DNA of 46,825 nt. Source: Brevundimonas sp. GTDB lineage: Bacteria > Pseudomonadota > Alphaproteobacteria > Caulobacterales > Caulobacteraceae. The notes beneath the pieces are model-generated. The model made no database searches. It saw only the letters and a program-made list of their open reading frames with translations, and had not been told where the DNA came from. Numbering within the stretch: position 1 is the first letter of the stretch; each line of letters begins with the position of its first letter. The position numbers and the translations under genes were made by a program. The DNA lies in NCBI RefSeq assembly GCF_013912005.1, contig NZ_JACESB010000020.1, positions 1 through 46,825 of the forward strand, in the 5' to 3' direction. Positions 1-46,825 of the stretch are shown here, one piece after another.

Positions 1-120
1 GGGCGGCGGCGGGGCCGGCGCATAGACCGGCGGCGGCTCCTGCAGCCAGCTGCACCCGCCCGCGGGCGCCACAGCCAGGCCCGCCAGCAACAGAAACAGG
101 ACGATCCTCAGCCGCTTCAT
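1..120 (-). CDS. Putative lipoprotein, 3' end cut by window edge
   Basis: Only the first 40 codons are in the window. They encode a short basic start (MKRLR), a hydrophobic segment (about residues 6-18) and a Cys at residue 23 in the context PAGGC, which fits a lipoprotein signal peptide although the -3 residue is Ala instead of the usual Leu. After the Cys comes a proline-rich stretch (EPPPVYAPAPPPP). Its ATG overlaps the stop of the upstream tyrosinase gene (ATGA), so the two are probably translated together. The mature part is not visible and no function can be given. Confidence 0.6.
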   Translation of the reverse strand, partial: MKRLRIVLFLLLAGLAVAPAGGCSWLQEPPPVYAPAPPPP

Positions 121-1445
121 GCCCAGCGGGTCTCCGTCAGCGTCAGCTTCAGCTCGATCCACGCGCCCTGCGGCGCCGGCCGCCCCGCCTCCGGCAGCAG
201 GTCCTCGGCCGCGACCGACACCACGGCCGGCCCGTCGGCCGCGGCGAGCAGGTTCAGCACCTCCTCCCCGAAGCGGAACGGCAGCACGTACGGTCCCCGG
301 TGGGCGTGATGGCCGCCGGCCTCAGGGATGTGCACGAAGGTCGGCGACGACCCCAGCGACCGCTCGCGGCCTCCGCTGGCCAGGCGGATTTCCAGCGACC
401 GGTCCTCCAGCGCCGCCTCGCGCGCATAGGCGACGGCGCCGACGGCCTCGATCATCAGGGTGTCGTCCGCCTCCCGCATCCGCGCCACCGCCTCGTCAGG
501 CAGAGCCAGGGTCATGCGGTCCGACCCCGGCTCCGCCGCCGCGCGCAGGGTCCAGCTCCGGCCGCCGAGGGGAACGCGCCGGGTCGCGCCGGGCGGCCCC
601 GCCTCGGGCACGTTGAACACCGGAAAGGGATAGAGACGGTCGTACTCGTACCCGAGCGCCCGGGTCTCCAGCGCCCCCGACACCGGCAGATCGCCCACCG
701 GCTCGCCCGCGGCGTCGACGAAGCCGGTGACCGTCAGGGCGGTCCAGTCCGCCGGATACAGGTTCTTGCCGCGCAGTCCGTGCCACGTCGCCCAGACCCG
801 GTCGACGTTGCTGTGGTGCAGCCAGAACATCGGATCGCGCGCCGAGGTGCGCGGATGCCGCATGGCGCCGCCGATCAGGGCGTGGATGTGGTTGTGGCCG
901 TAGCCCTCGACCATCCCCTGCCCTTCCGGCAGCTTGCCGCAGAAGGTCTCGAAGTCGTCCGACGCCAGCCGCGCCGTATAGGGCGACTCCGCCCACCGGG
1001 CCGCGGCGAAGTCCAGCTCGTCCACGCCGCGGGCCCGCTCGCGCTCGTACAGCGGCGAGTCCCGGTCCGTCACCCAAGCCGGCAGGAAGCGGTGCTCCTG
1101 CCAGTCCCAGTAGGGCATGGCGAAGCTCTCGTGCCCCGTCAGCCGCGCCACGATGCGCTCCAGATGCGCCAGCTGCAGCCGGTGCCACGGCAGGAACAGG
1201 CCGTTGCCGTGCCGGGCGTCGACGTGGTGGATGCGGACCTGCCGGTCCCACGACAGGCCGTCCCGGCGGCGCTTCATCAACCGCACGGCCTCGCCGAAGG
1301 CGACCACATCGTCGCTGGTCGCGGTCAGATCCCCGGCGCTCCTGCGGATGCGCAGCGGCGTCTGCGCCCCCGCCGTCCCCGCCACCAGTCCGGCCGCGAC
1401 TGTCGCTCCCGCGCCCAGCAGCGCCGCCCTGCGGTTCAGCCTCAT
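117..1445 (-). CDS. Tat-exported tyrosinase family copper oxidase
   Basis: The 442-residue product starts with a twin-arginine signal (LNRRAALLGAG, cleavage probably near residue 27, AGA-Q), so a folded copper protein is likely exported to the periplasm. The CuA site is seen as His73/His74, His79 and the FLPWHR motif with His88. The CuB site is seen as HNHIHALIGG followed by DPMFWLHHSNVDRVWATW. These are the two type-3 copper centres of tyrosinases and related polyphenol oxidases, which hydroxylate or oxidise phenols to quinones. The C-terminal ~170 residues form a separate region that could be a lid or carbohydrate-facing domain. It lies 36 bases after a small membrane-protein gene of an O-acetylation cluster. 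The real substrate (melanin precursor, protein tyrosine, phenolic) is unknown. Confidence 0.9.
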   Translation of the reverse strand: MRLNRRAALLGAGATVAAGLVAGTAGAQTPLRIRRSAGDLTATSDDVVAFGEAVRLMKRRRDGLSWDRQVRIHHVDARHGNGLFLPWHRLQLAHLERIVARLTGHESFAMPYWDWQEHRFLPAWVTDRDSPLYERERARGVDELDFAAARWAESPYTARLASDDFETFCGKLPEGQGMVEGYGHNHIHALIGGAMRHPRTSARDPMFWLHHSNVDRVWATWHGLRGKNLYPADWTALTVTGFVDAAGEPVGDLPVSGALETRALGYEYDRLYPFPVFNVPEAGPPGATRRVPLGGRSWTLRAAAEPGSDRMTLALPDEAVARMREADDTLMIEAVGAVAYAREAALEDRSLEIRLASGGRERSLGSSPTFVHIPEAGGHHAHRGPYVLPFRFGEEVLNLLAAADGPAVVSVAAEDLLPEAGRPAPQGAWIELKLTLTETRWA

Positions 1446-1481
1446 CCGTACCCCCCGGTCCCCGACGGCCCGGACGTTGGC

Positions 1482-2027
1482 TCACTCGCCGCGCGGAGTC
1501 GACCCCGCACCGGGCGCCGGCGCCTGGCCGATGAAGCGCGCGTCCCGCGCCGCATCCCAGGTCTCGCGCAGGCCGCGCCGCGGCATGTCGACCCCGAACA
1601 CCGCCAGCTGCTGCGTCCACACCTCCGACAGCCGCTCGACCGTCTGCGGAACCCAGCCCGGCGGCTGCTGCCGGGCCCAGTTCAGCGGCGAGACGGCGTT
1701 GAACACCAGCAGGAAGACGGCCGCCGTCACGATCGCCCGGCTGGTCCAGCGCCGGTCGCGGGCCGCCACCCCCTCGTCGTCCAGCGGCGGCGCGGGCGGA
1801 AAGGCGAACCGGCCCAGGGCCACGAGGGCGTTCTCGCGCGTCGGCAGGTCGTGGGCGTCGGCGGTCTCGATCCAGTCGCTCGGCGGGTCCGGCGGCGGCT
1901 CCTGCGGCGGCGGCAGGCTCTCGTACAGCGGCGGGAAGGGCGACTCCGGCCGGTGCGTCGGGAACGGCTCGAGCGGGATCTCTCCCTCTCCGGGGCCGCT
2001 CCCCGTGCTGTTCCGATCGTCGCTCAT
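1482..2027 (-). CDS. Hypothetical single-pass membrane protein of O-acetylation cluster
   Basis: 181 residues. The N-terminal ~55 residues are rich in Pro, Glu and Ser and look disordered and cytoplasmic. One transmembrane helix lies at about residues 98-115 (AIVTAAVFLLVFNAVSPL), followed by a ~65-residue extracytoplasmic tail containing several Trp and Arg. I do not recognise the family. It starts 15 bases after the MBOAT gene, in the same direction, so it may be an accessory or scaffold subunit of the acyltransferase complex; that role is inference from position only. Confidence 0.75.
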   Translation of the reverse strand: MSDDRNSTGSGPGEGEIPLEPFPTHRPESPFPPLYESLPPPQEPPPDPPSDWIETADAHDLPTRENALVALGRFAFPPAPPLDDEGVAARDRRWTSRAIVTAAVFLLVFNAVSPLNWARQQPPGWVPQTVERLSEVWTQQLAVFGVDMPRRGLRETWDAARDARFIGQAPAPGAGSTPRGE

Positions 2028-2042
2028 CGCAGCCTCAACGCC

Positions 2043-3443
2043 TCAGAACTGGAAGTAGATGAAAGGCGCGACGCCTTCGGGCCGCACCGCCTCGACCAGC
2101 AGGATGGCCGCGCCGATCAGAAGGCCGAGGGTGATCGACGGCGCCGCCTGCAGCCGCTCGGCCATCCCTTCCACCGCCCGCGGCGGCAGCCAGTGCATGG
2201 CCAGTCCGCCGACGATCAGGGTCAGCAGCAGCGGCGTCAGCACCTCCACCGGCCCGATCCGGCCCAGCCCCTCCAGCATGGCCAGCGCCAGTTCGAAGCT
2301 TTCGGCCCGGAACAGGATCCACCCCAGGCAGACGATGTGGAAGGTGACCAGCACGCCGACCGCAGTCGGCAGCACCCGCCGGTCGCCGAAGGCGGCCCTG
2401 CCCAGCCGCTCCACCACCTGCACCCCGCCGTGCAGCGCGCCCCAGGCGAGGAAGGTCCACGCCGCCCCGTGCCAGAGGCCGCCCAGCACCATGGTGATGA
2501 AGACGTTGACGCAGCTGGCGAACAGCCCCTTCCGTCCGCCGCCCAGCGGCACATACAGGTAGTCGCGCAGCCAGCTGGACAGGCTGATGTGCCACCGCCG
2601 CCAGAACTGCTGCATCGAGGCGGCGCGGTACGGCTGGTCGAAATTGCGCGGGAAGGAATAGCCCAGCAGCGCCGCCAGCCCGATCGCCATGTCCGAATAG
2701 GCCGAGAAGTCGCAATAGATCTGCACCGCATAGCCGTAGACGGCCGCGGCGATGTCGAAGGCCGAATGCGCGGTCGGGTCGAAGAACACCGGATCGACCA
2801 GGTTCACCGACAGCTCGGAGGCGATAACCGTCTTCTTGAACAGCCCCCAGACGATCAGCAGCAGGCCGTGGGTGGCCATCACCCGCGTCAGCCGCGGCGC
2901 CCGCTCGAACTGCGGCAGCAGGTCCGACGCCCGCACGATCGGCCCCGCCACGAGGTGCGGGAAGAAGCTCATCAGCAGCATGACGTCGAGCAGGCTCTTC
3001 GCCGGCGGCGTCTTCCCGCGATGCACGTCGACCAGGTAGCTGATGCCCTGGAAGGTGAAAAAGCTGATCCCCACCGGCAGGATCACTTGCAGCAGCGGCA
3101 GGTCCCGCTCCCAGCCGAAGCGGGCCAGCAGCTCGCCCGCCTGTTCGACGAAAAAGCCGTAGTATTTGAAGAAGCCGAGGATCAGCAGGTTGGCCGCGAC
3201 GCCCAGCCCGACCAGCCAGCCGTTCTTGCGCCCGGGCCGGCCGGCGATCAGCGCCGCCACCCCCCAGTTCAGCACCGCCGACAGGATCAGCAGGCCGACG
3301 AAGCGCCAGTCCCACTGGGCGTAGAAGAACCAGCTGGCCAGCAGCAGGAACACCTTGCGCCGCCCGTTCTCCCGGTCCAGCGACCAGGCGGTGAAGTAGA
3401 CGAACAGGAAGAAGACGCCGAAGGCGAGCGTGGGAAACAGCAT
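2043..3443 (-). CDS. MBOAT family membrane O-acyltransferase (AlgI/PatA-like)
   Basis: 466 residues with about ten hydrophobic segments. The MBOAT hallmarks are present: FWRRWHISLSSWLRDYLYVPLGGGR around residues 280-304 and the catalytic His325 in GGLWHGAAWTF. AlgI/DltB-type proteins move acetyl or other acyl groups across the inner membrane to extracellular polysaccharide, peptidoglycan or teichoic acid, working with a periplasmic SGNH partner. Two SGNH genes lie directly upstream in the same operon, the nearer one ending on the base before this ATG. The acceptor (exopolysaccharide, holdfast-like polymer or peptidoglycan) cannot be read from the sequence. Confidence 0.93.
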   Translation of the reverse strand: MLFPTLAFGVFFLFVYFTAWSLDRENGRRKVFLLLASWFFYAQWDWRFVGLLILSAVLNWGVAALIAGRPGRKNGWLVGLGVAANLLILGFFKYYGFFVEQAGELLARFGWERDLPLLQVILPVGISFFTFQGISYLVDVHRGKTPPAKSLLDVMLLMSFFPHLVAGPIVRASDLLPQFERAPRLTRVMATHGLLLIVWGLFKKTVIASELSVNLVDPVFFDPTAHSAFDIAAAVYGYAVQIYCDFSAYSDMAIGLAALLGYSFPRNFDQPYRAASMQQFWRRWHISLSSWLRDYLYVPLGGGRKGLFASCVNVFITMVLGGLWHGAAWTFLAWGALHGGVQVVERLGRAAFGDRRVLPTAVGVLVTFHIVCLGWILFRAESFELALAMLEGLGRIGPVEVLTPLLLTLIVGGLAMHWLPPRAVEGMAERLQAAPSITLGLLIGAAILLVEAVRPEGVAPFIYFQF

Positions 3444-4703
3444 TCAGCGCCCCGCCTTCCACGCCGCGTAGGCGCCCAGCAGGTCGTCGGCGAGCACGCC
3501 GCCGATCCAGTCCGCGCCGGCGCTGGTGAAATGCACCCGGTCGCCGCGCATCAGCGGCTCAGGCAGCAGCGCCAGACGATCCGACGAACAGTCTCCCCCC
3601 ATGCGCCCGCGCCAGTCCCAGAACGCCACACCCGTGTCGGCGGCGACCCGTCGCTGCACGTCCCGGACCACCGCCAGCGACGGCGGCGGGGCCCGCCGGC
3701 CGTCGGCGCTGCAGCCGCCCTCGACGCCGCTGCGCAGCGCGTCCGGCGCGCCGAGGATCATCAGCGACGCCGCCGGCGCCAGCCGCCGCAGCCGCCCGAT
3801 CTGGCCGCGCAGCAGCGCCTCGTAGGCGGCCGGATCGAGTCCGTCCTCGAACCCTTCATTGGTCCCGTAGGCCAGCACGATCAGCGACGGCCGCCAGTTC
3901 GCCAGTTGCAGGGCGACCACCGCCTCGTCGCGGGCGGCGAGGTCGCGCAGCGTCGCCCCGACGACGCCGAGGCTGGACAGCACGACCCCCGCCCCCCCGG
4001 AGTCCAGCCGCACGTCGTGCAGCTTCAACGATCCGTCCACCGGCCGCAGCACGATCTCCTCCGCCGGACCGTCGGCCCGGCGGTGGACGCAGGACCGGAC
4101 GGCGCCGCCCCCGTCGAAGCCCTGCTCGAACCGGACCTCGCCGCCGGCCTCGACCCGGAGGCGGCCGGTTCCCTCCCCGCACGCCGCGATCAGCCGGGCC
4201 GCGGCCTCCCCCCCTTCCGGCCGCAGCCTCAGTTCGCCGCCGGGCTCCAGCGCCAGCGCCTGCACGCCGGCCAGGCCGACCCCCGCGAGACCGAAGCCCT
4301 CCGGCCCCGCCAGCGGCGCCAGCACCGTCCGCCAGCCGGTCGCCGTCACCTCGACCCCGTAGGGCGCATAGCCCTCGTAGGGGATCCCCGGCGGGAGCAC
4401 GCCCCGTCCGGCGTCGCCGAAGCGCCTCTGCAGCACGGCCCGCACCTTGCCGGTGATGCGATCGCCGGCGGTATGGCTGTCGCCCAGCTGGAGAATATGC
4501 ACCGCCGTCGCGCGCCGCCCGGCCTCGGTCTCCGCCAGGGCCTCGAAGAGCGTCTCCAGCGCCGCCGGCTGGCAGATGCCGCCCGGGCAGATCGGGGAGC
4601 CGGGTTCGGGCAGGGGCGAGGGGGCGTAGGGAACCTCCTGGCCGGCGGCGGCGGCCGCCACCGCCCACAGACCGACGGCCAGGCCCGCCGCGACGCCTTT
4701 CAT
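3444..4703 (-). CDS. Exported SGNH/GDSL hydrolase or O-acetyltransferase partner
   Basis: 419 residues with a cleavable signal peptide (residues 1-21, ending AAAAAG-Q). The SGNH blocks are visible: GDSH with Ser76 near the N-terminus, YGTNEGFE with Asn282, and DRVHFTSAG with Asp388 and His391, separated by a large central beta-rich insertion. Proteins of this layout next to MBOAT genes (compare AlgX/AlgJ, PatB) usually transfer the acetyl group in the periplasm or remove it. The stop codon touches the MBOAT start, which argues for co-translation and a shared pathway. Transferase versus esterase is not decided by the sequence. Confidence 0.88.
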
Positions 4704-4705
4704 GC

Positions 4706-5611
4706 TCAGGCGGCGGGCGAGGCGGCGGCGGCCGGGGCCGCCCGATCCAGGCCGGCGTCCCGCTTCAGCCGCGCCGCCACCGGCGCGCTGATGCGCAGAT
4801 AGCCGGCCATCGACATGTGGATGCCGTCGTTGGCCCGCATCAGCACCCGGCGGCCGGCGTCGTTCGGCAGATAGGCCTCATAGCCGCCGTCCTCGCCGGA
4901 GGTCAGCGACACGGTCTCGATATACGGCACGCCGAGAGCCCTCATGCGCGCCTCGACCACCCCGTTGATCAGCGCCATCCGCCCGTCGAACCGGTCCCCC
5001 TTCATCCGCGGCAGGCCGACCCAGTAGACGGCGACGTCGCGGCTGCGCAGCAGGGCGACCAGATCGTCGATGCGCCGCGCGTAGGCCGCCTTCCAGCCCT
5101 CGCCGCCGAACGGGTGCACCTGCCCGTCCATCTCGATGCCCTGGGCGTCGTTGGTGCCGAACAGGATCACCGCGGCGTCGATCGGCTGCTCGTCCAGCTG
5201 CCGCCGCGTCTTCTCCTGGATGTTCACATAGTCGTAGCGGCTCAGGCCGGTGGAGACCTCAGAGAACTTCGCCACCGTCACGTCCGGCTCGCCGCGCAGG
5301 TCCCGGTACAGGCCGGCGTAGAGGCCGTCCGCCATGGAGTCGCCGAACACCCCGATCCGGAGCGGTCCCTGCGCCAGGCGCGCCGCCAGCGGCGTCACCG
5401 CCGGCGCCATGGGGCGAGCCGCCGGCGCGACGGCGGCGGGCGCGGTCGCGGCGGGCGCCGCCGCGTCCGCGGGCGGGGCCGAGGCGGCGGCCCGCTCGCC
5501 CAGCAGAAGGGTCGGCTCGCGCATCCAGGCGCGGCCGTCCGGCGTCAGCGCCAGTCCGGCGACGACCCCGACCACGAAGGCCGCCGTCAGTGCGTTGATT
5601 CCGGCTCGCAA
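4706..5611 (-). CDS. DUF459/SGNH family periplasmic protein
   Basis: 301 residues: an N-terminal membrane anchor or uncleaved signal (about residues 7-23), an Ala/Pro-rich linker (about 40-75), then an SGNH domain with GDSMADG (Ser92), FGTNDAQG (Asn154) and [11 protein letters not shown] (Asp262, His265). This matches the DUF459 group of SGNH proteins often found with MBOAT genes. It is the first gene of the leftward cluster and ends two bases before the second SGNH gene. With two SGNH proteins in one operon, one may be the transferase and the other a deacetylase; this is inference. Confidence 0.88.
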
Positions 5612-5803
5612 CCCGTCCCCCGAACAGCGCTCACCCGGCCTTTTTACCCTATCGGCGACGCCCCGCCACCGTGCGCCCCCCTTGGGCGAAGAAAAAGGTT
5701 AACGCCCGACCCGACGCCGCTCCCCTTGCCCCGTCTTCCGGCCCGCGTTAGGGACCATCAAGGCCGTCGATATTCATCAGGCGGTGAAAAACACGAGGAA
5801 GCG

Positions 5804-6508
5804 ATGCGGAAGATCTTCCCCGACGCGAAGTCGGCGCTGGAGGGCCTGACCTTCGACGGCATGACCGTCATGTCCGGCGGCTTCGGCCTGTGCGGCATCC
5901 CCGAGCACCTGATCGCCGCCCTGCGCGACAGCGGGGTCAAGGGCCTGACGGTCATCTCCAACAACGCCGGCGTCGACGGCTTCGGTCTCGGCCAGCTGCT
6001 GGAGACGAAGCAGATCGCGAGGATGATCTCGTCCTACGTCGGCGAGAACAAGGAGTTCGAGCGCCAGTACCTGGCCGGCGAGCTGCAGCTGGAGTTCAAC
6101 CCGCAGGGCACCCTGGCCGAGCGCATCCGCGCCGGCGGCGCCGGCATCCCGGCCTTCTTCACCGCCACCGGCGTCGGCACCCTCGTCGCCGAGGGCAAGG
6201 AGGTGCGCGAGTTCGACGGCCGCCAGTACGTGATGGAGACCGGCCTCGTCGCCGACCTGTCGATCGTCAAGGCGTGGAAGGCGGACGAGCGCGGCAACCT
6301 CGTGTTCCGCAAGACCGCCCGCAACTTCAACCCGATGATGGCCACGGCCGGCAAGGTCACCGTCGTCGAGGTCGAGGAGATCGTGCCGACCGGCTCGCTC
6401 GACCCCGACTGCATCCACACGCCGGGCGTCTACGTCGACCGGATCGTGAAGACCGTGCCCGAGAAGCGCATCGAACAGCGCACCGTCCGCCAGAGGGAGT
6501 CCGCCTGA
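5804..6508 (+). CDS. scoA: 3-oxoacid CoA-transferase subunit A
   Basis: 234 residues from the ATG preceded by GAGGAAG (5793-5799); an open frame continues far upstream but carries no family residues. The N-terminus ([16 protein letters not shown]) and the [44 protein letters not shown] region are classic for the alpha subunit of class I CoA-transferases. Together with ScoB it moves CoA from succinyl-CoA to acetoacetate, feeding ketone bodies or PHB breakdown products into acetyl-CoA. Its TGA overlaps the ATG of scoB (ATGA). Substrate preference for acetoacetate rather than 3-oxoadipate is inferred from overall similarity. Confidence 0.95.
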
Positions 6509-7161
6509 TGCCCCGCACCCGCGAACAGCTCGCCGAACGCGCCGCGAAGGAGCTGCAGGACGGCTTCTACGTCAACCTCGGCATCGGCATTCCGACCCTG
6601 GTGGCCAACTACATCCCGGAAGGGATGACGGTGACCCTCCAGTCCGAGAACGGCATGCTCGGCATGGGGCCCTTCCCCTACGAGGACCAGGTCGATCCCG
6701 ACCTGATCAACGCCGGCAAGCAGACCATCACCGAGATCCCCGAGAGCAGCTACTTCAGCTCGGCGGACTCCTTCGCCATGATCCGCGGCGGCCACATCAA
6801 CCTGTCCATCCTCGGGGCCATGGAAGTGGCCGAGAACGGCGACATCGCCAACTGGATGATCCCGGGCAAGCTGGTGAAGGGCATGGGCGGGGCCATGGAC
6901 CTCGTCGCCGGCGTCAAGCGCGTCGTCGTGGTCATGGAGCACGCCAACAAGCACGGCCAGTCCAAGGTGCTGAAGCGCTGCACCCTGCCGCTCACCGGCG
7001 CCGGCGTGGTCAGCCGCATCATCACCGACCTGTGCGTCTTCGACGTCAAGCCGGACGGCGCCGGCCTCGAGCTGGTCGAGCTGGCCGACGGCGTGACCCT
7101 GGACGAGGTCGCTGCGAAGACCGAGGCCAGCTACACCGTTGCCGAAGGGCTGAAGGCGTAG
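6508..7161 (+). CDS. scoB: 3-oxoacid CoA-transferase subunit B
   Basis: 217 residues. It carries the beta-subunit signature [12 protein letters not shown] with the catalytic glutamate (Glu47) that forms the glutamyl-CoA intermediate, and the conserved [14 protein letters not shown] and [13 protein letters not shown] segments. It overlaps scoA by four bases, so equal expression of the two chains of the heteromer is expected. A GC-rich stem-loop follows the stop directly. Confidence 0.95.
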
Positions 7162-7168
7162 TCATACT

Positions 7169-7199
7169 CCCGCCCGCACCGGCCGCAGAGCCGGGCGGG
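7169..7199 (+). terminator. GC-rich stem-loop after scoB
   Basis: CCCGCCCG (7169-7176) pairs with CGGGCGGG (7192-7199) around a 15-base loop, eight bases after the scoB stop. There is no T-run, so it could be a weak terminator, an RNA-stability hairpin, or an attenuator, since its 3' arm touches the likely ribosome-binding site of the next gene. Confidence 0.4.
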
Positions 7200-7213
7200 T
7201 GGGAGTTCGCGAC

Positions 7214-8056
7214 ATGGCTGACGGGGCCTACCGGTGGCAGGGCTGCGCGCCCGAACCTGACCCCGCGCGGGTCGAGGCCCTCGACGCCGCCTTCGACGGG
7301 ACGCAGCCGCACGCCTTCAGCGAACCCGTCCGGGCCGCCGCGCGCGAACGGCTGGAGCGGGCCCTGGCCGAGGTCCGCACCGCGGCGTTGGGCGGGGCGG
7401 CCGCCCGGCTCGCGGAGGCGCGCCAGACCCTGGACGCCCTCCGTCCCGCGGAGCTGGAGCCCCGCCGCGGCCTCGCCGGCCTGTTCGACAGCCGCCGCCG
7501 GCGGCTCAGGCGGTTCCGCGACTCTTACGGCCGTGCCGCCGCCGCCCTGTCGGAGGCGGCCGCCGACCTCGCGGAGCGGCTGGAGGGCGTCGCCCGTCGC
7601 TCCGCCGTCCTCGACGGCCTGTGGTCCGGGCTGCGCGACGCCGTCGTCGACCTCGACGCCCACCGGCTGGTCGCCGCCCGACGCCTCGCCGACCGGCCGC
7701 CCCCCGAGGGGGAGCCTCACCCGCTGGACGCCGACCTGGCGGTGCTCGACGCCTGCCGCGCGTCCGTCCTCGCCGCCCTGCCCCTGCTGCGCAGCGTCCA
7801 GAACGCCGAGGCCCGCGCCGCCGCCCGTCTGCAGGGCTGCGCCGACGGCGTGGCCGCCTGGCGGGACGACTGGAAGGACGCCCTCGGCCTCGCCGGCCGC
7901 CGCCCGAAGCGGGTGCGGCCGGACCCGGAGCGCCTGCTGCGCCTGCGCGACGACCTGCGGGGGCGGATCGACGGCGCGCTCGCCGAACTGGCGGCGGCCG
8001 GGGCGCGCCGCGGCGCCGCCGAGCGCCGGCTGTCGGAGCTGTCGGCGACCTCCTGA
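7214..8056 (+). CDS. Hypothetical alpha-helical protein
   Basis: 280 residues from the ATG, with GGTGGGAG 8 bases upstream; an in-frame GTG at 7199 would add five residues. The protein is almost entirely Ala/Arg/Leu/Asp-rich helix with coiled-coil character, no signal peptide and no membrane segment. The part GLFDSRRRRLRRFRDSYGRA followed by long heptads, then QNAEARAAARLQGC, has a faint look of TelA/toxic-anion-resistance proteins, but I cannot confirm that family. It sits between scoB and a DUF2254 membrane protein on the same strand. Confidence 0.7.
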   Translation: MADGAYRWQGCAPEPDPARVEALDAAFDGTQPHAFSEPVRAAARERLERALAEVRTAALGGAAARLAEARQTLDALRPAELEPRRGLAGLFDSRRRRLRRFRDSYGRAAAALSEAAADLAERLEGVARRSAVLDGLWSGLRDAVVDLDAHRLVAARRLADRPPPEGEPHPLDADLAVLDACRASVLAALPLLRSVQNAEARAAARLQGCADGVAAWRDDWKDALGLAGRRPKRVRPDPERLLRLRDDLRGRIDGALAELAAAGARRGAAERRLSELSATS

Positions 8057-8161
8057 ACCGTCGCGCCGCGGAACGATTCCGCCCCGTGGCGCGCTCCACG
8101 CCCGCAGCCCGCCGGTCCGCCTGCGTCGCCCGGGTCCCCGCTGCTGCGGTTGGAGGCCGTC

Positions 8162-9433
8162 TTGAGGAAGCGACCCGGCGGTCGGAAGGCGTTCATTCTC
8201 GCGCGCATGGGCCACGTTCTCTGGCTGCGCGCCTCCCTGTTCACCGCAGGGGCCGTGGGCGCGGCGTTGCTGGCGCAGGTGCTGGGGCCGCTGGTTCCCC
8301 GCAGCCTCGTCGACTTCGTCGGCGAGAAGCCGGCCGAGGAGCTGCTCAAGGTCATGGCCTCCAGCATGCTGGCGGTCGCGACCTTCTCCCTGACCGCCGT
8401 GGTGGCGGCGGCCGGCTCCATCACCAGCAATGCGAGCCCGCGCGCCGCCGCCCTGCTTCTCGAGGACAAGGCCGCCCAGAGCGCCCTGTCCACCTTCGTG
8501 GCCGCCTTCATCTTCAGCATCGTCGGCCTGATCGCCCTCGGCACCGGCCTCTACGACGCCCCGGCGCGCTTCGTCCTGTTCTGCGCCACCCTGGCGGTCC
8601 TCGCCCTGGTGGTGATCCGCCTGCTCGGCTGGATGGACCGGGTCTCCCGGATGGGCCGGGTCGGCGCCGCGGTCGACCAGGTCGAACGGGCCCTCACCGA
8701 CTCCCTCCGGCGGCGCAAGCCCTTCCTCGGGGCCCGCCCCGCCGACGATGCGGCCTCCGGCGCGCCGCTGCTGCCGGAGAAGGTCGGCTATGTGCAGCAT
8801 ATCGACGTCGGCCGCCTCGACGCGGTCGCCCGGCGGCGCGGGCTGCAGATCCACATCCGGGTCCTGCCCGGCGCCTTCGTGCGCCTGTCCACCCCCGTTC
8901 TTCTGGTCGAGGGCGTGGAGGCGATCGGGGAGGACGTCGCCTCGGCGCTGCGCGCGGCCGTCCTGGTCGGCGGCCGGCGCACCTACCAGCAGGATCCCCG
9001 GTTCGGCCTGGTGATGCTGGCCGAGATCGCGTCGCGGGCCCTGTCGCCGGCCCTGAACGACCCCGGCACGGCGATCGACGTCATCGGCACGGCGGCCCGC
9101 GTGCTGAGCGTCTGGGGTGAAAGGCACTGGGAGGAGGAAGAGGCGCCGCAGCCGGAATACCGGCGCGTCACCGCCCCGGGCCTGTCCGCCGCCGACTGCT
9201 TCGACGACGTCTTCTCGCCCATCGCCCGCGACGGGGCCGGCTTTGTCGAGGTCGGCGTCGCCCTCCAGAAGACCCTCGCCGACCTCGGCCGCTCCGGCGC
9301 CGCCGGGTTCAGCGAGGCCGCACGGCGCCACGCGGCCCGCGCCCTTCGGCTCGCGGCCCGGGCCTCGCTGTTGCCTGAGGACCTGCAGCTCCTGAAGGAC
9401 CTGGCCGCCGCCGGGGAGACGTCGCCCACGTGA
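8162..9433 (+). CDS. DUF2254 family membrane protein
   Basis: About 423 residues. The start is uncertain: TTG 8162 has GGAGG five bases upstream, TTG 8150 is also possible, and ATG 8207 (MGHVLWLRASL) would still keep all membrane helices. The N-terminal half has about four transmembrane segments (WLRASLFTAGAVGAALL; MLAVATFSLTAVVAAAG; a segment with VAAFIFSIVGLIAL; ARFVLFCATLAVLALVV). The soluble C-terminal half contains the family motif ASRALSPALNDPGTAIDVI. DUF2254 proteins are predicted inner-membrane proteins of unknown function. The gene converges on the sensor kinase gene, 33 bases away. Confidence 0.88.
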   Translation: MRKRPGGRKAFILARMGHVLWLRASLFTAGAVGAALLAQVLGPLVPRSLVDFVGEKPAEELLKVMASSMLAVATFSLTAVVAAAGSITSNASPRAAALLLEDKAAQSALSTFVAAFIFSIVGLIALGTGLYDAPARFVLFCATLAVLALVVIRLLGWMDRVSRMGRVGAAVDQVERALTDSLRRRKPFLGARPADDAASGAPLLPEKVGYVQHIDVGRLDAVARRRGLQIHIRVLPGAFVRLSTPVLLVEGVEAIGEDVASALRAAVLVGGRRTYQQDPRFGLVMLAEIASRALSPALNDPGTAIDVIGTAARVLSVWGERHWEEEEAPQPEYRRVTAPGLSAADCFDDVFSPIARDGAGFVEVGVALQKTLADLGRSGAAGFSEAARRHAARALRLAARASLLPEDLQLLKDLAAAGETSPT

Positions 9434-9466
9434 GGACGGCCGCGGCTCCGTCGGCGATCTGTCCCG

Positions 9467-10573
9467 TCAGCGATCCCCGGGGCCGTCCGGCGCAACCCGG
9501 CGGTCCTGCGATCCGCCCCGGTCGGCCCGGTCTGCGGGGAGGGTCCCGACGATCACGCAGCGCAGGCCCTCCGGCGCGAACTCCAGCCGCGCCTCCCCGG
9601 CGATCTCCATCGCCAGCGCCCGTTCGATCATCCGACTCCCGAAGCCCCGCCGCTGCGGCGCCTGCACGGGCGGCCCGCCCGTCTCGGTCCAGAGAATCTC
9701 GAGCCGCTGGCCTCGCTCCTCCGGGCTGACCCTCCACGTGCAGCTGACGGAGCCGCCGTCCCGCGACAGCGCCCCATACTTGGCGGCGTTGGTCGCCAGC
9801 TCGTGCGCCGCCAGGGTCAGGGCGACGGCGCTCCTCGTCTCCAGCCGCGCCTCCGGGCCCGCCAGCGATATGCGCGCGCCCAGCTCGCCGAACGGGCCCA
9901 GCGCCGCCTCCAGCACCTTGTCGAGGGTCGGGGCCAGCCGCCCCTCCCCGGTGAGCAGATCGTGGGCGGCGCCCAGGGCCAGGAGCCGCGCCTCGAACGC
10001 CTCCACCCGCTGGTCCGCCCGCGGGCTCCCGAAGGTCTGGCGGGCGATGCTCTGCACCACGCTGAGCGAGTTCTTCACCCGGTGGTTCAGCTCGTTCACC
10101 AGCAGCTTCCGCTCCTCCTCCGCCTGCCGGCGCTCGCTGATGTCGCGGACGATGAGCACCCCGCCCATGACCCGGCCCCCATGGACGATGGCGGCGTTCG
10201 AGCAGGCGACCGGCGTCGCCTGACCGTCGCGGCGCCAGAACACGTCCTCATGCTGTCGCAGCGTGGTTCCGCTGGAGAACACCTCGCCGAGCGGGCACTC
10301 GCACATCGGGTAGGCCGACCCATCCGGTCGCTTGTAGTGGATCAGATCGTGCAGCTTGCGGCCCAGCAGCTCGGCCTGGCTCCAGCCGAACATCCGCTCG
10401 GCCTCGGGGTTGGCGAAGGTGGTGCGACCCTCGGGATCGAGATGGAAGATGGCGTCGGCCGCCGCGTGGACGATGGTCCTCGCCAGCCTGAGCTCGGCTT
10501 CCAGTTCGCGCAGGTGATCGCCCGGGGGCTCCGCCGCCGTTTCACCGGTCCCTCGCCCCTCGGTCACCGCCAC
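9467..10573 (-). CDS. PAS-HWE family sensor histidine kinase
   Basis: 368 residues, no signal peptide or membrane helix, so cytoplasmic. A PAS domain covers about residues 25-150 (with FANPEAERMFGWSQAELLG and a CEC pair at 91-93). The phospho-acceptor region NELNHRVKNSLSVVQSIARQTF carries His164. The ATP domain has HELATNAAKYGALS (257-270), the WTE motif (295-297) and a GFGSRMIERAL glycine segment; the His in the N box plus W-x-E define the HWE class. No response regulator is adjacent. It starts 15 bases after the last gene of the lipid-transport operon, so it is probably co-transcribed with it. Alphaproteobacterial HWE kinases often act in light, stress or general stress signalling; the signal here is unknown. 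Confidence 0.93.
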   Translation of the reverse strand: MAVTEGRGTGETAAEPPGDHLRELEAELRLARTIVHAAADAIFHLDPEGRTTFANPEAERMFGWSQAELLGRKLHDLIHYKRPDGSAYPMCECPLGEVFSSGTTLRQHEDVFWRRDGQATPVACSNAAIVHGGRVMGGVLIVRDISERRQAEEERKLLVNELNHRVKNSLSVVQSIARQTFGSPRADQRVEAFEARLLALGAAHDLLTGEGRLAPTLDKVLEAALGPFGELGARISLAGPEARLETRSAVALTLAAHELATNAAKYGALSRDGGSVSCTWRVSPEERGQRLEILWTETGGPPVQAPQRRGFGSRMIERALAMEIAGEARLEFAPEGLRCVIVGTLPADRADRGGSQDRRVAPDGPGDR

Positions 10574-10588
10574 GCCCCCTGCCGCCCT

Positions 10589-11206
10589 CTATCGCGCGTT
10601 CTGGTCCGTCCAGGCGACGATCTGCCCGTTCAGGTTCCGGGTCGCCGCGTCGAAGGCCTCGACGATGGCGCCGACCCGGTTGGCCGCGGCGGGCTCCTCC
10701 ACCGCGAAGATGCGCTCCGCCGCCACCGTCCGCTCGCGCGAGTCGAGCAGCCGCACGCGGGCGACGATCGTCACGGTCGGCGCCGTCTCCGGGGCCGGAT
10801 AGCGGGCCTCGAAGGTGCGCACGTCGACGTCCAGGGTCTGGCTGGACCGGGTCAGCTCGCGCGGCCCGATCAGGCGCACCCGCTGCGCTCCGGCCGCGAA
10901 GGCGTCCTCCAGCGCGTCGCTGAACAGCACGTCGGCCGAGGCCACCCAGCGCGCGCCCGCGATATAGGCGGCGTCGGTGCCGGTCACGCCCAGGATCCGG
11001 TCGTCGCGGGCGGCCTGGGCGAACTCCGGCCGCCCCATGGCCACCGCCACCTGCCCGGCGGGCGCGCCCGAGGCGCCGACCTCGGCGGTCGGGGCCGCGC
11101 CGAAGCGGTATAGTCGGACCGGCTCGGGGCTGGACAGCAGGGAGCAGCCGCCCAGGGCCGCCAGCGCGGCGGCGGCGACGGCGGTTCTCGTCAGGGCGCG
11201 GATCAA
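10589..11206 (-). CDS. ABC-type transport auxiliary lipoprotein (PqiC/YmbA-like)
   Basis: 205 residues with a good lipobox, LGGC, at residues 18-21, after a hydrophobic signal. The mature part (PEPVRLYRFG... then GARWVASADVLFSDALEDAFA...TLDVDVRTFEARY) matches the ABC-type transport auxiliary lipoprotein family that accompanies MCE-domain lipid transporters and is expected at the outer membrane. Its ATG overlaps the stop of the MlaD gene. Confidence 0.9.
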   Translation of the reverse strand: MIRALTRTAVAAAALAALGGCSLLSSPEPVRLYRFGAAPTAEVGASGAPAGQVAVAMGRPEFAQAARDDRILGVTGTDAAYIAGARWVASADVLFSDALEDAFAAGAQRVRLIGPRELTRSSQTLDVDVRTFEARYPAPETAPTVTIVARVRLLDSRERTVAAERIFAVEEPAAANRVGAIVEAFDAATRNLNGQIVAWTDQNAR

Positions 11207-12141
11207 GGCTCGACCTCCATTTCGACGGACGGCGGACGCTGGATGAATTCGCGCGGGCTCTCCCGCACGTCGTCGATCAGCGACTGCAGCGAGCGGGTCG
11301 CCTCCTCCAGCTGCTGGATCGTCTGCTGCAGCTGCGGCAGGCCGGTGGTCGCGAAGTCGCCGATCGGCTCCTCGAGGCTGGTCGCCGAGCGGTTGATCGA
11401 GGCGATGGCCGAGCGGGCGTCGCGGGCGGCGGAGTTGATCTCGGCGATCGCCTCCTGCCCGTCGGTCTCGACGATGCGGCGCGTGCTGACCGCCAGCTGC
11501 TCGTACTCGGCGACGGCCGAGTTCGCCCGCGTCAGCGCCTGCTCGAGCTGCTCCAGCATGCCCTTGCGCGCCTCCAGCTCGGTGGTCAGGCTCTCGATGT
11601 TCTTCAGGCTGGTCGAGAACGAGCGGACGTTGTCGTCCGACAGCACCCGGTTGATCCGGTTCAGCGCGTCGACCGTCTGGGCCAGCACCGTGCCCGAGCC
11701 CGACAGCAGTTCCGAGATCGGCGACGGCTGGCTCTGGATCACCGGCACCACATTGTCGGGGTACTGGGCCTTGAGGATGGCGCTGTTGGGATTGCCGGCG
11801 GTGATCTGGATGTAGTTCAGGCCGGTGATGCCCTGCGGCTCCAGCTGGGCGCGCGAGGTCACCCGCACCGGGGTGGTCGCGTCGACCCGCACCCGGGCGA
11901 TGACCTGGTCGCCCTTGTTCGGGTCGAGGTTCAGGTCGGTGACCTCGCCAACGCGGATGCCGTTGAAGTGGACCTCGCCGCCTTCCGACAGGCCGCGCAC
12001 CGGACCGTAGAAGACGATGTCGTACTGGTCGAACTCCTCATTGAACGACAGCCGGGCCAGCCACATGGCGAACACCGCCAGCGCCGCCAGCAGGGCGACG
12101 GTGGCGATGCCGACGGCGGCGTAATGGGCGTCTCTTTCCAT
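11203..12141 (-). CDS. mlaD: MlaD/MCE-domain lipid transport substrate-binding protein
   Basis: 312 residues: one N-terminal membrane anchor (about 8-28), one MCE domain (about 40-118, with VRGLSEGGEVHFNGIRVGEV and GITGLNYIQI), then a long alpha-helical region up to residue 300. MCE proteins form rings that pass phospholipids between membranes. The long C-terminal helix is longer than in E. coli MlaD and resembles the single-MCE proteins of other alphaproteobacteria and the PqiB/LetB idea of a tunnel across the periplasm. The gene lies 15 bases after the ATPase gene. Confidence 0.93.
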   Translation of the reverse strand: MERDAHYAAVGIATVALLAALAVFAMWLARLSFNEEFDQYDIVFYGPVRGLSEGGEVHFNGIRVGEVTDLNLDPNKGDQVIARVRVDATTPVRVTSRAQLEPQGITGLNYIQITAGNPNSAILKAQYPDNVVPVIQSQPSPISELLSGSGTVLAQTVDALNRINRVLSDDNVRSFSTSLKNIESLTTELEARKGMLEQLEQALTRANSAVAEYEQLAVSTRRIVETDGQEAIAEINSAARDARSAIASINRSATSLEEPIGDFATTGLPQLQQTIQQLEEATRSLQSLIDDVRESPREFIQRPPSVEMEVEP

Positions 12142-12156
12142 CTCGTCCCGCTCTCC

Positions 12157-12921
12157 TCAGGCGGCCTTGTGGACGGCGCGTCCGCGCGGTCCGAGGAAGT
12201 ACTCGCGGATCCAGGGATGGTCGGAGCGCTCCAGCTCCTGCACCGTCGCCTTGGCCACGATATGCTTGTCGGCCACGACCGCGACCTTGTCGGTGATCGC
12301 ATACAGGGTGTCGAGGTCGTGGGTGATCATGAACACCGTCAGCCCCAGGTCGTCCGACAACTGCCGGATCAGGTCGTCGAACGCCCCGGCCCCGATCGGG
12401 TCGAGCCCGGCGGTGGGCTCGTCGAGGAACAGCAGCTCCGGATCCAGCGCCAGCGCCCGGGCCAGCCCGACCCGCTTGCGCATGCCGCCCGACAGTTCGG
12501 CCGGCTTCAGGTGGTGCGCCTCCGGCTTCAGGCCCACCATGGCGATCTTCATCTCCGCCAGCTCGCGGATCACGTCCTTGGGCAGGCGGGTGTGCTCGAC
12601 CAGCGGCGAGGCGACGTTGTCGATCACGCTCAGCGACGAGAACAACGCGCCCTGCTGGAACAGGATGCCGGTGCGGCGTTCGATGTCGGCCGCCTGCTCC
12701 TTGGTCAGCTCCGCCCGGTCGTGGCCGAACAGCCGCACGCTGCCCCCGTCCGGCTCCTTCAGCCCGATGATGGAGTTCAGCAGCACGGTCTTGCCCGATC
12801 CCGAGCCGCCGACCACGCCCAGCACCTCGCCGCGCTCGACCGTCAGGTTCAGGTCGTCATGGATGACCCGCTCCCCGAACTGGCTGCGCAGGCCGCGCAC
12901 CTCGACCACCGCCTCGCTCAT
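12157..12921 (-). CDS. mlaF: MlaF-type ABC transporter ATPase
   Basis: 254 residues. The start is the ATG at 12921, which overlaps the permease stop (ATGA); the reading frame is open further upstream but inside the permease gene. Walker A is GGSGSGKT (38-45), the ABC signature is LSGGMRKRVGLARAL, Walker B is LLFLDEPTAGLD, and the switch His is in MITHDLDT. It powers phospholipid movement with MlaE and MlaD. Confidence 0.95.
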   Translation of the reverse strand: MSEAVVEVRGLRSQFGERVIHDDLNLTVERGEVLGVVGGSGSGKTVLLNSIIGLKEPDGGSVRLFGHDRAELTKEQAADIERRTGILFQQGALFSSLSVIDNVASPLVEHTRLPKDVIRELAEMKIAMVGLKPEAHHLKPAELSGGMRKRVGLARALALDPELLFLDEPTAGLDPIGAGAFDDLIRQLSDDLGLTVFMITHDLDTLYAITDKVAVVADKHIVAKATVQELERSDHPWIREYFLGPRGRAVHKAA

Positions 12922-14033
12922 ATGCCGAGCTCCAGATAGGTCAGGGCGAACAGGGCGTCGAGGAAGATGATGGCGAAGATCGCCTGCACCACGGCGGCGG
13001 TCACCCGGCGGCCGAGGCTCTCGACGTCGCCCGCCACCGCCATCCCCTGCCGGCAGCCGATGCCGGCGACGATGATGGCGAAGACCGGGGCCTTCGACAG
13101 GCCGACGAACAGGTGGTTGCCGATGTCGGGAATGTCGACCATGCGCTGGATGAAGAAGGCCGGCCCCAGCGACAGCTGGCTCCAGGCCACCAGCAGCCCG
13201 CCCAGCAGGCCGGCCAGCATGCCGAGGAAGGTCAGCAGCGGCAGCATCAGCACCAGCGCCGCCAGCCGCGGGATGACCAGCGCCTGGAACGGATTGACGC
13301 CCATCACCTGCATGGCGTCGATCTCCTGGTTCATCTTCATCGACCCCACCTCGGCGGCGAAGGACGAGGCCGAACGGCCGGCCAGCAGGACGGCGGCGAT
13401 CACCACCGCGAACTCGCGCAGCACCGAGATGGCGATCAGCTCGACCGCGAACACGTCGAAGCCGAACTGGCTGAGCAGGTCGGCCCCGATGAAGGCCACC
13501 ACCGCGCCGATGAAGAAGCTGGTCACCACCACGATCGGAATGGCGTCGAGGCCGGACCGCTCGGTCTGGCTCACCCACGCCGGCCAGCGAATGCGCCCCG
13601 GGTGTCTGAGAGCGGCGCCCGCGGCGACGATCAGCCGGCCGAGGAAGGCCAGCGACAGGGTCATCTCCGCCGCGATGTCCTGCACGCCCCGGCCGATCTT
13701 GGCGAAGCCGCGCACCCAGCCCGGCGAGCGGCGCGGCGGCTCGGCGCTCTCGCGCTCCAGCCGTTCGACCATGGCGTAGATGCGGCCCGCCTCCGGCCGC
13801 TGCGTCCAGGCGGTCTCCGGCAGCACGCAGTTGCTGGCCTGCACCAGCGCCAGCGCGCCGGCGGTGTCGAAACGCCCCAGCGCGGTCAGGTCCACCGCCG
13901 CCACGCAGCGCTGCTCCAGCTCGCGGTCCAGCCGCTGCGAAATGCGGCCGAGCTCGGTTGCGGTCCAGTCGCCGGTCAGACGCAGGGTCAGATCCGGTCC
14001 GCCGTCCTCGATCTCGAATCCCGCTGCGGCCAT
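12918..14033 (-). CDS. mlaE: STAS-MlaE lipid ABC transporter permease
   Basis: 371 residues from the ATG at 14033, which has an AGGTAGGGG-type ribosome-binding site; in-frame ATG codons upstream give a non-conserved extension. The first ~100 residues look like a STAS domain (LTLRLTGDWTATEL... RFDTAGALALVQ), fused to the MlaE permease with five to six helices and the conserved EVGSMKMNQEIDAMQVMGVNP segment. The STAS-MlaE fusion is common in alphaproteobacteria, where it replaces a separate MlaB. It is the first gene of a leftward operon of mlaE, mlaF, mlaD, lipoprotein, kinase. Confidence 0.94.
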   Translation of the reverse strand: MAAAGFEIEDGGPDLTLRLTGDWTATELGRISQRLDRELEQRCVAAVDLTALGRFDTAGALALVQASNCVLPETAWTQRPEAGRIYAMVERLERESAEPPRRSPGWVRGFAKIGRGVQDIAAEMTLSLAFLGRLIVAAGAALRHPGRIRWPAWVSQTERSGLDAIPIVVVTSFFIGAVVAFIGADLLSQFGFDVFAVELIAISVLREFAVVIAAVLLAGRSASSFAAEVGSMKMNQEIDAMQVMGVNPFQALVIPRLAALVLMLPLLTFLGMLAGLLGGLLVAWSQLSLGPAFFIQRMVDIPDIGNHLFVGLSKAPVFAIIVAGIGCRQGMAVAGDVESLGRRVTAAVVQAIFAIIFLDALFALTYLELGI

Positions 14034-14151
14034 GCCCCTACCTAGATTGCGCCGTCCGCATTGCCTATCCGGGAGAAACGGCGAAGCTGCGGCGTGCAGC
14101 AGAACGCCGCCGCACCGTATTCGTTCAGCCACGCTTTCAGAGGCTTGCCGC

Positions 14152-15585
14152 TCAGAGCAGCGACCGCGCCTGCACCAGGTCGGCGACGAACCGCTCCCGC
14201 TCAGCCGCCTTCGCCGCCGCGTCGGGGATACGCAGCAGATAGGACGGGTGCACCGTCAGCAGCGCCGTGGCGCCGTCGGCCAGCGGCACGGGCCGTCCCC
14301 GCTCCTTCGTCACCGCCGGCTTGCGCCCCAGCACCCCGAGCCCGGCCGTCGCGCCCAGCGCCAGCACCACCTTCGGCTTGACCAGCCGCCGCTCGGCCTC
14401 CAGCCACCAGCGGCAGGCGCTCACCTCCCCCGCATTGGGGGTCTTGTGCAGCCGACGCTTGCCGCGCGGCTCGTGCTTGAAGTGCTTGACCGCATTGGTC
14501 ACGAACACGTCCCCGCGGTCGATCTCCGCCGCCTCCAGCGCCGCGTCCAGCACCTTGCCGGCCGGCCCGACGAAGGGATGGCCGGCCAGATCCTCCTGGT
14601 CCCCCGGCTGCTCGCCGACGATCATCAGCCGCGCCCGTCTCGGTCCCTCGCCGCACACCCCCTGGGTCGCGTCGCGCCACAGCGGACAGCGGCGGCAGGC
14701 CTGGACGGCGGCGTCCAGCTCGCCGAGCGTCGAGGGGACGAAGCCCTCCTCGAAGCTGGCGTCGCGGGCCAGTCGCGACAGGGTGCGGTCGAGGCGGCGG
14801 TTGGGTTCGGGAGCGGGGGCGGCGACCATGGCCTCGGTCCGAACCGCCGACTGCGCCACCAGTTCCGGGATCAGCGCCGCCTCCGGCAGGTTCTTCCAGT
14901 AGCGCTTCGGCATCTCGGAACGCATGGCCCGGGTCTTCAGCCGCGCCGGATTGAAGGTCGAGGCGTAGTAGGTGCGCCAGAATTCCTCCATCTCGTCGGC
15001 GTCCGGGGCCATGTCGCGCGTCGCCGGGGGACCGAAGCCCAGACGCTCCGTGTCCCAGCGCGCGGTCCCGTCCGGCGTCAGGATCGACCACCGCATCGGC
15101 GTGAAGCGGCGGACGAAGAAGGGCGCGGTGATCTCCAGCACCCGGTGCGCCGGTTCGAACCAGGCGACCCAGGCCTCGCCCTGCCCGTCGTCCACCTGAC
15201 GGAAGCGCACGAAGGCCTTCATCTTGTGCGAGGCGCGCGAGACGTTCTTCGCCCGCTCCAGCGCGTCGGCGACGTCCCGGTCCGACGCCACCCGCATCAG
15301 CTCCGGCGCGTCGCGGAGCCGCCACAGCAGCCGGTACAGCAGGTCGAAACGATCGGCCGACCGGTGCAGCACCACCGCCTGCGCCGTCTCCACGAAGGCC
15401 CGCGGCACGGAGAAGGCGGCGCCGCCGGGCTCCGGCGGAGGCGCGGCGTCGTCGAACAGCCCGCCCTGCCCCGCGCCGACCACGAAGCGCGCCTCGGCCG
15501 GGGCCACGCCCGCCTCGCGGAAGGCCCGGGCCGCCTTCCGCCAGCCCTCGAAATCGGTCTCGCCCGCCAGCGATGCGACCGCCAT
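14152..15585 (-). CDS. UdgX-type uracil-DNA glycosylase with N-terminal DUF4130-like domain
   Basis: 477 residues. The N-terminal half (about 1-235) resembles the DUF4130 domain of the 'putative DNA metabolism/repair' family. The C-terminal ~190 residues are a family-4-like uracil-DNA glycosylase: CRRC (297-300), GEQPGDQEDLAGHPFVGPAG (about 324-343), TNAVKHFKHEPRGKRRLH (363-380), SACRWW with Cys391, and HPSYLLR with His446. KRRLH (376-380) matches the KRRIH loop of UdgX, whose His forms a covalent bond with the sugar after uracil removal. The Cys residues probably hold an iron-sulfur cluster. Its ATG overlaps the stop of the radical SAM gene, so the two are coupled. Trapping rather than turnover is inferred from the KRRLH motif. 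Confidence 0.9.
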   Translation of the reverse strand: MAVASLAGETDFEGWRKAARAFREAGVAPAEARFVVGAGQGGLFDDAAPPPEPGGAAFSVPRAFVETAQAVVLHRSADRFDLLYRLLWRLRDAPELMRVASDRDVADALERAKNVSRASHKMKAFVRFRQVDDGQGEAWVAWFEPAHRVLEITAPFFVRRFTPMRWSILTPDGTARWDTERLGFGPPATRDMAPDADEMEEFWRTYYASTFNPARLKTRAMRSEMPKRYWKNLPEAALIPELVAQSAVRTEAMVAAPAPEPNRRLDRTLSRLARDASFEEGFVPSTLGELDAAVQACRRCPLWRDATQGVCGEGPRRARLMIVGEQPGDQEDLAGHPFVGPAGKVLDAALEAAEIDRGDVFVTNAVKHFKHEPRGKRRLHKTPNAGEVSACRWWLEAERRLVKPKVVLALGATAGLGVLGRKPAVTKERGRPVPLADGATALLTVHPSYLLRIPDAAAKAAERERFVADLVQARSLL

Positions 15586-16826
15586 CAGAACAGGCTCAGC
15601 TGCACCGGCGCCGCCGGCGGCGCCAGCCGCGCCCGCAGGTCCGCCGCGTCGGTCAGGCCGCCCGGCGTCCAGTCGAGCGCGGTGATGAACGGCCGCACCT
15701 TGTCGACCCCCCGGCACAGGCGCGCCACGTCCTCCAGCCGCAGGGTGCGGTAGCGGCGCACCGACAGGATCCGGTCCACCGACTTCACCCCCAGCCCCGG
15801 CACGCGCAGCAGCATCTCCCGCGCAGCCGTGTTGACGTCGACCGGGAACAACTCGCGCCGGTTCAGCGCCCAGGCCAGCTTCGGGTCGACCGCCAGGTCG
15901 AGCATGCCGCCGGTCGCCGCCTCGCCGATCTCCGGCGCCGAGAAGCCGTAGAAGCGCATCAGCCAGTCGGCCTGGTACAGCCGGTGCTCCCGCATCAGCG
16001 GCGGCTTCTGCAGCGGCAGGGCGGCCGAGGAGTCGGGGATCGGGCTGAAGGCCGAGTAATAGACCCGGCGCAGGCCGTAGCCGCCGTACAGCGCGGCGCT
16101 GCGCTGCAGGATCTCCGTGTCCGGCGCCCCGTCGGCGCCGACGATCAGCTGGGTGCTCTGCCCCGCCGGCGCGAAGCGCGGCGGCCGCGCCCGGTCCCGC
16201 TTCTGCGGCTTCGCCGCCTCCACCTTCAGCCGCACCTGGCCCATGGCCTTCTTGATGACGCCGACGTCCTTCTGCGGGGCCAGCCGCCGCAGGGCCTCGT
16301 CGCGCGGCAGCTCGATGTTGGCCGACAGCCGGTCGGCGTAGAGGCCCGCCGCCTCGACCAGCTTCGGATCGGCTTCCGGGATCAGCTTCAGATGGATGTA
16401 GCCGCGGAAGTCATGGACCTCGCGCAGGGTCCTCGCCACCCGCACCAGCTGCTCCATGGTGTAGTCGCCGGAGCGGATGATCCCCGACGACAGGAACAGG
16501 CCCTCAATGTAGTTGCGGCGGTAGAACTCCAGCGTCAGCCGGACCACCTCGTCGACCGAGAACCGCGCCCGCTCCACGTTCGAGGACGCGCGATTGATGC
16601 AGTAGGCGCAGTCGTAGATGCAGAAGTTGGTCAGCAGCACCTTCAGCAGCGACACGCATCGCCCGTCCGGCGTGTAGGCGTGGCAGATGCCCATGCCCTC
16701 GGTCGAGCCGACTCCGCGCCCCCCGGTCGAGTCCCGCTTGCCCGTGCCCGAGGAGGCGCACGAGGCGTCGTACTTGGCCGCGTCGGCGAGGATCGAGAGT
16801 TTGCGTCGGAGGTCCAGCTGCGCCAT
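15585..16826 (-). CDS. Radical SAM protein, putative DNA modification/repair
   Basis: 413 residues. The radical SAM cluster motif is NFCIYDCAYC (Cys69, Cys73, Cys76). The C-terminal part has a helix-hairpin-helix (LLRVPGLGVKSVDRILSVRRY), a non-specific DNA-binding element, and the protein ends in VQLSLF, which fits the QL[S/D]LF sliding-clamp peptide. This layout fits the 'putative DNA modification/repair radical SAM protein' family that is nearly always paired with the DUF4130/UdgX protein encoded next. The chemical reaction is not known. The start ATG lies two bases after a LexA box, with no Shine-Dalgarno sequence in front, so translation is probably from a leaderless transcript. Confidence 0.92.
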   Translation of the reverse strand: MAQLDLRRKLSILADAAKYDASCASSGTGKRDSTGGRGVGSTEGMGICHAYTPDGRCVSLLKVLLTNFCIYDCAYCINRASSNVERARFSVDEVVRLTLEFYRRNYIEGLFLSSGIIRSGDYTMEQLVRVARTLREVHDFRGYIHLKLIPEADPKLVEAAGLYADRLSANIELPRDEALRRLAPQKDVGVIKKAMGQVRLKVEAAKPQKRDRARPPRFAPAGQSTQLIVGADGAPDTEILQRSAALYGGYGLRRVYYSAFSPIPDSSAALPLQKPPLMREHRLYQADWLMRFYGFSAPEIGEAATGGMLDLAVDPKLAWALNRRELFPVDVNTAAREMLLRVPGLGVKSVDRILSVRRYRTLRLEDVARLCRGVDKVRPFITALDWTPGGLTDAADLRARLAPPAAPVQLSLF

Positions 16827-16828
16827 CT

Positions 16829-16843
16829 GTTCGCATTATGTTC
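16829..16843 (-). promoter_or_regulatory. LexA (SOS) box of the radical SAM/UdgX operon
   Basis: The plus strand reads GTTC GCATTAT GTTC, an exact match to the GTTC-N7-GTTC operator known for LexA of alphaproteobacteria. It lies two bases upstream of the radical SAM ATG and covers the probable -10 element, so LexA would block transcription start directly. Confidence 0.85.
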
Positions 16844-16864
16844 CCCATCGGGAATGCGCGTCCA
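16835..16864 (-). promoter_or_regulatory. Probable sigma-70 promoter overlapped by LexA box
   Basis: On the minus strand TGGACG (16864-16859), an 18-base spacer and CATAAT (16840-16835) form a plausible -35/-10 pair. Transcription would start near 16828, two bases before the ATG at 16826, giving an essentially leaderless mRNA. The -35 match is modest. Confidence 0.5.
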
Positions 16865-16892
16865 GCGTGGCCGTTGCGGGCGATTTGTCGCG

Positions 16893-17819
16893 TCAGCGCA
16901 GGTAGTTGAGCAGCGACACCTGCCGCAGCTGGCTGATCACCTGGGCCGAGGCCTGGATCGCCACCTGGGACAACTGCAGGTCCGTCACCGCCTGCGCCAT
17001 GTCCGCATCGGTGCGGTCCGCGACGAGGGCGTCGAGCGAGGTCAGTTGCGCCTCGTGGGCCTTGGTGACGTCCTCGACCTGGTTGGCCATCGAGCCGGTG
17101 CGGGCCGTCTTGTCGATCACGCCGTTGGCGGCCTGTTCGAGCCGACCCAGCTGGGTCTGCAGGAAGGCCTTCTGCGCTTCGGTCATCTTGCCGGTCAGCG
17201 GGCCGGCGGCGCTGGCGTGATAGGTCTGGATGTCGCGCAGGATCGACATCACCTCGGTCCCCACCTCGTCGGCGAGGAAGCCCGTCTCCAGCGTCGTCCC
17301 CTCCGCCACCCGGCTGACCGTCTTCAGGGTGTCGTTGGCGAAGACCGACGCGACCGAGGGCGCCGCCGCCAGGTCGGCGAGGCTTTCGGCCGTCATCGGC
17401 GTGGTGTTCACCTTGGCGCCCGAGAACAGGTAGCCGCCCTGGTGGCGCATGTTCAGGCCGCCGCGGATGGTCTGGAAATGTCCTTCCAGCTCCTGCATCA
17501 GCGCCCCGCCGGAGTCCGTCGCCAGCACGCTGCCCACCGCCTCGCGCAGGCCGGCGATGCCGTCCCCGATCCGGTTCAGCGCCAGGTCCTGGGTCGTCAG
17601 CCGGGACGACACCGCCTCGCCGGTGTCGATGAACCCCTGGATGCGGCTCTGGGCGCCCTTCAGCGCGGTCAGGGTCTCCGACTGGCGCCCGAAGCCCGTC
17701 AGATCGGTCGCGTTCTTGTGGGTCGAGACGCGCTCCTGCGCCTCGACCGCGCGGGTCTGGGCCTTCATCAGGTCCAGCAGGGCCGACTGGTAGTTTCCGA
17801 AGGTGGCGACGCGGGTCAT
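16893..17819 (-). CDS. flgL: Flagellar hook-associated protein 3 (FlgL)
   Basis: 308 residues. The N-terminus (MTRVATFGNYQSALLDLMKAQTRAVEAQERVSTHKNATDL) and C-terminus (TDADMAQAVTDLQLSQVAIQASAQVISQLRQVSLLNYL) are the paired helices of flagellin-like hook-filament junction proteins. The middle has LNMRHQGGYLFSGAKVNTTP, typical of FlgL. It is exported by the flagellar type III system and caps the hook below the filament. Its ATG overlaps the flgK stop (TGATG). Confidence 0.93.
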   Translation of the reverse strand: MTRVATFGNYQSALLDLMKAQTRAVEAQERVSTHKNATDLTGFGRQSETLTALKGAQSRIQGFIDTGEAVSSRLTTQDLALNRIGDGIAGLREAVGSVLATDSGGALMQELEGHFQTIRGGLNMRHQGGYLFSGAKVNTTPMTAESLADLAAAPSVASVFANDTLKTVSRVAEGTTLETGFLADEVGTEVMSILRDIQTYHASAAGPLTGKMTEAQKAFLQTQLGRLEQAANGVIDKTARTGSMANQVEDVTKAHEAQLTSLDALVADRTDADMAQAVTDLQLSQVAIQASAQVISQLRQVSLLNYLR

Positions 17820-19933
17820 CAGGTCATCCCCAGAAGCGTGTCGTACATGTCCTTCACCGCCTGGATGAGCCGGGCGGAGGCGTTGAAAGCCTGCTGGTAG
17901 GTGGTCATCAGCACCAGCTCCTCGTCGAGGTTCACCCCCTCGTGCGCCGTCTGGCGCGCGCTGGCCTCGGCGTAGAGAGCCTCCGCCGTTTCCTTGCGGT
18001 TCTCCGCCGCCGCCGCCCGTCCGCCGATCTCCCCCGACAGCTCCGCGGCGTAGCGCGACACCGAGATCGCGCCGCCGGCCGCCCCGCCCGCCGGCTGGAA
18101 CGACGCCGCCCGCTCCCCCGCGTCGGCCAGCAGCAGGGCCCCGCGTCCGTCGCCGGTGCTCAGCGCCGAGGCTCCCGGAGCCGCCGACAGGTTCAGCTGC
18201 GCCAGCGCCAGCCGCGACGGGCTCTGCCGGATGTCGGTGCGCAGGGCGAAGCCGTCGGCGCGCGAGGCGCGGACCCCGCCGCCGATCCCGAACAGCTCGG
18301 TCACCGAGACGCCCGACGGAACCTGGGTGGTGCGATCCTCCAGCACGGTCATCACCGGCGGCGGACTGCCGAAGCCGGTGAACGACAGCGTTCCGTCGGC
18401 GGCGAGGGCGAAGGTCCCGAAGCGGCCGACGCCGGTGGCCGGGTCGTTCAGGGCCGCCACCAGGTCCCCGACGGTTCCGCCCGCGGGAACCGCCACCTGC
18501 AGGTCGCGCAGGGTGGAGCCGCTCTCGCCGGTGAAGCGGAGGGTCAGGGTCTCGCCGGCGGTGAAGCCATGCGGCGAGGCGGCGGTCAGGCCGGTGTCGT
18601 AGATCGCCGGGCGGTCGGTGGTGATCAGGTCGTTGAGCCCGAAGTAGTGCGAGAAGCCGCGCCCGACCTTGGACGAGGGCGAGGCCGCATCGTCGGCGAT
18701 CACCACGCCGTTGGTCCCGGTGGCCGACAGCGTCAGCCGGCCGTCCGTGAAGCTGGCCGTCGCCGCCCCGCCCAGCTGGGCGTTCAGCACCGTGAGGAAG
18801 GTCGCCGGCGTGGCGGCCACCCCGTTGACGGTCATGGTCGCGCCGCTGAACACGATGTCGGCGCGCGCCTGGATCACGCCTGCGGGGTTGGTCACCGCCA
18901 CCGTGGTCTGGCCGCTGAAGCCGGCGATGGCGCTTTCGAACGTCTGGCCGACGTTGCGTCCGGTCAGGCTGGTCGGCGCCGGGACCGCGGAGTTGGCGTT
19001 GTGGGCGCGGTTGAGCTCGTCGGCCATGTGGCTGACCAGTTCCGCCAGGCGCTCGGCGGCCGCCGGCGCCTCCACGTCCCGCAGCTCCACCAGACCCTTG
19101 ATCTCGCCCGAGCTGATGTTGTCGAGCAGGGCGCGCTTCTGGCCGCCCGGCTCGGTGATCCAGATCTGGTTGAAGGCGGTCTCGCCCGTCACCGTGCCGG
19201 CCCGGTGGTACTCCAGCGTCGCCGCCCCCTGTCCCGCGAGGAGCGCGCCCGCCCCCGTGCGGATCGACACCCCGCCCACCGACCGGGGCGTCACCCGCAC
19301 GTCCATCAACTCGGCCAGCTGGCCGATCAGGGCCGACTGGGCGGTTTCGGCGCCGGAGGCGTCGCCGTTGACCACCGTGGCGCGGGCGATCTCGACGTTC
19401 AGCCCCTCGATCTGCTGGAGCAGGCTGTTGGCCTTCTCGACGGCGCTCTGGATGCGCCCGTCGGCGTCCTCGCGCACCGCCTGGATCTGCTTGCCGATGC
19501 GGCTCGCCTCGTCGAACAGGGACTGGGTGCGGAACAGGGCGTCCTGCCGCCGCGGCGACGAGGTCGGGTCCTCGGCGCTGGCGGCGAAGGCCGCGAACAC
19601 CGCGTCGACCTGGCCGAAGAAGCCGCTGTCGCCGCCGGGATCCCCGAACAGCGACTGGATCCGGTCGTAGAGCTCGTGCCGCACGCCCTGCCGCGCCGAC
19701 TCCGCGCCGGCGTTCAGGCTGGCGGCCTGCAGGAAGCGGTCGGTGGCGAGGCGGATGCGCGCCACCTCGACGCCGGAGCCGATGCCCTGGCTGACCAGGG
19801 TCTGCTGCTCCGCGATCTTGCGGACGTAGCCGGGGGTGTTGACGTTGGAGACGTTGTCCGAGACCACGCGCAGCTGGGTCTGGGCCGTCGTCAGTCCCGA
19901 CGTCGCCGTGTTCATGATCGCGTTCAGCGACAT
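17819..19933 (-). CDS. flgK: Flagellar hook-associated protein 1 (FlgK)
   Basis: 704 residues. The N-terminus MSLNAIMNTATSGLTTAQTQLRVVSDNVSNVNTPGYVRK is the rod/hook family motif, and the C-terminus ends in GVNLDEELVLMTTYQQAFNASARLIQAVKDMYDTLLGM, the FlgK signature. It forms the first junction layer between hook and filament. The gene is driven leftward from a sigma-54 promoter about 145 bases upstream and is followed by flgL. In Caulobacter the same unit was called flaN. Confidence 0.95.
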   Translation of the reverse strand: MSLNAIMNTATSGLTTAQTQLRVVSDNVSNVNTPGYVRKIAEQQTLVSQGIGSGVEVARIRLATDRFLQAASLNAGAESARQGVRHELYDRIQSLFGDPGGDSGFFGQVDAVFAAFAASAEDPTSSPRRQDALFRTQSLFDEASRIGKQIQAVREDADGRIQSAVEKANSLLQQIEGLNVEIARATVVNGDASGAETAQSALIGQLAELMDVRVTPRSVGGVSIRTGAGALLAGQGAATLEYHRAGTVTGETAFNQIWITEPGGQKRALLDNISSGEIKGLVELRDVEAPAAAERLAELVSHMADELNRAHNANSAVPAPTSLTGRNVGQTFESAIAGFSGQTTVAVTNPAGVIQARADIVFSGATMTVNGVAATPATFLTVLNAQLGGAATASFTDGRLTLSATGTNGVVIADDAASPSSKVGRGFSHYFGLNDLITTDRPAIYDTGLTAASPHGFTAGETLTLRFTGESGSTLRDLQVAVPAGGTVGDLVAALNDPATGVGRFGTFALAADGTLSFTGFGSPPPVMTVLEDRTTQVPSGVSVTELFGIGGGVRASRADGFALRTDIRQSPSRLALAQLNLSAAPGASALSTGDGRGALLLADAGERAASFQPAGGAAGGAISVSRYAAELSGEIGGRAAAAENRKETAEALYAEASARQTAHEGVNLDEELVLMTTYQQAFNASARLIQAVKDMYDTLLGMT

Positions 19934-19983
19934 TCGCGCACCTCCACAGCCTCGACGCCCGGCAATCCCTGCCAGCCGCCGCG

Positions 19984-19994
19984 CGCTTTTTGCC
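19984..19994 (-). promoter_or_regulatory. ftr-like (FlbD) element downstream of the flgK promoter
   Basis: The minus strand reads GGCAAAAAGCG, similar to the two elements at 20118 and 20138. It lies about 75 bases downstream of the predicted flgK transcription start, as reported for some ftr elements of Caulobacter flaN. The match to the published ftr consensus is from memory and should be treated as tentative. Confidence 0.45.
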
Positions 19995-20078
19995 CGGCCG
20001 CGCGGGGGCTGACGTCCGCCAACCCTCTGAAATCACGGGATTTCGTTTTCCGCACTCGGATCATGACCGGCAAGGCGC

Positions 20079-20093
20079 GCAAACGGCGGGCCA
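20079..20093 (-). promoter_or_regulatory. Sigma-54 promoter for flgK-flgL
   Basis: The minus strand reads TGGCCCGCCGTTTGC: GG and GC are separated by exactly 10 bases, as required for RpoN (-24/-12). Transcription would start near 20067, leaving a leader of about 130 bases before flgK. Confidence 0.75.
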
Positions 20094-20117
20094 GCCGCGA
20101 AAGGCCCTGCGGCGCCG

Positions 20118-20128
20118 GGCAAGATTCG
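20118..20128 (+). promoter_or_regulatory. ftr-like (FlbD) enhancer element 1
   Basis: GGCAAGATTCG, repeated 20 bases further on as GGCAAGAATCG. It lies about 125-135 bases upstream of the fliK start point and 50-60 bases upstream of the flgK start point, suitable for an enhancer shared by both sigma-54 promoters. It contains a GANTC methylation site (20123-20127). Confidence 0.55.
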
Positions 20129-20137
20129 TCGGCACGC

Positions 20138-20148
20138 GGCAAGAATCG
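20138..20148 (+). promoter_or_regulatory. ftr-like (FlbD) enhancer element 2
   Basis: GGCAAGAATCG, on the same helix face as element 1 (20-base period). It contains a GANTC site (20143-20147). FlbD is the NtrC-type activator that binds ftr sites in Caulobacter. Confidence 0.55.
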
Positions 20149-20199
20149 ACCGTGCCGCGCCGGGCGAGGCCGCCCAAGCCTCGACACGATACCGTGGAA

Positions 20200-20212
20200 A
20201 ATCAGCAACTTG
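20200..20212 (+). promoter_or_regulatory. IHF binding site between enhancer and fliK promoter
   Basis: AATCAGCAACTTG fits WATCARNNNNTTR at every position. It lies between the ftr-like pair and the sigma-54 promoter, where IHF bending would bring FlbD to the polymerase. Confidence 0.7.
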
Positions 20213-20228
20213 TCGGACGCGACCCGAT

Positions 20229-20243
20229 TGGCCCGGCTCTTGC
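20229..20243 (+). promoter_or_regulatory. Sigma-54 promoter for the hook operon fliK-flgD-flgE
   Basis: TGGCCCGGCTCTTGC has GG-N10-GC and close similarity to the TGGCAC-N5-TTGC consensus. Transcription would start near 20255, which makes the ATG at 20258 unlikely as a start and supports ATG 20315 for fliK. Confidence 0.8.
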
Positions 20244-20314
20244 GCCAGAGGGTCCGAATGTCCGGCGCAGCAGGCGCCACCGCCCCGTCGCTCCGGCGAC
20301 CCCGCCCTGGTCCC

Positions 20315-21331
20315 ATGTCCGCACAGATCCTCCTCTCCATGCTCGCGCCTGCGTCGACGGCGACCCCGCAAGGGTCGACGACGTCGGCCGCCGGCGAGTT
20401 CGAGGGCCTGCTCGCCGGCCTCGCCCGGGCCGGGGCCGGCGACGGGTCCGGGGCCGTCCCTGAACCCGAGGTCGAGGTCGCCGCGGACAAGGGTGTCCCG
20501 ACGGACGGAACAGCCGGCTATCTGACGCCGCCCCCGGTCGCGCCCCTGCTGGTCACGCCGGCCGACGCCTCCGCGGGCCTCCCGGCCGGAGCCGCCGACG
20601 ATACCGCCGATCCCGCCGTCCTCGCCGACGCGGCCGAGTCCGGATCCGCCGCCGCGCCGACGACCCCGGCGTCGAACCCGCCCGCGACCGCCGCCGCCCC
20701 CGCTCCGGCGGGCGTCGCGCCGCCGCCCGCCGAGGGCGATGCAGGCCCCGAGGCCGCCCTACCCGCGCCGGCGCCGGCGCCGGCGGCCAAGGCCGCGACC
20801 GCGCCCGCCGAGGGGCCGCCGCCCGCCGAGAGCGGCTCGGCCGGAAGCGACCCCGCCACGGCGGCGGCGCGCGAGGCCGCCCCCGCGAGCATGTCCCGGG
20901 CCGCGGTCGAGGCGACCGCCCAGATCGCCGCCCAGATCCTGCGCCGCCTCGACAGCCGTACCACCCGGTTCGAGATGGCCCTGCTGCCCGAGGAGCTGGG
21001 GCGCGTCGACGTGAAGCTCGACATCGATTCCGAGGGCCGTCTCGCGGCCCGCCTCGCCTTCGACAACCCCGCCGCGGCCGCCGACCTGCGCGGCCGCACG
21101 GACGAGCTGCGGCGCCAGCTCGAACAGGCCGGCTTCCACCTCGCCGACGACGCGTTCGAATTCGCCGACCGCGACAGCGGCTCCAGCGCCTTCGACCGCG
21201 GCGAGGATCCGCGCCGCGGCTCCGGGCGCGCCTTCACCGCCGCCGCCCGCCTGAACGCCGAGGCCGACGCGCCGGTCGCCCGCTGGACATCCCTCTCCCT
21301 CGCGCCTGCGGGCGTGGATCTGAAGGTCTGA
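20315..21331 (+). CDS. fliK: Flagellar hook-length control protein (FliK)
   Basis: 338 residues from ATG 20315, chosen because the sigma-54 start point lies at about 20255. The N-terminal two thirds are Ala/Pro-rich and disordered, as expected for the ruler part. The C-terminal Flg_hook domain covers about residues 205-290 (RFEMALLPEELGRVDVKLDIDSEGRL... ELRRQLEQAGFHL). It sets hook length and switches export from hook to filament proteins. First gene of the hook operon, four bases before flgD. Confidence 0.88.
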   Translation: MSAQILLSMLAPASTATPQGSTTSAAGEFEGLLAGLARAGAGDGSGAVPEPEVEVAADKGVPTDGTAGYLTPPPVAPLLVTPADASAGLPAGAADDTADPAVLADAAESGSAAAPTTPASNPPATAAAPAPAGVAPPPAEGDAGPEAALPAPAPAPAAKAATAPAEGPPPAESGSAGSDPATAAAREAAPASMSRAAVEATAQIAAQILRRLDSRTTRFEMALLPEELGRVDVKLDIDSEGRLAARLAFDNPAAAADLRGRTDELRRQLEQAGFHLADDAFEFADRDSGSSAFDRGEDPRRGSGRAFTAAARLNAEADAPVARWTSLSLAPAGVDLKV

Positions 21332-21335
21332 TCGC

Positions 21336-22019
21336 ATGGTCGACGCCGTCACCACCGCCAACAACGCGACCGGCCGCATCAACTCCGGTCAGACGATGCT
21401 GGCCTCGAACTTCGAGACCTTCCTCAGCCTGCTCACCGCCCAGCTGAAGAACCAGGACCCGCTGTCGCCGGTCGACTCCAACCAGTTCACCGCCCAGCTG
21501 ACCCAGATGGCCGGCGTTGAGCAGCAGCTGCTGACCAATGAGCTGCTGAAGGGCATGCTCGCCGCCCAGGGCGGCGGCCTCAGCGACGCCGCCGACTTCA
21601 TCGGCAAAGAGGCCACCGCCGCCTGGCCCGCCACCCGCTTCGAGGACGGCGCCGCCAGCTGGAGCTACGAGCTGGCCGGCAAGGCCGCCTCCGCCACCCT
21701 CCAGGTGCTCGACGGCTCCGGCAAGGTGGTCTGGCAGGGCGACGCCCCGGACAAGACCACCGGCGTGCACGACTTCACCTGGGACGGCGAGACCCTGACC
21801 GGCGGGAACGCCCAGGACGGCGAGGTCTACACGCTGAAGGTGGTGGCGAAGGACGCCGCCGGCGGCGACCTCGACGCCCAGGTCCTGACCCGCGGCCGCG
21901 TCACCGGCGTCGAGATGTACGACGGCGAGGTCTACCTGACCGTCGGCCCCTCGGTCCTCCCGCTGTCCTCCGTCATTGCGCTCGAGGAGGCCAAGGCCCC
22001 CTCCGGCGCCTCATCCTGA
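21336..22019 (+). CDS. flgD: Flagellar hook assembly (capping) protein FlgD
   Basis: 227 residues. The N-terminal segment NFETFLSLLTAQLKNQDPLSPVDSNQFTAQLTQMAGVEQQ is the FlgD signature; the C-terminal half has the FlgD immunoglobulin/Tudor-like fold region with LDGSGKVVWQG and TWDGETLTGG. It caps the growing hook and guides FlgE. Starts four bases after fliK and ends 20 bases before flgE. Confidence 0.95.
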   Translation: MVDAVTTANNATGRINSGQTMLASNFETFLSLLTAQLKNQDPLSPVDSNQFTAQLTQMAGVEQQLLTNELLKGMLAAQGGGLSDAADFIGKEATAAWPATRFEDGAASWSYELAGKAASATLQVLDGSGKVVWQGDAPDKTTGVHDFTWDGETLTGGNAQDGEVYTLKVVAKDAAGGDLDAQVLTRGRVTGVEMYDGEVYLTVGPSVLPLSSVIALEEAKAPSGASS

Positions 22020-22039
22020 TCTCGTAAGGAGCCCGCGCC

Positions 22040-23494
22040 ATGAGCATCAACAGCGCCCTTCTGGCCGGCGTGTCCGGCCTGACCGCCAACTCCGCCGCCC
22101 TCGCGGCCATCTCGCAGAACATCGCGAACGTGAACACCGTCGGCTACAAGCGGTCGGCGGCCGAGTTCTCGACCGTGATCAACAGCCAGGTCCAGGGCGC
22201 CGGCTACTCCGCCGGCGGCGTCCTGGCCAACGCCCGCCACTACACCAGCCAGGCCGGCCAGCTGCAGCGCACCACCCAGAACACCGACCTCGGCATCGCC
22301 GGCCAGGGCTTCTTCGTCGTCACCGAGAAGGCCGAGAACCTGCAGGTCACCGACGCCCGCCTCTTCACCCGCGCCGGGGCCTTCCGCGTCGACAGCCTCG
22401 GCTACCTGAAGAACACCTCGGGTCTCTACCTGCAGGGCTGGCCCGTCGACTCCGAGGGCAACATCACCACCGACCCCTCGGACCTGAACCGGCTGCGCAC
22501 CATCAACGTCGGCTCCGTCGGCGGCACCGCCGAGCCCACCACCCGCGTGCAGCTGAACGCCAACCTGCGCTCCAGCCAGGCGGTCTCGGCCGAGGCGACC
22601 GACGCCGCCGCCGTCCCGCCGGGCGCCAACGCCTACGACCCGGCCACCAACTCCATGGCCATGTGGGATCCGGACAGCGGCGCCGGCGTGAAGCCCGACT
22701 TCGAGCTGACCATCCCTGTCTCCGACTCCAAGGGCGGCCAGCGCACCATCGCCGTCTCCTTCCTGAAGAGCGCCACGCCGAACCAGTGGTACGCGGAAGT
22801 CCGCGCCATTCCGGCCTCCGACGTGGTCACCGGGGCCGGGCTGACCAACGGCCAGATCAAGACCGGCATCGTCGCCTTCACCCAGGACGGCCGCCTCGAC
22901 GTCGACGCCATGGCGGCCCTCGGCGCCAACGCCCTCTTCGCCGATCCGGCCGCAGCCAGCCTGACCTTCGCCTCCTCGGACTCCGCCGCGCCCGGCGCAG
23001 GCCAGGTCAACTGGGCGCCGGGCCTCGGCATCGACGACCAGGTGCTGACCTTCGACCTGACCGCGGGCGCCGGCGGCCTGACCCAGTACGACAGCGCCTC
23101 CGTCGTCCAGGCCGTGCTCACCAACGGCACCGCCTTCGGCAACCTGTCCGAGGTGAAGATCGACGAGACCGGCTTCGTCACCGCCATCTTCGACAACGGC
23201 GTGACCCGGCGCATCGCCCAGATCGCCATCGCCACCTTCCCGAGCCCGGACAATCTGCTCGAGGCCAGCGGCAACGCCTTCCGCGTCAGCCAGGGCTCCG
23301 GCACCTACAACCTTAAGACCGCCGGCTCCGGCGGCGCCGGCACCATCGGCTCGTCCCAGCTGGAGGCCTCGACCGTCGACCTGTCGGCCGAGTTCACCGG
23401 CCTGATCACCACCCAGCGGGCCTATTCGGCCTCTTCCAAGATCATCACCACGGCTGACGAGATGCTGGCCGAACTGATCAGCATCAAACGCTGA
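22040..23494 (+). CDS. flgE: Flagellar hook protein FlgE
   Basis: 484 residues with AAGGAG (22025-22030) in front. The N-terminus MSINSALLAGVSGLTANSAALAAISQNIANVNTVGYKRS is the rod/hook motif; GIAGQGFFVV and GWPVDSEG follow; the C-terminus ASTVDLSAEFTGLITTQRAYSASSKIITTADEMLAELI closes the D0 helices. It is the hook building block. Last gene of the hook operon; sciP starts 147 bases later under its own likely promoter. Confidence 0.95.
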   Translation: MSINSALLAGVSGLTANSAALAAISQNIANVNTVGYKRSAAEFSTVINSQVQGAGYSAGGVLANARHYTSQAGQLQRTTQNTDLGIAGQGFFVVTEKAENLQVTDARLFTRAGAFRVDSLGYLKNTSGLYLQGWPVDSEGNITTDPSDLNRLRTINVGSVGGTAEPTTRVQLNANLRSSQAVSAEATDAAAVPPGANAYDPATNSMAMWDPDSGAGVKPDFELTIPVSDSKGGQRTIAVSFLKSATPNQWYAEVRAIPASDVVTGAGLTNGQIKTGIVAFTQDGRLDVDAMAALGANALFADPAAASLTFASSDSAAPGAGQVNWAPGLGIDDQVLTFDLTAGAGGLTQYDSASVVQAVLTNGTAFGNLSEVKIDETGFVTAIFDNGVTRRIAQIAIATFPSPDNLLEASGNAFRVSQGSGTYNLKTAGSGGAGTIGSSQLEASTVDLSAEFTGLITTQRAYSASSKIITTADEMLAELISIKR

Positions 23495-23587
23495 TCGCCG
23501 ACAGATCACGACGCGATCCGATGAATCCTTCGTTGAGCAATGGGCCGGTGCACAGGCGGGCGGTTAGGCTTTCCTTCACCACGACGC

Positions 23588-23602
23588 TTAAACGGCCTTT
23601 AG
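23588..23602 (+). promoter_or_regulatory. Candidate CtrA box upstream of sciP
   Basis: TTAA-N7-TTAG, one base away from the TTAA-N7-TTAA CtrA consensus, 38 bases before the sciP start. A weaker TTAG-N7-TTCA lies at 23564-23578. In Caulobacter sciP is known to be activated by CtrA, which its product then restrains. Confidence 0.5.
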
Positions 23603-23640
23603 CGGGGTCTCGCTACCGTTCCGCTCTACGGTGGTGGTGA

Positions 23641-23940
23641 ATGAGGCATAAGCCCATGTTGCAAGAGCGACGTCTCAACAGTCGAGGCGAACAGTATGTG
23701 GTCGGTCCGACCGGCACGCCCCTGACCCTGCGCGATCTGCCGCCGGCGAACACCGACCGGTGGGTGATCCGCCGCAAGGCGGAGGTCGTGGCGGCCGTGC
23801 GCGGCGGCCTGATCAGCCTCGAGGACGCGCTCGAACGCTACCGCCTCACCGCCGAGGAATTCATCGCCTGGCAGAAGGCGATCGACAAATGGGGCATGCA
23901 GGGCCTGCGCACCACGCGGATCCAGCACTACCGCGGTTAA
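23641..23940 (+). CDS. sciP: CtrA inhibitor SciP (DUF1153)
   Basis: 99 residues; a start at ATG 23656 would give 94. The core YVVGPTGTPLTLRDLPPANTDRWVIRRKAEVVAAVRGGLISLEDALERYRLTAEEFIAWQKAIDKWGMQGLRTTRIQ is the DUF1153 helix-turn-helix. SciP binds CtrA at its promoters in swarmer cells and blocks RNA polymerase recruitment, linking the end of the flagellar cascade to cell-cycle control. The position right after flgE and the candidate CtrA box support this identity. Confidence 0.93.
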   Translation: MRHKPMLQERRLNSRGEQYVVGPTGTPLTLRDLPPANTDRWVIRRKAEVVAAVRGGLISLEDALERYRLTAEEFIAWQKAIDKWGMQGLRTTRIQHYRG

Positions 23941-23962
23941 GGTCCCTCCCCGACCGACGCCT

Positions 23963-24000
23963 GACGGCCGCCTCCCGACGGGGGGCGGCCGTCGTCGTTT
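23963..24000 (+). terminator. Terminator-like hairpin after sciP
   Basis: A 14-bp stem (23963-23976 with 23980-23993, one G-T pair) and a three-base loop, followed by GTCGTCGTTT. The T-tail is short but the stem is very stable, and it lies between sciP and mnmA. Confidence 0.65.
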
Positions 24001-24046
24001 CCGGCACGCCTCGAAATCGCGCGGCTTTGCCCCTAGATAGCGCGCC

Positions 24047-25249
24047 ATGACCCTCGCCGAGGACATCTGCCCGGTTCCGACCATCGCGCCCGCCGACACC
24101 GACGCGGCGATCGCCGCCGCGCGCGCCGCGGTCGGTCTGCCGGCGGGGACCCGGATCGTTGCGGCCATGTCGGGCGGCGTGGACTCCACCGTGGTCGCGG
24201 CCCTGCTGCACCGGGCTGGCTACGACGTCGTCGGCGTGACCCTGCAGCTCTACGACCACGGCCAGGCGCTGAAGAAGAAGGGCGCCTGCTGCGCCGGGCA
24301 GGACATCCACGACGCCCGCCTCGCGGCCGAGACGATCGGCATCCCGCACTATGTGCTGGACTACGAAAGCCGCTTCCGCGACGCCGTCATCGACCAGTTC
24401 GCCGACAGCTACCTGCGCGGCGAGACGCCGGTGCCGTGCATCCGCTGCAACCAGACGGTCAAGTTCCGCGACCTGCTCGACGTCGCCCGCGACCTCGGCG
24501 CCGGAGCCATGGCCACCGGGCACTATGTGCGCCGCGCCGTCACGCCGGACGGCCGCGTGCAGCTGCGCAAGGCGATCGACCCGTCGCGCGACCAGTCCTA
24601 CTTCCTCTTCGCCACCACGGCCGAACAGCTGGACTACCTGCGCTTCCCGCTCGCGGATCTGGAAAAGCCGCAGGTGCGCGGCGTCGCGCTGGACCTCGGC
24701 CTGCGCATCGCCGCCAAGCCGGACAGCCAGGACATCTGCTTCGTCCCCAACGGCGACTATCGCACCCTGATCGACCGGCTCCGCCCTGAAGGCCGGCAGG
24801 CCGGCGAGATCGTGCACATGGACGGCCGCGTGCTCGGTCAGCACGAGGGCGTCACCGACTACACCATCGGCCAGCGCCGCGGCCTGAACGTCGCCGTGGG
24901 CGAGCCCCTGTTCGTGACGAAGCTCGACCCGGTGAAGCGCCACGTCATCGTCGGCCCGCGCGAGGCCCTGCTCACCGCCTCGCTGGCGCTGGAGGAAACC
25001 AACTGGCTGGGCGACCAGCCCTCGCTCCAGGCCGCCGCCGCCGAAGGCGCGCCGGTGCTGGCCCGCGTGCGCTCGACCCGCGCCCCTTCCCCGGCCCGGC
25101 TGGCGCTCGCCGACGGCGCGGTGTCGGTCGTCTTCGACCGCGGCGAGGAAGGCGTGGCCCCCGGCCAGGCCTGCGCCCTCTACGACCCCGCCGACCCCGA
25201 CCGGCTGCTGGGCGGCGGCTTCATCCGCACGACCACCGCCGTTGGCTGA
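24047..25249 (+). CDS. mnmA: tRNA-specific 2-thiouridylase MnmA
   Basis: 400 residues. The PP-loop SGGVDS (42-47) binds ATP. Cys134 in [11 protein letters not shown] and Cys231 in SQDICFVP are the two catalytic cysteines. The C-terminal beta barrel follows ([20 protein letters not shown]). It makes 2-thiouridine at U34 of Lys, Glu and Gln tRNAs. An extra CCAGQD segment (81-86) is typical of alphaproteobacterial MnmA. The hemerythrin gene starts inside its last codons. Confidence 0.96.
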
Positions 25250-25811
25250 CCGCGCCGACCCGTCGGCGCTCGCCGCCCGCGCCGGCCTCCCGGCCGAGTT
25301 CTGCTGGCTGCGCGACGAACTGCCCCGCGAGCGCTGGACCGGCCTGCACGAGGTCGCCGGCCACTGGCTGCAGATGCACGCCGGCTTCCGCCATCACCAG
25401 GCGCACATGGACGCCCTCGTCGCCCGCTGGCGCGTCGACGGCGACCTCGCGGCCCTGCACCGCCAGCTGACCCCGGCGCTGCAGGCCTTCCTGCAGCACC
25501 TCGACGGCCACCACCGCATCGAGAGCGGCCACTACTTCCCGATCATGCGGACCGTGGAGCCGAAGATCGCCGCCGGCCTGGACCTGCTCGACCGCGACCA
25601 CGACGCCGTCCACGCCCATCTGGAGGCCCTGTTCCGGTCGGGGCTCGCCTTCCACCGGGCCGTCTCGGCGAACGCGCCCGACGCCCGCGACCACGCCGCC
25701 CGCCTCGCCGACGCCCTCGCCGCCGCGGGCCCGCCGCTGGCCCGCCACCTCGACGACGAGGAGGACATCGTCATCCCCCTGATCCAGCTGCGGGGGCTGC
25801 CGGGCGCCTAG
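25242..25811 (+). CDS. Hemerythrin HHE-domain protein
   Basis: 189 residues, start TTG 25242 overlapping the mnmA end by eight bases. The His/Glu/Asp ligands of a four-helix di-iron bundle are seen: [40 protein letters not shown] and [13 protein letters not shown]. Such proteins bind oxygen or nitric oxide or act in iron-sulfur repair. It is translationally coupled to mnmA, an enzyme that depends on sulfur transfer, but a joint role is inference. Its stop overlaps the convergent thioesterase stop. Confidence 0.9.
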
Positions 25812-26647
25812 GCCCGCGCCGGCAGGATCTTCCGCCGTTGCCGCACCACCGCCAGCGGCCGGCCGTCCGGCGCCCAGGCGGCGCCGTCCTCGACCGCCCA
25901 GCCGCCGCCGACGTCGCGGCTCTCGAAGACGAACCAGGCCCAGCCCTCGGGCGAGGTCTCCGGCGTGGTCTCCGCCAGCAGGTCGGCGCGCAGGTCGACG
26001 CTGGTCGAGATCGCCGGCGGGGCCGGGAAGGCGGTGAAGTAGGTCGGATACAGGCCGTCCAGCAGGAACAGCAGCCGCAGCTCGTCCAGCGGCGCGCCGT
26101 CCACGCAGCGCATCCAGCAGCCCAGCACCGGCGGGCGGCCGGCGTTCTGGCCGAACAGCTTCGGCCCGTCGGCGAAGCGGTGCTCGATATACCGGGTGAA
26201 CCAGGGTCCGAAGGCCGGGTCCATGGGCGTGGCCGGCAGGGTCTCCACCGCCGGCGCCTGCGCGACCAGAGGGGTCAGCGTCGGCCCGTCGACATCGCGG
26301 CCGAAGGTGGCCAGCGCCTGCACCGCCGCCCGCTCGCCCTGGGCTCCGGTCACATGGGCGTAGGCGACGTTGCGGCCGCCGCGGGTCAGGGTCGGGACGA
26401 ACCGCACCGCCTCGTCGAACCGGGCCGCCGCCAGATACTGGATGGACAGGGTCTGCAGCGGGGTCCCGGGCGCCAGCCCCTGCCGCGCCGCCCCGGCCGC
26501 CAGCGCCGCCATCAGCCCGCCGAACGGCGCCCCCCTGGCCGGGTCCGTCGCCTGCGGCGCGTTGGAGAAGCCGGGGTCCAGCCGCGCGAGCAGGCCGCCG
26601 CTTCCGTCCTCGGTCAGGGTCAGGGCTTCGGCGAGGCTCGGGGTCAT
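25808..26647 (-). CDS. Acyl-CoA thioesterase-like (hot-dog) protein
   Basis: 279 residues with two tandem hot-dog halves, the TesB/PF13622 layout: RGAPFGGLMAALAAGAARQGL...LQTLSIQYLAAARF in the first half and LRLLFLLDGLYPTYFTAF...STSVDLRADLL in the second. It probably hydrolyses acyl-CoA esters; the substrate is unknown. Single gene, convergent with the hemerythrin. Confidence 0.85.
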   Translation of the reverse strand: MTPSLAEALTLTEDGSGGLLARLDPGFSNAPQATDPARGAPFGGLMAALAAGAARQGLAPGTPLQTLSIQYLAAARFDEAVRFVPTLTRGGRNVAYAHVTGAQGERAAVQALATFGRDVDGPTLTPLVAQAPAVETLPATPMDPAFGPWFTRYIEHRFADGPKLFGQNAGRPPVLGCWMRCVDGAPLDELRLLFLLDGLYPTYFTAFPAPPAISTSVDLRADLLAETTPETSPEGWAWFVFESRDVGGGWAVEDGAAWAPDGRPLAVVRQRRKILPARA

Positions 26648-26760
26648 GGGCAGCGGCTACCGCGAACGAAAGGCGGGCGGAAGGCCAGCGCCCTCCGCCC
26701 GGAGTTCAAGGGACGAGGATACGCCGCGGGCGGCCCGCGAGGTGTCCGTATCGAAACAAG

Positions 26761-26771
26761 ACTGACTCAGT
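26761..26771. promoter_or_regulatory. Palindrome upstream of hxlR-type gene
   Basis: ACTGACTCAGT is an 11-base perfect palindrome with a central C, 57 bases before the regulator start and 113 bases before the divergent thioesterase start. It is a candidate operator for autoregulation. Confidence 0.35.
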
Positions 26772-26827
26772 GCGTTCCGAATGGCAACCCTCTTGCCAAA
26801 CAGCTGACGCAGGGTCACTTTCCACTC

Positions 26828-27325
26828 ATGGGACGCACCGCCGACTATTCGCGCCAAAGCTGTTCGATCGCCGCCACCCTTGAGGTGATCGGCGACCCTT
26901 GGACCCTGCTCGTGGTGCGGGACGCCTTCAACGGCGTCAGCCGCTTCGAGCAGTGGCAGGAGCGCCTCGGCGTCGCGCGCAACGTGCTGGCGGCCCGGCT
27001 GAAGAGCCTCGTGCAGCACGGGGTGCTGGAGCCCCGCCTCTACTCCGAACGTCCGCCGCGCAACGAATACGTGCTGACCGCCAAGGGCAAGGACCTGTAC
27101 GGCGTGCTGGTCACCCTGCACGGCTGGGGCGCCAAGCATGTCTATTGCGGCGCCGACGCCGGCGTCTCGATGACCCACAAGACCTGCGGCCACGAGCTTA
27201 CGCCGCGCATCGCCTGTGGCTGCTGCGGCGAACTGGTCAAGCCGCGCGACATCCAGCTGAACCTCGCCGAGAACCGCCCCACGGTCGGCGAGCTGATGCC
27301 CCGGGCGCAGGGCGAGGAAGCCTGA
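26828..27325 (+). CDS. HxlR family winged-helix regulator with C-terminal Cys cluster
   Basis: 165 residues from ATG 26828; the frame is open upstream but antisense to the thioesterase gene. Residues 8-105 are the HxlR wHTH with CSIAATLEVIGDPWTLLVVRDAFNGVSRFEQW and RPPRNEYVLTAKGKDL. The tail carries CGHELTPRIACGCCGELV with Cys120, 130, 132 and 133, which looks like a small zinc ribbon or redox cluster. HxlR proteins often sense aldehydes, quinones or oxidants through cysteines (here also Cys12). Divergent from the thioesterase, which may be its target. Confidence 0.92.
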   Translation: MGRTADYSRQSCSIAATLEVIGDPWTLLVVRDAFNGVSRFEQWQERLGVARNVLAARLKSLVQHGVLEPRLYSERPPRNEYVLTAKGKDLYGVLVTLHGWGAKHVYCGADAGVSMTHKTCGHELTPRIACGCCGELVKPRDIQLNLAENRPTVGELMPRAQGEEA

Positions 27326-27328
27326 TCA

Positions 27329-27500
27329 CCTCTCCACGAGCGTAGGCGAGTGGAGAGGACAGATCGGCGCGCAGCGGCGATCAGGAGAGGGCTGCGCCGG
27401 CCTCTCCCGCGGCCCTCCGTCCTCCGTCTGCGCCGCCCCCTCCACCATGCTCCGCCAGCGGCTCCGCATGGTCCCCCTCCCCGTCTGCGACGGAGAGGTG
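27329..27500. repeat. Composite palindromic intergenic element
   Basis: Four inverted repeats are packed in this gene-free stretch: CCTCTCCAC/GTGGAGAGG (27329-27337, 27350-27358), GGAGAGG/CCTCTCC (27384-27390, 27401-27407), CTCCGTC/GACGGAG (27423-27429, 27489-27495) and ACCATGC/GCATGGT (27445-27451, 27467-27473). It looks like a mosaic of dispersed extragenic repeats; only one copy is in this window. The first hairpin may also end hxlR transcription. Confidence 0.55.
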
Positions 27501-27510
27501 AGCGCACGCC

Positions 27511-27545
27511 TCTTCCCTCTTCCCTCTTCCCTCTTCCCTCTTCCC
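27511..27545 (+). repeat. Heptanucleotide tandem repeat, (TCTTCCC)5
   Basis: Five perfect copies of TCTTCCC in a row, followed by TCCCC, 24 bases upstream of the tag start. It is a simple-sequence tract that could change length by slippage. Confidence 0.9.
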
Positions 27546-27568
27546 TCCCCCCGCCGCACCCTGCGGCC

Positions 27569-28156
27569 ATGCCCGACTCGCTTCACCGCTGCGCCTGGTG
27601 CGGGACCGATCCGCTCTACGTCGCCTACCACGACGAGGAATGGGGCGTGCCCGAGCGCGACCCCCGCGCCCTGTGGGAGAAGCTGGTGCTGGACGGCATG
27701 CAGGCCGGCCTCGCCTGGATCACCATTCTCCGCAAGCGCGAGGGCATCCGCGACGCCTTCCACGGCTTCGATCCCGAGGTCGTCGCCCGCTACGGCGAGG
27801 CCGATATCGAACGCCTGCTCGCCGATCCGCGCATCATCCGCTCCCGCGCCAAGATCGCCTCGGCGATCAAGGGCGCGCGGATCTGGCTCGACATGCGCGA
27901 CAGCGGCGACGACTTCTCCGAATGGCTCTGGTCCTTCGTCGACGGCCGGCCGATCCAGAACGCCTGGCCGGACAGCGCCGCCCGTCCCGTCTCGACGCCC
28001 GAATCCGAAGCCATGGCGAAGGCGCTGAAGCGGCGCGGCTTCACCTTCTGCGGCCCGGTCATCGTCTACGCCTTCATGCAGGCTGTGGGCATGGTCAACG
28101 ATCACGGCGTCGAGTGCTTCCGTCACCGGCAGGTTCGTGCGATGGCCGGCGCGTGA
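27569..28156 (+). CDS. tag: DNA-3-methyladenine glycosylase I
   Basis: 195 residues from ATG 27569; no clear Shine-Dalgarno. [20 protein letters not shown] at the N-terminus carries Cys8 and His21, and [10 protein letters not shown] at the C-terminus carries His179 and Cys183, which match the zinc site of E. coli Tag. Tag removes 3-methyladenine from alkylated DNA. The stop overlaps the rnhB GTG start (GTGA). Confidence 0.95.
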
Positions 28157-28824
28157 AGTCCCCGTCCCCGAAACCGAAGCCGAAGGGCAGGGCCGCGCCG
28201 AAGGCCGCCCGGACCCTCCCCACCCTGGCTCTCGAGACCCTGCTGGTCGGCAGCCGCGGCGGGCCGGTGTGCGGCGTCGACGAGGCCGGGCGTGGTCCGT
28301 GGGCGGGGCCGGTGTCGGCCGCGGCGGTGATCCTTCACCCGCACGACCTGCCCGAGGGCATCGACGACTCCAAGGCGCTCACCGCCGACCGGCGCGCGGC
28401 GCTGGAAGTCGAGATCAAGGCCCGGGCGCTCGCCTGGGGCGTCGGTTTCGCCTCGGTGGACGAGATCGCCGAGCTCAACATCCTGCACGCCACCGGCCTG
28501 GCCATGTGCCGCGCGATCGAGGCGCTGTCGGTCCCGCCGGTCGCCGCCCTGGTCGACGGCAACTACCGCTTCAAGCTGCCTTGCGACGTGCAGACGGTCG
28601 TGGGCGGGGACGGCCTCTCGCTGTCGATCGCCGCCGCCTCCATCCTGGCGAAGACGGCCCGCGACCGGCTGATGATCGAGATGGACGCGCTCTACCCCGG
28701 CTACGGCTTCGCCAGCCACAAGGGCTACAACGCGCCGGTCCACCAGCAGGCCCTGCGCGAGCTCGGCCCCTGCCCCGAACACCGCCGCGGCTGGGCGCCG
28801 ATCCGGGCGCTGCTGGAAGGCTGA
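28153..28824 (+). CDS. rnhB: Ribonuclease HII
   Basis: 223 residues with a GTG start coupled to tag. [15 protein letters not shown] holds catalytic Asp43 and Glu44; further family residues are [10 protein letters not shown] and [17 protein letters not shown]. It cuts RNA in RNA-DNA hybrids and removes misincorporated ribonucleotides, so tag-rnhB form a small genome-maintenance unit. Confidence 0.96.
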
Positions 28825-28843
28825 CCGTCCGCGGGCCGGGCCC

Positions 28844-29254
28844 TCAGCCCTGGCCGGGCGCCGGCGGGCAGCTGGGCTCGTCCAGATCCTCCTCCGCGGC
28901 CCGATACCCGCCCTCGCCGTCCGGCACGATGCGGACCGCGCTGTTGGCGAGATAGCTTCCGCCGTTCAGGGCCCGATCGGAGAAGCAGGCGACGACGCCG
29001 TCCGCATCGCTGCGGATGATGCGCAGACCGATCACCCAGTCATCGCGGCCGTCGAGCCGCCGCGTCAGACGGAAGACCTCGCCGGACGCGCTCGCCTCGG
29101 TGAAGCGCCAGTCCGCCGGCCGCTTCAGCCCGGGCGCGCGGCTCGGACGAAGCGAGTTGGCGAACGACATCATGTCCAGGCCCCGGAGGATCTCCTCGGC
29201 GGAAGGCTGGGCGACAGACAGGCCGGCGGCCAGCGCGACGGAGGCGAGGAACAT
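28844..29254 (-). CDS. Hypothetical exported protein
   Basis: 136 residues from ATG 29254, with a short signal peptide (MFLASVALAAGLSVAQ, cleavage near residue 16). An in-frame ATG at 29299 would put 15 polar residues ahead of the signal and is less likely. The mature part has alternating beta-like segments (VFRLTRRLDGRDDWVIGLRIIRS) and two Cys that could form a disulfide. Family not recognised. Confidence 0.7.
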   Translation of the reverse strand: MFLASVALAAGLSVAQPSAEEILRGLDMMSFANSLRPSRAPGLKRPADWRFTEASASGEVFRLTRRLDGRDDWVIGLRIIRSDADGVVACFSDRALNGGSYLANSAVRIVPDGEGGYRAAEEDLDEPSCPPAPGQG

Positions 29255-29359
29255 GGTCAGCTCGATTTCATGAGATGGAACGGGCCTGTACGAGAGCACG
29301 TCCGGCCGGCATGTCCAGTCACGAACGGTTGTGTCGGGGCCCTGCCCCCGGAAAACCGG

Positions 29360-29623
29360 TCAGAGCTGCAGCAGCCCGCCCGCGAGGGCGCCCGCCAGGG
29401 CGGCGAACAGCCCGCCGAACACCACGACGCCCCAGCCCGGCGCCGCCGGACGCGCGGCCGGAACCGGCGGCGCCGGCCGGGTCCAGCCGGCGTCGTTGGC
29501 CGGCCGGTGATCGAAGCGGGGCGTCGCCGGCGGCCGCCAGGCGACGGCGTCGAAGGCGTCGACGGGACGGTGATAGGCGCGGTAGCCGTGCAGGCGGTTC
29601 GAGGGGCTCATGGCGTCTTCCAT
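29360..29623 (-). CDS. Small membrane protein with C-terminal helix
   Basis: 87 residues (83 if ATG 29611 is used). A polar, Pro/Arg-rich N-terminal 60 residues is followed by one C-terminal helix (WGVVVFGGLFAALAGALAGGLL) rich in small residues. No recognised family. Standing just downstream of the methyltransferase gene, it could be the last gene of that leftward unit. Confidence 0.55.
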   Translation of the reverse strand: MEDAMSPSNRLHGYRAYHRPVDAFDAVAWRPPATPRFDHRPANDAGWTRPAPPVPAARPAAPGWGVVVFGGLFAALAGALAGGLLQL

Positions 29624-29669
29624 GGCTGCCGAAACGGTCGACGAGTCGTCCCGTTCCGTACGTTGCCGT

Positions 29670-30698
29670 TCACGCGGCGTCCGCCAGCGCGATGCGGCGC
29701 TCGCCGACCACGAACAGGTATTCGACGTTCCGCAGCCGGCCGACCGCCCCGACCTTCTCGCCCCTCGGATTGTGGATCCCGATGCGGGCGCCGACGTAGC
29801 GCGGCCGCGCGATCTCGATCACCTGCACCTCGCCCCGGGGCGACAGCATGCGCACCAGCTCGTCGCGCGACAGATAGCCCTCGTCGTTGAACGAGACGAC
29901 CAGGTTCGGCGCCCTCAGGCCGGCGATCACCGCCTCCAGCGCCGGGCCGATGCCGCGCTTGGTGTTGAACGGGCTCTTGCGGGTGCGGACGTCGATCCGC
30001 TTGTTGGCGACGCCGTAGGTCTCGGGCTTGTCCCACAGCACCAGGCTCTCCCAGCAGTGGTAGTTCCCGAGATAGGAGTGCTGGTTGTAGGGCGGGTCCA
30101 GATAGACCAGATCGGCCTCGATCTCCGGCGCGATCTCCACCGCGTCCGCCCGCGTCGCCCGGCCCTCGCCCGGCAGCAGCTCGGGCGTCCGCAGCTCCAG
30201 CGGCCTGAGGGCCCGCGGCGCCCAGCGCTTCATGTAGGCCATCTGCAGCCCGGCGGTGGAATCCACCCGGTCGGCGGCCTCCATCAGGCTCACCAGGGCG
30301 ATCGCCTCCAGCTCCGGCTCCAGCGCCATCGCCGCGATCCGCTCGCGCACCGCATCGACCACCGCGCCGTTGTCGGGATGGAAGAAGCGGGCCCGCTCGC
30401 AGTAGGCGCGGGTGAACCAGCCGGCCTCCGGCTTCACCGTCCGCAGCTCGGCCAGCACCCGCTCCGCCCGGTCCAGCCACCGGTCGCGGTCGGCCTGCAC
30501 ATAGCAGGTCGCCAGCGCGTGGGCGTAGGCGTTGTGGTCGTTCGACCAGACCCGGCGGCCCTGCTTCTTCAGCGCATGCCCGACCCGCGCCGTGCCGGAG
30601 AACAGGTCGCACGCCGTTCCGCCCGCGGGCAGGAGCGCCGCCGCCGCCGCGGTGACATGGCCCAGAAGCGCGCGCTTGGAGCCGATGTACTTGATCAT
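29670..30698 (-). CDS. D12-class adenine-specific DNA methyltransferase
   Basis: 342 residues from ATG 30698. The N-terminal motif X is KYIGSKRALLGHV, the SAM-binding motif I is CDLFSGTARVGHALKKQG, and the catalytic motif IV is DLVYLDPPYNQHSYLGNYHCWESL with DPPY, giving the order X-I-IV of class D12 N6-adenine methyltransferases (Dam/DpnM type). No restriction endonuclease gene is adjacent, so it may be an orphan methylase. It is not the CcrM type. The gene lies 17 bases after pyruvate kinase, with a small hairpin over the junction. Confidence 0.9.
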   Translation of the reverse strand: MIKYIGSKRALLGHVTAAAAALLPAGGTACDLFSGTARVGHALKKQGRRVWSNDHNAYAHALATCYVQADRDRWLDRAERVLAELRTVKPEAGWFTRAYCERARFFHPDNGAVVDAVRERIAAMALEPELEAIALVSLMEAADRVDSTAGLQMAYMKRWAPRALRPLELRTPELLPGEGRATRADAVEIAPEIEADLVYLDPPYNQHSYLGNYHCWESLVLWDKPETYGVANKRIDVRTRKSPFNTKRGIGPALEAVIAGLRAPNLVVSFNDEGYLSRDELVRMLSPRGEVQVIEIARPRYVGARIGIHNPRGEKVGAVGRLRNVEYLFVVGERRIALADAA

Positions 30699-30701
30699 CC
30701 C

Positions 30702-30717
30702 GACCCTTTTCGGGGTC
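30702..30717 (-). other. Hairpin at the pyk/methyltransferase junction
   Basis: GACCC (30702-30706) and GGGTC (30713-30717) form a 5-bp stem with a six-base loop. It overlaps the pyk stop and the purine-rich sequence ahead of the methyltransferase ATG, so it could limit translation of the downstream gene. Confidence 0.4.
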
Positions 30718-32161
30718 AGGCCCGGCCCTTGCCGCCCCTCGCCCGCGACGGAGCATGCGCCAGCCGCAGCAGATTCGCAGCCCCCGGGGCCCCGAACGGG
30801 GTGCCGGCGAGGATCAGCACCCGCTGCCCCGGCTGGGCGAGGTCGTTGTCCATGGCCGCCTGCACCGCGTCCTCGGTGACCTCCTCCAGCGACGAGGGCT
30901 CCCGCCCCAGCCGCGACTCCAGCCCCCAGACCAGCGCCAGCCGCCGGGCGGTGGAGGGGTTGGGCGTCAGCGCCAGCACCGGCTGCAGCGGCCGCTCGCG
31001 CGCCATCCGGCGGGCCGTGCCGCCCAGGGTGGTGAACACCACGATGCAGGCCGTCGACTGCGCCTCGCCGGCCTTGCGCGCCGCCGCCACCAGGGCGTCG
31101 ACGTCGTGCTCGTCCATGCCGGCGTGCTCGGCGTCCATCAGCCCCGGCCACAGCGGGTCGCGCTCCACCCGCTCGATGATCCGGTTCATGATCCCCACCG
31201 CCTCGAGCGGATAGTCGCCGGACGCCGTCTCGGCCGACAGCATCAGGGCGTCGGCGCCCTCGTAGACCGCATTGGCCACGTCCGAGGCCTCGGCCCGGGT
31301 GGGCGCCGGGGCGCTGGTCATCGATTCCAGCATCTGGGTGGCGACGATGGCCGGCACGCCGCGCTGGCGCGCCGCCCGCAGGATCTGCTTCTGGGCCACC
31401 GGCACCTCCTCCGGCTCCAGCTCCACCCCCAGATCGCCGCGGGCCACCATGACGCCGTCGCAGTAGTCGAGGATCGAATCGAGCTGGTGCAGGGCCTGCG
31501 GCTTCTCGATCTTGGCCAGACACGCCGCCCGGCCGTCGACCAGCCGCCTCAGCTCGGCCATGTCCTCGGCCTTCTGCACGAAGCTCAGCGCCACCCAGTC
31601 GACGCCGATGCGCAGGGCGAAGGCGAGGTCCTCGCGGTCCTTCGGGGTCAGGGCCGAGACCGGGATCACCGCCTCCGGCACCGCCACGCCCTTGCGGTCC
31701 GACAGTTTCGTGCCGCTCTCGACGGTGACCTCGGCCCATTCGTCCGAGCGTTCGCCGACCCGCAGCCGCACCCGCCCGTCGTCGAGCAGCAGCAGCATGC
31801 CCGGCCGCAGCGCCTTGAAGATCTCCGGATGCGGCATCTGCACCCGCGTCTCGTCCCCGGGCGTCGGGTCGAGGTCGAAGCGCATCACATGCCCCGGCTT
31901 CACCTCGATCTCGACGTCCTTGAAGCGGCCCAGCCGCAGCTTCGGCCCCTGCAGGTCCGCCAGCACTCCCAACGGGCGCTTCAGCGCCATCTCGGCGCCC
32001 CGCACCGCCTTCAGGGCGGCGGCGTGGTCCTCGTGCGAGCCGTGGCTGAAGTTGAGGCGGAACACGTCCACCCCGGCCTGGGCCAGGGTCTTGACCATGC
32101 CGGGTGCCCGCGAGGCGGGCCCCAGGGTCGCGACGATGCGCGCGCGCCGGGCTCTCTTCAT
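30716..32161 (-). CDS. pyk: Pyruvate kinase
   Basis: 481 residues from ATG 32161 (MKRARRARIVATLGPAS). Substrate and metal residues are in VFRLNFSHGSHEDH and CLAKIEKPQALHQLDSILDYCDGVMVARGDLGVELEPEEVP, with VATQMLESM and ADALMLSAETASGDYPLEAV following. It converts PEP and ADP to pyruvate and ATP. An adenine methyltransferase gene follows closely in the same direction. Confidence 0.96.
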   Translation of the reverse strand: MKRARRARIVATLGPASRAPGMVKTLAQAGVDVFRLNFSHGSHEDHAAALKAVRGAEMALKRPLGVLADLQGPKLRLGRFKDVEIEVKPGHVMRFDLDPTPGDETRVQMPHPEIFKALRPGMLLLLDDGRVRLRVGERSDEWAEVTVESGTKLSDRKGVAVPEAVIPVSALTPKDREDLAFALRIGVDWVALSFVQKAEDMAELRRLVDGRAACLAKIEKPQALHQLDSILDYCDGVMVARGDLGVELEPEEVPVAQKQILRAARQRGVPAIVATQMLESMTSAPAPTRAEASDVANAVYEGADALMLSAETASGDYPLEAVGIMNRIIERVERDPLWPGLMDAEHAGMDEHDVDALVAAARKAGEAQSTACIVVFTTLGGTARRMARERPLQPVLALTPNPSTARRLALVWGLESRLGREPSSLEEVTEDAVQAAMDNDLAQPGQRVLILAGTPFGAPGAANLLRLAHAPSRARGGKGRA

Positions 32162-32301
32162 CGAATATCCATGCGGCCGGTGGGGACGATGCCCCCTTGT
32201 GCCTCTCAAAGCGCCTGCGGTTAAGGCCGGTTCATTCCGCGAAACACGAAGTTATGCGCTAGGCTGCCGCCGCGGCGCCACGCCGCCGCAGGAGCAGGAC
32301 C

Positions 32302-32484
32302 ATGGCCGGACTCAAGGACAAGCGCGGCTTCATCGACAAGGACCGGCTCGACCTCTCCGAGCGGCAGGCGGTCGAATACTGGATGAAGCGCTGGGGCGTC
32401 ACCCGGGACCAGATCGTCACCGCCCACCGCAAGGCCGGCCGCATGGTCAAGGACATCGCCGCCGAACTGGGCAAGAAGCGCTGA
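32302..32484 (+). CDS. DUF3606 small protein
   Basis: 60 residues, fitting the DUF3606 family (D-RLDLSERQAVEYWMKRWGVTRDQIVTAHRKAG-MVKDIAAELGK). These are small helix-turn-helix-like proteins of unknown function, frequent in Caulobacterales and Sphingomonadales. GCAGGAG ends nine bases before the ATG. Single gene divergent from pyk. Confidence 0.88.
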   Translation: MAGLKDKRGFIDKDRLDLSERQAVEYWMKRWGVTRDQIVTAHRKAGRMVKDIAAELGKKR

Positions 32485-32487
32485 GCC

Positions 32488-33057
32488 TCACCGCAGGCTG
32501 CGGAAGGTCACCGAATAGCGCAGCCGGTCCCCCGGCGCGATGCTGTGCTCCCATTCGCGCCGCGCCGGCCCGTCCAGAAGATAGGCGGAGCCCGGCGCCA
32601 GCCGCAGGGCGGCCCGCTCCCAGCCGTCCCCCCGTCGGCGGCGGAACCGCAACGTCGTCGCCGAGACGAAGGACAGCCCCGCCACCCGGTCGAACTCGGG
32701 CCGGTCGCGGTGCCAGCCGATGCCGGCGCCCGGGGCGTATTCGGTGACCAGCGCCTGGACCAGGGCCTCCGGCGCCAGGCCGGCGAAGGCGGCGGCCGCC
32801 GCGCGGGCCCCGAGCAGCAGGTCCGGGATCGGCTCGGCCGCCTCCAGCCGCCCGGCGGCGAAGTCGTAACGGCCGCCGAACGAGACCACCCGCCGCAGCC
32901 CCCGGAAGCCGTGGAAGTCGAAGGGGGCGAACGGCAGGGCGGCGAAGCCCTCGACCAGCCGCGCCGCCGCCTCGGGCGCGATCGCGTCCTCCGCGTAGTG
33001 CAGGCCCTCCGGGAGCCCGGACGGAACGGCGAACAGGTCGGGCTGGCGCGGCGACAT
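32488..33057 (-). CDS. alkB: AlkB-type 2-oxoglutarate/Fe(II) dioxygenase
   Basis: 189 residues. Fe(II) ligands are His116 and Asp118 in GWHRDRPEFD and His171 in EWEHSI; the 2-oxoglutarate Arg pair is in LRYSVTFR (Arg180, Arg186). AlkB proteins oxidatively remove methyl groups from 1-methyladenine and 3-methylcytosine. The protein begins MSPRQPDLFAV; QPDLF at 5-9 resembles a sliding-clamp peptide. It converges on the DUF3606 gene. Confidence 0.93.
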   Translation of the reverse strand: MSPRQPDLFAVPSGLPEGLHYAEDAIAPEAAARLVEGFAALPFAPFDFHGFRGLRRVVSFGGRYDFAAGRLEAAEPIPDLLLGARAAAAAFAGLAPEALVQALVTEYAPGAGIGWHRDRPEFDRVAGLSFVSATTLRFRRRRGDGWERAALRLAPGSAYLLDGPARREWEHSIAPGDRLRYSVTFRSLR

Positions 33058-33096
33058 CCGCCGGAAACGCGCGCCGCGCCGGAAGGTGCGGCGGCC

Positions 33097-33567
33097 TCAG
33101 TCGCGCGGGGTGACCGCCGTCAGCGCCCGCTCCAGCGGCGCCAGCCAGCGCTCCAGCTCCGCGTCCGGCGCCTTGACCAGGTCGCGGTCGAGGTCGGCGA
33201 CGATCGGCGCCACCTTGCCGATCGCCTCGCGCAGGCTGGCGAGGGTGCGGGCGGGGGCGACGAGGATCAGCCCGTGATCGCCCCGGGCGCGAGAGGCCTC
33301 GACCGCGGCGGCCGCGACCTCGGCGGCGAAGGCGGCCTTGGCCGGGCGGTAGGGATCCTCCTGCCCGGTCGTGTGGCCGACGCCGGTGGCCGACTGCACC
33401 GAGCGCACGGAGGGGTTGCGACGCGCCGCCTCCCGCACCGCCTCCAGCGCCTCCAGCCCGTCGATCTCCCGCAAGGTGCGGAAATCGCGGCTCTCCGGGT
33501 CGCGCGCCACGAGGCGGGCGCGGCCGCCGTCGGCGATGACGAACAGGGCGGTTCTACGGGCGGGCAT
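33097..33567 (-). CDS. Host-attachment family protein
   Basis: 156 residues similar to the 'protein required for attachment to host cells' family (Host_attach): TALFVIADGGRARLVARD at the N-terminus, a central RSVQSATGVGHTTGQEDPYRPAKAAFAAEVA and LILVAPARTLASLREAI. The fold is thought to resemble eRF1/baeRF domains. The family name comes from Agrobacterium; the function in free-living bacteria is unknown. Confidence 0.85.
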   Translation of the reverse strand: MPARRTALFVIADGGRARLVARDPESRDFRTLREIDGLEALEAVREAARRNPSVRSVQSATGVGHTTGQEDPYRPAKAAFAAEVAAAAVEASRARGDHGLILVAPARTLASLREAIGKVAPIVADLDRDLVKAPDAELERWLAPLERALTAVTPRD

Positions 33568-33655
33568 GGGTCTCTCCGGTCTGCGGGCGCCGTCGGCGCC
33601 CGGTCCGACACTGCCCTCGCCCGCCGCCGGCGCCCTTGATCTCCCTCAAACCGGA

Positions 33656-33740
33656 TGGTGCGAGCGGCGGGGATCGAACCCGCATGACCGAAGTCGAGGG
33701 ATTTTAAGTCCCTTGCGTCTACCAGTTTCGCCACGCTCGC
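33656..33740 (-). tRNA. tRNA-Leu(UAA)
   Basis: The minus strand folds as a class II tRNA: acceptor GCGAGCG/CGCTCGC, D-arm with CTGGTAGACGC, anticodon stem AGGGA/TCCCT with loop CTTAAAA (anticodon TAA), a variable arm with TCG at its tip, and T-arm GGTTCGATCC. The CCA end is encoded (33656-33658 on the plus strand read TGG). Confidence 0.97.
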
Positions 33741-33792
33741 GGGCTGCGGCGCGGTCTAGCAGCGGCAGGCGGCTTCCGCCATGCGGCGACGG

Positions 33793-34119
33793 TCAGGCGG
33801 CGCCGATCGCGGTCACCGCGCCGATCAGCACGACCCAGCCGATGCATCCGAGCAGGCCGATGGCCGAACAGACGACGCCGGCGATCGCCACGCCCCGCCC
33901 CGGACCGGTGGGCCGCTTCAGCGCCACGAGGCCGAGGATCAGGCCGAGAGGGGCCAGGATCCAGGCGATCAGGCCCACGAACGGGATCCACACCGTGCAG
34001 ATGGAGAAGACGCCCAGCACCAGCGAAGCGACCGCCAGCCCGGTATCCTGCGGCGCCACATGGATGTGGACGCTGGTCGCCCCGGCGTGGGGCCCCGTCG
34101 TGACGTTCGGATCAGTCAT
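33793..34119 (-). CDS. DUF4190-type membrane protein
   Basis: 108 residues from ATG 34119, which has AGGGGG nine bases upstream; ATG 34128 has it too close. Two to three helices (GLAVASLVLGVFSICTVWIPFVGLIAWILAPLGLILGLVAL and GVAIAGVVCSAIGLLGCIGWVVLI) with the G-AIAG-V turn fit DUF4190. Function unknown. Confidence 0.85.
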   Translation of the reverse strand: MTDPNVTTGPHAGATSVHIHVAPQDTGLAVASLVLGVFSICTVWIPFVGLIAWILAPLGLILGLVALKRPTGPGRGVAIAGVVCSAIGLLGCIGWVVLIGAVTAIGAA

Positions 34120-34195
34120 CTGCCCCATCCCCCTGCATGGACGACTTCCACTCTGACGTGAAATCCGCCCCGGTCAACTGATCTCGCCGCGCCGC

Positions 34196-35641
34196 CTACG
34201 GGGCGGCGACCGTCGCCCCCGACGCGCGGAAATCCACCTCGGAATTGGCCAGCAGCCACAGGAAGGCGGCCCAGGCGGCGACGTTCTGATCCATCGCCTC
34301 CGGGTCGATCCGGTCCAGCACGTCGTCGGCCGTGTGGTGGGTGTCGAAATAGTCGGTGCCGTCCTGGTTCAGCCGGAAGGCCGGCACGCCCGCCGCCACG
34401 GTCGGGCCGGTATCCGGCCCGCCGCCGGTCGCCGGGGCCGGGTCGAACAGCACGCCCAGCGGGGTCAGCACCGCCTGCGCCGCGCGCCGGAAGTCGGTGT
34501 CGGCCGCGCCGGCCGGCAGGTTGAGGCTGTAGATCGGCCCCGCCCCGAAGTCGCTCTCGCTGATCGCCACATGGTTCGCCATCTCGCCGCTTCGGCTGGC
34601 GGCGTAGAAGCGCGCCCCGGCCAGACCCTGCGCCGGCGGCGGCTGGCTGACCTCTTCCGAGCCCCACCAGACCACCCGGATGGTCCGGCGCGGCCGGCGC
34701 GGCATGTCCTCGATCAGCTTCAGCGCGGCGGCGGTGATCGCCACCCCGGCCCCGTCGTCGATGGCCCCCGTGCCGAGGTCCCAGCTGTCGAGGTGGCCGC
34801 CGATGACGATGACCTCGTCGGCCGCCCCCGAACCCCGCACCTCGCCGACGACGTTCTGGCTGTGGCTGTCGGCGGTGAAGCCGGCGCTCGAGAACAGCCG
34901 CATCCGCACCGGCTGGTCGGTCATCGCCGTCATGCGGCGCAGCTGGTCGGCGTCCGGCGGGCTCATGGCGAAGGCCGGCACGGTCCCCTCGCCCACCCGG
35001 GTCGCGCCGGTGTGGGCGAAGCGGTGGTCGTGGGTGCCGAGCGAACGCAGCACATAGCCGACCGCGCCCCGCTTCGCCGCCTCGAACGGCCCGTTGCCGC
35101 GGATCGGCGAGGTGGCGCCGTAACCGCGCCCGTCCTGGGCCTGCACCGTGTCCTGCAGCACCACGGCGATCTTGCCGGTCAGCGACCCCTCCGGCTGGTC
35201 CAGCAGCTGCTGGTAGGTCTCGAAGATGGCGGCCTCGCCCTCGATCCCCTCCGCCGGCGTGGCCATGGAGCCGCCCAGCGCCACCACCTCCAGCGGCTGC
35301 GGGAAGGGCGACAGGATCTCCACCCGCGCCTCGCCGCGGGTCCACAGCGCCAGCGGGAACTCCTCGACCGAGACGTTGTCGAAACCCATCTCGCGGAACT
35401 TCGCCGCCCCCCAGGCGGCCGAGGCCTGCTCCGAGGCCGAGCCGGCCAGACGCGGCCCGAAGCGCGTGGTCAGCTCCTCGACCAGCTCGTACGCCGCATT
35501 GTCCCGCAGCGCCCGGTCGCGCAGCTGTTCGGCCTCGCGGACGGTGCGGGCGTCCTGGGCCAGCGCCGGGGCGGCGGCGAGACCCAGCGCCAGGGTCGCG
35601 CCCAGCGCGCTGGCGGCGAGAAGGCGGGCGGTCAGGGACAT
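34196..35641 (-). CDS. Exported M28 zinc peptidase with PA domain
   Basis: 481 residues with a signal peptide (1-29, ALA-Q). A PA-type insertion lies at about 130-230. M28 zinc ligands are seen in GGHLDSWDLGTGAIDDGAG (His283, Asp285, Asp296 region), WWGSEEV (Glu329/330), ESD (Glu362, Asp364) and DTHHTADDVLDRID near the end. It is a periplasmic or secreted aminopeptidase/carboxypeptidase of the glutamate carboxypeptidase II type, and probably feeds peptide uptake. Confidence 0.92.
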   Translation of the reverse strand: MSLTARLLAASALGATLALGLAAAPALAQDARTVREAEQLRDRALRDNAAYELVEELTTRFGPRLAGSASEQASAAWGAAKFREMGFDNVSVEEFPLALWTRGEARVEILSPFPQPLEVVALGGSMATPAEGIEGEAAIFETYQQLLDQPEGSLTGKIAVVLQDTVQAQDGRGYGATSPIRGNGPFEAAKRGAVGYVLRSLGTHDHRFAHTGATRVGEGTVPAFAMSPPDADQLRRMTAMTDQPVRMRLFSSAGFTADSHSQNVVGEVRGSGAADEVIVIGGHLDSWDLGTGAIDDGAGVAITAAALKLIEDMPRRPRRTIRVVWWGSEEVSQPPPAQGLAGARFYAASRSGEMANHVAISESDFGAGPIYSLNLPAGAADTDFRRAAQAVLTPLGVLFDPAPATGGGPDTGPTVAAGVPAFRLNQDGTDYFDTHHTADDVLDRIDPEAMDQNVAAWAAFLWLLANSEVDFRASGATVAAP

Positions 35642-35747
35642 CGGCGGCTCCGGGGACTCGGGAGGGAAGGCGGCGAACCTAGACCGGAGTTCCGGGGCCG
35701 GAAAGCGTCAGCGGCCGGAGTGTCCCCGGCCGCGCCCCGAGCGGGGA

Positions 35748-35987
35748 TCACTCGCCCTTGACGTAGGGCTCCACCGGCCCCTGCAGCTTGACGGTCAGCG
35801 CCTTGCCGCGACGGTCGACGCGGTTGCCCACCGCCAGCCGCACCCAGCCTTCCGAGACGCAGTATTCCTCGACGTTGGTCTTTTCCTCGCCCTTGAAGCG
35901 CACGCCGATCCCCTTCGCCAGCAGGTCGGCGTCGTGGAACGGGCTGTCGGGGTCGACGCAGAGGCGGTCGGGAAGGACGTCGGTCAT
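35748..35987 (-). CDS. DUF3297 small protein
   Basis: 79 residues with the DUF3297 pattern (PDRLCVDPDSPFHDADLLAKGIGVRFKG-EKTNVEEYCVSEGWVRLAVG... LTVKLQGPVEPY). Small, cytoplasmic, conserved in proteobacteria, function unknown. Confidence 0.9.
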   Translation of the reverse strand: MTDVLPDRLCVDPDSPFHDADLLAKGIGVRFKGEEKTNVEEYCVSEGWVRLAVGNRVDRRGKALTVKLQGPVEPYVKGE

Positions 35988-36115
35988 GGCGGGTCTCGCA
36001 GGCGAAATCAGCCGCCGCCTTTAGCCGAGGCGGCCGCGCGCTCCAAGGCTTGACCTGACGCCGCGTCATCGGCCTAGGTTCGTTGCGAAACAGGACGGAC
36101 CTCGGAACCTGCGCC

Positions 36116-36994
36116 GTGAGCGACCTCGAATCCCGCGACTTCATCGCCCCGGCCGGCGACGGCTTTCCCCTGTCGATGCGCCTCGTCTCGCCGCCCGACC
36201 CGCGCGCGGCGGTGCTGGTCAGCTCCGGCACCGGCTTCCCCAAGGGATTCTACGACCGCTTCGCCCGCCATCTCGCCGGCCAGGGCGCGGCGGTCCTGAC
36301 CTATGACTTCCGCGGCGTCGCCGCCTCGCGGCCGGAAGACCTCGCGGCCATGGCCATGGACTACACCGACTGGGGCCGCCTCGACATGCCGGCGGCGCTC
36401 GACGCTTTGGCCGGCGCCGCGCCCGGCCTGCCCCTGCGCCATGTCGGACACAGCGTCGGCGGCCATTTCGCCGGCTTCATGCCCAACCACCACCGCATCG
36501 ACCGCCACGCCTTCGTCTCCGTCGGCAGCGGCTGGTGGGGCGGACACCACCGGACCTACAACCCGCTGGAGCTGTTCTTCTGGCACGCCTACGGGCCGTA
36601 CAGCCTGGCCCGGCGCGGCTACGTCCGCGGCGGCGGCCTCTGGGCCGGGACCGACCTGCCGCGCGGGGTGTTCGAGACGTGGAAGCGCTGGTGCCTGAAG
36701 CCGGCCTACTTCCTCGACGAGCTGCAGGACCGGCTCCGGCCCCACGATTTCGACTCTGTCGCCGCCCCGATCCGCTCGTGGATCTTCACCGACGACCCGA
36801 TCGCCACCCCGGCCGCCTCCGAAAGCCTGCTTCGGATCTATCCCAATGCGCCGAAGGAGACCCTCGTCCGCGCCCCCGCCGACTACGGCGTCCGCCGCAT
36901 CGGTCACGAGGGGGCCTTCCGCCGCGGGATGGAGCCGCTCTGGAACGAGATCGCCGACTGGCTGCTTGAACCGGCGTCGGCGCGGCCCAGATAA
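36116..36994 (+). CDS. Alpha/beta hydrolase
   Basis: 292 residues from GTG 36116 (TTG 36083 would add 11). The nucleophile elbow is GHSVGGHFAGF; the N-terminal part has VSSGTGFPKGFYDRFARHL and YDFRGVAAS. The family is the 'predicted alpha/beta hydrolase' group (COG4757-like). The substrate is unknown. Downstream, 26 bases away, is an aldo/keto reductase gene. Confidence 0.85.
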   Translation: MSDLESRDFIAPAGDGFPLSMRLVSPPDPRAAVLVSSGTGFPKGFYDRFARHLAGQGAAVLTYDFRGVAASRPEDLAAMAMDYTDWGRLDMPAALDALAGAAPGLPLRHVGHSVGGHFAGFMPNHHRIDRHAFVSVGSGWWGGHHRTYNPLELFFWHAYGPYSLARRGYVRGGGLWAGTDLPRGVFETWKRWCLKPAYFLDELQDRLRPHDFDSVAAPIRSWIFTDDPIATPAASESLLRIYPNAPKETLVRAPADYGVRRIGHEGAFRRGMEPLWNEIADWLLEPASARPR

Positions 36995-37020
36995 GCCGCC
37001 CCCCACCACCGGAGCCTCCC

Positions 37021-37872
37021 ATGACCGACCAGCCCGCGATCACCGTCGATGGAAACCGCATTCCCCTGCTCGGCTTCGGGACGTGGATGCTGGAGCCCGA
37101 GGACGCCCGCCGGATGGTCGCCGAGGCCCTGCGCATCGGCTATCGCCACATCGACACGGCCTGGATCTACAGGAACGAGAAGGCGGTCGGCGACGGCATC
37201 CGCGATGCGATCGAGGCCGGCCAGGTCGCCCGCGAGGACATCTGGCTGACCACCAAGATCTGGGTCGACCACTTCGAGCGCGACGCCCTGCTGAAGCAGG
37301 CGGAGGAGTCCGCCTCCAGCCTCGGCCTCACCCCCGACCTGCTGCTGCTGCACTGGCCGAAACCGCAGCCGTCGTTCGAGGAGACCCTCGGCGCCCTCAA
37401 CGAGGCGAAAGACCGCGGCCTCACCCGCAGCATCGGCCTGTCCAACTTCCCCTCGGCCGAGTTCCGTCAGGCCCAGTCGCTGTCCCCGGCCCGGCTGGTC
37501 ACCAACCAGGTCGAGTACCACCCCTACCTCAAGCTCTCGAAGCTCAAGGCCACGGCGCGCGAGCTCGGCTCCTCCATCACCGCCTGGTCGCCGCTGGCCC
37601 AGGGCAAGATCGCCGACGACGCCACCCTGGTCGAGATCGGCCGCGCCCACGGCAAGACCCCCGGCCAGGTCACCCTGCGCTGGCTCATCCAGCAGGAGGT
37701 GATCGCCATCCCGCGCACGGCGAAGGAATCCCGCGCCGCCGAGAACCTCGACATCTTCGACTTCGAACTCTCCGCCGAGGAGATGGACCGCATCCACGCC
37801 CTCGCCCGTCCCGACGGCCGCCTCGGCGACTGGATTGATCCCGCCTTCAAATGGGATGAAGAATGGGCGTGA
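37021..37872 (+). CDS. Aldo/keto reductase
   Basis: 283 residues. The catalytic residues are in YRHIDTAWIYRNEKAVG (Asp, Tyr), LTTKIW (Lys) and LLLLHWPKP (His); cofactor residues are in SNFPSAEF and VIAIPRTAKESRAAENL. It reduces aldehydes or ketones with NADPH, 2,5-diketogluconate reductase-like. It may form a unit with the hydrolase upstream. Confidence 0.94.
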   Translation: MTDQPAITVDGNRIPLLGFGTWMLEPEDARRMVAEALRIGYRHIDTAWIYRNEKAVGDGIRDAIEAGQVAREDIWLTTKIWVDHFERDALLKQAEESASSLGLTPDLLLLHWPKPQPSFEETLGALNEAKDRGLTRSIGLSNFPSAEFRQAQSLSPARLVTNQVEYHPYLKLSKLKATARELGSSITAWSPLAQGKIADDATLVEIGRAHGKTPGQVTLRWLIQQEVIAIPRTAKESRAAENLDIFDFELSAEEMDRIHALARPDGRLGDWIDPAFKWDEEWA

Positions 37873-37910
37873 CGCCCGGCGGCTGAACCGGGCGCGCGGA
37901 GGCGACGCTT

Positions 37911-38159
37911 ATGGGTTCGGTGACGGGTTTCCCCGGCGTCGATCCGTCCGACGCGGCGGTCGGCGCCCGGCTGAGGCGATGGCGCGAGCAGCGCGGCATG
38001 ACGGTCGACGACCTCGCCCGCCTGATGGAGATCACGCCGGAGGAGGAGCGCCGCGCCGAGGCCGGGCGCGCCCACCTCGACAGCGCCTCGATCGCCGCCG
38101 CCACGGCCGCCCTGCGGCTGCCCCTGTGGGCGCTGGTCTCCGACACCCGCGCCTACTGA
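37911..38159 (+). CDS. Small XRE-type helix-turn-helix protein
   Basis: 82 residues with GGAGG eight bases before the ATG. One HTH_3 domain (VGARLRRWREQRGMTVDDLARLMEITPEEERRAEAGRAHLDSASIAAATAALRLP) and no other domain. Probably a DNA-binding regulator; targets unknown. Lies between the aldo/keto reductase and ubiD genes. Confidence 0.85.
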   Translation: MGSVTGFPGVDPSDAAVGARLRRWREQRGMTVDDLARLMEITPEEERRAEAGRAHLDSASIAAATAALRLPLWALVSDTRAY

Positions 38160-38201
38160 TCGCAGGTGACAGCCGGCGCGGCCCCGCCTAAGCCTCGCCG
38201 C

Positions 38202-39731
38202 ATGGCCTACAAGTCCCTGCGCGATTTCATCGCCCTGCTCGAAGCCGAGGGCGAGCTGGTCCGGGTTTCCGAGCCCGTCTCCACCCATCTGGAGATGACC
38301 GAGATCCAGACCCGGCTGCTGCGCAACGGCGGCCCGGCGGTGCTGTTCGAAAAGCCGGTCATGCCCGACGGCTCGATCAGCCCCATCCCCTGCCTCGCCA
38401 ATCTGTTCGGCACGGTGAAGCGCGTCGCCATGGGCGTGACCATGGAGAAGAAGACCCGCACCACCGCCGCCGAACTGCGCGAGGTCGGCGAGCTGCTGGC
38501 CTTCCTGCGCAACCCGACCCCGCCGCGCGGCCTCGGCGACGCCATGGAGATGCTGCCGCTGGCCCAGACGGTGATGTCGATGCGCCCCAAGGTGGTGAAG
38601 TCGGCCCCGGTGCAGCAGGTGGTGCTGACCGGCGACCGGATCGACCTGACCGCCCTGCCGGTCCAGGGCTGCTGGCCCGGCGAGCCCGCGCCGCTGATCA
38701 CCTGGGGCCTCGTCGTCACCAGGGGTCCGTCCGACGCCCGCGAGGACGACTTCAACCTCGGCATCTACCGCATGCAGGTGCTGGGCAAGGACCGCGCCAT
38801 CATGCGCTGGCTGGCCCACCGCGGCGGGGCCCAGCACTACGCCCGCCACCGCAAGGCGCGCCCGACCGAGCCCCTGCCCTGCGCCGTCGTCCTCGGCGCC
38901 GACCCCGGGACCATCCTCGCCGCCGTCACCCCGGTGCCCGACACCCTCAGCGAGTACCAGTTCGCCGGCCTGCTGCGCGGCGCCAAGGCCGAGCTGGTCC
39001 CCTGCAAGACCGTGCCGCTGATGGTCCCCGCCAACGCCGAGATCGTGCTGGAGGGCCACGTCCTGCTCGACGAGCACGCACCCGAGGGCCCGTACGGCGA
39101 TCACACCGGCTACTACAACTCGGTCGAGACCTTCCCGGTCTTCCAGGTCAGCGCCATCACCATGCGCCGCGATCCGATCTATCTGACCACCTTCACCGGC
39201 CGCCCGCCGGACGAGCCCTCGGTGCTGGGCGAGGCCCTGAACGAGGTCTTCATCCCCCTGCTGCGCCAGCAATTTCCCGAGATCACCGACTTCTGGCTGC
39301 CGCCCGAGGGCTGCTCCTACCGCATCGCCGTGGTGTCGATGAAGAAGGCTTATCCCGGCCACGCCAAGCGGGTGATGCTGGGCGTCTGGAGCTATCTGCG
39401 CCAGTTCATGTACACCAAGTGGGTCATCGTCGTGGACGACGACATCGACGCCCGCGACTGGAAGCAGGTGATGTGGGCCATCTCCACCAAGATGGACCCG
39501 GCCCGCGACATCACCGTCATCGAGAACACCCCGATCGACTATCTCGACTTCGCCAGCCCTGAGAGCGGCCTCGGCTCCAAGATCGGCCTCGACGCCACCG
39601 ACAAATGGCCGCCCGAGACGAAGCGGGAATGGGGCGAGGAGATCCGCATGGATCCCGCCGTCGTCGACCGCGTGTCGGACATGTGGGAGCGGCTGGGCCT
39701 GCCCGGCGACGGCGCCCCGATCTGGAAATAG
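38202..39731 (+). CDS. ubiD: UbiD family 3-octaprenyl-4-hydroxybenzoate carboxy-lyase
   Basis: 509 residues from ATG 38202. The prenylated-FMN region is seen in [32 protein letters not shown] and the catalytic Glu/Arg part in [35 protein letters not shown]. It removes the ring carboxyl group in ubiquinone synthesis and needs UbiX for its cofactor; no ubiX gene is in the window. Confidence 0.94.
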
Positions 39732-39790
39732 CCGCAGCCCGCCTGGACGCCCGGGCTTGCCTCCCGCCGACAGACGGCGGATGAGGGGCC

Positions 39791-41626
39791 ATGCGCTCCA
39801 CCCTGATCCTCGCCGCCCTCGCGGCCCTCGCGTCGAGTCCCGCCATGTCCCAGTCCGCGTCCCCGTCCGTCCCCAACGCCGCGCCCTGGGACCAGCCCTT
39901 CCTGCCGCCGGCGCCGGCATGGGACGGGGCCAGCCGGGCCCTGCTGCGCGACGCTACGGACCCGTGGGTCACGCCCTTCGAAGCGGACCCGGAGCATGAC
40001 TTCAGCCCGAGCTACGCCGACACCCGCGCCTGGTTCGACCGCCTCGACGCCGCCTCGGAGCTGATCCGCATCGAACAGTTCGGCGTCTCGCCCGAGGGCC
40101 GGCCGATCTACGCCGTGATCGCCTCGAAGGACGGCGCCGCCCTCGATCCGGCCAAGCCGGTGCTGCTGGCCCAGGCCGGCATCCACCCGGGCGAGATCGA
40201 CGGCAAGGACGCGGGCATGATGCTGCTCCGCGACATCGCCTTCCACGGCAAGGACGAGCTGCTCGACCGGGTCAACCTGATCCTGATCCCCATCCTGTCG
40301 GTCGACGGCCACGAGCGCGCCTCGGCTTACAGCCGCCCCAACCAGCGCGGCCCCCGCATCCAGGGCTGGCGCAACACGGCGACCAACCAGAACCTCAACC
40401 GCGACTACCTGAAGCTCGACCAGGCCGAGATGCGCGCCGTCCGCGGCCTGATCCTGAAGTACCGGCCGGACCTCTACGTCGACATCCACGTCACCGACGG
40501 CATGGATTACCAGTACGACGTGACCTACGGGTACAACGGCGAGGACGGCGGCTGGTCGCGCTCGCCGGCCATCGCCCGCTGGCTCGACACGGCCTTCAAG
40601 CCGGCGATGAACGCGGCGCTGGAGGCGCAGGGCCACATCCCGGGCGAGCTGGTCTTCGGCGTCGACGACAGCAACCCCCGCGCCGGCCTGTCCGACGGCG
40701 GCCTCGGCGAGCGCTTCTCGAACGGCTGGGGCTCGGCCGCCCACGTCCCGACCATCCTGATCGAGAACCACAGCCTGAAGCCGCACGAGCAGCGCGTGCT
40801 CGGGACCTACGTCTTTCTCGAGGAGGCGCTGCGCCGGCTCGCCGCCGACGGCGACAGCCTGCGCGCCGCCATCGCCGAGGACCGCGCCCTGCGCCCGCAG
40901 GAGATCCCCGCCAACTTCGTCGCCGACGACCAGCCGACCCGCACGCGCGAGTTCAAGGGCATCCGCTTCGAGACCTACGAAAGCCCGGCCTCCGGTCGTC
41001 AGGAGGTGCGCTGGCTGGGCGAGCCCGATCCCGAGCTGTGGCGGATGCCCTTCTACGGCTCGCACCCGACCCTGACCCTGAAGCGGCCCGAAGCCTACTG
41101 GGTGCCGGCCCACCGCGCCGACGTCATCGAGCGGCTGCGCCTCCACGGCGTGGCCATGGAGACCCTCGAGGCGCCGCGCACCGTCTCCGTGGAGATGCTG
41201 CGGCTGGACGACCCCCGCCTCGGAACCCGGGCCAACGAGGGCCACGTGCCCGTCACCGTGACCTCGGTGACGCCGGAGCGCCGCGACTGGACCTTCCAGC
41301 CCGGCTCGGTGCGCGTCCCGACCGACCAGCCCCTCGGCGACGTCGTCGTCCTGCTGCTGGAGCCGCAATCCTCCGAGAGCCTGTTCGCCTGGGGCCTGTT
41401 CCCCGAGGTGCTCAGCCGCGTCGAATACATCGAGGGCTACGCCATCGCCCCGCTGGCCGAGCGGATGATGGCCGCCAACCCCGCCCTCAAGGCCGAGTTC
41501 GAGGCGGAGCTCGCCGCCGACCCTGCCTTCGCCGCCGACGGCGACGCGCGATTGCAGTGGTTCTACCAGCGAACCCCGTTCTATGATGACCGGCATCGCC
41601 TCTATCCGGTGGCCCGGGAGCCCTGA
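39791..41626 (+). CDS. Exported M14 family zinc carboxypeptidase
   Basis: 611 residues with a signal peptide (1-20, AMS-Q). Zinc ligands are His132 and Glu135 in GIHPGEIDG and His233 in DIHVTDG; Arg204 of NQNLNRDY binds substrate and Glu325 of LIENHSLK is the general base. The C-terminal ~250 residues form an additional region. It is likely a periplasmic peptidase. Three bases separate its stop from the MAPEG ATG. Confidence 0.92.
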   Translation: MRSTLILAALAALASSPAMSQSASPSVPNAAPWDQPFLPPAPAWDGASRALLRDATDPWVTPFEADPEHDFSPSYADTRAWFDRLDAASELIRIEQFGVSPEGRPIYAVIASKDGAALDPAKPVLLAQAGIHPGEIDGKDAGMMLLRDIAFHGKDELLDRVNLILIPILSVDGHERASAYSRPNQRGPRIQGWRNTATNQNLNRDYLKLDQAEMRAVRGLILKYRPDLYVDIHVTDGMDYQYDVTYGYNGEDGGWSRSPAIARWLDTAFKPAMNAALEAQGHIPGELVFGVDDSNPRAGLSDGGLGERFSNGWGSAAHVPTILIENHSLKPHEQRVLGTYVFLEEALRRLAADGDSLRAAIAEDRALRPQEIPANFVADDQPTRTREFKGIRFETYESPASGRQEVRWLGEPDPELWRMPFYGSHPTLTLKRPEAYWVPAHRADVIERLRLHGVAMETLEAPRTVSVEMLRLDDPRLGTRANEGHVPVTVTSVTPERRDWTFQPGSVRVPTDQPLGDVVVLLLEPQSSESLFAWGLFPEVLSRVEYIEGYAIAPLAERMMAANPALKAEFEAELAADPAFAADGDARLQWFYQRTPFYDDRHRLYPVAREP

Positions 41627-41628
41627 TC

Positions 41629-42033
41629 ATGATCGTCATGACCGCCCTCCAGGCTGCGGCTTTGTGGAGCGGTCTGCTGATCCTGCTGCTGGTCGGCCTC
41701 GCCTTCCGGGTGATCGCCAACCGCCGGCGGCACCGGGTGCTGTTCGGCGACGGCGACGTGCCGCAGATGACCGTGGCCGCCCGCGCCTTCGGCAACGCCG
41801 CCGAATACATCCCGGTGGGGATCGGCGCCCTCGTGCTTCTGGCCCTGACCGGCTCCGCCCCGGGGATGGTGCACGCCGTCGGCGGCGTGCTCCTCCTCGG
41901 CCGGCTGATCCACGGGGTGGGCCTCAGCCATGGCCGTGGTCCCGGCCCCGGACGCATGATCGGCATGGTGCTGACCCTGACGGCGCTGATCGCCGCCGCC
42001 GTCCTGCTGCTCGTCGCCGCGTTCGCGAGCTGA
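41629..42033 (+). CDS. MAPEG family membrane protein
   Basis: 134 residues with four predicted helices and the MAPEG motif RAFGNAAEYIPVGI. MAPEG proteins include microsomal glutathione transferases; bacterial members are often of unknown role. Directly coupled to the carboxypeptidase gene. Confidence 0.9.
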   Translation: MIVMTALQAAALWSGLLILLLVGLAFRVIANRRRHRVLFGDGDVPQMTVAARAFGNAAEYIPVGIGALVLLALTGSAPGMVHAVGGVLLLGRLIHGVGLSHGRGPGPGRMIGMVLTLTALIAAAVLLLVAAFAS

Positions 42034-42081
42034 GACGGCCCGGCCGGTTGCGCCGCCGCGGACGCCCGGCCATATCGGGGC

Positions 42082-43434
42082 ATGCCCTCCCCGCGTGACG
42101 CCGCCTCCCCCGACATCCTGTCCGATCTCGTCGCCGCCGCCCTGAAGGCGGGCGCCGACGCCGCCGAGGCGGTCGCCTCCGAGCGCGCCTCCCTGTCCGT
42201 CGGCGTCCGCAACGGCCGGCTGGAGGACGTCGAGCGCGAGGAGAGCCGCGATCTCGGCCTGCGCGTCTTCGTCGGCCGCCGCCAGGCCACGGTCTCGGCC
42301 TCCGACCTGTCCGACGCCACCCGCGCCCGGCTGGTCGACCGCGCCGTCGCCATGGCCCGCCTCGCGCCCGAGGATCCCTACGCCGGCCTCGCCCCGGAAG
42401 AGCGCCTGGCGCGCGGCCCGTTCGCCGATCTCGACCTTCACGACCCGACGGGGCGCAGCGCCGCCGATCTGGAGGCCGCCGCCGCCGCCGCCGAGGCCGC
42501 CGCCCTCGCCGTCGACGGGGTGGCGAAGTCCGAGGGCGGCCACGCCGCCGCCTCCTCCAGCCGCTGGCGGCTGGTCACCTCCCACGGCTTCGACGGCGCG
42601 TACCGCGGCACCGCCTTCTCCCTGGGGGTGGGCGTCATCGCCGAGAAGGACGGCGCCATGGAGCGCGGCGGCGAACACCGCGCCACGCGTCACCTCGCCG
42701 ACCTGCCCGCCGCCGAAGCCATCGGCGCCGAGGCCGGCCGCCGGGCCGTGGCCCGGGTCGGCCCGCGCAAGATCGCCTCGACCACCGCCCCGGTGATCTT
42801 CGAGAACCGCATCGCCGCCCAGGTGCTGTCGCCCCTGCTGGGGGCGATCTCCGGCCCCTCCGTCGCCCGCGGCTCCTCCTTCCTCAAGGACCGGCTCGGC
42901 CAGGCCGTGCTGCCGGCGGGGGTCGACCTCCTCGACGATCCCTTCCGCCCCCGCGGGCTCGGCTCGACGCCGTTCGACGACGAGGGCATCGAGGTCGCGC
43001 GCCGCGCCATCGTCGAGGACGGGGTGCTGACCACCTGGCTGCTGAACACCGCCTCGGCGGCCCAGCTCGGGCTCGCCTCCACCGGCCACGCCTCGCGCGG
43101 CCTCGCCGGCCCGCCGGGCGTCTCGGCCCACAATCTCCACCTCGCGCCGGGCGGACGCGATCTGGCCGGGCTGATGGCCGACGCCGGAACCGGCCTGCTG
43201 GTCGCCTCCATGTTCGGTCCCTCGCTGAACGCCAACACGGGCGACTGGTCCGCCGGCGTCTCCGGCTTCTGGTTTGAGGGCGGCGAGATCGCCCATCCGG
43301 TCAGCGAGATCACCGTCGCCGGCAATCTGAAGGACCTCTGGGCCCGCCTCGTCGCCGGCGCGGACCTCGAGTTCCGCGGCAGCTTCAACAGCCCGTCCCT
43401 GCTGTTCGACGCGGTCGCCATCGCCGGCAAATGA
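42082..43434 (+). CDS. pmbA: TldD/PmbA family protein (TldE/PmbA)
   Basis: 450 residues. It has the TldE-type elements VRNGRLEDVEREESRDLGLRVFVG and the C-terminal DAGTGLLVASMFGPSLNANTGDWSAGVSGFWFEGGEI, and lacks the HExxxH zinc motif of TldD, which supports TldE/PmbA. TldD-TldE together form a protease active on peptides such as microcin precursors; no tldD is visible here. Its stop overlaps the CysQ-like start (ATGA). Confidence 0.93.
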   Translation: MPSPRDAASPDILSDLVAAALKAGADAAEAVASERASLSVGVRNGRLEDVEREESRDLGLRVFVGRRQATVSASDLSDATRARLVDRAVAMARLAPEDPYAGLAPEERLARGPFADLDLHDPTGRSAADLEAAAAAAEAAALAVDGVAKSEGGHAAASSSRWRLVTSHGFDGAYRGTAFSLGVGVIAEKDGAMERGGEHRATRHLADLPAAEAIGAEAGRRAVARVGPRKIASTTAPVIFENRIAAQVLSPLLGAISGPSVARGSSFLKDRLGQAVLPAGVDLLDDPFRPRGLGSTPFDDEGIEVARRAIVEDGVLTTWLLNTASAAQLGLASTGHASRGLAGPPGVSAHNLHLAPGGRDLAGLMADAGTGLLVASMFGPSLNANTGDWSAGVSGFWFEGGEIAHPVSEITVAGNLKDLWARLVAGADLEFRGSFNSPSLLFDAVAIAGK

Positions 43435-44234
43435 ACCCCTTCGCCGACGACCTCGCGCTGATCCGCGACGCGGCGGCCGAGGCCGGCCGGCTGGCCCTGG
43501 CGGAGCGGGACCGCGGGCTGAAGATCTGGTCCAAGTCCGGCGGCTCCCCGGTGACCTCCGCCGACATGGCCGTCGACCGCCTGTTGCGGGACGCCCTGCT
43601 CGGGGCCCGCCCCGACTACGGCTGGCTGTCGGAGGAAACCGCCGACGGCCCGGACCGGCTGGCCCGCCGGCGCGTCTTCGTGGTCGATCCGATCGACGGC
43701 ACCGTGGCCTATATGAAGAACAGGCCGTGGTGGTGCATCCCGGTCGCGGTGGTCGAGGACGGCCGCCCCGTCGCCGCCGTGATCCACGCGCCCGCCCTCG
43801 CCGAGACCTTCGTCGCCACCCTCGGCGGCGGCGCCCGGCTGAACGACGCCCCGATCTCCGCCGCCGACACCGTCGATCTCGACGACGCCGCCGTGCTGGC
43901 CGACGCCCGCCTGCTCGAGGGGCCGCACTGGCCCGAACCGTGGCCGGCCATGCGCTTCGAAAAGCGCAACGCCATCGCCTACCGCATGGCGCTGGTGGCG
44001 GCGGGCGCCTTCGACGCCGCGATCGCCCTGACGCCGAAGTGGGACTGGGACGTGTGCGCGGGGGCCCTGATCGTCGAGGAGGCCGGCGGGCGGGTCAGCG
44101 ACCACCACGGCGGCGCCTGGCGCTTCAACCGGCCCGACCCGCGCCAGAACAGCCTCGTCTGCGCCGCCCCGGGCCTTCATCCCCAGATCGTGCGCCGCAC
44201 CCTGCCCATCCCGCTCCCCGCTACCGCGGGCTAG
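43431..44234 (+). CDS. Inositol monophosphatase family, CysQ-like phosphatase
   Basis: 267 residues. Metal-binding motifs are GSPVTSADMAVD, LSEETAD, VVDPIDGTVAYM and WDWDVCAGALIVEEAGG, the inositol monophosphatase fold. The context and length fit 3'(2'),5'-bisphosphate nucleotidase (CysQ), which clears PAP. Exact substrate not certain. It is coupled to pmbA and its 3' end overlaps a convergent small gene by 14 bases. Confidence 0.9.
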   Translation: MNPFADDLALIRDAAAEAGRLALAERDRGLKIWSKSGGSPVTSADMAVDRLLRDALLGARPDYGWLSEETADGPDRLARRRVFVVDPIDGTVAYMKNRPWWCIPVAVVEDGRPVAAVIHAPALAETFVATLGGGARLNDAPISAADTVDLDDAAVLADARLLEGPHWPEPWPAMRFEKRNAIAYRMALVAAGAFDAAIALTPKWDWDVCAGALIVEEAGGRVSDHHGGAWRFNRPDPRQNSLVCAAPGLHPQIVRRTLPIPLPATAG

Positions 44235-44484
44235 GCGCAGGCTCCCCGGCGAGCCCCAGCCGGCGCTCGATCCGGCCGACGGCCTGCCTCAGCCGGTCGA
44301 AGGCGGACTGGAGGCGGGCGTCGGCTTCGACCAGACGCCCCAGGTCCCGGCGTACCGAGGCCACGGCGGTTTCGAGAGAGGAGACGCGCTCCTTGAGCTC
44401 GTGAATGTCCCGCGCCAGAGCGTCGACCTTGGCGTCGATGCGGCGCAGACAGACCAGAACCCGGTTTTCGGCCTCTTCCGCCAC
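44221..44484 (-). CDS. Small coiled-coil protein
   Basis: 87 residues; residues 5-75 are a continuous coiled coil with heptads (LVCLRRIDAKVDALARDIHELKERVSSLETAVASVRRDLG...). No known family beyond a general coiled-coil; the overlap of 14 bases with the phosphatase gene end is unusual but typical of convergent genes here. Codon pattern is ordinary, so I consider it a probable real gene. Confidence 0.6.
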   Translation of the reverse strand: MAEEAENRVLVCLRRIDAKVDALARDIHELKERVSSLETAVASVRRDLGRLVEADARLQSAFDRLRQAVGRIERRLGLAGEPAPSPR

Positions 44485-44585
44485 GCCTGCAGGATGCCAG
44501 ACGCGCCGGAATCGGCCAAATCCTTGAACCGGCGGCCTGCAGCGCCTATTCCGCTGGCGCCGCCCCTCCCCTGTCCGGACCGATC

Positions 44586-44828
44586 ATGACCGCCGAAACC
44601 GAAACGCCCCAGTTGCTCCACCTCGTCATCGGCGGAGAGCTGCGTCACCTCGACGCCCCGGTGTTCCGCGACCTGTCGAAGGTCGAGTTCGTCGGCGCCT
44701 TCCCGAACTACGAGGAGGCCCGCAAGGCGTGGAAGGCCCGCGCCCAGGCGACGGTGGACAACGCCCACATGCGCTACTTCATCCTGCACGCCCACCGGCT
44801 GATCGATCCGCGCGGCGACGCCCACTAG
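44586..44828 (+). CDS. DUF4170 small protein
   Basis: 80 residues with the DUF4170 pattern (LLHLVIGGEL... VEFVGAFPNYEEARKAWKARAQATVDNAHMRYFILHAHRLIDP). In related alphaproteobacteria it lies near inositol phosphatase and lipid A/Kdo genes; here the following genes are small membrane proteins instead. Function unknown. Confidence 0.92.
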   Translation: MTAETETPQLLHLVIGGELRHLDAPVFRDLSKVEFVGAFPNYEEARKAWKARAQATVDNAHMRYFILHAHRLIDPRGDAH

Positions 44829-44889
44829 GCGGAACCTTGGCCGCGGCTGACGCGCTTCCCTTCCGACCGCCGCACAGGGAGAGCCGCCC

Positions 44890-45075
44890 ATGACCACCGC
44901 CCTCATCGTCGTCGTGCTGCTGGGCGTCGGCCTGGCCATCGTGCTGTGGGCGGCCCGCCGCAAGCCGTCCGACCGGCCGAACGTGCTGCCTGACGAGCCC
45001 GACACCGGCTGGAGCGATCCGCTGACGCCCGCCGACGCCCCGCCGCCGCCCGCCGATCCGGACCGCCGTCCGTGA
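44890..45075 (+). CDS. Small single-helix membrane protein
   Basis: 61 residues: helix ALIVVVLLGVGLAIVLWAA, then a polar, proline-rich tail. GGGAGAGCC precedes the ATG. Its stop overlaps the GTG of the next small gene (GTGA). No recognised family. Confidence 0.65.
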   Translation: MTTALIVVVLLGVGLAIVLWAARRKPSDRPNVLPDEPDTGWSDPLTPADAPPPPADPDRRP

Positions 45076-45296
45076 CCCTGTTCGGGCGGACGCTCGGCGG
45101 CGAGGAGATCGCCGGCCTCGCCTTCATGCTGGCCACGCTCGTCCTGTGGCTGTTCGTGCTGCGCGGCGAACGCGACTGGCGGCGCTGGTTCCGGGGCTGG
45201 GAGGCTGACCGCAAGGCCCGCCGCGAGGCGGAGACCGCCCAGCGCCCCCGCTCCGACGATCCGCCGTCCGGCTCCGCCCGCGGCCCGTGGGGCTGA
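45072..45296 (+). CDS. Small single-helix membrane protein
   Basis: 74 residues with a GTG start coupled to the previous gene. One helix (IAGLAFMLATLVLWLFVL) and a basic C-terminal tail (RDWRRWFRGWEADRKARRE), probably cytoplasmic. No recognised family; the two small proteins may act together. Confidence 0.65.
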   Translation: MTLFGRTLGGEEIAGLAFMLATLVLWLFVLRGERDWRRWFRGWEADRKARREAETAQRPRSDDPPSGSARGPWG

Positions 45297-45962
45297 TCAC
45301 TCCCGCCGGAGGAACTTCTCGGTCAGCAGCGTGCCCCACCACTGCGCCTTGAACTCCGCGCGGATCGCCTTCGGGTCGTAGGCCTCGCTGTCGATCCAGT
45401 CGATGAAGCTGACCCCCGTCGGCTCCACCTCCTTCAGATACTTCTCGAGGGTGTAGTCCAGCACTCCGGTCAGCCCCTCCCGGTGGTGCAGGTACTTCTT
45501 GTCCAGCTGCCGGATGGCCTCCGAGATGGGCTCGCCGAGGTGGAAGTGGCGGTACAGCACCGCCATCATCCCGGCCCGGTCGGCCCCCGACTTGCAGTGG
45601 ATCAGCACCGGATACTCGATGGTCCGGAACAGCTCCCGCGCCCGGTGGACGCGGTCCCGCTGCGGCGGATCGCGGCTGTCCAGCGGCGCGTCGATCAGGG
45701 TCAGCCCCAGCCGCGCGCAGGCGTCCTTCTCCAGCGCATAGTAGGCCTCGTCCCGCGCCCCGCGCAGGTTGATCACCGTGCGGATTCCCTGCCCTTTCCA
45801 GTACGCCAGCTGCCGCGGCGACGGCTGGTTGGTCCGCACCAGGTCCGGCCCCAGCCAGTGGGCGTTCATGAACCACCGCCTCAGGAAGGCGTGGTCCTTC
45901 CAGACGTAGTCCCATCGCGCCCGGAAGCGCCCGGCGGGGGTGGAGAGGTCGTAGCGCGACAT
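45297..45962 (-). CDS. Tyrosine/dual-specificity phosphatase-like protein
   Basis: 221 residues from ATG 45962; the in-frame ATG at 46031 gives a non-conserved extension. The P-loop is HCKSGADRAG with catalytic Cys123 and Arg129, and Asp94/Asp98 region (DAPLDSRD) may supply the general acid. It is a cysteine-based phosphatase of the DSP/PTP type; the substrate (phosphotyrosine protein or phosphoinositide) is unknown. Convergent with the small membrane gene and divergent from the glycine-rich protein gene. Confidence 0.9.
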   Translation of the reverse strand: MSRYDLSTPAGRFRARWDYVWKDHAFLRRWFMNAHWLGPDLVRTNQPSPRQLAYWKGQGIRTVINLRGARDEAYYALEKDACARLGLTLIDAPLDSRDPPQRDRVHRARELFRTIEYPVLIHCKSGADRAGMMAVLYRHFHLGEPISEAIRQLDKKYLHHREGLTGVLDYTLEKYLKEVEPTGVSFIDWIDSEAYDPKAIRAEFKAQWWGTLLTEKFLRRE

Positions 45963-46081
45963 GGACCGGAGATAGCGGCTCGGCGCCCCCGCGTCATGTC
46001 CCGCCGCGGACCGTGCCGGACCGGGCCGCATCGGCGGCCCGCCGCTTGCCCGATCTCCTTCCAGTTGAAGGAGTCTGTCCC

Positions 46082-46825
46082 ATGTCGAAACACGCCCTGC
46101 TCGCCGCCGCCGGTTTCGCGCTCGTCCTCGCCGCCGGTCCGGCCGCCGCCGGCGACCGCGGCGGCCATGGGGGACCGCCGTCCTGCGGCGGCGGCTGCGG
46201 TCACGGACCGCACCGCCCGCCCCAGCCGCCGCCCCACTACGGCGGGAACGTCAACATCAACGTCAACGCCTCGGCGCGCGCCTCCGCCTCGGCCTCGGCC
46301 AGCGCGCGCAGCTATCTGAACGCCCGCACCTGGACCGGCGGCTCCGGCTTCGGCCGCGGCGGCGGCGGGGGCGCCGTCTACGTCGGCGGCGGCGGCTATG
46401 CCGAGGGCGGCGCCATCGGCTACGGCGGCGGCTGGTACGCCCCGATCGAACATCTGGGACCGGCGCCCGTCAGCGCCCCGTTCGGCTACGCCGTCTACGG
46501 CTTCGGCCGCGAATACCTCGGCTGGCGCGGCGCGCCGGCCTACCGCCGCGACTGCGACTGCCGCGGCGGCCGCCGTGACCACGACTACGCCCGCGAACGC
46601 GCCTGGTACGAGGAACAGGCCCGCTACGAGGCGGAGTCCCGGTACGAGGCCGAGAGCTACGAGCGCTCGGAAAGCTACTACGAGGAGGAAGCCGAAGTCT
46701 GGGTGGAGCATGAGCGGCGCGAGGGGCCGCCGCCCCCGCCGGTCTATCGCGCGCCCCCGCCGCCGCTCATGCTCCTCCCAGACTTCGGCTTCCTCCTCGT
46801 AGTAGCTTTCCGAGCGCTCGTAGCT
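46082..46825 (+). CDS. Glycine-rich exported protein, 3' end cut and disturbed by inverted repeat
   Basis: 248 codons open to the window end. A signal peptide (1-23, AAA-G) is followed by a Cys/His/Pro-rich part, a low-complexity ASARASASASASA segment, glycine-rich stretches (GRGGGGGAVYVGGGG) and a Tyr/Glu-rich repeat region (YEEQARYEAESRYEAESYE). The final part from about 46761 is the reverse complement of 46655-46719, so the last ~20 residues (LLPDFGFLLVV...) are probably not the real C-terminus. Likely a surface or periplasmic structural protein; no function can be given. Confidence 0.7.
   Translation, partial: MSKHALLAAAGFALVLAAGPAAAGDRGGHGGPPSCGGGCGHGPHRPPQPPPHYGGNVNINVNASARASASASASARSYLNARTWTGGSGFGRGGGGGAVYVGGGGYAEGGAIGYGGGWYAPIEHLGPAPVSAPFGYAVYGFGREYLGWRGAPAYRRDCDCRGGRRDHDYARERAWYEEQARYEAESRYEAESYERSESYYEEEAEVWVEHERREGPPPPPVYRAPPPPLMLLPDFGFLLVVAFRALVA
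46655..46825. repeat. 65-bp inverted repeat ending at the window edge
   Basis: 46655-46719 and 46761-46825 are inverted copies, 65 bp each, with one mismatch (46704 against 46776) and a 41-base loop. The right arm ends exactly at the last base. The arm falls inside a coding region, which suggests a fold-back assembly or library artefact more than a natural cruciform. Confidence 0.9.

Follow-up and report, generated by a model that had tools for sequence, protein, structure and literature searches.

The operon formed by a radical SAM gene and a DUF4130-UdgX fusion gene in Brevundimonas sp. is almost certainly under SOS/LexA control, as judged from a predicted LexA operator that lies immediately before its first start codon and is retained upstream of related operons. 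The operon was analysed within a window of 46,825 nucleotides, the whole stretch of DNA under consideration, and comprises the following features:

15585-16826, minus strand: radical SAM gene, 413 aa (open reading frame and NCBIfam TIGR03916, rSAM_link_UDG)
14152-15585, minus strand: DUF4130-UdgX fusion gene, 477 aa (TIGR03915 and TIGR03914)
15583-15587, minus strand: TGATG stop/start overlap of both genes (read from the sequence)
16829-16843, minus strand: predicted LexA operator GAACATAATGCGAAC, GAAC-N7-GAAC (exact match, kept in relatives)
16835-16840, minus strand: -10-like hexamer CATAAT, within the LexA operator (consensus scan)
16859-16864, minus strand: -35-like hexamer TGGACG (consensus scan, 9/12 jointly with the -10)

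The predicted LexA operator and its conservation

A preliminary description of this DNA had placed an exact GTTC-N7-GTTC box over the probable -10 of the operon, and both the motif and the promoter scans confirm it. The box reads GTTCGCATTATGTTC on the plus strand and GAACATAATGCGAAC on the gene strand, it ends 2 nt upstream of the ATG at 16826, and it has the form and place of an alphaproteobacterial LexA box, that is, a direct repeat GAAC/GTTC-N7 that overlaps the promoter or lies close to it. It is the sole exact match in the whole window. The motif by itself is weak, since shuffled windows contain 0.66 matches on average and at least one match in 51 of 100 shuffles, so that the weight of the box rests on its position and its conservation.

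The search for the box upstream of homologous pairs that had been proposed, with lack of conservation as the outcome that would speak against SOS membership, found it to be strongly conserved. Among the best 80 of 589 relatives from a genome scan, apparently Alphaproteobacteria by title (L098 is labelled only 'Pseudomonadota'), 78 carry an exact box no more than 200 nt upstream, and the other two, L088 and L127, have a 7/8 match each. Likewise, an even sample of 385 genomes of the class yielded 25 over the TIGR03916 cut-off, and 24 of these, counting the window, carry an exact box no more than 250 nt upstream, L035 being the one without it (best match 6/8). As a control, the box was found in 6/562 upstream windows of other open reading frames of at least 200 aa in the 80 loci. 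Five of these six boxes start 17 nt before an ImuA-like open reading frame, which puts the true background below this figure; three of the five ImuA-like frames were scanned and gave 24-25 bits, below the cut-off. The ImuA-like frames lie about 2.4-2.8 kb ahead of the radical SAM gene, with their boxes at L093:192, L100:211, L101:231, L110:222 and L111:555, and the spacing from box to ATG equals that of the radical SAM gene in the window.

Outside the class, the comparison took in the 29 orthologues over the cut-off that are marked as belonging to the same phylum, and no exact GAAC/GTTC-N7 box occurs in their scanned upstream stretches. Nineteen of them, from 12 genera, have an exact CTGT-N8-ACAG, which we take to be the LexA motif of lineages outside the class and which appears in 9/1450 shuffles. 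A further five, all from one genus, have this motif with one mismatch and carry little weight, because 171/1450 shuffles reach the same; the remaining five, three of them from one genus, have neither LexA motif nor a near match to CTGT-N8-ACAG. Taken together, the box within the class and CTGT-N8-ACAG outside it indicate that a LexA operator has been kept even though its motif differs by lineage, and the earlier assignment of the pair to the DNA damage response is thus upheld. LexA would bind and repress at this site. The opposite reading, a box that matches by chance and an operon outside LexA control, might be suggested by the frequency of matches in shuffled windows; it is rejected on the conservation in relatives and has a negligible probability.

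Predicted promoter and start codon

The site TGGACG-N18-CATAAT (9/12) is the only sigma-70-like site found in 14000-17300, where shuffles give a mean of 0.1. A step of 7 nt from the end of the -10 at 16835 would place the start of transcription 2 nt before the ATG. In agreement with the preliminary description, no Shine-Dalgarno could be seen by eye close to this ATG; a GGGGA run 16-20 nt before it is too distant and lies upstream of the predicted start.

The relatives show a similar anatomy. In 74 upstream regions a GAAC-orientation box lies near the gene; reduced to 65 non-redundant ones and aligned on the box, they gave the consensus ATATAAT for the N7 spacer, with each base at 45% to 91%. 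The spacer thus tends to be occupied by a -10 hexamer, although the CATAAT of the window sits two bases earlier than this register. The first in-frame start codon lies 16-18 nt from the box start, i.e., 1-3 nt after the box, in 41 of the 78 boxed relatives, at 19-33 nt in 30 and farther in seven. For many of them this would mean a leader of 0-3 nt, and for others a short one. A -10 of at least 5/6 lies inside the box in 28/78 relatives, and a promoter of at least 9/12 with its -10 inside the box is found in only 22/78. A leaderless mRNA, as had been predicted, is therefore plausible: what supports it is anatomy only, namely the start-codon position in about half of the relatives and, in the window, a -10-to-ATG distance that fits. 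In Caulobacter, 375 leaderless mRNAs are reported to have been mapped (PMC4117421).

Other LexA-type boxes in the host genome

The host genome contains 73 exact matches to the box, against 12 for the reversed pattern, which serves as a rough control only. Two exact boxes, at 38011 and 38048, start 80 and 43 nt upstream of the lexA coding match (from G000:C40:38091), while recA is without an exact box and has a best match of 7/8. Ten open reading frames downstream of boxes were chosen and scanned against families, and five gave a usable one: uvrA (cut by the locus end), ssb, a PA0069-family radical SAM gene, a cytosine methyltransferase and a weak match to ImuA (28 bits, cut-off 150). The remaining five gave no family or an irrelevant weak match. 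The PA0069-family gene (L007:1539-2609) starts 38 nt from the start of its exact LexA-type box and may be a second SOS-controlled radical SAM gene of this genome. The DNA cytosine methyltransferase frame begins about 81 nt from the start of the exact box at G000:C39:4892-4906 (L178).

The radical SAM protein

The first gene had been described as a radical SAM gene of the 'DNA modification/repair' type, which the profile search corroborates, with 551.4 bits for TIGR03916 against a cut-off of 343.5. In Pfam, PF04055 (Radical_SAM) scores over its cut-off and HHH_3 under it, with a weak helix-hairpin-helix near residues 329-357. The CX3CX2C motif is found at residues 69-76, its cysteines C69, C73 and C76 being invariant in the alignment, and it is preceded by three extra invariant cysteines, Cys 23, 48 and 57. 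All six, together with His49, are kept in 27/27 rows, the window included, a count that omits three wrong-frame open reading frames (L251, L268 and L270) from the 30 rows.

By sequence, solved structures gave three matches only (best E 0.43). The predicted structure, which is poor over residues 23-50, has its best fold matches in lipoyl synthase, HydE and biotin synthase, at 11-17% identity. The extra cysteines are not spaced like those of lipoyl synthase. The extra cysteines and the fold near lipoyl synthase and HydE are leads to the reaction, which, as stated earlier, is undescribed: NCBIfam labels the family 'hypoth_equivalog_domain', and no account of the reaction was found in open-licence PMC papers.

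SOS control would also fit UV repair, and the protein could act like the photoproduct lyase SplB and reverse a thymine lesion caused by UV. We consider this unlikely. Among NCBIfam models, which we take to include those of spore lyases, only TIGR03916 matched at E 0.001; to our knowledge, SplB is without the three invariant cysteines ahead of CX3CX2C; and the best folds are those given above. SplB is not among the 50 fold matches listed, an absence that decides nothing, as such a list cannot exclude it.

The DUF4130-UdgX fusion protein

The description of the second gene as UdgX-type stands for one half of its product. TIGR03915/DUF4130 covers approximately residues 10-237 (214.5 bits, cut-off 112.25) and TIGR03914, the UdgX family, approximately residues 239-473 (315.3 bits, cut-off 189.95), and Pfam likewise finds DUF4130 and UDG. 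UdgX is thus borne out by profile, sequence and fold, UdgX crystal structures being the best match of the UDG half in both of the latter; UdgX alone is not, since DUF4130 is fused to it. Motif A reads GEQPGD in the window, with Q326 in at least 90% of 43 sequences, and the R-loop GKRRLH aligns to GKRRIH with conservation of the His that cross-links in MsmUdgX (His109); R378 and H380 are invariant in 43/43. By these sequence features, the UDG half is homologous to UdgX and retains the His of the cross-link. The solved UdgX chains, as for Mycobacterium smegmatis UdgX, measure 191-229 aa, whereas in the window UdgX makes up the C-terminal portion of a longer protein, the 477-aa fusion encoded by the SOS operon. 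All three NCBIfam families, TIGR03916, TIGR03915 and TIGR03914, score over their curated cut-offs and show no departure from the families, the last two being joined here in one protein. The physiological role of UdgX has been called largely unknown (PMC10359453).

Make-up, distribution and carriage of the module

Both open reading frames and the TGATG overlap that had been proposed to couple them are present at 14152-16826 on the minus strand, between flagellar hook-associated genes on one side and an MlaE-like transport operon on the other (by eye). The two genes overlap by 1 nt in 30/80 relatives and by 4 nt in 23/80 under a longest-ORF rule. Among 149 Caulobacteraceae genomes, all 78 with TIGR03916 also have TIGR03915, and in 76 of them both lie on the same contig within 666 bp; TIGR03915 occurs alone in two and TIGR03916 alone in none, with two of the 80 TIGR03915 matches falling below the cut-off. 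Across the 80 loci, DUF4130 and UdgX are both present in 73, DUF4130 only in six, and neither in the flank of L071. UdgX was not found in the flanks of L104, L119, L127, L136 and L139 and is perhaps cut off by the locus end in L129. Co-occurrence and adjacency thus make the radical SAM protein and DUF4130 a constant unit, of which UdgX is a frequent fused part. The operon is patchy in the class (25/385 genomes over the cut-off).

Additional genes occur between the two partners in some relatives. A 158-163-aa open reading frame separates the radical SAM gene from DUF4130 in five loci, hemerythrin-like by Pfam (Hemerythrin) in the first and last of the following and by eye in the others:

L098:4277-4765
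L115:4310-4789
L125:4318-4797
L129:4285-4758
L137:4305-4778

In Fulvimarina (L072:4865-5503), the radical SAM gene and the UdgX fusion are separated by a cytidine/deoxycytidylate deaminase-type frame, whose position next to the gene of a uracil-binding protein is intriguing.

Neither a defence-system nor a phage origin is retained for the module. No PADLOC family matched either protein, a pattern-limited scan of viral contigs gave two relatives, and 10/50,697 phage records match. One of these records, named Acinetobacter phage MD-2021a (L274, CAKLQH020000003.1, 240 kb), looks like bacterial chromosome: it contains glyS and glyQ, and its radical SAM gene precedes a 'probable DNA metabolism protein' of 266 codons. 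Matches were found in 158/72,556 plasmid records, 142 of them called non-mobilizable. An exact box lies upstream in the two plasmid copies examined and in one of two viral-contig copies.

Proposed mechanism and alternatives

In an undamaged cell, RNA polymerase would be blocked by LexA bound to GAAC-N7-GAAC, a site that covers the -10 and lies immediately upstream of the start codon. Upon damage, RecA would trigger LexA cleavage, and one mRNA with little or no leader would yield both proteins through the TGATG coupling. The radical SAM protein, with its C-terminal helix-hairpin-helix region, probably acts on damaged DNA via a 5'-deoxyadenosyl radical, perhaps with a second metal site on Cys23/48/57. 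The UdgX domain, in turn, would excise uracil and covalently cap the abasic site through His380, by analogy with His109 of MsmUdgX, and this cap would keep deaminated or mis-incorporated uracils safe during the work of SOS polymerases and recombination. As a whole, this account of an SOS cassette is probable. Processing of a DNA lesion by the radical SAM-DUF4130 core is, on balance, the favoured function. A more specific proposal is speculative: the core would be a new type of DNA-repair enzyme, a two-cluster radical SAM protein with its extra cluster on Cys23/48/57, which is switched on by SOS and removes or converts a lesion that no known pathway handles, while UdgX covalently caps, as a safeguard, the uracils encountered at the same sites.

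The core might alternatively serve as the release arm of UdgX, reversing or trimming the UdgX-DNA adduct or clearing the capped abasic site. UdgX shares one protein with DUF4130, whose gene is coupled to that of the radical SAM protein, and UdgX adducts need resolving, for which RecA-dependent pathways or proteases have been proposed (PMC10359453). However, the core occurs without detected UdgX in five relatives with sufficient flank, and the second gene of the Acinetobacter contig has only 266 codons, which makes this role improbable. Equally improbable is that the module modifies or marks DNA and that UdgX reads or removes the mark. Enzymes that insert sulphur or methylate are among the radical SAM enzymes with a second cluster, and the NCBI name 'putative DNA modification/repair' allows such a reading, but SOS control and patchy presence fit damage processing better, and the PADLOC search gave no match.

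Earlier reports and significance

We take COG4277 to be the radical SAM family of the operon in the window, and if it is, SOS control is already known for such operons. A COG1573-COG4277 operon with a uracil-DNA glycosylase has been predicted to be SOS-regulated in Bacteroidetes (PMC8565304, 2021), and the same paper, which cites the Caulobacter SOS regulon and gives da Rocha 2008 and Erill 2016 as its sources, states that a putative UDG-based system had been reported to be SOS-controlled in Verrucomicrobia and Alphaproteobacteria. That operon likewise has two genes, a uracil-DNA glycosylase and predicted LexA control. In the window, the UDG is fused to DUF4130, and the operator contains the -10 and adjoins the start codon. 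A search of open-licence PMC papers returned no account of the operator being conserved while its motif changes in Proteobacteria, of the arrangement of -10 in operator and adjoining start codon or of the cysteine trio, and no biochemistry of the radical SAM or DUF4130 proteins; a keyword search of PMC13384398, PMC6120978, PMC4211646 and PMC12700426 found no mention of the operon. A LexA table for Streptomyces lists a radical SAM gene without a name, and a gene named as the radical SAM family of the window is reported to be up on desiccation in Acinetobacter Tol 5.

The sequence evidence, drawn from relatives in the Alphaproteobacteria and other Proteobacteria, assigns an uncharacterised radical SAM enzyme and a self-trapping UdgX to the DNA-damage response. 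With operator, -10 and start codon overlapping, the design is compact and open to testing, and the switch of motif outside the class shows selection for keeping the operon damage-inducible.
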